IMG/VR virus record: IMGVR_UViG_3300020141_000109
Span: 1 to 32,407 of that record
Length of the DNA stretch: 32,407 nt
Source of the DNA: a virus
Strand: one strand, 5' to 3'
In this document: positions 1-32,407 of the stretch, in pieces
Position numbering within the stretch: position 1 is the first letter of the stretch
How the letters are laid out: each line of letters begins with the position of its first letter
Program-made: the position numbers and the translations under genes
Notes under the pieces: model-generated
What the model was told of the DNA's origin: nothing
What the model saw: the letters and a program-made list of their open reading frames with translations, nothing else
Database searches by the model: none

Positions 1-194
1 CCACCGCCGCCACCGATTACTTCCTGCCACTCCCCACCAGATCTGAAATAAATCTTGTCGTTGGTTGTGTCAACAGCGATTGCACCATCAGGTAGTTCAA
101 TCGTTGGTGTTCCATCGGTTGTCACTGTGATGACACCGTTGCTGGCTGTCACTGATCCTGTGACGTTGAGTGAGGCTAGGTGCTTAATGCTCAT
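1..194 (-). CDS. Tail fibre/virion structural protein, N-terminal part (runs off left edge)
   Basis: The reading frame opens at an ATG that overlaps the stop of the upstream 185-aa gene (ATGA) and stays open to the window edge, giving 64 residues. The translation starts MSIKHLASLNVTGSV and contains the stretch DTTNDKIYFRSGGEWQEV, followed by a run of glycines. This 'label, then a short description of what is displayed, then glycine linker' pattern is common at the start of phage fibre or adhesin subunits. It is the last visible gene of the leftward tail operon, where distal fibre genes usually lie. The rest of the protein, including any receptor-binding domain, is outside the window, so the specific function is unknown. 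Confidence 0.7.
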   Translation of the reverse strand, partial: MSIKHLASLNVTGSVTASNGVITVTTDGTPTIELPDGAIAVDTTNDKIYFRSGGEWQEVIGGGG

Positions 195-748
195 GTCAGG
201 TAGGCAACTCCTGCGAATGGGAGACTGAAGCGAAGAACGAGGTTGTTCTCGTTTGTGTGATCAATATCGCCGTAGACCATTGTGTTGGATGTGTCAAACA
301 CGGCAACAGCGGCTGGTTTGGTCTTGAGTCCGTGAGAGATTGTCCACGTGTCTGAAGGGGTGCCTTGGTCGTGTCTGTGTCGGATCTTCTGGGCGACCCA
401 TGTCTCTGTTGATTCCTCGTACATGAGGACTTCTTGGTCAACAACTCCTGTGGTGTTTACATCTTCAAGGTCGTCAAGCGGAGCGAAAGCCGAGAGAGGG
501 ATATAGCTAGTTCCCCATCCCCCTGCTGTCTTTGGACCATAAAGGTAACCGTTGCCTTCGTCGAAGAAGAAGTCGCCAATCCTGCCGATTGAGTTAGACG
601 GGACACCAGTTCCTGTGATGATTTGTGTTCCTGCTGGGCCTGGAAGACCTGAGGTGAGAACACGAATAACATTCTGCTGTTCCTCGGTGACGATAACCCT
701 GTTGACTACCTCGTCTGTGACTGTGATTCTGTTGTCGTTCATGCTCAT
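191..748 (-). CDS. Tail fibre-like virion protein (collagen-like motif, LDDL repeat, distal beta module)
   Basis: 185 aa. A collagen-like GLPGPAG lies at residues 34-40. Residues 91-120 form one copy of an LDDLxDV...W repeat that also occurs twice in the OB-fold baseplate protein at 8367-8951. The C-terminus from about residue 130 (DTWTISHGLKTKPAAVAVFD, ending in PFAGVAYLT) matches a small beta module that I know from the C-termini of many phage tail proteins. The gene overlaps its neighbours by ATGA at both ends, so it is probably translationally coupled. A second ATG two codons downstream is an alternative start. It is likely an adhesin or fibre accessory protein; no enzymatic motif is visible. 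Confidence 0.7.
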   Translation of the reverse strand: MSMNDNRITVTDEVVNRVIVTEEQQNVIRVLTSGLPGPAGTQIITGTGVPSNSIGRIGDFFFDEGNGYLYGPKTAGGWGTSYIPLSAFAPLDDLEDVNTTGVVDQEVLMYEESTETWVAQKIRHRHDQGTPSDTWTISHGLKTKPAAVAVFDTSNTMVYGDIDHTNENNLVLRFSLPFAGVAYLT

Positions 749-1113
749 CGCGTAACCTCTAGTCTTAACTCGAAATCACCACGGATTGGTTTATTCACGA
801 TGCCTTGACCGAGAGAAATGAGTTCAATGTCGTAGACACCCGACCGTTCAATGGCGGCTGTTTGTACGGCTGTCATAGAGATAGTGACCGTTCCAGCCTC
901 TTCGTCAATGGTTATAGAGCCGTTCTCTGTCGTCAAAGTAGCGAGGACGGCTGTGGCGTAGACATCCTTACGGATCTGCATCCTTGCCGTATACCCAGAA
1001 AGGTCATAAGGGTGAAATACGGTCTCGTCTATGTCGTCTTGGTATTCAATAACGAAGGTACGGGTGAAGGAGCTACCCTGGTCGCAAATGATGTTGTATG
1101 TACCGGCAATCAC
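745..1113 (-). CDS. Small beta-rich tail protein
   Basis: 122 aa, starting with GTG. The start is supported by a strong AGGAGGT seven bases upstream. The N-terminus (MIAGTYNIICDQGSSFTRTF) and the central LSGYTARMQIRKD followed by alternating short hydrophobic stretches resemble small phage proteins with an 'xQGaTfxxxfxxxd' opening. In my recollection these occur near tail fibres and are predicted to be immunoglobulin-like beta sandwiches. The gene lies between fibre-type genes and overlaps the next one by ATGA. It is probably a virion component or fibre connector. The family is recognised only by general pattern, so the function is not assigned. Confidence 0.7.
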   Translation of the reverse strand: MIAGTYNIICDQGSSFTRTFVIEYQDDIDETVFHPYDLSGYTARMQIRKDVYATAVLATLTTENGSITIDEEAGTVTISMTAVQTAAIERSGVYDIELISLGQGIVNKPIRGDFELRLEVTR

Positions 1114-1178
1114 TACCCTTACCTCCTAATCGCCGTCATTCTAGACGCACAGTCCCTCTGCCAAGAATAGCCTAGGAA

Positions 1179-1403
1179 TCAATCCTCATCGTCCGTATCT
1201 AATTGCACAATCTTCTTAGCGGCTTCAAGCATTCCAAGCGCAAGCCACGGTGTGACCGACGGTGAAGATGCCATGTGGAGATCCTGATCGCTTCCGTCAA
1301 ATGTCTCCATAATCATTACCCAATGAGTAACAACATGCCCTTCAGGGCAGGTGTCTTCAAGAGCCTTGCGGAGGAAGTCGTCCGCTTCCCCTCGCTCGGA
1401 CAA
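1179..1403 (-). CDS. Conserved hypothetical small acidic protein
   Basis: 74 aa, starting with TTG (MSERGEADDF), three bases downstream of the previous gene's TAA, with an AGAAGG-like site upstream. The central part (HWVMIMETFDGSDQDLHMASSPSVTPWLALGMLEAAKKIV) resembles short proteins common in actinobacteriophages that follow a 'commentary of W(V)..., D..., SP, W...GML..A' layout. Their role is unknown to me. The C-terminus is acidic (DTDDED). There are no membrane segments or cysteine clusters. The TTG start could be wrong by a few codons, but tight packing with its neighbour supports it. Confidence 0.6.
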   Translation of the reverse strand: MSERGEADDFLRKALEDTCPEGHVVTHWVMIMETFDGSDQDLHMASSPSVTPWLALGMLEAAKKIVQLDTDDED

Positions 1404-1406
1404 GGG

Positions 1407-1775
1407 TTAGCCCTTCTTAGGGGCGGGCTTGGCGGCCCGTTTGCTGCCGGGCTTCGGTCCTGGCTTCTTGCGCTCTGTTGTCGGCTGAGCTTCCTGAGGA
1501 TGTTGGTTCTGAACGTATTTCCTGAGTTCGTCAACTTCAGAAGCAAGCCTCTCGTTGCGTTCTTCGCATTCAATCTGAATCTGTCGAAGCGCGTCAAGGT
1601 CGCTCTTCATTCGTTCAACTTCGTTCTGGAGGTTCTTGACGATGCCGTCGTATGCCTCTAAGACGGTGTTCATCTTTGACACTTTGTTTCCGTCTTTCTG
1701 GGCATTCCAGACGAAACCACCCGAGATAATGGCCGCTGCGACGACAGAGATTGTTGAGGCTAGTTCCGGTGACAT
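1407..1775 (-). CDS. Membrane-anchored coiled-coil protein with basic Pro/Lys tail
   Basis: 122 aa. Residues 4-24 (ELASTISVVAAAIISGGFVW) form one N-terminal transmembrane helix. Residues 30-90 are strongly heptad-like (VLEAYDGIVKNLQNEVERM, then EERNERLASEVDELRKYV), indicating a coiled coil. The last 25 residues are very basic and proline-rich (RKKPGPKPGSKRAAK). It sits among distal tail genes, downstream of the fibronectin-III protein. This architecture fits a lysis accessory (an i-spanin-like or holin-associated protein) or another membrane factor; no endolysin lies next to it in the window, so the function stays open. No strong Shine-Dalgarno is visible before the ATG. Confidence 0.6.
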   Translation of the reverse strand: MSPELASTISVVAAAIISGGFVWNAQKDGNKVSKMNTVLEAYDGIVKNLQNEVERMKSDLDALRQIQIECEERNERLASEVDELRKYVQNQHPQEAQPTTERKKPGPKPGSKRAAKPAPKKG

Positions 1776-1817
1776 CAGAGCAACTTTACAGGAATCATTT
1801 GCTAGTAACCTCTAGAC

Positions 1818-3203
1818 CTACGAATAGGTAATGTTGTCTGCGTCTTCAGCCCATGAATATGTGTACGTGCCTGTGAATCTCATATCGCCAACGAGATAGT
1901 TGTCGTTGTACCAACCTGTACCTGTAATTCTGAGTCCGAAGTTGCCAGATCCAGATGTTGACCTGGATCCTGTGAATGGCTTTGCTGCTGCGTTGTTTGT
2001 AAACACTGTGAGGGTGCCGTTAAGCATCCAGTTGACTTGCCTGGTTGCACTTGTGAGGTTACCCATTGACGACGCACCCGTACCGCCAATCGTCACACCT
2101 CTGACGTAGATAGTTGTGTAGTTGAAAGCAGCTGATGGGTTGTCGTAATACTCGCCACCATTAACAAAGGTGTCGGTTTCAAACCCAAAGTACCCAGAGT
2201 CGTAACCGTCTGTTTGTGATCCACCGTATCTGCCTGTGTTGATATAAGCAGAACGAGACTGTCCGTGTTGGACTCCACCTCTGCGCGATGTTACGTAGTA
2301 CCACTGGTAGTTGACTGATGGCCCCACATATTGAGACCATTCAGTAGTACTTGCGGTGGTTGTTGCGACATGATCCCAAAGATATGAGCCAAAGTTGAAC
2401 TTGTACACATAATACTCATCAGCATGAGTGGCTGAATCCCAATCAAGATTTATTGTGTGGTGAGATGTAACAGAAGCATTCAAAGTTCCTGGACCGCCAA
2501 CACCTGGTGTAGTTATCAGGGCGAAACCAGCACCAATAGACGCGGCCCCGGTTGTGTCTATCGTGTAAATACTGTACCCATGCTCCGAAGACACACCAAG
2601 GCCACCAATTGAAGTAGATGTTCCTGTCACGTTCTTGAGGTAGGTCGGGCCTTCGTAAATATGATACGACGCTCTATCGGCAGATCCTGATGCCGTCCAC
2701 GACAAATCAATCTGGTTAGGGTTAGGAGCGGTAGGCGCATTAACACCAGGGTTTGCTGGGACACTGTTTGCTGTAGTGATGGCATGTGTCAAAGTACCAA
2801 CGCGACCGCTTGCGTTGATAACCCTAACCCCTACTGTGTAAGTGGTTCTTTCTGAAAGACCATTCCATGTCTTTGTTCTCAAGTTCGCATCAGTAGAATC
2901 GTCACCCCATGAAGCTCCACCATCAGATGTGAACTGATACTTCGTGAAACCGAACATTGCTGGCTGAGTCCATGTGAGAGTAACTGACGATGTATCAATC
3001 GCATAGGCTGCTGTTGAACTAGAAGAGAAGACAGGAGGCGGAGCGTAGTTATCCCACGCAACGGTCCATGTCGTTGGGCCAGTCTTGACCTGCACAAGAG
3101 CCACATCGGACCATGTTGATGCGCCGGTCTTTACCTTGATTTCTGGAGTGAGGTTTGTTACCTCATCCCACGTGACTGAATCTTTCTTTACATAGATAGC
3201 CAT
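1818..3203 (-). CDS. Minor tail protein/fibre with fibronectin type III domains
   Basis: 461 aa. The N-terminus has two imperfect copies of a short motif (VKTGASTWSDVALVQVKTG then PTTWTVAW), typical of phage fibre starts. Three fibronectin-III-like units follow at about residues 57-145, 149-233 and 238-315, each with the W...tYtvgvrv/YsIYTID-type strand pattern. The remaining C-terminal 145 residues are Gly/Ser/Asn/Tyr-rich and lack a recognised fold; they may carry the binding surface. Fn3 domains in actinophage tail proteins are thought to assist weak binding to the cell surface. It lies in the fibre cluster, nine bases after the preceding fibre gene. Confidence 0.8.
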   Translation of the reverse strand: MAIYVKKDSVTWDEVTNLTPEIKVKTGASTWSDVALVQVKTGPTTWTVAWDNYAPPPVFSSSSTAAYAIDTSSVTLTWTQPAMFGFTKYQFTSDGGASWGDDSTDANLRTKTWNGLSERTTYTVGVRVINASGRVGTLTHAITTANSVPANPGVNAPTAPNPNQIDLSWTASGSADRASYHIYEGPTYLKNVTGTSTSIGGLGVSSEHGYSIYTIDTTGAASIGAGFALITTPGVGGPGTLNASVTSHHTINLDWDSATHADEYYVYKFNFGSYLWDHVATTTASTTEWSQYVGPSVNYQWYYVTSRRGGVQHGQSRSAYINTGRYGGSQTDGYDSGYFGFETDTFVNGGEYYDNPSAAFNYTTIYVRGVTIGGTGASSMGNLTSATRQVNWMLNGTLTVFTNNAAAKPFTGSRSTSGSGNFGLRITGTGWYNDNYLVGDMRFTGTYTYSWAEDADNITYS

Positions 3204-3212
3204 GAACTCGCC

Positions 3213-4616
3213 CTAGTAAGTAATCCAGATGTCGCCAACGGCTCCCTGACCGCCCGTCGGGGCTGTTCCGTTTGATATCCACACACCTTTGGCAGACGGC
3301 GCGCTGTTGGCTGTTCCCGCGGCCCACAAGGCGTTTCTCCATGTGCTTCCTGATCTGTAATACAGAAGGGTGTTGCTTGTATCAACATTCAAGTTTCCGT
3401 CAGACACAGCAGACGATGGTGTTCCTGCGCTAGTGAAAGAAATACCACCGTTGACGGTGACACCAGATGCGCCCATTGAAAGGTTTGGAATGCCTGTTCC
3501 TGCGCCGTTGGGGTTTGGAACGAAGGAAAGACCATCAGCGTTACTGAACGCAATACCACTAGATGCTTTGATCACATCGGTGGCAAGTTTCGCTTTGCCA
3601 ATTGATGCGTCCTTGACCCTGATGGCGTTGGTCGAGATTTCAATGGTTGTTCCATCAACATTGAGAGACAGACCATTTGTGGTGTCAAACAGTACAGACC
3701 CAGTTGCTTTAACAATGTCCGTAGAAAGCTTTGCCTTACTGATTGAACCAGCAAGCATTGCGTTAGTAACACCGAGAGCCTTTACCCTCAAAGCATCGGT
3801 TGACGTTTCAATACTTGATCCATCGGTATTGACCGAAAGAGCTGTTCCTGCACCACCAGAAAGTCCATCGCCAGCGATACTCGTTGCGAGTTGTGTGGCT
3901 GTTACCCCTGCATCCTTAATCTTGACTTGACCTGTGGCGCTCTTTGTGACAGTTGATTCGTCCACCGAGACCGTGAGACCTGTGACCGAGTCAAGAAGAA
4001 CACCGCCATTGGTGGTGGCTACGGTGGCATCTAGCTTACCTGGGGTGATCGCACTAGCAGCAATCTTGCCTGTAGTGACTGCTAAATCGTTAATCTTGCC
4101 TGTTGTCACATTGAGATCAAGGATCTTGGCTGTGATTACAGCGTTGGCGGCGATTTGTGTAGCACCTACGACGCTTGTGCCGATTGCGTGATCATGATCT
4201 GATCTAGCAAATGTCACTGCTGAACCAGCTGTGTTTGATCCAGAAATTGTCGTCGCTGAGGCGACTGGTACAGAGTGGCTGTGATCGGCTCGAGCGAGCC
4301 TTGTGCTGGTTCCCTGAGGGGTTGAGGCTGTTCCTGGAGCAAGGGTTACAGCATCGGCTGATTGCGCTTTGCTGTCAACCGACACCCATGCGGTGCCATT
4401 GTTGTAGTACAGAACTGATTCTGTTGTGTCGTACCAGAAAGATTCTGTGTACACGTCGCTTGTTGCTGATGTGCGTTCAGTAGTGTTTCCTACCCTGAAA
4501 GCGGCTACGAGGTTCTCAATAGCGAGGTTGTCGTTCTGAAACTGGGCACGACCAAACGGGTCGTCACCAGACGACCACGTGGTGAGACCAAGCCTTGTTG
4601 TTGCTCCAATTGACAT
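3213..4616 (-). CDS. Tail fibre protein with repeats and two HxH motifs
   Basis: 467 aa from the ATG at 4616. That start is chosen because AAGGAGGA lies just upstream; a longer in-frame opening to 4733 would overlap the next gene by over 100 bases and encodes unlikely sequence. Residues 60-80 hold a 'SFWYDTTESVLYYNNGTAW' display motif. Two 'ARADHSH' and 'ARSDHDH' units (HxH at about 112-114 and 141-143) are of the type that can coordinate metal in trimeric phage fibres. A long region of tandem 'VTTGKI..LAVTTGKI..AITPGKL' and 'SISKAKLSTDIVKA' repeats follows, as in beta-helical shafts. The C-terminus GGQGAVGDIWITY is a common fibre end. It probably mediates host attachment. Confidence 0.8.
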   Translation of the reverse strand: MSIGATTRLGLTTWSSGDDPFGRAQFQNDNLAIENLVAAFRVGNTTERTSATSDVYTESFWYDTTESVLYYNNGTAWVSVDSKAQSADAVTLAPGTASTPQGTSTRLARADHSHSVPVASATTISGSNTAGSAVTFARSDHDHAIGTSVVGATQIAANAVITAKILDLNVTTGKINDLAVTTGKIAASAITPGKLDATVATTNGGVLLDSVTGLTVSVDESTVTKSATGQVKIKDAGVTATQLATSIAGDGLSGGAGTALSVNTDGSSIETSTDALRVKALGVTNAMLAGSISKAKLSTDIVKATGSVLFDTTNGLSLNVDGTTIEISTNAIRVKDASIGKAKLATDVIKASSGIAFSNADGLSFVPNPNGAGTGIPNLSMGASGVTVNGGISFTSAGTPSSAVSDGNLNVDTSNTLLYYRSGSTWRNALWAAGTANSAPSAKGVWISNGTAPTGGQGAVGDIWITY

Positions 4617-4620
4617 AAGT

Positions 4621-4628
4621 TCCTCCTT
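4621..4628 (-). promoter_or_regulatory. Shine-Dalgarno AAGGAGGA fixing the tail fibre start
   Basis: A near-perfect ribosome-binding site lies four bases upstream of the ATG at 4616, in the 10-base gap after the gpI-like gene. It selects this ATG over the upstream in-frame ATG at 4733. Confidence 0.85.
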
Positions 4629-6273
4629 ATGTAGTGTACTCGTGGGTGGCCACCATGCCGGCAGGCTTAGCGAGATCCACTGCTTTGAGGACGAGGTCAA
4701 TAGCGAATGTCTGGGACTCCAATGTCCTGACAATCATGGTCCATGTGCTGGTAACAACGTCAACGCGTTTGTTGGTAACCCAGCAAGGAATAATGCCGTA
4801 CCCTTTGTCCTGAGAACCAGGGGCGGCAAGGGTGAATGACTTCGTAGTAAGCACCGAGGCCACCGTGTATGCCTTATTCCATTCAGCATTACTAGACGAG
4901 TAAATCTCAACGAAACTGCCAACAGATAACGCATGAGGAGATTCGGTTGTCACCACGACATTGCCTGGTGAGTACCACGCAACTGTGCCCTTATCGTCGT
5001 ACCCGTCAAGAACCGACCGAACAGCTGCTTGGATTGATGCTTTGGTTCCTGCATGAATACCTGTTGCTCTAGTACGAGTGAGTTCAGCCAAGACATCTAA
5101 GGTACTGAACGCAAGCGGGTTGTCTGACTCAAGTTCCGACCATGATGTGTCTGATATGAGTAGCGACCCAGCAACCGATGATGATTCATTAGCGGCCGTC
5201 TGTGCCCATGTAACAGTCGGGGTAGAAGATGTTAGAACCGTGAAAGATCCAGAGAATGTTCCAGTATGTGTTATGTCAACCACATCTCCTGCAACAGGGA
5301 AATAAGGCGTAGTGCCTCCTGTTTGTGTTCCAAGCGTGGCAGTCACCGTGTTGGCACTTCGAGAGAAAGAAGTAACGCTCCATGTATTGTTTACTTCTGG
5401 GTCAATTTCTGTTTGTGCCGACAACCATGATGCGTAGGTGTCTTCAATCCAGAAGAACGGTGTTTGACCAGAAGTTCCACTTGCAACACCTCTTACGCCA
5501 ACTAGTTGAGCAAGCCAAGGCAACCATTGTTTCTTGGCTACAACATCATCCACATAATACGAAGGATCAACAAGGGTGGATCTGTCATAACCTGGCACTC
5601 CGTCTACCGCGGGTATGTAGTCAAACGCCTTAACAGCAGTAAGGATTTCGTCTGCCCTGAATGTCATCACATCCAAATATCGACGCAGTGGTTTCATTTC
5701 ATCATCGTCGTCTATTTCAAGCATGTATGCGGGGATGCTTTGCTCAACAAGGGTGAGGAAGTCGTTGGGCGGATAGTCGGCCCATTTCGCCATGACGACG
5801 TCGTCAAACCAAATGTTTCGATGGTAGGACTTCTGACCTGTTTCTAGTGAAATGGTGTACGGGTCAGAGAACAACCTGACAGAAGCATATTTAGTGTCGC
5901 TTGGAGTGGTGAAATCAACCGAAGCAACAGTCCATCTGTTAGCCGCTGCTTTCTCGGTTGCGGAATAAGTTGCAACTACTGCGCCTAACGAATTATAGAA
6001 GAGAACCCTGATGCCGAACGGGTGTTCACTTGTTTCAGAATAAGCACTACAGAAAGCCCTGTATCTTGTTGAACCAGTAACTGACAAAGTTCTTACAAGC
6101 CTGATACACATTTCGTTATCGGTCAACGATGTAACAAGAAGCGATGCTGGATCACTCCTGAAATGAACAATAGATCTCTTTACTTCACTGTCACCTAAGA
6201 CTGTTGGTTCCCAGAGGCTGATAGATGTGGCCGCCTGTTGTTCATCAAGAAGAAGCAGGTTCTGTACGGTCAT
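4627..6273 (-). CDS. Baseplate wedge protein, P2 gpI-like, with N-terminal beta-sandwich domain
   Basis: 548 aa. Residues 30-165 look like a carbohydrate-binding-type jelly roll (RYRAFCSAYSE, then WTVASVDFTTPSDTKYASVR, ending NIWFDDVVMAKW). Residues 168-260 carry the gpI-like core (FLTLVEQSIPAYMLEIDDDD, LRRYLDVMTFRADEI, QWLPWLAQLVGV), and the core resumes at about 375-425. Two inserted short beta modules ('VTATLGTQ...FSGSFTVLTSS' and 'VVVTTESPHALSVGSFVEIY') resemble those in the hub and J-like proteins. In contractile tails this subunit joins the wedge to the fibres, which agrees with the fibre gene immediately after it. The ATGA overlap with the J-like gene indicates coupling. It is longer than a minimal gpI because of the extra domains. 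Confidence 0.75.
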   Translation of the reverse strand: MTVQNLLLLDEQQAATSISLWEPTVLGDSEVKRSIVHFRSDPASLLVTSLTDNEMCIRLVRTLSVTGSTRYRAFCSAYSETSEHPFGIRVLFYNSLGAVVATYSATEKAAANRWTVASVDFTTPSDTKYASVRLFSDPYTISLETGQKSYHRNIWFDDVVMAKWADYPPNDFLTLVEQSIPAYMLEIDDDDEMKPLRRYLDVMTFRADEILTAVKAFDYIPAVDGVPGYDRSTLVDPSYYVDDVVAKKQWLPWLAQLVGVRGVASGTSGQTPFFWIEDTYASWLSAQTEIDPEVNNTWSVTSFSRSANTVTATLGTQTGGTTPYFPVAGDVVDITHTGTFSGSFTVLTSSTPTVTWAQTAANESSSVAGSLLISDTSWSELESDNPLAFSTLDVLAELTRTRATGIHAGTKASIQAAVRSVLDGYDDKGTVAWYSPGNVVVTTESPHALSVGSFVEIYSSSNAEWNKAYTVASVLTTKSFTLAAPGSQDKGYGIIPCWVTNKRVDVVTSTWTMIVRTLESQTFAIDLVLKAVDLAKPAGMVATHEYTT

Positions 6274-7991
6274 ACGATAATCACCTCGTGAGTGTCGGAC
6301 ACTAGAAGTGGAGCGGCATCAGAGATAACCAAGTTTCCGTCTGCATCTATCCATCCGATAACTGCGTATTCAGAAATATCGTCTTCAGCATCGTCCCAGG
6401 CAGCTATTTCAAGAACAAACTTATTGGCAGTTGGAGTGCTATCAACTGCGTATACATACCATCCAGCATCTTTGGTGCATCCTGCTGGAACATTGATGGC
6501 AACGTAGACGGTTGAATAAACCGGAATATCATGGCCGCTTGACACATTGACTTCTACCAAGTTTCCAACACCCATCGTGAGGCTGGTTACGGCCTTCTGA
6601 ATAGTAAGACCGTTGTCAGGTATGTGGCAATCGGTAATAGAGTATCCAACTGACTCCACGTAAGTAACTACGGATTCACCTTCTGCATCTACTGCATTTG
6701 CTACTCGAGCAATCAGGTCGTTGTACCTCAACGTTGAAGACCAGTCCCAAACGTTTGGCGAGATGAACGCACTCAATGTGTCCTTGACTGCTGTTGCTGC
6801 TTCAATACCCGACTTTGACATTGTGTTCTTTACCGATGCGGTAATAGATACTGTTACAAGCAACGGGTCGCTGACATAAACACTCAGGTTCGGATGGGAA
6901 AGCTCCAACGCTGAAATCCTTATCTCATCCTTGTATCCCCAGCCAACACCGTTGATTGCGATAGTTCCATCACCTAAACCGTCAAACATATTGTCGGGTG
7001 TTGCGTCAATAGGTGCAACCAAGAGAAGAACACTTCCAGCTAGAGCATCTCTTGAAGCGTTGGTTGCGTCAAGGGTCTTTGCTCTGTAAACATCTGGGTA
7101 TGCTCCAGAAGACAAGGCCCATTGCGTGTAGTTGTCGGCTGTTACGAGCGACATGTTTGCCCGTGCAAGGTTTGCTGATGCGCGAGCAAAGTACTGAGAA
7201 TCGGTCTCGGTTTCCTGACCACCAGTTACGGCCGTAGCAAGTGTCGCTGAAGCAATTTGTGGAACAACAGACAATAGGTCAAGTGATGTCCCGGCGGTCA
7301 GTCCATTAAATGTTTCGGTGATTGTGGTTCCTGTTGCTTGGACATATCCAGTAGCCGCATGTGTTCCAGGGGGTGTAGCCACAGCGATTGAATAGTCAGA
7401 CGGTTGAGTTCCCGCAAATGCGAAGGAGAACGAATATAGAGACTCAACAGAAGTGATGACGAAAGAAGTATTGAAAGAAGCAGAGTTTGTTCCTCCCATT
7501 GTGATTGTTTCACCAACCACGAAACCGTGAGGAGTTGTTGTTATGAGAGTTGCCGTTCCCGAAGTGACAGATCCTGTTGATACAGACTTGACATGGGTAA
7601 GGGTCACAGAAGTATCAGTTTCAAGAACCAACGGAACCGTATCCGTAACAGACTGGTAGAAGAACCTTGTTCCTACGGGAATAGTGTAAGAAGTAGAAGT
7701 TGCTCCACTAATCTTGATCATTGTTGTCGGACTTGACCCTTCAAGCCTTTGCACATCAAACAGTTGTAGAAGCACTTGAACGATTCCACCTGGAAGACGG
7801 TTAATAGACCTGACAAGTTCCGCAATCTGAATTGCTACAGCCTGCATGAGGACAGTCTCAATGGATCCTTCTACTGGTTGAAACTCTGGAAGAGCCACCC
7901 GTGCATAGTCAAGCGACTCCAAATAAATGGACTGGCTTTCAAGGTCGTAAAGGGTCAGGTCAATGAAATCTCTGATGTCTGGACTAGGCAT
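6270..7991 (-). CDS. Baseplate J-like protein
   Basis: 573 aa from the ATG at 7991 (MPSPDIRDFIDLTLYD), which overlaps the stop of the gp25-like gene by eight bases. An in-frame opening to 8063 reads through that neighbour and is not favoured. The central block at about residues 255-305 (VTGGQETETDSQYFARASANL ending in YPDVYRAKTLD; split here for length) is the signature of the Baseplate_J / T4 gp47-like family. An inserted 'TTTPHGFVVGETITMGG...FSFAF' beta module lies at about 145-192. The J-like protein is part of the wedge ring that surrounds the hub and triggers sheath contraction. The gene order gp25-like, J-like, gpI-like is the same as in P2-type baseplates. Confidence 0.9.
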   Translation of the reverse strand: MPSPDIRDFIDLTLYDLESQSIYLESLDYARVALPEFQPVEGSIETVLMQAVAIQIAELVRSINRLPGGIVQVLLQLFDVQRLEGSSPTTMIKISGATSTSYTIPVGTRFFYQSVTDTVPLVLETDTSVTLTHVKSVSTGSVTSGTATLITTTPHGFVVGETITMGGTNSASFNTSFVITSVESLYSFSFAFAGTQPSDYSIAVATPPGTHAATGYVQATGTTITETFNGLTAGTSLDLLSVVPQIASATLATAVTGGQETETDSQYFARASANLARANMSLVTADNYTQWALSSGAYPDVYRAKTLDATNASRDALAGSVLLLVAPIDATPDNMFDGLGDGTIAINGVGWGYKDEIRISALELSHPNLSVYVSDPLLVTVSITASVKNTMSKSGIEAATAVKDTLSAFISPNVWDWSSTLRYNDLIARVANAVDAEGESVVTYVESVGYSITDCHIPDNGLTIQKAVTSLTMGVGNLVEVNVSSGHDIPVYSTVYVAINVPAGCTKDAGWYVYAVDSTPTANKFVLEIAAWDDAEDDISEYAVIGWIDADGNLVISDAAPLLVSDTHEVIIV

Positions 7992-8337
7992 TAAACACCA
8001 CGCTTTGTTCGGTGGTCGAGGATACGACCAGATCGTTGTACTCCCCGCCGGAGACATCAACAAGTATGTCTGATAACCCGTCGTTATTCATCACGACATA
8101 GACAGAGTTGACCTTTACGGCAGGATGAAACTCGGCCATTCCCATAACGACCTCAACGGCAAGGACATCCCTGAATGCTGGGTCGTCAAGACCGTAGAAG
8201 GGGGACATGGGGATTTCTCCAGTGTTGGTCGCCACGAACTGCGCCGCCTGTTGCTGGATATGGGCTTCCGAGCCTTGCCATACGCGTTCTGCTCGTCCGC
8301 TTGCAAGCAAACGGAATGGGATTGACAGTACTTCCAT
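7984..8337 (-). CDS. gpW/gp25-like baseplate wedge protein
   Basis: 117 aa. The sequence (IPFRLLASGRAERVWQGSEA, then QQAAQFVATNTGEIPMSPFYG, then LDDPAFRDVL) fits the small gpW/gp25 family, in which the 'T..GE....P.YG' core leads into a helix. Despite the family's 'lysozyme-like' name, members are structural wedge subunits that link sheath to baseplate. The size is typical. The ATG at 8337 is preceded by AGGTAACT. The gene precedes the J-like gene and overlaps it by eight bases, the canonical order. Confidence 0.85.
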   Translation of the reverse strand: MEVLSIPFRLLASGRAERVWQGSEAHIQQQAAQFVATNTGEIPMSPFYGLDDPAFRDVLAVEVVMGMAEFHPAVKVNSVYVVMNNDGLSDILVDVSGGEYNDLVVSSTTEQSVVFNA

Positions 8338-8366
8338 AGTTACCTATTCTGCCACAGCCAGTAAGT

Positions 8367-8951
8367 TCACATGACCTCCATGTGGAATGTAACTACAGCG
8401 TCTCTATAGGCTTCCCTGACCGAGTTTGCTGTAGCCGCATCGGCAGAAGATGTTGATGTTCTTGTGTTGTCCAACGTTGCTGGTTCCCAGTATGAGCCGT
8501 TCCACTTCAGATATTGATTGGTAGATGGGGATACAGATTGGACGTCGGCAAGGTCGTCTAGAGAACTGGAGCCGACAGCCGTAATTGATGCAGGCATCCA
8601 TTTGGTTCCGTCCCACTGAAGGAATTGCCCTACGGAAGGAGCCGAAACTTGAACATCAGCGAGATCGTCAAGGTTGGTGATTGGGGCTACGGCCTCCGTC
8701 CTTAGCCTGCCGATTACGACTAGTTCATCCTGTCTTCCCTCAAGGAATCCAATCATGACTGGGTCGCCAACCTGAAAGATGTCGGTATTCATGCCCACCA
8801 CATCAAGAGGGCCGTAGATTATGTCGCCAGAAAGCCTCGGTACGAGAACTTTCAATCTGTAGGAAACAATTTCCTGAACAACGCCATACCAAATACCACG
8901 CGCATCAAAGGCTACCGACGAAGCCTTGAGTGGTGTTGTGTACGTTCTCAT
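8367..8951 (-). CDS. Baseplate spike/hub protein with gpV/gp5-like OB fold and fibre repeats
   Basis: 194 aa. Residues 15-85 (GIWYGVVQEIVSYRLKVLVP, then VGDPVMIGFLEGRQDELVVI) have the beta-barrel pattern of gpV/gp5/VgrG OB-fold domains, including the conserved 'GDxVxVgFleG' turn. Residues 94-122 and 131-160 are two copies of an LDDLADV...W.G..W.PA repeat typical of fibre-associated modules. The C-terminal 34 residues are Ser/Thr/Ala-rich and end in VVTFHMEVM. I see no triple-beta-helix spike repeats, so the tip may be a separate protein or this may be a reduced version. It overlaps the hub gene by ATGA, placing it directly below the hub in the baseplate. Confidence 0.75.
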   Translation of the reverse strand: MRTYTTPLKASSVAFDARGIWYGVVQEIVSYRLKVLVPRLSGDIIYGPLDVVGMNTDIFQVGDPVMIGFLEGRQDELVVIGRLRTEAVAPITNLDDLADVQVSAPSVGQFLQWDGTKWMPASITAVGSSSLDDLADVQSVSPSTNQYLKWNGSYWEPATLDNTRTSTSSADAATANSVREAYRDAVVTFHMEVM

Positions 8952-10441
8952 CCTAGAACTCCATCAGCGGTCGTGTTCTTAAAGCCACCACCCGTGAGGT
9001 CAAGCTTGGCTAGAACCTTGTCTCTGGATTTCTTATCTGATGGGATTTGAGGAGTGCTTGCAGAAACAGAAACTGGATCTGGAGTTCCTTCTTCCCATGA
9101 GACTTCGTTGATGATGTAGTTCGTAGTGAATCCTGGTACTCCTCTGATTGTGATTGTCATACCAGGGCGTAGGAGTTTCCCAATGTCTTTATCAACCCTG
9201 AATGTTGCTGTCACTTCAGAATATGCGTCATCGGACATTCTCAGGTTTGGTGCCTCCATCGGGACGATCACATACGAGTCAAAGTACCCCTGATCACTTC
9301 CGGTGGTGCTAGACCCAGAAGCAAGTCGGTCAATGTAAGTCCATGTCTGTTTACTTACAATTCCGGTTGCTTTCAATCCGTAGTACTTCTGCAAACGTAT
9401 GACAGCGTTGTACAGGGTGGTGTTGAACTTGCCGTCAATAGGAAGTGTCTTTGGACCAATTCTGGCCTTGATGACGTTCTGAATGTATTTAACATGATTT
9501 CCTGTTGCTCCCTTCTTCAGGGTTGGTCGACCTGATGGCCCAACGATTGGCGCGGCGTATCTTGTTGTTGTTCGCGTGGTTGCTCTGGTGTCATCAATAA
9601 CGGAATAACTGCTGTCCCACTTGACGATTGTCGTCAAGAAACCAGGAGAAGAAGCAGAAGGTGCAAGCGAATACTTGCCTAACAGGAACGACTGAGAACA
9701 GAAGAACACTCGCCCATCTGTCTCGTACAGAAGAAACTGGTTATCGCCAGCAAGACGTTTCAACACATCCCACGATGATTCATCAGCCTTGTCATTTCTT
9801 ACTCTAGAAATTGATGACTTAGCAGTTGAGTTCTCACCGAAGAACGACAAGCCAACATTTCTTGCTTTCTCCGAAGCAAAGGAGGTTGCTGACCCTCCTG
9901 AGTACACCGCTTTACCTTTGTCTCTCTTGAGTTTCTGAATGCCTTCAAGACGGCACTCCATAATCACTTCTTCTCCAGCTTGACCTTGGCGAACTTCAAG
10001 GGAAGCAATCTCAAAGTACTCTCCAGCAACCTTTATCTTCTGCCTCAACTGGAAGTAGTTATCTTTCATGTAAACCAAGCCTGGATCAGAAATCATTATT
10101 GTCACTTGGCTAATTTCAGCCATTGAAAGACTTACGGACATAAACGTAATCAGTTCTGAGATGTCTGCCGTGATACCAACTGCCTTGGCGTAGGTCCCCT
10201 TTGTCTTCTTCTCAGCAACATCTGCTTTCTTCTGTTTGAATGAGAACTTCGTAGTAGAGGCAACAGCAGAGATAGTCCATGTACCGTTCATGTCTGAACC
10301 AACACCAGACACAACTACTTTGTCGCCAACAGACATGTGATGACTTGTCTTTGTGACGAGCGTGGTTACATCATTCTTGCGTGATTTCTTTACTACTGTT
10401 CCTGGGGTTGCTGTCTCCCCGAGCACTACTCCTGAAATCAT
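8948..10441 (-). CDS. Baseplate hub protein, gpD-like, with inserted peptidoglycan-binding domain
   Basis: 497 aa. Hub-type sequence at about residues 85-300 (SLSMAEISQVTIMISDPG; YFEIASLEVRQGQAGEEV; SWDVLKRLAGDNQFLLYETD) and 385-460 (VTATFRVDKDIGKLLRPGM, NYIINEVSWEEGTPDPVSVS) matches the gpD / gp27-like fold that forms the ring around the tail tip. Residues 306-371 form a peptidoglycan-binding type 1 domain (LKKGATGNHVKYIQNVI, IDGKFNTTLYNAVIRLQKYY, GIVSKQTW). Residues 25-70 carry a 'HHMSVGDKVVVSG...NGTWTISAV' beta module. It is likely positioned at the tail tip to bind cell wall during injection. It overlaps the next gene by ATGA. Confidence 0.8.
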   Translation of the reverse strand: MISGVVLGETATPGTVVKKSRKNDVTTLVTKTSHHMSVGDKVVVSGVGSDMNGTWTISAVASTTKFSFKQKKADVAEKKTKGTYAKAVGITADISELITFMSVSLSMAEISQVTIMISDPGLVYMKDNYFQLRQKIKVAGEYFEIASLEVRQGQAGEEVIMECRLEGIQKLKRDKGKAVYSGGSATSFASEKARNVGLSFFGENSTAKSSISRVRNDKADESSWDVLKRLAGDNQFLLYETDGRVFFCSQSFLLGKYSLAPSASSPGFLTTIVKWDSSYSVIDDTRATTRTTTRYAAPIVGPSGRPTLKKGATGNHVKYIQNVIKARIGPKTLPIDGKFNTTLYNAVIRLQKYYGLKATGIVSKQTWTYIDRLASGSSTTGSDQGYFDSYVIVPMEAPNLRMSDDAYSEVTATFRVDKDIGKLLRPGMTITIRGVPGFTTNYIINEVSWEEGTPDPVSVSASTPQIPSDKKSRDKVLAKLDLTGGGFKNTTADGVLG

Positions 10442-11298
10442 GAGCCCGATGCACCGGTACCGCCAGGGTTGTTCGGCTTTGGCCCAGCGTTAATAACTAG
10501 TTGAACTGCCTCGTCATCGCTACCTCTCTGACCTCCAGTAGTCGCACCAGGGTTAGTATCTGACTGCCTTGACCCAGGGACATCTTTGATTCTTGGCATA
10601 CCAGGAACGGGAGCGGGGAGGATCATAACTTCGGTAAATGTGATGTTTGCTTCTGCAAGGGTGACCACATTATTTGTGTCTCTTCTCATCGTCCTGAAAG
10701 ACAAATCGGTGATTCTCCATTTGATTGAAGAGTCAACACCTGGGTAGAAGATGTTTAGGTCGTAGTCAAGTTGAGCCAATGATTCAAGAGCGTTTATTTG
10801 TGGTTGAGCAGAACTAAGGAAACTCTTTGCCCCGTCAACAACCATGAGTGTGGCTGTTATCTGCTTCAGTTGTTTGCCTGCCGATTTGAGAACGGGCTTT
10901 CTTCCTGGTCGACTTATCTCTGAGTAGACAATCGGAATACGATTTACTGAAATCTCATTTGGCGATACAGGAAACACGTAGGTGACCCTTTGCAGCGAAG
11001 TGGGAGACTCTGTTGCAAATGATCTGATGTAGAACTTGTTTGATGCTGCAGGAGGAGTATCTGGTGTTGGAGGAGCAATACTTGCCGTGTACTGGCTCAT
11101 AATTACAGCGAGGCCAATTAAATCAATACCACTGAAGTCAATAGTTGGAAGTCCACTGAACTCAAGCCCGCCTGACTTACGAACAGCCTTAGCATCCCTC
11201 ATCTGTTTGGACGAGACAGAACCCTTCTTGGCTACCGTACGCACACCAGGTGGAGCCTTAGATGGAGGTCTGTTGGTTCTTACACTAGGTCTAGCCAT
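10438..11298 (-). CDS. Baseplate hub/tube-end protein (CIS tube or XkdP-like)
   Basis: 286 aa. The first 50 residues are basic and disordered-looking. Residues 87-220 are the folded part: YVFPVSPNEISVNRIPIVYS, SRPGRKPVLKSAGKQLKQIT, YDLNIFYPGVDSSIKWRITD, then EANITFTEVMIL. The 'FpvsPnei...' opening followed by an ITATL strand resembles N-terminal domains of the proteins between tape measure and hub in contractile tails (Afp7, XkdP-like), which cap the tube at the baseplate. I see no LysM domain. The Gly/Ser-rich tail (residues 235-286) is probably flexible. Start and stop overlap the neighbours by TAATG and ATGA. Confidence 0.7.
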   Translation of the reverse strand: MARPSVRTNRPPSKAPPGVRTVAKKGSVSSKQMRDAKAVRKSGGLEFSGLPTIDFSGIDLIGLAVIMSQYTASIAPPTPDTPPAASNKFYIRSFATESPTSLQRVTYVFPVSPNEISVNRIPIVYSEISRPGRKPVLKSAGKQLKQITATLMVVDGAKSFLSSAQPQINALESLAQLDYDLNIFYPGVDSSIKWRITDLSFRTMRRDTNNVVTLAEANITFTEVMILPAPVPGMPRIKDVPGSRQSDTNPGATTGGQRGSDDEAVQLVINAGPKPNNPGGTGASGS

Positions 11299-14200
11299 TA
11301 TCGTCTCTCACTACTAGTACGTTCAGCGCGCTTAATCTTATCAAGAACCTTGTTCGCAAGAGCTTCCTCATCCATGCCAGCACTTGCATTCACTTCAATG
11401 GTGTAATAGTTGCTTGTGGCCCCGCCACCGCCACCGCCAGCAACAGGGGAAGAAGAGTCGCCAACAGGTGGAACAACATGAAGATGACGTTGTTCTCCTG
11501 CGCCTCCGTGGAACTCTGCGAAACCACCAGCATCTTTCACATTCTGTGAGTAGGAAACAAGGTTGTCGCCTGTGAGGTCAAAGGCTCGACCTGTGATGTG
11601 ATCCGAGTTCATTGAACCGACGTTTGAGTTTCGGATACCCGATGTGACGAGTCGTTTACCTGGTGTCATTGCGTTGAAACTGCTATGTGCCGCAAGGGTT
11701 TGACTGAAACGAGACTTTGTACTTAAACGAGCCGTTGTTGTGTCACCAGGCACTGTTGTTGTTGTTGTTGGTGGTGTTGTTGTGGGTGGTGTTGTTGTTG
11801 TAACGGGGACAACAGGAACTGATGGCACCACAGAAGTTGTCACAGGAACAGCAGGGGCGGGCTGTCCAGTTAAGGCGGCTCTAATTGCATCCGCAGCATA
11901 GGTGCCTCCAGTTTGCATGGCTTGCTGCATGGCTGATGCTGAGTTCTGCATTGTTCCACCAAGCACTGTTTGAAGCTTGCCCATTGTTGCTGCATCAACT
12001 TCAAGTCCTTGTTCTTGAAGCCATTTGGCTAAATCTGTTGTTCCTTCTGATAGAGCTTTAGCAATTGGTTTACCACTAGAAGCAGCTTTCAAAGCAATTT
12101 CTTGCATCTTGTCTTCAAAGTCCTTGTTGAACTTGCCGTCAAACTGCATACGTGCAAATGGATCAGTCTTTGCGGTCTCTATCTGGTCAATCATTCCACC
12201 AGAACGTTCACCTGTTGTTGCATCAACTTCTCCATAGATGGAGTTCTCAAGTTGAGAAATTACATTCTTGGATACACCACGCTTCTTTGCCTGCTCAAGT
12301 ACTGTCAAGAGCTGATTCTGAAGCATTCCATTCTCGCCAGATTTACCAGCAAGTTCCTCAAACGTAACATTCCCTGCTGCAACTTCAGACATTGAGTTGT
12401 TGACTATTTCGTTGAGTGTTTCACCTGCGACCCTTGTCCCTTCAGACGCACTGACATTTCCCTTTGTGGCAAAGAATGTCTGAAGTTGCGTCTCAAGACG
12501 ACTGCGCGACGCAGCAATGTCCATATCTGCCTGTGTATCCGAGAACAATGAACGACCGAAACGTCCAGCACCATTAGCTACACGTGTTGCGGTATCTCCA
12601 ACCATCCCAATGAGTTTGTTGAAGTCTAGAATGCCTGGAACTACATCAGAAAGTGAACGACCCGTCTTCTTGAATAAGTTCGCTACTTGATCCATAGAGA
12701 TACCAAGACTCTCGGTTACCTCACCAGTCTTCTTACTGTTTGCACTGAAATGCTTCTGTTTAGTAGCAATTTCCTTCAAAGATCTTGCGTAATCTTCACC
12801 AGCAGCAGCAGCATCAGGATATTTCTCCTTCAATGCAGTTAAGTCTTTATTTAACTGTTCAATGCTTCCGTCGTACTTTGAACCAGCAAAGGCTTTAAGT
12901 GCTCCTACTGCGTGTTTATCGTCACCCTTTCCACTCATAGAGGCGAGAGTGGCATCAGAAGCTCCCCGCTCCTTCAGGAACTTCTGGGCGTATCTCTCAA
13001 TCCTGTCGTCTTCAGAACCGAAATCTCCACCATCAAGTGTTCCGCCCTTGAACTTAAATGTTTCCTCCGTACGGCTTGTCTTTCGGGTGACAGTTTCCTG
13101 CTTGACAGAACTAGCACCAGTTTGTTCTTTCAGGTATTGAACAAAGTCTTTCTGTATCTGTGTTTGTGCTATCGCCTTTGCGGCTTCTTGTTTCTTGATT
13201 CTGGTTTCTAGATTGGTTGATGATCCAGCTACAAGTTGATCAAGTCCCATCCTCTCCCGATGAGCAGCATCTTGAGCTTGAACGAAATCATCCTGAGTGT
13301 TGAACGTTCTTCCATCAAAGATTGCTGATCGCATATTCGCTGCTGATGTTTGCCGGTTCTGTTCCCGAAGTTTCCCAGCGTTTCTCCAACCAGAGATACC
13401 ACCAATTAGACCCCCGCCGATAGCACCAATAGCCATACCCATAGGACCGAAAGCCGCACCCATAGAAGCACCCATACCAGCACCACTCAAAGCCCCACCA
13501 GCCGCAGCCATACCATTATTTGTCCCAGCCCTCTGTTGTACATAAGAACCGAGCATTGTTGCCCCAACAGTTGCCGCCATCATGCCTGCTGACTTACCAA
13601 ACTGTTTCGCTGAATCCTTTACGAATGCTTTAGCCTGGGTCTTGCCAGCTAATTTCGCTTCCGCTTCGGCGTCTTTCCTGATTTGAGCTCTTGTAACAGG
13701 ATCCTTGTGTGCGCCGCGAATCGTGTTCATATCACGTGCTCGCTTCAAGGCCTCTTTGTCATCAACAGCCATACCTGTCTTTGTATCAATGTAGCCACCC
13801 ATCATTGGATCTTTCTTTAACCCAAGAAGGTGAGGGTTTGACATCAATCTCTTATCTTCGGCGTGTGCGTCTCTTAGCGAGAATCTTGCATGATCACCGA
13901 AGCTAGAAGCGTACGCCCCTTGATAAGCGCCACTTACACCCTTTGATGTCATGAGTGCTGACATTCCAAACCCCATGCCGTTGCGCATGTTCTGAGCAAA
14001 CTGTCCACCACGTTGACCCGACAATAAAGCAGATGGCAGAACACCAGCACCAGCAGCCCTATTGGCCGCGTAATTAGCATTGCTTGTAGATGCAGCCTGC
14101 GTCCTAGACCCAAACCCAGACATTCCAAGCATTAACGGCATTGCGAGCATCCCAAGAGGGCCTGCACCCATTCCTAGGCCGCCAGCCATCAGCGCAGCAC

Positions 14201-15848
14201 CACCACCCATGCCACCACGACCCTTCAGCGTCTGTGACATCATCTGACCATTCGGACCTCTTTGCGTGCTTAGAACCTTGCCGCCACCCATCATCTTGCC
14301 CATAAGCAGAAGAGGGAGAAGCATCTTGAATGGGCCGCCCGTAAGACTTGCAACGACAGTTCCTAACCCGAGGAACATCTGAAGGATTGGTGCCAAGACC
14401 GCTTTCAACTGGAACAAGCCATCAATGACGTTATGAAGAATGTCGCCGAAACTTTCAATAGCGACAGTAAATCCATCCAGGCTTTGACCCTCAATTAAGC
14501 CGTTAAACTTCGTCATAGCGTAAACAAGGTTCTCTCCGATTACTTTCGCAATCGGTTTCAGAACACTCTTGTAAAGCTTGTCCCAACCCGCTGTGAGTTT
14601 GGTTAAAGCACCGCCCATGCCGCCAAAGAAGTTACGGATAGCGATACCCATGCCTCTAATCTTGTCGCCCCAGCCTAGAATGTTTGCCATGTTGGCGTTG
14701 ATTGAGTTTGCAAGCCTGTCAAACATTCTGGTAATCACATTGTTGTTTGCGTCACCAATCTTGAACAGTTGAGGAAATACTTTCTGAAGTGTTCCGTTAA
14801 TCTTCAGAACAAAGGAGCTGATTTCGCGTTCAATCAGATTGATTGGCCCCTGGAAAGTCTTCAGGAACGGTTCACCAAGACGCGTCAACTGCTCCTTCAC
14901 TCCCCTGAACGAAGCCTTCAACCTACCGATAAGCGTGTTGTTGATCTGTTCAAGAGCACCGTTGAAAGGAAGCAAAGCTTTGAGTTTGCCTTCATTAACA
15001 GCGGCAAAGAACTTCTGATAAGAGATTGTTCCGGCTTTCGCCGCAGCAGCACCCTTAGCGGTTCCGCCAGCCAGCTCATCGTAAGCTTTAGCAAGCATCG
15101 GAGCCGACTGTTGAAGATCTGCGTAGGTCTTAGCAGTTATCTTCTTGTCCTTCTCGGCCTGCATCATGGTCTTCTGGATTTCGGCAAGTTTCTTAGGGTC
15201 GCCCATTGCGTAGTCGGCGTACCGTGCGAGTTGGTTACGGAAAGCCGCGTCAATCGTCTTGCCCTGGGAAGCGGCTGACTGAATAATGCTTCCCATGGTC
15301 TTTGCATCAAACATTGCGAAACGCCTATCCGCATAGACAGCGTTCATTTGTGATCGAGATTCTTTCATCCCGCCCATCACCGGAGCCATGGTTGCAGCCT
15401 GCAATTCCCTCATGGCGGCTAGAACCGTACCTATGGCCGCTATGGCGACCCCTGCGGCGGCTCCAGTCCCCCTTAGGAGGGCGTGGAAGCCCTTCATGGC
15501 GTACTGCCCTGCTATGAGGGCTAGTTTCATTGCTGCGAGGGCTGCAGTGAATCCAAGGAACTCAATGCCGGCGAACTTGGCGAACTTGCCAAGCCTTCCG
15601 AACATGTTCTTGAGGGTCTCGCCAGTCTTAGCGAGTTTGTCGTGATCCCCAGACAACCTCTTGCTGGTCTTAGACATATTGTCAAGGTCGTTATTGAACG
15701 ACTTGCTCGCACCAGAAGCACCCTTAGAGGACTGCTCTAGTGCTTTGAGACGCTTCTCTAACGCCGCTAGACGGGCTTCAGCACCAGCATCATCAACATC
15801 TACCTTGATGTTTACGTTGGCGGTCGCTCCGCCTCCAGTCATGCTCAT
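11298..15848 (-). CDS. Tape measure protein with C-terminal M15-type peptidase domain
   Basis: 1516 aa, the largest gene, directly after the tail-assembly chaperones as expected. A coiled-coil N-terminus (residues 20-75; LAALEKRLKALEQSSK) is followed by long hydrophobic and Gly/Ala-rich stretches (about 95-145, 545-640 and 790-850). Much of the rest is helical. A Thr/Pro linker (about 1345-1365) precedes residues 1375-1460, where SDHITGRAFDLTGDN and RHLHVV give the H...D...HxH zinc-ligand pattern of M15A D-Ala-D-Ala peptidases. The C-terminus (IEVNASAGMDEEALANKVLD) is typical of tape measures. The protein sets tail length, and the peptidase domain may help degrade wall during DNA entry. GGAGGGGG upstream supports the ATG. 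Confidence 0.9.
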   Translation of the reverse strand: MSMTGGGATANVNIKVDVDDAGAEARLAALEKRLKALEQSSKGASGASKSFNNDLDNMSKTSKRLSGDHDKLAKTGETLKNMFGRLGKFAKFAGIEFLGFTAALAAMKLALIAGQYAMKGFHALLRGTGAAAGVAIAAIGTVLAAMRELQAATMAPVMGGMKESRSQMNAVYADRRFAMFDAKTMGSIIQSAASQGKTIDAAFRNQLARYADYAMGDPKKLAEIQKTMMQAEKDKKITAKTYADLQQSAPMLAKAYDELAGGTAKGAAAAKAGTISYQKFFAAVNEGKLKALLPFNGALEQINNTLIGRLKASFRGVKEQLTRLGEPFLKTFQGPINLIEREISSFVLKINGTLQKVFPQLFKIGDANNNVITRMFDRLANSINANMANILGWGDKIRGMGIAIRNFFGGMGGALTKLTAGWDKLYKSVLKPIAKVIGENLVYAMTKFNGLIEGQSLDGFTVAIESFGDILHNVIDGLFQLKAVLAPILQMFLGLGTVVASLTGGPFKMLLPLLLMGKMMGGGKVLSTQRGPNGQMMSQTLKGRGGMGGGAALMAGGLGMGAGPLGMLAMPLMLGMSGFGSRTQAASTSNANYAANRAAGAGVLPSALLSGQRGGQFAQNMRNGMGFGMSALMTSKGVSGAYQGAYASSFGDHARFSLRDAHAEDKRLMSNPHLLGLKKDPMMGGYIDTKTGMAVDDKEALKRARDMNTIRGAHKDPVTRAQIRKDAEAEAKLAGKTQAKAFVKDSAKQFGKSAGMMAATVGATMLGSYVQQRAGTNNGMAAAGGALSGAGMGASMGAAFGPMGMAIGAIGGGLIGGISGWRNAGKLREQNRQTSAANMRSAIFDGRTFNTQDDFVQAQDAAHRERMGLDQLVAGSSTNLETRIKKQEAAKAIAQTQIQKDFVQYLKEQTGASSVKQETVTRKTSRTEETFKFKGGTLDGGDFGSEDDRIERYAQKFLKERGASDATLASMSGKGDDKHAVGALKAFAGSKYDGSIEQLNKDLTALKEKYPDAAAAGEDYARSLKEIATKQKHFSANSKKTGEVTESLGISMDQVANLFKKTGRSLSDVVPGILDFNKLIGMVGDTATRVANGAGRFGRSLFSDTQADMDIAASRSRLETQLQTFFATKGNVSASEGTRVAGETLNEIVNNSMSEVAAGNVTFEELAGKSGENGMLQNQLLTVLEQAKKRGVSKNVISQLENSIYGEVDATTGERSGGMIDQIETAKTDPFARMQFDGKFNKDFEDKMQEIALKAASSGKPIAKALSEGTTDLAKWLQEQGLEVDAATMGKLQTVLGGTMQNSASAMQQAMQTGGTYAADAIRAALTGQPAPAVPVTTSVVPSVPVVPVTTTTPPTTTPPTTTTTVPGDTTTARLSTKSRFSQTLAAHSSFNAMTPGKRLVTSGIRNSNVGSMNSDHITGRAFDLTGDNLVSYSQNVKDAGGFAEFHGGAGEQRHLHVVPPVGDSSSPVAGGGGGGATSNYYTIEVNASAGMDEEALANKVLDKIKRAERTSSERR
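11753..11812. repeat. GTT-rich low-complexity tract encoding the tape-measure Thr/Pro linker
   Basis: A run of GTT/GGT triplets on the plus strand codes on the minus strand for a threonine/proline stretch (TTTTPPTTTPPTTTTTVPGD). It separates the tape-measure body from the peptidase domain. Triplet repeats of this kind can change length by slippage without a frameshift. Confidence 0.85.
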
Positions 15849-15889
15849 TGCTAGTCACCCCCTCCGTTAGTTAGGACGGCAACCACAAG

Positions 15890-16081
15890 CTATTTAGCCT
15901 TCATTTGCTTGGCTTGCTCTTCATGGTCGCGCGATATGACTTTAGCACAGGCGACTCTTAGCAACCACAGATGCTCCGATGAGTCAAGTACTGAAATCGG
16001 GTCTATGTGGAATGTCTCTGCGACTCTCGCCGAAGAGATTATGTAGGGATCTTCAAGCAGCCACTCTATGGCTGCTTCGTA
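15890..16081 (-). CDS. Tail-assembly chaperone GT extension (made by -1 frameshift)
   Basis: This is the 63-residue tail (YEAAIEWLLEDPYIISSARV..., ending KQMKAK) that would be fused to the upstream G-type chaperone. The frame is open from about 16146 down to TAG at 15892-15890 and contains no ATG, GTG or TTG before or within its beginning, so it cannot be expressed alone at a sensible start. The motif 'HIDPISVLDSSEHLWLLRVA' followed by a lysine/glutamate-rich end is characteristic of GT extensions in actinophages. It sits between gene G and the tape measure, the canonical location. A -1 shift at GGACCCT would yield a fusion of about 221 aa. The coordinates assume slippage there. Confidence 0.75.
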   Translation of the reverse strand, partial: YEAAIEWLLEDPYIISSARVAETFHIDPISVLDSSEHLWLLRVACAKVISRDHEEQAKQMKAK

Positions 16082-16146
16082 GGGTCCACCTGTTCGACGC
16101 TGTCGTTGAATCCCGCAGCCTCCATGATCGCCAGAGCTGTAGCTTC
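16066..16146 (-). other. Programmed -1 frameshift interval
   Basis: The -1 frame has TGA codons just upstream of 16146, and frame 0 ends with TAG at 16066, so any -1 slip must happen within these 81 bases. The best candidate is GGACCCT at 16087-16081 (minus strand), where the CCT tRNA can re-pair with CCC. It is not a canonical X XXY YYZ heptamer, and no G-run or A-run slip site is seen. The exact site is unresolved. Confidence 0.6.
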
Positions 16147-16554
16147 AATGTGTGGCTCAACAACATAGATGGAACGAATTGCGTCCTGTACTCGATCTGC
16201 GCCAACCATGTTCATGATTTCTTCAGAACCGAAAGTTACAGGCTCCGTGTTCTTGTCGGTGACAATTTCGTTGTCAATAAGGATTCCAGAGCAAGTGTTA
16301 GCAAGAACGTAGCAAGCAAACTTGGTTGCGTCCATGCCGTTCTTGGTGTCTTCACCAGAGTTACGTCGCCATGCGCGAACTTGATTCTGGTTGATGTTCG
16401 GCGAGTAACGAATGACCATTGATGGGCGTTCCGGAACCTCAAGATGAATCTCGGGTCGGCGTACCTTCTTGGCTAGTTCGCTCTTCAACCTGTCAAGAAC
16501 ATTGTTGCTCTCAACTTTGGCCGTGTAAAGCTCGTCGTCAGTATTGAAGTCCAT
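16066..16554 (-). CDS. Tail-assembly chaperone G
   Basis: 162 aa from the ATG at 16554 (MDFNTDDELYTAKVES). The start is supported by GGAGGA nine bases upstream; an in-frame opening to 16605 adds 17 residues without a better site. The mixed charged and helical sequence (ELAKKVRRPEIHLEVPERPS, GMDATKFACYVLANTCSGIL, RVQDAIRSIYVVEPHIEATA) matches gene G-type chaperones, which bind the tape measure while the tube polymerises. It lies between the tube gene and the tape measure. Together with the GT extension it should give two products. The ratio is set by frameshifting. Confidence 0.8.
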   Translation of the reverse strand: MDFNTDDELYTAKVESNNVLDRLKSELAKKVRRPEIHLEVPERPSMVIRYSPNINQNQVRAWRRNSGEDTKNGMDATKFACYVLANTCSGILIDNEIVTDKNTEPVTFGSEEIMNMVGADRVQDAIRSIYVVEPHIEATALAIMEAAGFNDSVEQVDPTKQP

Positions 16555-16562
16555 AGTGTTAT

Positions 16563-16568
16563 TCCTCC
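16563..16568 (-). promoter_or_regulatory. Shine-Dalgarno GGAGGA deciding the chaperone G start
   Basis: GGAGGA lies nine bases upstream of the ATG at 16554. It favours this start over the in-frame upstream GTG/ATG-type openings. Confidence 0.75.
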
Positions 16569-16634
16569 GTAGTAGTAAGCAGCCTGTTTGGGCTGAACAA
16601 ACCATACCACGAGAATGACCCCGTTATAGGACTA

Positions 16635-17162
16635 CTAGGTTGTGGTGGTGCCGGCTGTCGCAGTTGCGGTGCCTGAATTGGCTGCCGGAGCCACATACGA
16701 TGCGTCTGTTGACTTGCTTACAGCAAATGTCAAAGAGAAAGTCGCAGGACCGCCCGATGAGGCGTCGCCGTCTGGCTCTGTGATGTTTACAAGAATGCAA
16801 TTCTCGTATTTGCGGGTGTAACCAGTCTGTATTCCGTCTGCATCAAGGGTAATGATTTCAACCCTGAAGTACTTCTTACCAACCTTGTTTCTGTATGTAG
16901 AAATCAACGCTGCGTCAACGTTTGGGTCGTAATGACGGGTAACCGTTACATCGCCAACTTCAATAACTGAAGGGAGAACCTCAGGGAATGTTGATCCGCC
17001 GTCGTAAACCTTCTCAACAGAAGCCTGTACTTCGCCGCCAGAAACCTGAGAGAAGTATGGACGCGTAGTTGAGGTGAACTGGTTGAGTATCTCGTCTGAT
17101 CCACCCATGCCGGTTAAAGAGATGACTTTAGCGACTACTTGTCTTTGAGAAATCTTTGCCAT
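16635..17162 (-). CDS. Major tail tube protein
   Basis: 175 aa. It is immediately downstream of the sheath gene and upstream of the chaperones, the standard position for the contractile-tail tube. The sequence is beta-rich and contains alternating strand patterns such as VIEVGDVTVTRHYDPNVDAA, KYFRVEIITLDADG and FSLTFAVSKSTDASY. The 'GDVTVTRHYDP..D' turn is typical of tube subunits, which form the hollow DNA conduit inside the sheath. The C-terminus is Ala/Thr/Gly-rich and probably disordered. AAGGA upstream supports the ATG at 17162. Confidence 0.8.
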   Translation of the reverse strand: MAKISQRQVVAKVISLTGMGGSDEILNQFTSTTRPYFSQVSGGEVQASVEKVYDGGSTFPEVLPSVIEVGDVTVTRHYDPNVDAALISTYRNKVGKKYFRVEIITLDADGIQTGYTRKYENCILVNITEPDGDASSGGPATFSLTFAVSKSTDASYVAPAANSGTATATAGTTTT

Positions 17163-17180
17163 TGTCTGTTGTTCCTTCTG

Positions 17181-18653
17181 TTACAAAGCCGTCGTCAAGG
17201 ACGACTTGGTGATTGTGAGTGTGATCAGGTCAGCCACACCAGAAACACGCACACCGATGGAAGCACTAATCTTCCCTTCAGCAAGTGCAGTAACTGGATT
17301 GAGGGAATCCGACACGTCAATGCGATAACCACGGTCAATATCGTTACCAAACGCATCGACCATTGCGTAAACGCCACCCTTGTCTTTGGTGTTCTCCATG
17401 ATTGTGGTCAAAGCAGAAGCGATTGATCCAAAGAGTGTCTTCCTGCTGTCGATTGTTGAGAACACGAACTGTTCAAGAGCCTTCTCGGACTCAGAAGCGA
17501 TTTGGTTAACCGTGTCGCGGTACGTGATGTACCTCCAGTTTCCAGTGTCATTTGAAGCAGATCGAGCACCATAGATGCGTACCTGACCGTCAATAACCCG
17601 GATTGCGTTCACTTTGCCTTCATCAAGTGCGTTAGAGATGGTCTTTGGAACCTTCGTTGTTGCACCGTTTGAGGAAAGACCTACGACATACCGTGAAGAC
17701 GATGCAATTCCTGCACCTGGCTTCCAAGGCCCACCAACTCCAATGACTTGGCGTGCCCTTGCTGCGGCAGCGTAAGACTCAGGGCTGATTACCCTTGTTG
17801 ATCCGAGACCGTCAGGAACCACAACTTGTGGCCAGAAGAACGCAATATGACTTGCCTTTGTCTTGTCTGTAGCTGTGCTTCCACCGTAGTTTCCTACTGC
17901 CGTAATCGCTGAGGTGTAAGAGGTTGCGGCACTAAAGCTTGCAAATGCAACCCTACGAGTTGCTACTGCATGGTTAAGGAGACCATCCCAGATTGTTGAT
18001 CCGAAGTAACCAGGGGCTGCTACGACACCAGTACCGAACTCTTCTGCGAAATCATCAAGAGCGGTAACTACTGTTGCGTCAACAATGGTGTCAATATCGG
18101 CATCGCCACCAGTGAGCGTTACGTCATGACTGTATGGAATGTCTGTTGAAACACCTGCGGTTGCTACAAGAATGTTTGGAATTGCTGCGTTGATATCAGC
18201 AATTGCGGCTGCACTGGTTTCGTATCCTGCACCAGCGAAGATTTGAGCACCATTGAGTGTGATTGTGAGGGAGAACTCGCTACCAGCCTTTACAACTTCG
18301 GTTGTGATTCCTGTTCCCCAAGAACCAGGGTTGGCGGCAGTAAGGGTGATGGCGATATCTCCACCACTAGCATCAAGAAGGTTTCCTGTTGACAACGTCG
18401 GTACAGTTCCTACAAGCCTGCTAACAACGGCACGAATACCGCCCTCTTCAAAGAATGTCTGAACGTGCTGATACAGCTTGCCGTCACCTGTGTAGTCACC
18501 GTATTCGGCAACAAACTCGGCCATACTCCTGACAACGAATGCGTCGGTACGACCGCGCTCTGCAATACCCACAATAAACAGCGTGCTGCTTGGGGCCTGT
18601 TCTGCACCGGCACCGCCGATACGAACACCTGTGTTGACGACTACGCCCGGCAT
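17181..18653 (-). CDS. Tail sheath protein
   Basis: 490 aa. The N-terminus MPGVVVNTGVRIGGAGAEQA leads into TLFIVGIAERGRTDAFVVRS and FFEEGGIRAVVSRLVG, the family's usual opening ('...f.g.A..Gp...pv.v.s...f...fG...' then 'ff.nGg..~yvvRv'). Central SPESYAAAARARQVIGVGGP and C-terminal RTLFGSIASALTTIMENTKD and GYRIDVSDSLNPVTALAEGK match the conserved C-terminal sheath domain that interlocks neighbouring subunits. It proves a contractile tail. Length is typical for a minimal sheath with a modest inserted domain. It overlaps the upstream gene by TAATG. Confidence 0.9.
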   Translation of the reverse strand: MPGVVVNTGVRIGGAGAEQAPSSTLFIVGIAERGRTDAFVVRSMAEFVAEYGDYTGDGKLYQHVQTFFEEGGIRAVVSRLVGTVPTLSTGNLLDASGGDIAITLTAANPGSWGTGITTEVVKAGSEFSLTITLNGAQIFAGAGYETSAAAIADINAAIPNILVATAGVSTDIPYSHDVTLTGGDADIDTIVDATVVTALDDFAEEFGTGVVAAPGYFGSTIWDGLLNHAVATRRVAFASFSAATSYTSAITAVGNYGGSTATDKTKASHIAFFWPQVVVPDGLGSTRVISPESYAAAARARQVIGVGGPWKPGAGIASSSRYVVGLSSNGATTKVPKTISNALDEGKVNAIRVIDGQVRIYGARSASNDTGNWRYITYRDTVNQIASESEKALEQFVFSTIDSRKTLFGSIASALTTIMENTKDKGGVYAMVDAFGNDIDRGYRIDVSDSLNPVTALAEGKISASIGVRVSGVADLITLTITKSSLTTAL

Positions 18654-19042
18654 TAGTTCTCCTTCGCCACTTTGTTCTTTGTGGATTTCTTGGTCTTGGT
18701 TTCTTCGCCTTCAGCGTCAGAATCTTCTTCCGCTGTAAGGTTCGCTTCTTCTGCTTCGTCAGCAACTGCTTCTTCTTCGAGTTTGACCTCGGGTTCCGAT
18801 TCTGTTACTGGCTCTGGTTCGGGAGCTACGACTGGTTCCTCAGGCTTTGATGCCGAAGTATCCTGCTTTGAGGACAATAGCACCACAGCACCACAGTTGA
18901 GTGCAGAGGTCAATACCTCATCGTTGAGTTCTACTTCTGCTGAAGAACGTGCGCCAACAGAACGCCCGCTTGAAGAGATCTGAACGCGTTCTTGCGTCAC
19001 GTTGAAGATTGTTCCTGTGGCCATGCCGGCAATACTAGCCAT
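18653..19042 (-). CDS. Hypothetical protein with acidic disordered tail
   Basis: 129 aa. The first 60 residues form a compact beta-like unit (GTIFNVTQERVQISSSGRSV...GAVVLLSS). The remainder (residues 65-129) is dominated by Glu, Pro, Asp and Ala and turns lysine-rich at the end (KTKKSTKNKVAKEN). It lies between the tail terminator-like and sheath genes, with TAATG overlaps on both sides, so it is co-translated with tail genes. A role in tail completion or sheath assembly is possible, but no family is recognised. Confidence 0.65.
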   Translation of the reverse strand: MASIAGMATGTIFNVTQERVQISSSGRSVGARSSAEVELNDEVLTSALNCGAVVLLSSKQDTSASKPEEPVVAPEPEPVTESEPEVKLEEEAVADEAEEANLTAEEDSDAEGEETKTKKSTKNKVAKEN

Positions 19043-19641
19043 TAGTTTGCTTCCGTCCGTGAAAGCACAGAAAGATCAACCGTTAGTTCGTTGGGGTTCT
19101 CAATAGTTGGGACATACCTTGGCTTGCGAGTAATTGCCTCGTTCAGATTTATCGTGTACCCAAGGAAAGCACCGCAGATCGCTCTGTCGCCCTTCACATA
19201 GGTGATATCTGAGAACTCTTCCCTCAACGTCGTTTCGTCAAGAAGGAGGTCATGATCTTCATCATCTAAAGAAATAAGCGACGCTCTGTCCAGAAGGGCG
19301 GCTCTGATGACAGTCGTCAATCTGTCCCGTGATTCTGTTGCAAGTTCAGCATGGTCCTGCCTGACCCAGATGTATGTCCTCATGTTGTAGGACACTCTGT
19401 AGACAGGGTTCAAACCATCCACATAGTCAATCCTGGTCATTGAAGGGGTTGAAAGACTTACCGTTATCACCATCGGCCAATGATCCAAAGACGGAGGCTC
19501 GTAGGAAAGATACTTCTCGGGGACAGGAAGCCTGTCTGAGTCAAGGTTCCAAAGGTTTCTGTAACCAACAATCCTGTCAGGCAAATCACCCTCAAGATAA
19601 GAAGAGACATATTCCTTCGCTGTCCAAGGTCCAGACATCAT
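19042..19641 (-). CDS. Tail terminator/completion-like protein
   Basis: 199 aa. The middle of the sequence (WPMVITVSLSTPSMTRIDYV, VSYNMRTYIWVRQDHAELAT, ESRDRLTTVIRAALLDRASL) has the pattern of tail-terminator proteins: a 'P.v.V......' strand, a central 'Y.v.v..~V....' strand and then a long helix followed by 'FSDITYVKGDRAICGAFL'. Such proteins cap the tube and sheath at the neck. The gene order gpS-like, this gene, then sheath supports this. Two ATG codons are adjacent at the start (MMSG); either could be used. I consider the assignment positional as much as sequence based. Confidence 0.6.
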   Translation of the reverse strand: MMSGPWTAKEYVSSYLEGDLPDRIVGYRNLWNLDSDRLPVPEKYLSYEPPSLDHWPMVITVSLSTPSMTRIDYVDGLNPVYRVSYNMRTYIWVRQDHAELATESRDRLTTVIRAALLDRASLISLDDEDHDLLLDETTLREEFSDITYVKGDRAICGAFLGYTINLNEAITRKPRYVPTIENPNELTVDLSVLSRTEAN

Positions 19642-20120
19642 GGCAGAAGCGCCTTCAGGTCGTTGGCGTAGGCGTTAGGCACAATGTGCGCCCTAATCCT
19701 TCGGGCCATGAGATCAGCAAAGCCAGGTGGTTCAAATACGATTTCGCGTTTAGGAAGATTGCCTTTGCGACTTCCGTACTGATGGAATGAAGCGATTTCG
19801 CTCTCAATAGTGAGTGTCGCATCCCTTGCACCAACATCGCCTCTGCCCATAAGAACGGCAGTTCTGAGGGTTCCGTTGTTGACGAGGATTGGGGCGAAAG
19901 GTGGTATCCCGTTCTTTGCTCGCCACGCCGAAGTGGATGGCGCAAGTGGTGCCCAGCCTCCAACCATTGACCCAGAAGAGTCAAAGTTGTTGCCGAAAGC
20001 AGTACGAAGAAAGGCCATACCTTCCATGAGTGGCTCACGGTACGAACCCATGTTCCGCCTCATTGCGGCTAGTTCGCTGGTGTCCACATCAACGTTGACC
20101 TTGATGGTCGTTGAACTCAT
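19638..20120 (-). CDS. Phage virion morphogenesis protein (gpS/gpG-like)
   Basis: 160 aa. It carries the family's hallmark order: a helix ending in F..sGS, then GGWAPLAPSTSAWRAKNG, then NNGTLRTAVL, then IASFHQYGSRKGNLPKREIV and a final helical segment. This matches the P2 gpS / Mu gpG-type tail completion family, whose members join neck and tail. Location between connector and terminator genes fits the family. It overlaps both neighbours by ATGA. The final proline-leading 'LPKRE' replaces the more usual IPaRpfl. Confidence 0.75.
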   Translation of the reverse strand: MSSTTIKVNVDVDTSELAAMRRNMGSYREPLMEGMAFLRTAFGNNFDSSGSMVGGWAPLAPSTSAWRAKNGIPPFAPILVNNGTLRTAVLMGRGDVGARDATLTIESEIASFHQYGSRKGNLPKREIVFEPPGFADLMARRIRAHIVPNAYANDLKALLP

Positions 20121-20743
20121 ATTTGCTTGCGCCTCAACGGATCAAGATTGCGTTTCTCCGCCTCGGTCAAACCAACCTCAGCGATTGTTGCTGCTCTGTT
20201 CTGGAAGTCTTTAAGACCAACAACGTCGTCTGTCATGTTCTGCATCTCTCGAGCAGCCATACGCAGAATCACCTGCTTTACATGAGCATTTGGAGCCATT
20301 CCTGCGGTGTAGGTGATGACAATCTTGTCTCCAGACCAGACGGAATAGATGTCAAGACCCCATTTCCTTACAAGGTAATGATCATTGGGTTGCAACTCCA
20401 GCGGAGGGGTTCCTGCTGCACCATTGAAGGCATACACAAAGACACTTTCAACATCAACAATGGGAGCCTTTGGAAGATGCAACTGAAACGGTGGTCGTAG
20501 AACAGGAACGATTGAGTTGGCTGTATCTAGGGTTCTGTCATAGAAATACGACTCTGTATTCACCCAAAGGTTATCCTCTGGGATTACATAGGTGTAGACA
20601 AACTCGTCAACCTCAGCAGGTCGGCCAAGGAAAGTCTCAACCTCAGCCTGTGCGCCAGCAAGCACGAGCTCAGCAGCATCTTGCTGCCGGTTCGTGAGCG
20701 AACGATCCATGTAGGCCGTAAGTTCCCGTACAGAGACGAGCAT
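20117..20743 (-). CDS. Head-tail connector-like protein
   Basis: 208 aa. A helical N-terminus (TAYMDRSLTNRQQDAAELVL AGAQ..., with FLGRP) is followed by a beta region (VYTYVIPEDNLWVNTESYFY, LPKAPIVDVESVFVYA, DIYSVWSGDKIVITYTAGM) and then a C-terminal helix (VKQVILRMAAREMQNM). This matches head-tail adaptors of the gp6/gp15 type, which bind the portal from below: 'L....~~ ~~ ~~~ FLGRp', then 'v.ITYtAGm', then 'a...~aarem'. It normally follows the capsid genes; here it opens the tail operon while capsid genes are elsewhere. The first gene after it is gpS-like, coupled by ATGA. Confidence 0.7.
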   Translation of the reverse strand: MLVSVRELTAYMDRSLTNRQQDAAELVLAGAQAEVETFLGRPAEVDEFVYTYVIPEDNLWVNTESYFYDRTLDTANSIVPVLRPPFQLHLPKAPIVDVESVFVYAFNGAAGTPPLELQPNDHYLVRKWGLDIYSVWSGDKIVITYTAGMAPNAHVKQVILRMAAREMQNMTDDVVGLKDFQNRAATIAEVGLTEAEKRNLDPLRRKQI

Positions 20744-20753
20744 CTACGTTCTT

Positions 20754-21110
20754 CTATTTCTTCTTATTGCCGCGAAGCTTTGATGCTGCTCCACGCAAGA
20801 TGCGCGAAAGTGCGCCACCACGACCCTCTTGAGCCTTTGGTGTACGAGGTGCGCTCGTATTCTTTGGTACCCGTGGTGCTTGAGGACCCCTTGGGGTTCT
20901 CGTTGATCCTGGGGCTGGTGGAACATTTGGCCCAGTAGCAGGAGGCCCTGTTGGTGGTGGGAAAGCTGGAGATGGTGCGTTCGGTGTCACAAGGCTGTCC
21001 AAATAGTCAGTGCCATAGCCAACGGGGTTTCCGTCTCCGTCATAGACAACGCCGGGACCGTAAATAATCGGTGCCCTCTCGGTGTCTGTTCCTCGTCTTC
21101 CTGGTGGCAT
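20754..21110 (-). CDS. Proline-rich protein with basic C-terminus
   Basis: 118 aa from the ATG at 21110, fixed by AAGGAG six bases upstream. The N-terminus (MPPGRRGTDTERAPIIYGPG) is followed by DGDGNPVGYGTDYLDSL, a long Pro-rich linker (residues 45-85) and a basic tail (GGALSRILRGAASKLRGNKKK). No fold is recognisable, and the protein is probably disordered with an amphipathic C-terminal helix. It precedes the connector gene, separated by ten bases. A decoration, scaffold-adapter or nucleic-acid-interacting role is possible; I do not assign one. Confidence 0.6.
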   Translation of the reverse strand: MPPGRRGTDTERAPIIYGPGVVYDGDGNPVGYGTDYLDSLVTPNAPSPAFPPPTGPPATGPNVPPAPGSTRTPRGPQAPRVPKNTSAPRTPKAQEGRGGALSRILRGAASKLRGNKKK

Positions 21111-21116
21111 ATGCAA

Positions 21117-21122
21117 CTCCTT
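21117..21122 (-). promoter_or_regulatory. Shine-Dalgarno AAGGAG fixing the Pro-rich protein start
   Basis: AAGGAG ends six bases before the ATG at 21110. It lies in the 68-base gap behind the ParB-like gene and is the clearest signal in that gap. Confidence 0.8.
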
Positions 21123-21178
21123 CGTAAGGGCTCTAGTGCCTACAACCGTACCATTGCGCACGAGTGAGTGACAGAAGG

Positions 21179-21733
21179 TCAGTTGTCCTTGTTTGCTGGT
21201 CTCTCGAAACGCATCTCACCAGCAATCGCTGATCCGGGTTTAGGAGCCTCTACGGGTATCCAGCCACGTGAGTAGGTGTGTTCCTTCAGGGATTTCTGCT
21301 TCACATAAGAGCCATCAGCGAGGATTTCAAACTCTTCTCTCGTCATAACGAGGAGACTCTTCAATGTTTGATCGTCATACTTACGCGATGACCTAATCAT
21401 CTTGAGGAGATTGGATGTCTTCTTAGCGACGGACATTCCTTTGGATCTGTTGAGCCTGATGTGCATCATCATTGCATCAACCTCATCGCAGGAGACCCAG
21501 ACAACAGGAACTTCCGTCCCAAACCTTGCTTGTATCCCTTTGGTGTCCTTGGCAATAACCCATCGTAGGTTCCCGTCAATGATTGTCCTATCCTCCGCCC
21601 TGACGACCAATGGCTGTATCCAACCCCAATCTGTCATTGACTGAATTAACGACCTTTCGTCTGGACGAAGGAGATGGCTGGTAGCCCATCGTGCTGGTTG
21701 TAGCGAGTCAATTTCTACTGTTTCTATGTTCAT
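21179..21733 (-). CDS. ParB/Srx-fold protein (IbrB-like), partner of PAPS-reductase-like proteins
   Basis: 184 aa. ParB-type motifs are seen at residues 39-45 (IQPLVVR) and 51-62 (IIDGNLRWVIAK, the GxxR box), with LNRSKG at 94-99 following as in many ParB-like nucleases. Family members have ATP/CTP-binding or nuclease activity; some act beside PAPS-reductase-like proteins (for example IbrB with IbrA). The C-terminal half (residues 100-184) is helical then Pro/Gly-rich. The gene overlaps the PAPS-reductase-like gene by ATGA, indicating coupled expression. Target and activity are not deducible. Confidence 0.75.
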   Translation of the reverse strand: MNIETVEIDSLQPARWATSHLLRPDERSLIQSMTDWGWIQPLVVRAEDRTIIDGNLRWVIAKDTKGIQARFGTEVPVVWVSCDEVDAMMMHIRLNRSKGMSVAKKTSNLLKMIRSSRKYDDQTLKSLLVMTREEFEILADGSYVKQKSLKEHTYSRGWIPVEAPKPGSAIAGEMRFERPANKDN

Positions 21734-22527
21734 GAATCCTCATCCATAAAGCACCCACATGATCCCCAGTCGTCTTTGTCAAACATCTGTGGTGCATCTT
21801 CTATCTGTGTACGGAAAGCCTTCAATGTCAATGGGAAAGTTTCCTTGTTTACAGTCTTCTTCAGGATTGCCACATTCTTCCCGAGCATGACACGGGTGCG
21901 TTCTTCTTCTTCTTCCCATTCGATATATCTCGGTTTGTTCCATTCAAGAAGGAGCTTCCAAGAAGCTTGCCCTCCACGAACACAGGCACCTCCACAGTTT
22001 GCATGACTGAAACCTGCAGCGTAAAGACGTGGTGGTTCTATCCCCATGCTTCGGAACTTCTCAAGAAGTGCGTACTTCTCTATGTATGGCTCGTTCATCA
22101 TCGGGGCCTCTATCTTCCATGGAAGCCACAATGGCTCAGCCTTCTCGAAACGATGTGGTTCCGTCCAGTCAAATCCAAGGTAAATGATTGATGACTCTGG
22201 TGGGCAGTTGTGCTTAATCCACTTATTGAGAGCTTCCCTCTTGAGGATTCGTGAACAGACAGCAAATCTGTTGTTTGGTACAACACGCTGATCGCGTCCA
22301 ACTTGCATTGGGTTTCTGCCGTCTCTGATTATGATCCACTCCCACCGAGGAGAAAGTGCTTTGACTACCTCTTCAGCGAAACGCCAGTTGTCTTCGTCTT
22401 CCACCATTGTGTCGGCAGTAAGAAGGACAAGCCTGTCCTCTGGCTGTGCTTGCTCCTGTACACGGAAAGCCACTTCGGCACTTCCTGCTCCTGTGGAGAA
22501 CTGTACGCATCTAACTATTCCTGTCAT
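21730..22527 (-). CDS. PAPS-reductase-like PP-loop protein with Cys motifs (variant loop)
   Basis: 265 aa from the ATG at 22527, with AGAAGGG about eight bases upstream; a longer opening to 22608 would overlap the neighbour. The adenine nucleotide alpha-hydrolase fold is seen from VRCVQFSTGAGSAEVAFRV, where the PP-loop reads STGAGS rather than SGGKDS. NRFAVCSRILKREAL (Cys91) and YLGFDWTEPHRFEKAE follow, then FSHANCGGACVRGGQASW (Cys178, Cys182) and a final WGSCGCF (Cys257, Cys259). These cysteines could hold an iron-sulfur cluster or carry sulfur. I recognise the layout from phage and bacterial proteins usually annotated as phosphoadenosine phosphosulfate reductase, with unproven function. The lysine missing from the loop is notable. 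Confidence 0.75.
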   Translation of the reverse strand: MTGIVRCVQFSTGAGSAEVAFRVQEQAQPEDRLVLLTADTMVEDEDNWRFAEEVVKALSPRWEWIIIRDGRNPMQVGRDQRVVPNNRFAVCSRILKREALNKWIKHNCPPESSIIYLGFDWTEPHRFEKAEPLWLPWKIEAPMMNEPYIEKYALLEKFRSMGIEPPRLYAAGFSHANCGGACVRGGQASWKLLLEWNKPRYIEWEEEEERTRVMLGKNVAILKKTVNKETFPLTLKAFRTQIEDAPQMFDKDDWGSCGCFMDEDS

Positions 22528-22531
22528 TTCT

Positions 22532-23677
22532 CTACCCTTCTGTAAGTTCTTGATTGTATGTCTGTTCGGCGGCGGCGCGCTTCTTCCAGTCCTTGGTCTT
22601 TGGCCCAACTGGTCGGGCAGAAGTGTTATGAAACTCGTTCATAATCAGATTTCTGATCAGCCATGACAATGGATACGAGACCGGATCAAGAATGTGTTTC
22701 TTTCTGTAGTCGGCAACAAATGCCAACGCAACAGTTCTGATTCCTGGAGTGAGCATGTTCTCGTTAATGCAACGTTTAACGCCATCCCACCCCTGATCTG
22801 CGTAGTCGTCAATATAGGCATCAACATCAAACTCGGGCCATAATCTGTGCTGTGCATCAACCTGTGGAAAGCAGTCGTAGAGCGTGTCAAACCATGCTGG
22901 TTCTGCTGCTGTGTAGTCGCGCAGTCTTCTGATACTGACCGAGTGAAGAGGGATGCCAACACGCTGCACGCCCCCAACCATTGCGGCAAGGTCGTAATAC
23001 TCACACCACTCAGCACCGTGTTCTTCACTAATGAACTTCAGCACATCAGCCGATATCCAATCGTAGATAGGTTTCGCAAACATCAACGGGATTGACTTCT
23101 CAAGTTTGTACGGGCGAGTGATGTAGTTCTCATTCAATTTGTTAACTACGGAACGGAACCTAACCATTGACTCGTTGGCGCGAACACCAGTAATGAACGC
23201 CGTACGGCCTTTCTTGCCTTGCATTGTGTAGTAGTCAATTGCTTCAGGGATTGCCTGATAGTTACTTAAACCGAAATGTCCTGCATGGATAGCCCACGGT
23301 GGCATCTCTCTAACGAGCCTTCCTTGCTGTTGACGCATACCTGACCAAAGCAAGACATATTCCCGTTTACCGAGAACCCAACACTCTTGTCCAACTGGAA
23401 GGCAGTACCACTCCATGTCAACCCAGTCGTAATTACGAACCTTGTTGATGAAATCAATAACTACTGGGCTTACCATTTCTTCATCTCTGAAGATGACCTT
23501 TACGGGGCCAAGACCACGCGCCTCGTGAATCTCCTTAGCGAGATACAAAGCAGCAGTTGAATCTTTACCGCCAGAGAACTGAACACACACCGTGTCAAAG
23601 GTGTCGTAAATGTGCTTCATACGTTCTCTTGCCGCATCAACACACGACATGTCCAGAAACATTCTTTGCCTAGCCAT
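22532..23677 (-). CDS. PAPS-reductase-family protein, IbrA-like (intact PP-loop)
   Basis: 381 aa. The PP-loop is intact (VCVQFSGGKDSTAALYLAKE, SGGKDS at 35-40). Later conserved elements are ITGVRANESMVRFRSV (163-177), MFAKPIYDWISADVLKF (199-215) and a long C-terminal region with LHSVSIRRLRDY and MLTPGIRTVALAFVADYRKK. This arrangement matches IbrA/DUF3440-type members rather than sulfate-assimilation CysH, which is shorter with a C-terminal Cys motif. These enzymes activate a substrate with ATP through the PP-loop; the acceptor here is unknown and might be DNA or RNA. The ATG at 23677 has GAGGT nine bases upstream. Confidence 0.8.
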   Translation of the reverse strand: MARQRMFLDMSCVDAARERMKHIYDTFDTVCVQFSGGKDSTAALYLAKEIHEARGLGPVKVIFRDEEMVSPVVIDFINKVRNYDWVDMEWYCLPVGQECWVLGKREYVLLWSGMRQQQGRLVREMPPWAIHAGHFGLSNYQAIPEAIDYYTMQGKKGRTAFITGVRANESMVRFRSVVNKLNENYITRPYKLEKSIPLMFAKPIYDWISADVLKFISEEHGAEWCEYYDLAAMVGGVQRVGIPLHSVSIRRLRDYTAAEPAWFDTLYDCFPQVDAQHRLWPEFDVDAYIDDYADQGWDGVKRCINENMLTPGIRTVALAFVADYRKKHILDPVSYPLSWLIRNLIMNEFHNTSARPVGPKTKDWKKRAAAEQTYNQELTEG

Positions 23678-23861
23678 CTGTGTTTACCTCTTCGTCGGCT
23701 TGATCCCATGTCATGCCGTACACAACTTCAGGATTCCTTCTACAAATACCGCATCGTCCTATTGCGTGGTAACCGTGGGTCTTCCAAAGGCGACAACACT
23801 TCGCTACTGTTTCTGGCCCCCATTCATTTCGCAGACGCATTCTCGCATCGCTACTCGTCAT
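23670..23861 (-). CDS. Small Cys-rich protein, possible zinc-binding
   Basis: 63 aa from the ATG at 23861, preceded by AAGGA. An extended in-frame opening to 23978 runs over the preceding gene and lacks a signal. Cysteines at 22, 23, 37 and 40 (AKCCRLWKTHGYH, then GRCGICRR) with histidines 29 and 32 could form a small zinc site. The C-terminus is acidic. The gene overlaps the zinc-knuckle gene before it by 11 bases and the IbrA-like gene after it by eight, so it is embedded in the island. I do not recognise the family. Confidence 0.6.
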   Translation of the reverse strand: MTSSDARMRLRNEWGPETVAKCCRLWKTHGYHAIGRCGICRRNPEVVYGMTWDQADEEVNTDG

Positions 23862-24093
23862 GTGGTTGTTCCTTGGTTTCTTTGTTCTGAATCCATCCGC
23901 TGTAACTGATCTTGGTTGGGAGGTTTGACGATACCGATGTAGGTACAAACGAGTACGAAGCACCTGTTGGAGGGTCAAACTTCTCTACCATCTTTACTGT
24001 TCCGTCAAGGTTGAACTCAACCCTCTTCACTCTTGGGCAGGCTGTTACAGGGTGTTCTCCACCCATGCAGTACTGGCATTTCTTGTCTTCCAT
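23851..24093 (-). CDS. Small CCHC zinc-knuckle protein
   Basis: 80 aa from the ATG at 24093, one base after the ParB gene's TGA (TTTGAGATG). Residues 6-19 (CQYCMGGEHPVTAC) are an exact CX2CX4HX4C zinc-knuckle, a nucleic-acid-binding element best known from retroviral nucleocapsid proteins and rare in bacteria. It continues as PRVKRVEFNLDGTVKMVEKF, which I recall from short actinophage proteins. The rest looks beta-rich or disordered. A single-strand RNA or DNA binding role is plausible. It is coupled to both neighbours in the PAPS-reductase/ParB island. Confidence 0.75.
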   Translation of the reverse strand: MEDKKCQYCMGGEHPVTACPRVKRVEFNLDGTVKMVEKFDPPTGASYSFVPTSVSSNLPTKISYSGWIQNKETKEQPHDE

Positions 24094-24094
24094 C

Positions 24095-24871
24095 TCAAAC
24101 CTCGCTATGTGCGTCAATGAACGATATGAGTTTCTGTGCAATCGTGTCGCCGTCGTAGCCAGGGTTGGCTCTCATCCATTTCAGGAAGTCCCACCAGCGC
24201 GACATCTGCTCATGATCGTCAAACACAACGTTGTAAGAGAACACGGCTTGCTTTGACCCAGAGTTTCCAGTCGTTCCAGATCCACCCGCTACTGCGAGTT
24301 TCTGATCCATTCCTGCTGGAGCGACATATCTATCGCTTCCATCTTCCTGTCGAACAGTATCCATTACTGGCAAAGGATCAATCAGTACGGGAGGGATGTA
24401 TGCGCCTGCTGCGCCGTTGGCGTTGATTGACGAGTAGGACTCATCCACGTCGGTGCCGAGTGCTGCAACTTCGTATTCATCCCATCCGACAGCATCAAAC
24501 AATTCGGGGAAGTCGTACACGACATCGTTCAAGGCTGCGTTCAATAGTTCGGGATCCGTCTTACCGAGATCAGCGACCCTGTTGTCTACGAGAGCAAAGG
24601 CGAGGGCATGTGATGTTTCTCCCTCCATCTTCACAGCGGCAACGTGTGACCAGCCAAGTTTCTTGACAGCCTGGAGTTGGTGGTTGCCGGCTACGACTAC
24701 GAACCTTCCATCTTCTTGTTCTTTGATGACTATTGGCTTCAATTGTCCGAACTCGGAATATGAAGCCATGATTGCATCAACATTGCCGATACGTGGGTTC
24801 CCTGGAAGAGGGTCAAGTAGCGACACATCTACTGCGAGATCAATTAGGTTCTGGTTGATGTTGTGATTCAT
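24095..24871 (-). CDS. ParB/Srx-fold protein with C-terminal phage domain
   Basis: 258 aa. The ParB domain occupies residues 15-110: PLPGNPRIGNVDAIMASYSE, GQLKPIVIK (42-50) and VVVAGNHQLQAVKKLGW (58-74), then ALVDNRVADLGKTDPELL. The 'GNHQL.A' replaces GxxRL.A, as in phage ParB-like nucleases and ParB domains fused to methylases. Residues 195-258 form a separate helical region (YNVVFDDHEQMSRWWDFLKW, IAQKLISFIDAH), and a Gly/Ser linker lies between. AGGAG six bases upstream supports the ATG at 24871. No methyltransferase domain is present, so it may act with the PP-loop proteins of the island or as a nuclease or CTPase switch. Confidence 0.8.
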   Translation of the reverse strand: MNHNINQNLIDLAVDVSLLDPLPGNPRIGNVDAIMASYSEFGQLKPIVIKEQEDGRFVVVAGNHQLQAVKKLGWSHVAAVKMEGETSHALAFALVDNRVADLGKTDPELLNAALNDVVYDFPELFDAVGWDEYEVAALGTDVDESYSSINANGAAGAYIPPVLIDPLPVMDTVRQEDGSDRYVAPAGMDQKLAVAGGSGTTGNSGSKQAVFSYNVVFDDHEQMSRWWDFLKWMRANPGYDGDTIAQKLISFIDAHSEV

Positions 24872-24889
24872 TTGTCTCCTAGGTGGATA

Positions 24890-25240
24890 TCAGTTGCTCG
24901 TCTGAGCTCTGACGTTTGCGTTGATTGTGCGAAGAGCATCAATGGATGAGCGAACAGATCCGAGTTTCTCTCTCTTTGACTTGATGAGTGCATCGGCAAT
25001 CTTCCACTCCATGTGAGTGTCGGCAATTTGATAGTCGGCCCATGCTTCACGTTCCTTGATTGATCCGTTGGCTGCTAGATAAGCCTTTGCCCATTCCGTC
25101 TTGAAACGAACTTCTTTCTTAGCGGAGTCAATAGCGAGGGTCTCAAAGACTTCCGTTTCGCTTTCTAGTTCGGCTAGAAGACGCAAGATTTCCTCTTCCA
25201 CCTCTACCTGGCTGATGGGTGCGTTCCTTGAGTTCTTCAT
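24890..25240 (-). CDS. Conserved coiled-coil phage protein
   Basis: 116 aa from the ATG at 25240 (MKNSRNAPISQVEVEEEILR), fixed by GAGG six bases upstream. Almost the entire protein is predicted-helical and charged, for example LLAELESETEVFETLA, TEWAKAYLAANGSIKEREAW, then SIDALRTINANVRAQTS. The 'EWAKAYL...SIKEREAWADYQI.D....W..A.AL.KS.R..L.S.R..IDALRTINANV' layout is familiar from actinophages, where it follows a RuvC-like gene, as here. The function is unknown. It overlaps nothing but starts just inside the resolvase's stop region. Confidence 0.65.
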   Translation of the reverse strand: MKNSRNAPISQVEVEEEILRLLAELESETEVFETLAIDSAKKEVRFKTEWAKAYLAANGSIKEREAWADYQIADTHMEWKIADALIKSKREKLGSVRSSIDALRTINANVRAQTSN

Positions 25241-25253
25241 ATTTACCTCAGTG

Positions 25254-25772
25254 CTATGCGGACGGAAATCCCGACCAGTCAATCTTGTCTAGTGCAGCCA
25301 TATTGGCTAATGGCCAATCATATTCGCTTTCACCGAGGCGCGCTAGTCCCATTTCACGTAATACCCAGGCATCACACATATCATCGCCTCCTTTGCCACT
25401 CCAGACGATTCCGGTTCTAGCTGAGATGGACGAAACAACTTCATTCTTGGAGGCGTTGCCTCGACCTGTTGCAAACTTCGCACGAGACGTCGGTGGGATG
25501 TCAATGTGTGGAACACCTGCTTCGTAGAGGGCGAGTCTCACGACACCACCCAACTCACCAAGCGCATGAGATTGACTGTTGCGCGACGAGAACGAATACC
25601 CCTCAACGAGGACAATCGGATCTTGCTGTGCTGCGATGACAAGCATTATGCCTTCACGGATTTCTTTGAGTCGTTCCATTCCTTTGGTCTTTGCTTGGTA
25701 AGCAAACGAACCTTCTTTGGAGCAGACCCCAGTTGATGAGAGGCTTAGGTCTATTCCGATTAGGTCAGGCAT
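25254..25772 (-). CDS. RuvC-fold Holliday junction resolvase-like protein
   Basis: 172 aa. RNase-H/RuvC motifs are in order: LIGIDLSLSSTG (Asp8), PIVLVEGYSF (Glu57), and a final acidic cluster GKGGDDMCDAWVLRE (Asp130/131/134). Intermediate HALGELGGVVRLALYEAG (69-86) and PPTSRAKFATGRGNASK (93-109) match phage RuvC-like resolvases that cleave branched DNA before packaging. It is the first gene of the long leftward island/tail operon. The ATG has no good Shine-Dalgarno and sits only a few bases after a promoter-like element, consistent with a leaderless message. Confidence 0.8.
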   Translation of the reverse strand: MPDLIGIDLSLSSTGVCSKEGSFAYQAKTKGMERLKEIREGIMLVIAAQQDPIVLVEGYSFSSRNSQSHALGELGGVVRLALYEAGVPHIDIPPTSRAKFATGRGNASKNEVVSSISARTGIVWSGKGGDDMCDAWVLREMGLARLGESEYDWPLANMAALDKIDWSGFPSA

Positions 25773-25785
25773 GTTGTGATGTTAC

Positions 25786-25810
25786 CAACCTTTGTCTACG
25801 GGTTGTCAAG
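25786..25810 (-). promoter_or_regulatory. Candidate promoter for the leftward RuvC/ParB/tail operon
   Basis: On the minus strand TTGACA (25810-25805) is a consensus -35 box. TAACAT follows after 19 bases, close to the ATG at 25772, and GGTAAC lies at a 17-base spacing. The element sits in the 91-base divergent gap and, if real, would give a leaderless or nearly leaderless transcript. Spacing is not ideal, so this is only a candidate. The gap also contains an imperfect inverted repeat (ATTG...CAAT around GTGC/GCAC, 25824-25843) on the other gene's side that might bind a regulator. Confidence 0.3.
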
Positions 25811-25863
25811 AAATGTGAGTGGTATTGTGCTTTCGCACCCAATCAATCGGAAGGACACTAACC

Positions 25864-26214
25864 ATGTCAACAGCAGTACTCGCCCCAACAACAATCGTTA
25901 TGGAAATTGAAGGAGTCTTAACGACAGCTCTTGTCGCCAAAGTCGCCCTTCCATACAACGGAACAATCACTAGCGCAATGGCCGTAGTTTCTACAGCAGC
26001 CACAGGCTCGGCCCTGAACTTCACATTGGTGAACGGTGCAGTAAATGCTGGTCAGTTCTCAATCGCTGCTGGAGCAGAAGTTGATGCAGCAACCCTCACC
26101 CCAGCGAATTGCTCATTTGAAGCAGGCGACATCATCGCTGTCACTATCGGTCAAATCGGCAGTTCATACGCGGGTAAAGACCTCACCATCGCTTTCACAG
26201 TCGTCGAAGCCTAA
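25864..26214 (+). CDS. Small beta-rich protein, possible virion decoration or fibre component
   Basis: 116 aa from the ATG at 25864, with GGAAGGA upstream; a GTG-initiated extension to 25819 is unlikely. The whole sequence is Ala/Thr/Val/Gly-rich with alternating strands (VAKVALPYNGTITSAMAVVS, GSALNFTLVNG, AGDIIAVTIGQIGSSYAG, LTIAFTVVEA). Such proteins resemble phage surface proteins with a jelly-roll or Ig-like fold. It starts the plus-strand three-gene cassette, which lies opposite to all flanking genes. The role is inferred only from composition and pattern. Confidence 0.6.
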   Translation: MSTAVLAPTTIVMEIEGVLTTALVAKVALPYNGTITSAMAVVSTAATGSALNFTLVNGAVNAGQFSIAAGAEVDAATLTPANCSFEAGDIIAVTIGQIGSSYAGKDLTIAFTVVEA

Positions 26215-26215
26215 A

Positions 26216-26233
26216 CAACAACAACAACAACAA
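26216..26233. repeat. (CAA)6 triplet tract between plus-strand genes
   Basis: Six consecutive CAA units lie immediately after the TAA of the beta-rich gene and 15 bases before the ATG of the next gene. On the plus strand this leader would be unstructured. It may serve as a spacer or a simple unstructured translational leader, or be just a slippage product. Confidence 0.85.
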
Positions 26234-26248
26234 GAGAGCAGCATCGCT

Positions 26249-26941
26249 ATGTCTGGAATTATCGCACCATCAATCGTCAACTACGAATGGACAGTCAGGC
26301 AGGGTGACCCTTCTTTCCTGAATGTGTCTTTCCCGTTCCGAGTCAAGATTGAGTCAATCTGGTTCACAACTCAGCAGAGTTACGGCGCAAACCCATATGG
26401 TCTCTTTGCTACGGGCGAGAACATGGTGGATCTTGAGACAACCGACAGGGTGTTGTCTTTGGCGGCGTTTAAGTCCAAGAACTCCAAGACACAGCACAAT
26501 AACTACGATAATCCAACAGACCTGATGACGGTATTTCAGAGTACTGACTGGAACTTCAGCAACTTGGATGAAGACCTCAAGCCAACAATGTGGCTCGGAA
26601 ACCCAGACAATGCGGCTGGAAGAATCGGCGCATTCGCTACAGGCGGCTTTGCAACACAGGCACCGCAACTTCGCAGCACCGCAGCAGCGCCTGTTGACAA
26701 GAGTCATGCTCATAACGCAAGTTGGAGCGAAGGGGAGTGGAACACAAATACCTATCTCGCAGATGCCGCAATCATGAACACTGACGAAATGCTTCAGTTG
26801 TTTCCTTATGCTGCTGCTGGCGACTGGACGGACTACGAGAACGATGCAATCGTCACAATCTCAGTTGCTTACACAGGCATTCATGGCACGGATACACCGT
26901 CCGCTTCAGCGAAGCCTTGGACAGCATGGTGGAACGACTAA
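26249..26941 (+). CDS. Hypothetical protein (possible virion-surface protein)
   Basis: 230 aa from the ATG at 26249. A longer opening exists only through the upstream gene's other frame. The N-terminus (MSGIIAPSIVNYEWTVRQGD) and SFPFRVKIESIWFTTQQSYG suggest beta structure; the middle contains DLKPTMWLGNPDNAAGRIGA and AHNASWSEGEWNTNTYLAD, and the end DAIVTISVAYTGIHGTDTPS. Trp, Tyr and Asn are common. I do not recognise a family. Its position after a beta-rich surface-like gene suggests the cassette encodes accessory virion or host-interaction proteins. The weak AGAGAG before the ATG follows the CAA tract. Confidence 0.6.
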   Translation: MSGIIAPSIVNYEWTVRQGDPSFLNVSFPFRVKIESIWFTTQQSYGANPYGLFATGENMVDLETTDRVLSLAAFKSKNSKTQHNNYDNPTDLMTVFQSTDWNFSNLDEDLKPTMWLGNPDNAAGRIGAFATGGFATQAPQLRSTAAAPVDKSHAHNASWSEGEWNTNTYLADAAIMNTDEMLQLFPYAAAGDWTDYENDAIVTISVAYTGIHGTDTPSASAKPWTAWWND

Positions 26942-26950
26942 TATCGCCTT

Positions 26951-27556
26951 GTGGCAATGAAGACGGTTTGGTTCTGGAAAGGGCCGCAACTTAATTCAAT
27001 GTGGCAGGTCGTCTGCGCCTACACAACAGACGAACATCCTCACCCGTTTACGGCTGAAAGCAAGGCATGTCCTACCAAGTCTGAACCGCATTCGTTTGTT
27101 ATGGCTAACGAACGCGGGCACCTTCTAGTTAGGTTGATTGACGAGCAGTTTGACGGTATTCCAGCAATCTGGTACGCACAAGAGGAGAACAGCACTCCTG
27201 TCCCTATGGTTACAATCCATGCGATAGTCAGCGACCTATTCGCTCCGGGGTGTGTTGTTAATCTGAAAGAGGCAGTAGAGGCTGGCCTCAAGCCGCCAGA
27301 TAGAGCAGGGTTCATAAAGTGGTTCAGAGATGACTCACGGATTCAACAGGTGTTTGTGTCCGAGAACTGGCGTCGACGCAGAATCAGCACGGTTCTCTTT
27401 AGCGTTGCAGACCTCGTTATTATTTCTGGCAACTACGGCCCGTATCTGAACGGTGGGGACATCACCACTCCTGACGGTGAAGAGCTACGCAAAGCCTGGA
27501 GCCAATCAGCACGGGTAACCCCACGTGTCGGATCGGTGCTTCCCTACAAATCGTAG
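26951..27556 (+). CDS. GNAT-like acetyltransferase-fold protein (diverged)
   Basis: 201 aa from GTG at 26951 (an ATG two codons later is an alternative). The C-terminal half has a GNAT-like element: FVSENWRRRRISTVLFSVAD (135-154), resembling the acetyl-CoA-binding 'V.p..RrrGIg..L' segment, followed by GGDITTPDGEELRKAW, which I know as the end of actinobacterial GNAT domains. The N-terminus (residues 1-110) has no clear match. Substrate is unknown. It is the last gene of the plus-strand cassette and converges with the HNH gene, overlapping its end by 13 bases. The Gly-x-Gly that normally positions CoA is missing, so activity is uncertain. Confidence 0.5.
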   Translation: MAMKTVWFWKGPQLNSMWQVVCAYTTDEHPHPFTAESKACPTKSEPHSFVMANERGHLLVRLIDEQFDGIPAIWYAQEENSTPVPMVTIHAIVSDLFAPGCVVNLKEAVEAGLKPPDRAGFIKWFRDDSRIQQVFVSENWRRRRISTVLFSVADLVIISGNYGPYLNGGDITTPDGEELRKAWSQSARVTPRVGSVLPYKS

Positions 27557-27846
27557 GAGTGTTTGGCTAGACTCAAGTCAAAGGCCAGTTGCGGATAGTT
27601 GCCAATCCTGTGGTGACATTCCCTGCATACACACATCAGATTCTCTTCGTCAAGGATTGAACCACCCTGTGATCGCCTCACGAGTTCGTGGACATCAACG
27701 GAACGTTTCCGGACATAAGTGACCTTCTCGTCGTGTGCAGCAAAGACTGGACATGCCTCGCACCAAGGCTTCTCTGAAAGGAGCCTCTCAACTAGCGGTC
27801 TCCTGAGTTTGTATTCTTGTTCCTTCTTCTTGGAACGATGCCTCAT
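27544..27846 (-). CDS. HNH endonuclease
   Basis: 100 aa. Zinc ligands CEAC (29-32) and CREC (74-77) flank the HNH core: VDVHELVRRSQGG (His53), DEENL (Asn69), then CVCRECHHRIG (His78). HNH proteins of this size near a terminase gene can be needed for packaging of cohesive-end genomes, a role known from phages such as HK97. Here it is five genes downstream of the large terminase in the same leftward operon, so it may be a terminase partner or homing-type nuclease. It overlaps its upstream neighbour by ATGA and the convergent GNAT-like gene by 13 bases. Confidence 0.8.
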   Translation of the reverse strand: MRHRSKKKEQEYKLRRPLVERLLSEKPWCEACPVFAAHDEKVTYVRKRSVDVHELVRRSQGGSILDEENLMCVCRECHHRIGNYPQLAFDLSLAKHSYDL

Positions 27847-28349
27847 GCGAGGTCAATATCAATCTCGTCAAACTTCCATTCGCCGGCGAGGCTGAACCAT
27901 AAGGCCCTATCAATCTCGGTCGGGTCGTAGTCAGCGTCAAAGGTCATCTCTTTGTGCTTCTCAATCGCCCTACGCATGAAGTCGGCAGACGCAGCAAACT
28001 CGCTTGGTTCGTCAGACTCAATAGCGTCCAGCCTGTCGCACTCGTCAAGCCTGTTCTCCACATGGAAACGGAACCTGAGAACCTTCTTCTTGCGATCATC
28101 AGCAGAAGCCTGGGCTTCGGCGAGAAGTTTGATTCCTTCGTCACCGAATGATCCGTAACGCTCTTTGTCGTCCTCTTGGTGTTCATCTATCTCTACGACC
28201 TGATCCTCAAGATTGGCAAGGAGAACAAGGATGTGCTCGCGCCACCTTGAACGGTTCTCGTAAAGCCTGAGGTATTTCCTCTGCTCCTCGGTAACCCTGT
28301 TCTTGACGTCCTCGGCTACTAGTCGTGCGAACGAATCCTCGTTCATCAT
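27843..28349 (-). CDS. Conserved coiled-coil hypothetical protein
   Basis: 168 aa. The protein is largely helical and highly charged: VAEDVKNRVTEEQRKYLRLY, ENRSRWREHILVLLANLEDQ, DDRKKKVLRFRFHVENRLDE. 'YLRLYENRSRWREHI...' followed by a RFR.HVE.RL region is a pattern I associate with unnamed actinophage proteins beside the Cas4-like and HNH genes. GAGGTG seven bases before the first ATG supports 28349; a second ATG follows immediately. The C-terminal 50 residues are acidic. No catalytic motif is visible. It may be a partner of the nuclease cluster. Confidence 0.65.
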   Translation of the reverse strand: MMNEDSFARLVAEDVKNRVTEEQRKYLRLYENRSRWREHILVLLANLEDQVVEIDEHQEDDKERYGSFGDEGIKLLAEAQASADDRKKKVLRFRFHVENRLDECDRLDAIESDEPSEFAASADFMRRAIEKHKEMTFDADYDPTEIDRALWFSLAGEWKFDEIDIDLA

Positions 28350-28353
28350 GACA

Positions 28354-29130
28354 TCACCTCTTCTTTGACCAGGCGGGGCAGTCTTTCTTGAAGGCGCACC
28401 AATCGCACAGTTTGGTCTTGTTTGTCTTGAAGTCGTTCGTTTCGCATGATGTCTTTAGTTCTTCCCAGGCTTTGGAGACAGTTTCCTTCATCTCCGTACG
28501 GGCCTCTATCGTTGGCTCGTAGGTTACTCGGGTTCCTTTGCCCTTGAGGTAAATGAGTTCAGCGTTAGAGACTTTAATCCCCATCGTAGTCTCAACTAGC
28601 TCGGTGTAAATCATGAGTTGCAGGCGTTTATCTCTGTCGTACGGGGGCTTGGATACCTTGCCTGTCTTGTAGTCAGAGATGGTTGCACCGTCTTCACCCA
28701 TAATCCATCTGTCGATGAATCCGAGGATTGGAACTCCTTCAATTAGACCGAAGACTTCATTCTCAACACCGTCAGGTTCAATCTCGTTTGGATCTTCCAA
28801 CTTGAAATAGTTCTCTACACAAGTCCACGCGTTCCATCTCATCATGTGCTGTGCGTATGGCCCGAGGTACAGAACATTCTCTGCGTGCTGTTGCCACTTG
28901 TCGTGCCATTGCTCAACCATGAGTGCTCGTGCAGCGTTGATTGTCCTGCCACCAGGCTCTATCCCAAATAGGGCTTCTAGAACCTCGTGGGTCATGTTTC
29001 CGACAGCCTGAGCCTCGGTCTGCTCCTCAGGGAGTTTGTCTATTCGGCTGTACTTGTATTTGAGAGGACATTGCAACCAAGTTGAAACCGAAGAGGGGGA
29101 CATCCTCTCCGGCATCTGTACGGCGGTCAC
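28354..29130 (-). CDS. Cas4/RecB-like PD-(D/E)XK exonuclease with Fe-S cysteines
   Basis: 258 aa, GTG start coupled by GTGA to the Rad52-like gene. The RecB-type motifs are complete: SVSTWLQCPLKYKYSRI (Cys21), GNMTHEVLEAL (His48), GFIDRW (Asp140), ISDYKTGK (Asp153, Lys155) and RLQLMIY (Gln171). With C-terminal Cys242, Cys245 and Cys251 (LCDWCAFKKDC) the four Cys can bind a 4Fe-4S cluster as in Cas4 and AddB. No CRISPR genes are near, so this is a phage recombination exonuclease: it resects ends to give substrate for the neighbouring annealing protein. The set is a typical Red-like pair. Confidence 0.85.
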   Translation of the reverse strand: MTAVQMPERMSPSSVSTWLQCPLKYKYSRIDKLPEEQTEAQAVGNMTHEVLEALFGIEPGGRTINAARALMVEQWHDKWQQHAENVLYLGPYAQHMMRWNAWTCVENYFKLEDPNEIEPDGVENEVFGLIEGVPILGFIDRWIMGEDGATISDYKTGKVSKPPYDRDKRLQLMIYTELVETTMGIKVSNAELIYLKGKGTRVTYEPTIEARTEMKETVSKAWEELKTSCETNDFKTNKTKLCDWCAFKKDCPAWSKKR

Positions 29131-29819
29131 TTATTTACATACTCGCCGTTGAGCTGGATGCGTACGCACTCAGCAATGCAATTCTCAACTTGTGCGTCCG
29201 TAGCAGAGGACTGTGTTGGCTTCTTCTCGCCTGGATAGGTCATACCCCACCATTCGGAGAGAGCATCTTTCTCGCCTTTGTCCATCTTTGACAGATGACC
29301 AGAGAATGTTTCCCACAAAGCAGGAGTGACCCCGCCAGTCTTTGCTGGTTGCTTCTCTTGCACTACTGGCTGTTCGTACGCTTCATCGGCATACATTGCA
29401 TCTTCAGTACGTGCAAGGTAGAGACCAAGACCGATTTGTTGGAGGGCTTTCTTGAGGGCGTCTGATACGGCACCCTTGAACTCGTCTCCGAGATCCACAA
29501 TGTCGCCAGTCTTCTTGCGCTTAATCTGCTGTCCACCGACACCGTCGTAGGTTGCGCTGATGCGTTCGTTGAGGTGAGAATTGTGAAGCGTTACGGTAAC
29601 TCGTACATGGGCAATAACCCAATCTGAGTCAATTGCATCGCGGCGCACGTCAATCACTTCGCTTGACCAGTTGCCTACTCCGACAACCTTATTCATCTTG
29701 TTGATGACTTCGGCAATCGGGAGGTAAGTGAGTGCGCGACCACTCTTGTTTACTGTGCGTTCCATTTCAACTGGGAAAGGATCGGATAGTTGTTGATAAA
29801 TGTCAATGCTAGTTGTCAT
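29127..29819 (-). CDS. Rad52-family single-strand annealing protein (Sak-like)
   Basis: 230 aa. The Rad52-like core is clear: YLPIAEVINKMNKVVGVGNW (about 32-51), then ISATYDGVGGQ (87-97), then GDIVDLGDEFKGAVSDALKK ALQQIGLGLYL (105-134). Rad52/Sak proteins form rings that bind single-stranded DNA and anneal complementary strands in phage recombination and replication. The C-terminal region (140-230) is variable, with KTGGVTPALWETFSGHLSKM. GAGGAA nine bases upstream supports the ATG. It is followed by the Cas4-like exonuclease, coupled by GTGA. Confidence 0.85.
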   Translation of the reverse strand: MTTSIDIYQQLSDPFPVEMERTVNKSGRALTYLPIAEVINKMNKVVGVGNWSSEVIDVRRDAIDSDWVIAHVRVTVTLHNSHLNERISATYDGVGGQQIKRKKTGDIVDLGDEFKGAVSDALKKALQQIGLGLYLARTEDAMYADEAYEQPVVQEKQPAKTGGVTPALWETFSGHLSKMDKGEKDALSEWWGMTYPGEKKPTQSSATDAQVENCIAECVRIQLNGEYVNK

Positions 29820-29824
29820 GTTTA

Positions 29825-30349
29825 TTATTCCTCTGTGTCTGGGTCTTGGCCGTCAACGATAGTCATTGCCTGTCGTACGACGATTGATGTCTTGGGTTCG
29901 CCGACCTCGCAGTATTCGTCTGCGATTACGCCGATCTTGGATAGGTTCTTAACTCGCCAGTAAGAGACTGCCCCGTAGGACAGCATCTCTTTCATCATTT
30001 CCTCAGGAGATTTCATCACTTCTCCTGTATCCATGTCAACTGCCGAACTAATAATTCTGCGCGCTACCTCATCGGCAATCTCGGCGTGCTTCCAAGCCTT
30101 GCGTGGGGCACCGATGCGCTTCTCAACGATTGCTCCGTTAATTTCAATTTCTGGATCATCGCCCATCACATCTGCGAGCATTCCGGATACGTGTTCCCAA
30201 GCATCGGCAATCATCTTCTTGATGGTGTGAAGCTCGGAAACTACAGCGGCCATCTCTCGTGGTGTACTGCGAAGTTCAACAGCCTGTTGTGTCAATTCGT
30301 CAATGATGGTCTCCAATTTGGAGACCCTTTCTAGTGGATCTGTACTCAT
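29825..30349 (-). CDS. Conserved actinophage protein next to recombination genes
   Basis: 174 aa. N-terminal helix-rich part (VSKLETIIDELTQQAVELRS) leads into a compact region: IVEKRIGAPRKAWKHAEIAD, VDMDTGEVMKSPEEMMKEML, GAVSYWRVKNLSKIGVIADE and ...KTSIVVRQAM. I recall the order 'GAPRkaWdH..ia...a.RI', then 'DTGEV', then 'YWRV..L...Gi..deYc..ge.ktsi.vR' in many actinophage genomes beside RecB/Cas4-like and Rad52-like genes. Its biochemical role is unknown. GAGGAACCG before the ATG supports the start. It lies in the same operon as the terminase and the recombination pair. Confidence 0.7.
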   Translation of the reverse strand: MSTDPLERVSKLETIIDELTQQAVELRSTPREMAAVVSELHTIKKMIADAWEHVSGMLADVMGDDPEIEINGAIVEKRIGAPRKAWKHAEIADEVARRIISSAVDMDTGEVMKSPEEMMKEMLSYGAVSYWRVKNLSKIGVIADEYCEVGEPKTSIVVRQAMTIVDGQDPDTEE

Positions 30350-30383
30350 CGGTTCCTCGTTTGTCTAGGGGTAAGGATTATCT

Positions 30384-31694
30384 CTAAGCAATGATGATAG
30401 CCCGACTTCGCTGCGGAAGTCCAAGCCCAGCGAGAAATGAATACGCCCCCACACAGGAGTCCACCTGGTCGTCATGAACGGTTGCTTCTGGGAAGGACGA
30501 CATCTCGTCAAGCCAAGCCGTCAGCCATGAAGCCCTAACCACACGAACATTACCGTTCGCCACCGCAGCCCCAAACGGGCGCGCCCTAGTGACCTTGTCA
30601 CCTGTCGCTCTAATCCCCGAGAAGTCATAGCCAGCAAGGACATAACGAGCATATTGGTCAATGAGGTTCTTACCCGCCGAACCAGGTTCCTGCTCCATCC
30701 TGATCGACACCGAAGGGCCGTCTTCCCTCGCCGTCCTACCAATGAGTTCCTCTACCTTGTCGCCTTTAACCCTTGCCCGTTGGACATCAAGAACCCATGC
30801 AATGCCTTTATCAAACATGACGAGCGTCCCGACCGTCCAGTCAGGGTTGGGGTTTGAGTGGGTTGGTTCGGTTCCTGCAAGGTCCCAATACCTGACCACC
30901 CGAGCCGAACTAGTGGAAATCTCAGGGATCTCAAATGGATCAACTAGAACAAAGTCGTCTCTTTGGAACAAGGTTCCGAGAGTTGTTGTCCACCAGTCGC
31001 CCTCTTCAAGCCTCCTACGTTCAATAGGGTCAAGTTCCTGGAGAGCCCTGCGATACGAATCAGGGTCAATACCTGGGTTGTCGGTCAGTTTAGAAGGTAC
31101 GAACACACGTCCGTATTCGTTGCCCTCAACCAAGAACCTCTGCCGTACCCAGTTGGGAGCAGGGTTGGAAGCACATCTCATCCTTAGGGGAACCTGAGAC
31201 AATGGCCCCGAGGAAGGACGGCGAAGACGGGAGAACAGATATCTGTAGTCAGACTCTCGGATTTCTGTTACTTCGTCCATTCCGATGAACTGGAGTTCAA
31301 CACCCTTGTATCGCAAGTAGTCGTCTTTGTTGTTCAGATAGCCAAATCCGATTCGTGCGCCAGAAGGGAAAGTTGCCGTGTAGGTGTTGGCGTTCCATCT
31401 GATTTCATCGTGTGGTGCAATCCATTCTCTGAAGCGATCCATAAGTGCTCCAGGAAGGGTGAGGTCTTGCAATGTACGACGAAAGAGAAGAGCAGAATAG
31501 CCAGGAATATCTACATATTGAAGAGCAGCCATCAAGATGGCCGATGACTTACCTCCACCAGCAGCACCTCCGAATAATGCCTCCATAGCATTAGATCGAA
31601 GGAACACTTTCTGTTGCATTGATGCCCTCTCGGGACAATACGGAGATTCCTTCGGTGTGAGAAACTCAAGAACTTTCTCCCAGTCTGTACTCAT
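30384..31694 (-). CDS. terL: Terminase large subunit
   Basis: 436 aa. The ATPase domain has Walker A FGGAAGGGKSSA (42-50) and Walker B LQFIGMDEVTE (134-144). The C-terminal nuclease domain has VRYWDLAGTEP (Asp271), SIRMEQEPGSAGK (Glu335) and EATVHDDQVDSCVGAY (Asp408/409/412). This motor cleaves concatemers and drives DNA into the head through the portal. A small subunit is not visible nearby. The gene is divergent from the portal and opens a leftward operon of recombination genes rather than the head module, which is unusual. ATG at 31694 has GGAG upstream. Confidence 0.95.
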   Translation of the reverse strand: MSTDWEKVLEFLTPKESPYCPERASMQQKVFLRSNAMEALFGGAAGGGKSSAILMAALQYVDIPGYSALLFRRTLQDLTLPGALMDRFREWIAPHDEIRWNANTYTATFPSGARIGFGYLNNKDDYLRYKGVELQFIGMDEVTEIRESDYRYLFSRLRRPSSGPLSQVPLRMRCASNPAPNWVRQRFLVEGNEYGRVFVPSKLTDNPGIDPDSYRRALQELDPIERRRLEEGDWWTTTLGTLFQRDDFVLVDPFEIPEISTSSARVVRYWDLAGTEPTHSNPNPDWTVGTLVMFDKGIAWVLDVQRARVKGDKVEELIGRTAREDGPSVSIRMEQEPGSAGKNLIDQYARYVLAGYDFSGIRATGDKVTRARPFGAAVANGNVRVVRASWLTAWLDEMSSFPEATVHDDQVDSCVGAYSFLAGLGLPQRSRAIIIA

Positions 31695-31751
31695 ACCACT
31701 CCATCTACTAGGATTTCAACCACCGCAGCCCAATGAATGTAAGGTGGTAGA

Positions 31752-31943
31752 GTGAGATTACCGCGCCGTGTCCCCCAGAAGATCAAAGACGGAATAGGAG
31801 GTAGAGCTTTCTTTGCATACCTATCCCTGATTACCTTCGTGTTTGCCACGCCTATTGGAGTATTCATGATCAACCCATCTTACGGCTTCATCTCTCTCGG
31901 CGGTGCCTGTCTTATTAGCGCATGGATTCTAGGGGCTGAATAA
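31752..31943 (+). CDS. Small two-helix membrane protein before the portal
   Basis: 63 aa, starting with GTG at 31752 and supported by AGGTGG upstream. A short basic head (RLPRRVPQKIKDGIGGR) precedes two hydrophobic segments at about residues 19-40 (AFFAYLSLITFVFATPIGVF) and 44-60 (YGFISLGGACLISAWIL). The stop overlaps the portal start as TAATG, so the two are coupled. A holin-like or membrane-tethering function is possible; proteins of this kind directly upstream of portal genes are not well characterised to my knowledge. The 57-base gap to the terminase start is the divergent promoter region; I see no clear promoter boxes in it. Confidence 0.65.
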   Translation: MRLPRRVPQKIKDGIGGRAFFAYLSLITFVFATPIGVFMINPSYGFISLGGACLISAWILGAE

Positions 31944-32407
31944 TGGCTTGGAATACGACCAATAACAAGTCTATTTCTAACGCTGGGCAGAAAGCCCTCC
32001 CTATGGGTGCGCCCATTTCTACAAACCCATCTTTCACTCAGAGGGGTTACCACGACTCGTGGGATATTGAACGGGTCTACCGAGACGGCGTACGCAAAGT
32101 CACTTGGGTCTACCGTTGTATTGACGCAATCTCTGGCAACCAAGCTCGCCTGCCAATGCTTGGACATAAAGACAACAAGCCTGACGGTGAAATCGTCAAG
32201 GATGCCAAAGTTCTAGATCTCCTGAACCGTCGAAGCAATGTCGGTGAAGACTCTTTCGCTTTCCGTTACAGGCTCTCGGCACAATTGCTCACATCAAGCC
32301 GTGGAGCGTTCGTTGAAGTATTACGTGGACGTGGTGGCGACCCGATAGCCCTCAACCTTCTTCCGCCCCAATACACCTCTCCGATCCCTGATCCCAAGAA
32401 GTTTGTC
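31943..32407 (+). CDS. Portal protein, N-terminal part (runs off right edge)
   Basis: 155 residues are visible. After a short linker, KVTWVYRCIDAISGNQARLP (52-71) is the typical HK97-type portal opening ('stWVYrCI.aIa...a.lp'). KVLDLLNRRSNVGEDSFAFR (87-106) and LLTSSRGAFVEVLRGRGGDP, then LNLLPPQY follow the family pattern ('LLn.rPn......f...~...lll.G.afvei.r...g.p..l~~lpp'). The portal is the dodecameric ring at the head vertex through which DNA enters and leaves. It is transcribed rightward, so capsid protease and coat genes are expected beyond the window. The start overlaps the membrane protein stop by TAATG. Confidence 0.9.
   Translation, partial: MAWNTTNNKSISNAGQKALPMGAPISTNPSFTQRGYHDSWDIERVYRDGVRKVTWVYRCIDAISGNQARLPMLGHKDNKPDGEIVKDAKVLDLLNRRSNVGEDSFAFRYRLSAQLLTSSRGAFVEVLRGRGGDPIALNLLPPQYTSPIPDPKKFV

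Follow-up and report, generated by a model that had tools for sequence, protein, structure and literature searches.

Eight open reading frames on the minus strand occupy positions 21179 to 25772 of the window, by which we mean the whole 32,407-nt stretch of DNA that was analysed, from a virus of bacteria. Every one was found where a first-pass annotation of the same letters had placed it, as a compact island. The genes and their predicted products are:

21179..21733, minus strand: ParB2 (P0001, 184 aa), IbrB/YbdM-family ParB/Srx-fold protein; phrog_2159, E 2e-29
21730..22527, minus strand: P0002 (265 aa), PptA-like PP-loop protein; phrog_424, E 1.7e-32
22532..23677, minus strand: P0003 (381 aa), IbrA/YbdN-type PP-loop ATPase ("PAPS reductase-like"); phrog_2302, E 1.3e-71
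23670..23861, minus strand: CysS (63 aa from ATG), small CC...CxxC protein
23851..24093, minus strand: CCHC (P0005, 80 aa from ATG), small zinc-knuckle protein, C-X2-C-X4-H-X4-C
24095..24871, minus strand: ParB1 (P0006, 258 aa), second ParB/Srx-fold protein; PF02195, 31.0 bits; phrog_723, E 1.7e-35
24890..25240, minus strand: coiled-coil protein (P0007, 116 aa from ATG); phrog_1389, E 7.6e-13
25254..25772, minus strand: RuvC-like resolvase (P0008, 172 aa); phrog_159, E 2.2e-30

The genes are tightly packed, as had been described, although the ATGA-type overlaps said to join them come down to a single four-base overlap at the P0002/ParB2 junction; the remaining junctions are -11, -8, +1, +4, +13 and +18. 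Many loci keep the gene order, and comparison with L010 gives dN/dS values well under 1 (0.015/0.551 for P0002 and 0.006/0.699 for P0003), so the island is not a product of chance.

The IbrA/IbrB-type pair and the phage trio

Profile comparisons with E. coli YbdN and YbdM confirm that P0003 and ParB2 are an IbrA/IbrB pair comparable to ybdN-ybdM, in agreement with the first-pass assignment. The P0003 family aligns with YbdN over 297 columns (hhalign, probability 99.7, E 1.3e-25), ending at YbdN residue 318 of 406, and the ParB2 family (alignment A5) aligns with YbdM over 162 columns (probability 99.7, E 9.8e-26). The relationship extends over most of the length of these proteins, and the gene order is the same. 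However, P0003 has no Pfam match (E<=1) to DUF3440, the C-terminal domain that is characteristic of the E. coli protein, and the locus also differs from IbrA/IbrB in its extra upstream ParB1 and in the PptA-like gene that splits the pair.

P0003 matches PF01507 (PAPS_reduct) with 33.9 bits, above the cut-off of 22.5, and carries SGGKDS, as annotated, together with GxRAxES and DW motifs and a helical C-terminal region. SGGKDS and GxRxxES are invariant or nearly so in the family alignments A1 and A3. The sole near-invariant cysteine across the family is C225; neither CysH-type Fe-S cysteines nor a C-terminal catalytic cysteine are conserved, and P0003 therefore need not handle sulfur. P0003 matches DndC and BrxP profiles over the PP-loop region, with scores far below those of full-length membership, and all 33 of its relatives match these profiles as well.

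ParB2 has the motifs IIDG..R, NR-K-G and a C-terminal YSR-W, which read DGNLRW, NRSKG and YSRGW in P0001, and D53, G54, R57, N95, R96, Y154, S155 and W158 are invariant in its family. The YSR-W terminus is common to IbrB/YbdM. A ParB2 gene lies downstream of IbrA in 76 of 80 bacterial loci, and an IbrB-type gene lies directly downstream in the testable trio-type phage loci too, whereas in the window itself P0002 separates the two. Pairs of this type are widespread: many phages have them, and so do bacteria in general, E. coli K-12 with its ybdN-ybdM included. Phage records annotate them as prophage co-activators. To our knowledge, co-activation of prophage genes is the only reported function of IbrA/IbrB, and we found no proven chemistry for such pairs in the literature searched.

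ParB1, whose PHROG match confirms with that of ParB2 the annotated presence of two ParB/Srx-fold proteins, carries AGNH and DNR motifs and has a weak likeness to YbdM (probability 93.7). It is upstream of the PAPS gene (the P0003 type) in most trio-type phage loci, compared with 2 of 80 bacterial IbrA loci, and given the near-constant position of ParB2 in the latter, ParB1 is a largely phage-specific third part. The ancient unit is ParB1-PAPS-ParB2; most IMG/VR loci have it, as do elements of Mycobacterium, Arthrobacter, Bacillus, Rhizobium and Amycolatopsis. Co-conservation of these three genes is strong. The phage trio isolates the minimal conserved unit plus one extra phage-specific ParB. 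We found no report on its function in the literature searched.

The trio is near terminase in several phages. Mycobacteriophages Heathcliff and Phlyer and Arthrobacter phages Shrooms and Laroye have the same three genes in the same order, at or near terminase, but have no PptA-like gene and carry other small genes between ParB1 and PAPS. A methyltransferase gene (phrog_11826) adjoins the trio in two phages, and SNF2 helicase genes adjoin IbrA in Streptococcus phage CHPC1148 and in the L041/L050 phage lineage. Helicase-like genes are also upstream of IbrA in 17 bacterial loci, where the SNF2 identity is assigned by sequence. A DNA glycosylase occurs among the neighbours of trio/IbrA loci.

P0008 is RuvC-like by its PHROG match, but it adjoins the proposed pathway without being part of it. 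RuvC and the coiled-coil protein belong to an adjacent recombination cassette, HNH-RuvC-CC: the coiled-coil gene occurs next to RuvC, and by synteny RuvC marks the cassette boundary. At four loci (L051, L072, L085 and L087) RuvC, the coiled-coil gene and ParB1 are jointly absent and PAPS-ParB2 is retained, and in Heathcliff RuvC is located elsewhere, on the opposite strand. RuvC was rejected as a core part because it travels with the cassette and is placed elsewhere in Heathcliff. P0005 has the exact CX2CX4HX4C knuckle that had been annotated, and both this knuckle and the CC...CxxC of CysS are kept in the L012 copies. Outside the window clade, only its sister has clear copies of the two small genes, so we do not count them as core parts, and their earlier inclusion in a common pathway is not borne out.

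The PptA-like protein P0002

The two PP-loop proteins had been described as a doubled gene. P0002 instead belongs to a different family, since the P0002 and P0003 profiles match over a 75-column PP-loop region only and their PHROGs and nearest relatives differ; duplication was therefore rejected. P0002 has no Pfam match. Its loop reads STGAGS, and does differ from SGGKDS as the term "variant loop" implied, but it is not degenerate, because S-x-G-x-x-S is the pattern of the family itself. In 30 diverse relatives the loop serines are invariant, as are the five cysteines that had been noted (C91, C178, C182, C257 and C259), to which a near-invariant sixth, C108, can be added (at least 90%).

The P0002 profile matches chain C of PDB entry 21fy, named PptA (E 1.3e-14), which is 100% identical to a protein of Vibrio phage VH-5 (vB_VhaP_VH-5). 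Although P0002 and PptA are only ~20% identical, they fall in the same PHROG 424, and the P0002 family keeps the S-x-G-x-x-S loop, C-[ST]-x-x-[LM]K, NC...C and the C-terminal cysteines of PptA. A sequence match identifies E. coli cysteine desulfurase IscS in the same entry, so the work behind 21fy brought a phage PP-loop protein together with the host desulfurase, and the contents of the entry indicate a complex of the two. We found no publications on PptA in the literature searched. In VH-5, PptA is a lone gene with RNA polymerase on one side and head genes on the other; P0002, by contrast, lies inside a ParB-PAPS-ParB operon. The small gene next to PptA was considered as a solved partner and rejected, as it has no PDB match.

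An AF2 model of P0002 (pLDDT 90.9) has TtuA, CysH, NcsA and LarE as its best PDB folds (Foldseek; 21fy was not among the returned matches). The predicted fold and the invariant cysteines resemble those of Fe-S thiolases with a 4Fe-4S cluster, namely TtuA, NcsA and LarE. P0002 also gives a weak profile match to SspD, far below full-length membership. The gene is missing from 21 of 22 related records, and sister phages at 85% identity are without it; it was inserted between the PAPS gene and ParB2 in the window's own small clade only.

A possible role in nucleic-acid modification

We tentatively propose that the trio is a nucleic-acid-modification module, with DNA as the probable target, supplemented here with a sulfurtransferase fed by host IscS and leaving a putative mark. 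In the model that we infer for substrate, chemistry, joint action of P0002 with the trio and benefit, P0003 is a PP-loop ATPase that would most likely activate the nucleic-acid target by adenylation, with release of pyrophosphate. ParB1 and ParB2 most likely bind nucleotide as well as DNA and keep hold of the target or choose it, as members of the ParB superfamily do in Dnd, Ssp and Dpd modification. P0002 most likely receives persulfide sulfur from a host cysteine desulfurase (IscS/SufS), and would hold it on an Fe-S/cysteine site before passing it, with ATP, to nucleic acid. Phage DNA (or RNA) marked with sulfur would withstand host nucleases better. The modification suggested in the first-pass annotation is thus plausible, and gains support from the PptA/IscS entry, the DndC/BrxP matches and the SNF2 neighbours, although its premise of duplication falls away.

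ParB-like proteins (DndB, SspE and DpdB), and IscS as a substitute desulfurase, occur in phosphorothioation or deazaguanine systems (PMC11662687, PMC12839542). Unlike in Dnd/Ssp phosphorothioation, partners of the DndD, DndE, SspB or SspC type were not found by PADLOC among 18 proteins of the window, which is a fragment, and the same search gave no BrxC or other Dnd/Ssp/BREX-4 ATPase or DNA-recognition partner. An AAA_23 (DndD-like) ATPase is absent from 12 related records, and 16 related virus records were searched for an Aminotran_5 desulfurase or NifU, again with no match. The lack of a desulfurase in these records is consistent with use of the host enzyme.

The window clade ties the trio to a protein family whose PptA shares a PDB entry with a host sulfur donor. 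The model predicts sulfur on nucleic acid, derived from host cysteine desulfurase, and cultured Mycobacterium and Arthrobacter phages offer a test. Its most specific form, phage DNA thiolation independent of Dnd, in which a sulfurtransferase of the PptA type, supplied by host IscS, acts with an IbrA/IbrB-ParB trio that chooses and activates the DNA target, is speculative and unlikely. If true, it would provide the biochemistry so far missing for IbrA/IbrB, namely modification of nucleic acid.

Alternative functions

Because P0002 and the trio co-occur in the window clade only, their association may be fortuitous. It is possible, if rather doubtful, that P0002 is independent cargo acting in the thiolation of tRNA or of some other small substrate: genes of its family elsewhere stand alone in many unrelated phages, and the tRNA thiolases TtuA and NcsA are among its best folds. 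However, P0002 lies inside the operon and has the four-base overlap with ParB2, and a C5-methyltransferase-like gene near its close relatives (L091-L095, L097) points to DNA.

The trio might also be a regulator of transcription or replication, with ParBs that bind DNA and an IbrA that modulates them through ATP to switch phage or prophage genes. This is doubtful, as P0003 keeps its full PP-loop and GxRAxES substrate-site motifs under strong purifying selection, beyond the needs of a regulator, and helicase, methyltransferase and DNA glycosylase genes are found nearby, even though the co-activator annotation of the IbrA/IbrB family and the lack of a conserved multi-cysteine site in P0003 would suit it.

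The presence of both PptA and host IscS in 21fy, and the PHROG category of phrog_424 (host takeover/auxiliary), would fit a protein that binds and diverts IscS, starving phosphorothioation defence or Fe-S assembly and leaving phage nucleic acid unmodified. This seems quite unlikely, because a pure decoy needs neither the invariant PP-loop serines nor the five invariant cysteines, and several relatives of P0002 bring their own NifU/SufU, encoded next to them (L006, L139, L157). Finally, the database name and the CysH fold match might suggest that one of the PP-loop proteins, P0003 or P0002, boosts sulfate assimilation as a genuine PAPS reductase, but this is highly improbable and was rejected on the cysteine pattern of P0003 and on context, as a ParB partner is near-universal in the bacterial IbrA family and common in phages, and P0002 is closest to PptA rather than to CysH.

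The gene block and its conserved core

The window, a virus record of 32,407 bases, has terminase (phrog_979) and tail sheath (phrog_23) genes, which identify a contractile-tailed phage as its source. Eight of its genes lie together on the minus strand, in the following order of transcription:

25772-25254, minus strand, RuvC-like resolvase (RuvC)
25240-24890, minus strand, coiled-coil protein (CC)
24871-24095, minus strand, ParB1, a ParB/Srx-fold protein
24093-23851, minus strand, CCHC protein
23861-23670, minus strand, small Cys-rich protein
23677-22532, minus strand, P0003, an IbrA/YbdN-type PP-loop ATPase (PAPS)
22527-21730, minus strand, P0002, a PptA-like PP-loop protein
21733-21179, minus strand, ParB2, a second ParB/Srx-fold protein

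The measured spacings between these genes, when sorted, are -11, -8, -4, +1, +4, +13 and +18 bases. The ATGA-type overlaps noted in the first-pass annotation hold for P0002/ParB2 and for no other junction. Purifying selection is strong on both P0002 and P0003 (dN/dS about 0.03 and 0.01, respectively; reference contig L010). Between HNH and RuvC, the block is split by plus-strand genes at 25819-27556; two of these have no PHROG match and, among the loci compared, are confined to the window clade and its sister.

At least 597 stretches in IMG/VR encode P0003 homologues, and the best 80 were retained for comparison. Many of these 80 loci share the gene order terminase ... SSAP - Cas4-like - HNH - RuvC - CC - ParB1 - (variable small genes) - PAPS - ParB2 - head-tail connector, and ParB1-PAPS-ParB2 is the core of the module. 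This trio is also found in distant elements, namely Arthrobacter phage Shrooms, mycobacteriophage Heathcliff, Bacillus phage 031MP003, Rhizobium phage RHph_I4 and an Amycolatopsis plasmid-borne phage, and in further IMG/VR loci retrieved with the Heathcliff protein as query. Among 57 non-redundant phage-type loci with sufficient flank, ParB flanks PAPS on one side in 6, on neither in 19 and on both in 32, the last being a minimum because the other two groups include mis-called high-GC loci (e.g., L108 and L099). ParB2 and PAPS queries retrieve nearly identical groups from phage records (Mycobacterium, 52 and 55, respectively; with either query, Arthrobacter 12, Bacillus 6, Rhizobium 4 and Faecalibacterium 3).

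One P0003 lineage, at ~68% identity (L029, L041, L049, L050 and L063), has no ParB1 or ParB2 within 8 kb. This lineage carries WhiB genes and, adjoining PAPS on the opposite strand, an SNF2 helicase; several members also have an NGQHRL-motif protein (phrog_5931) and a Pyr_excise glycosylase upstream. Another locus (L130, 4759-6858, plus strand) encodes a 700-amino-acid P0003 homologue split at the C92 position by an intein-like insert of ~340 amino acids, which contains a homing-endonuclease-like segment.

Of 22 related records, 9 carry WhiB genes, the sister G002 among them, and this points to actinobacterial hosts. For the window itself such a host is only suggestive, because its near-identical contig G001 has no match.

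Relation to IbrA/IbrB

In profile comparisons with E. coli K-12 proteins, the P0003 family matches YbdN (probability 99.7, E 1.3e-25, 297 columns) and ParB2 matches YbdM (probability 99.7, E 9.8e-26, 162 columns, including the YSRAW end), whereas ParB1 resembles YbdM weakly (probability 93.7, E 1.9e-7). ParB2 follows IbrA in 76 of 80 bacterial loci. ParB1 precedes it in only 2 (Fisher p 5e-14 against phage loci, indicative only, as loci are non-independent), and is therefore a mainly phage-specific component. P0003 and ParB2 thus form an IbrA/IbrB pair, with ParB1 as a phage addition. Although bacterial IbrA proteins are annotated with DUF3440, no Pfam DUF3440 match was found in P0003, which is accordingly an IbrA relative and not a textbook member.

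The best fold matches of P0003 are PAPS reductase, FAD synthase and CysD, and its C-terminal region is helical. DndC and BrxP profiles match all 33 P0003 relatives; for P0003 itself the match is restricted to the PP-loop region. No Dnd or Ssp partner proteins were seen among 18 window proteins (PADLOC) or, for the AAA_23 ATPase, in 12 related records. In Streptococcus phage CHPC1148 and the WhiB-carrying lineage, IbrA has an SNF2 helicase gene as its neighbour, and a helicase-like gene, judged by sequence, is upstream of IbrA in 17 bacterial loci (L190-L269). An acetyltransferase-like gene is nearby in 14 loci of this bacterial set.

P0002 and its resemblance to PptA

P0002 is carried by the window and near-identical contigs (L008-L010 and L090). 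It is missing from 21 of 22 related records and from sister phages L011-L014, in which PAPS runs directly into ParB2. P0002 is a late insertion into the module, and the pairing of two PP-loop proteins reported in the first-pass annotation is a trait of one small clade, not of the module. Nor are these "doubled" genes a duplication: the P0002 and P0003 profiles align in the PP-loop region only, and P0002 belongs to phrog_424.

The P0002 profile matches PDB 21fy chain C, 'PptA' (E 1.3e-14); Vibrio phage vB_VhaP_VH-5 encodes an identical sequence, annotated as a hypothetical protein. Because the entry also lists the E. coli IscS sequence, it represents a phage PP-loop protein together with a host-type cysteine desulfurase. 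P0002 and PptA have in common the S-x-G-x-x-S loop, the C-terminal cysteines and the motifs C-[ST]-x-x-[LM]K and NC..C, and five cysteines are invariant among 30 P0002 relatives. An AlphaFold2 model of P0002 (pLDDT 90.9) matches the folds of the 4Fe-4S thiolases TtuA, NcsA and LarE, and of CysH. A NifU/SufU gene adjoins some P0002 relatives (L006, L139 and L157). Desulfurase and NifU genes were not found in 16 related virus records, which fits a reliance on the host's desulfurase, a role that IscS fills in some Dnd systems (PMC11662687).

Possible function

The module is real and conserved, and is a variant of the known but unexplained IbrA/IbrB pair. Its best-supported reading is nucleic-acid modification. 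On this reading P0003 would activate the target, ParB1 and ParB2 would provide nucleotide-gated DNA handling and, in the window clade, P0002 would contribute a sulfur route from host IscS. ParB-superfamily partners are known in Dnd, Ssp and Dpd systems (PMC11662687, PMC12839542, PMC10853773). Weak points of the modification reading are the single conserved cysteine in P0003 and the confinement of P0002 to one clade. The relation of P0002 to PptA is a new, testable link from an IbrA/IbrB-type module to sulfur transfer.

Other members of the P0002 family occur in different settings. At 5459-7757 of L139, a P0002 relative precedes both another PP-loop gene of phrog_424 (SGGNDS) and a gene resembling NifU/SufU, and the two PP-loop proteins of this cassette are truly of one PHROG. 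The closest relatives beyond the window clade (L091, L092-L095 and L097) lie 0.5-3 kb from a gene that, judged by sequence, is C5-cytosine-methyltransferase-like. P0002-family genes in phage records (H55-H70, H201 and H203) bear conflicting names, among them ribonucleotide reductase, integrase, tRNA methyltransferase and FAD synthetase-related enzyme.
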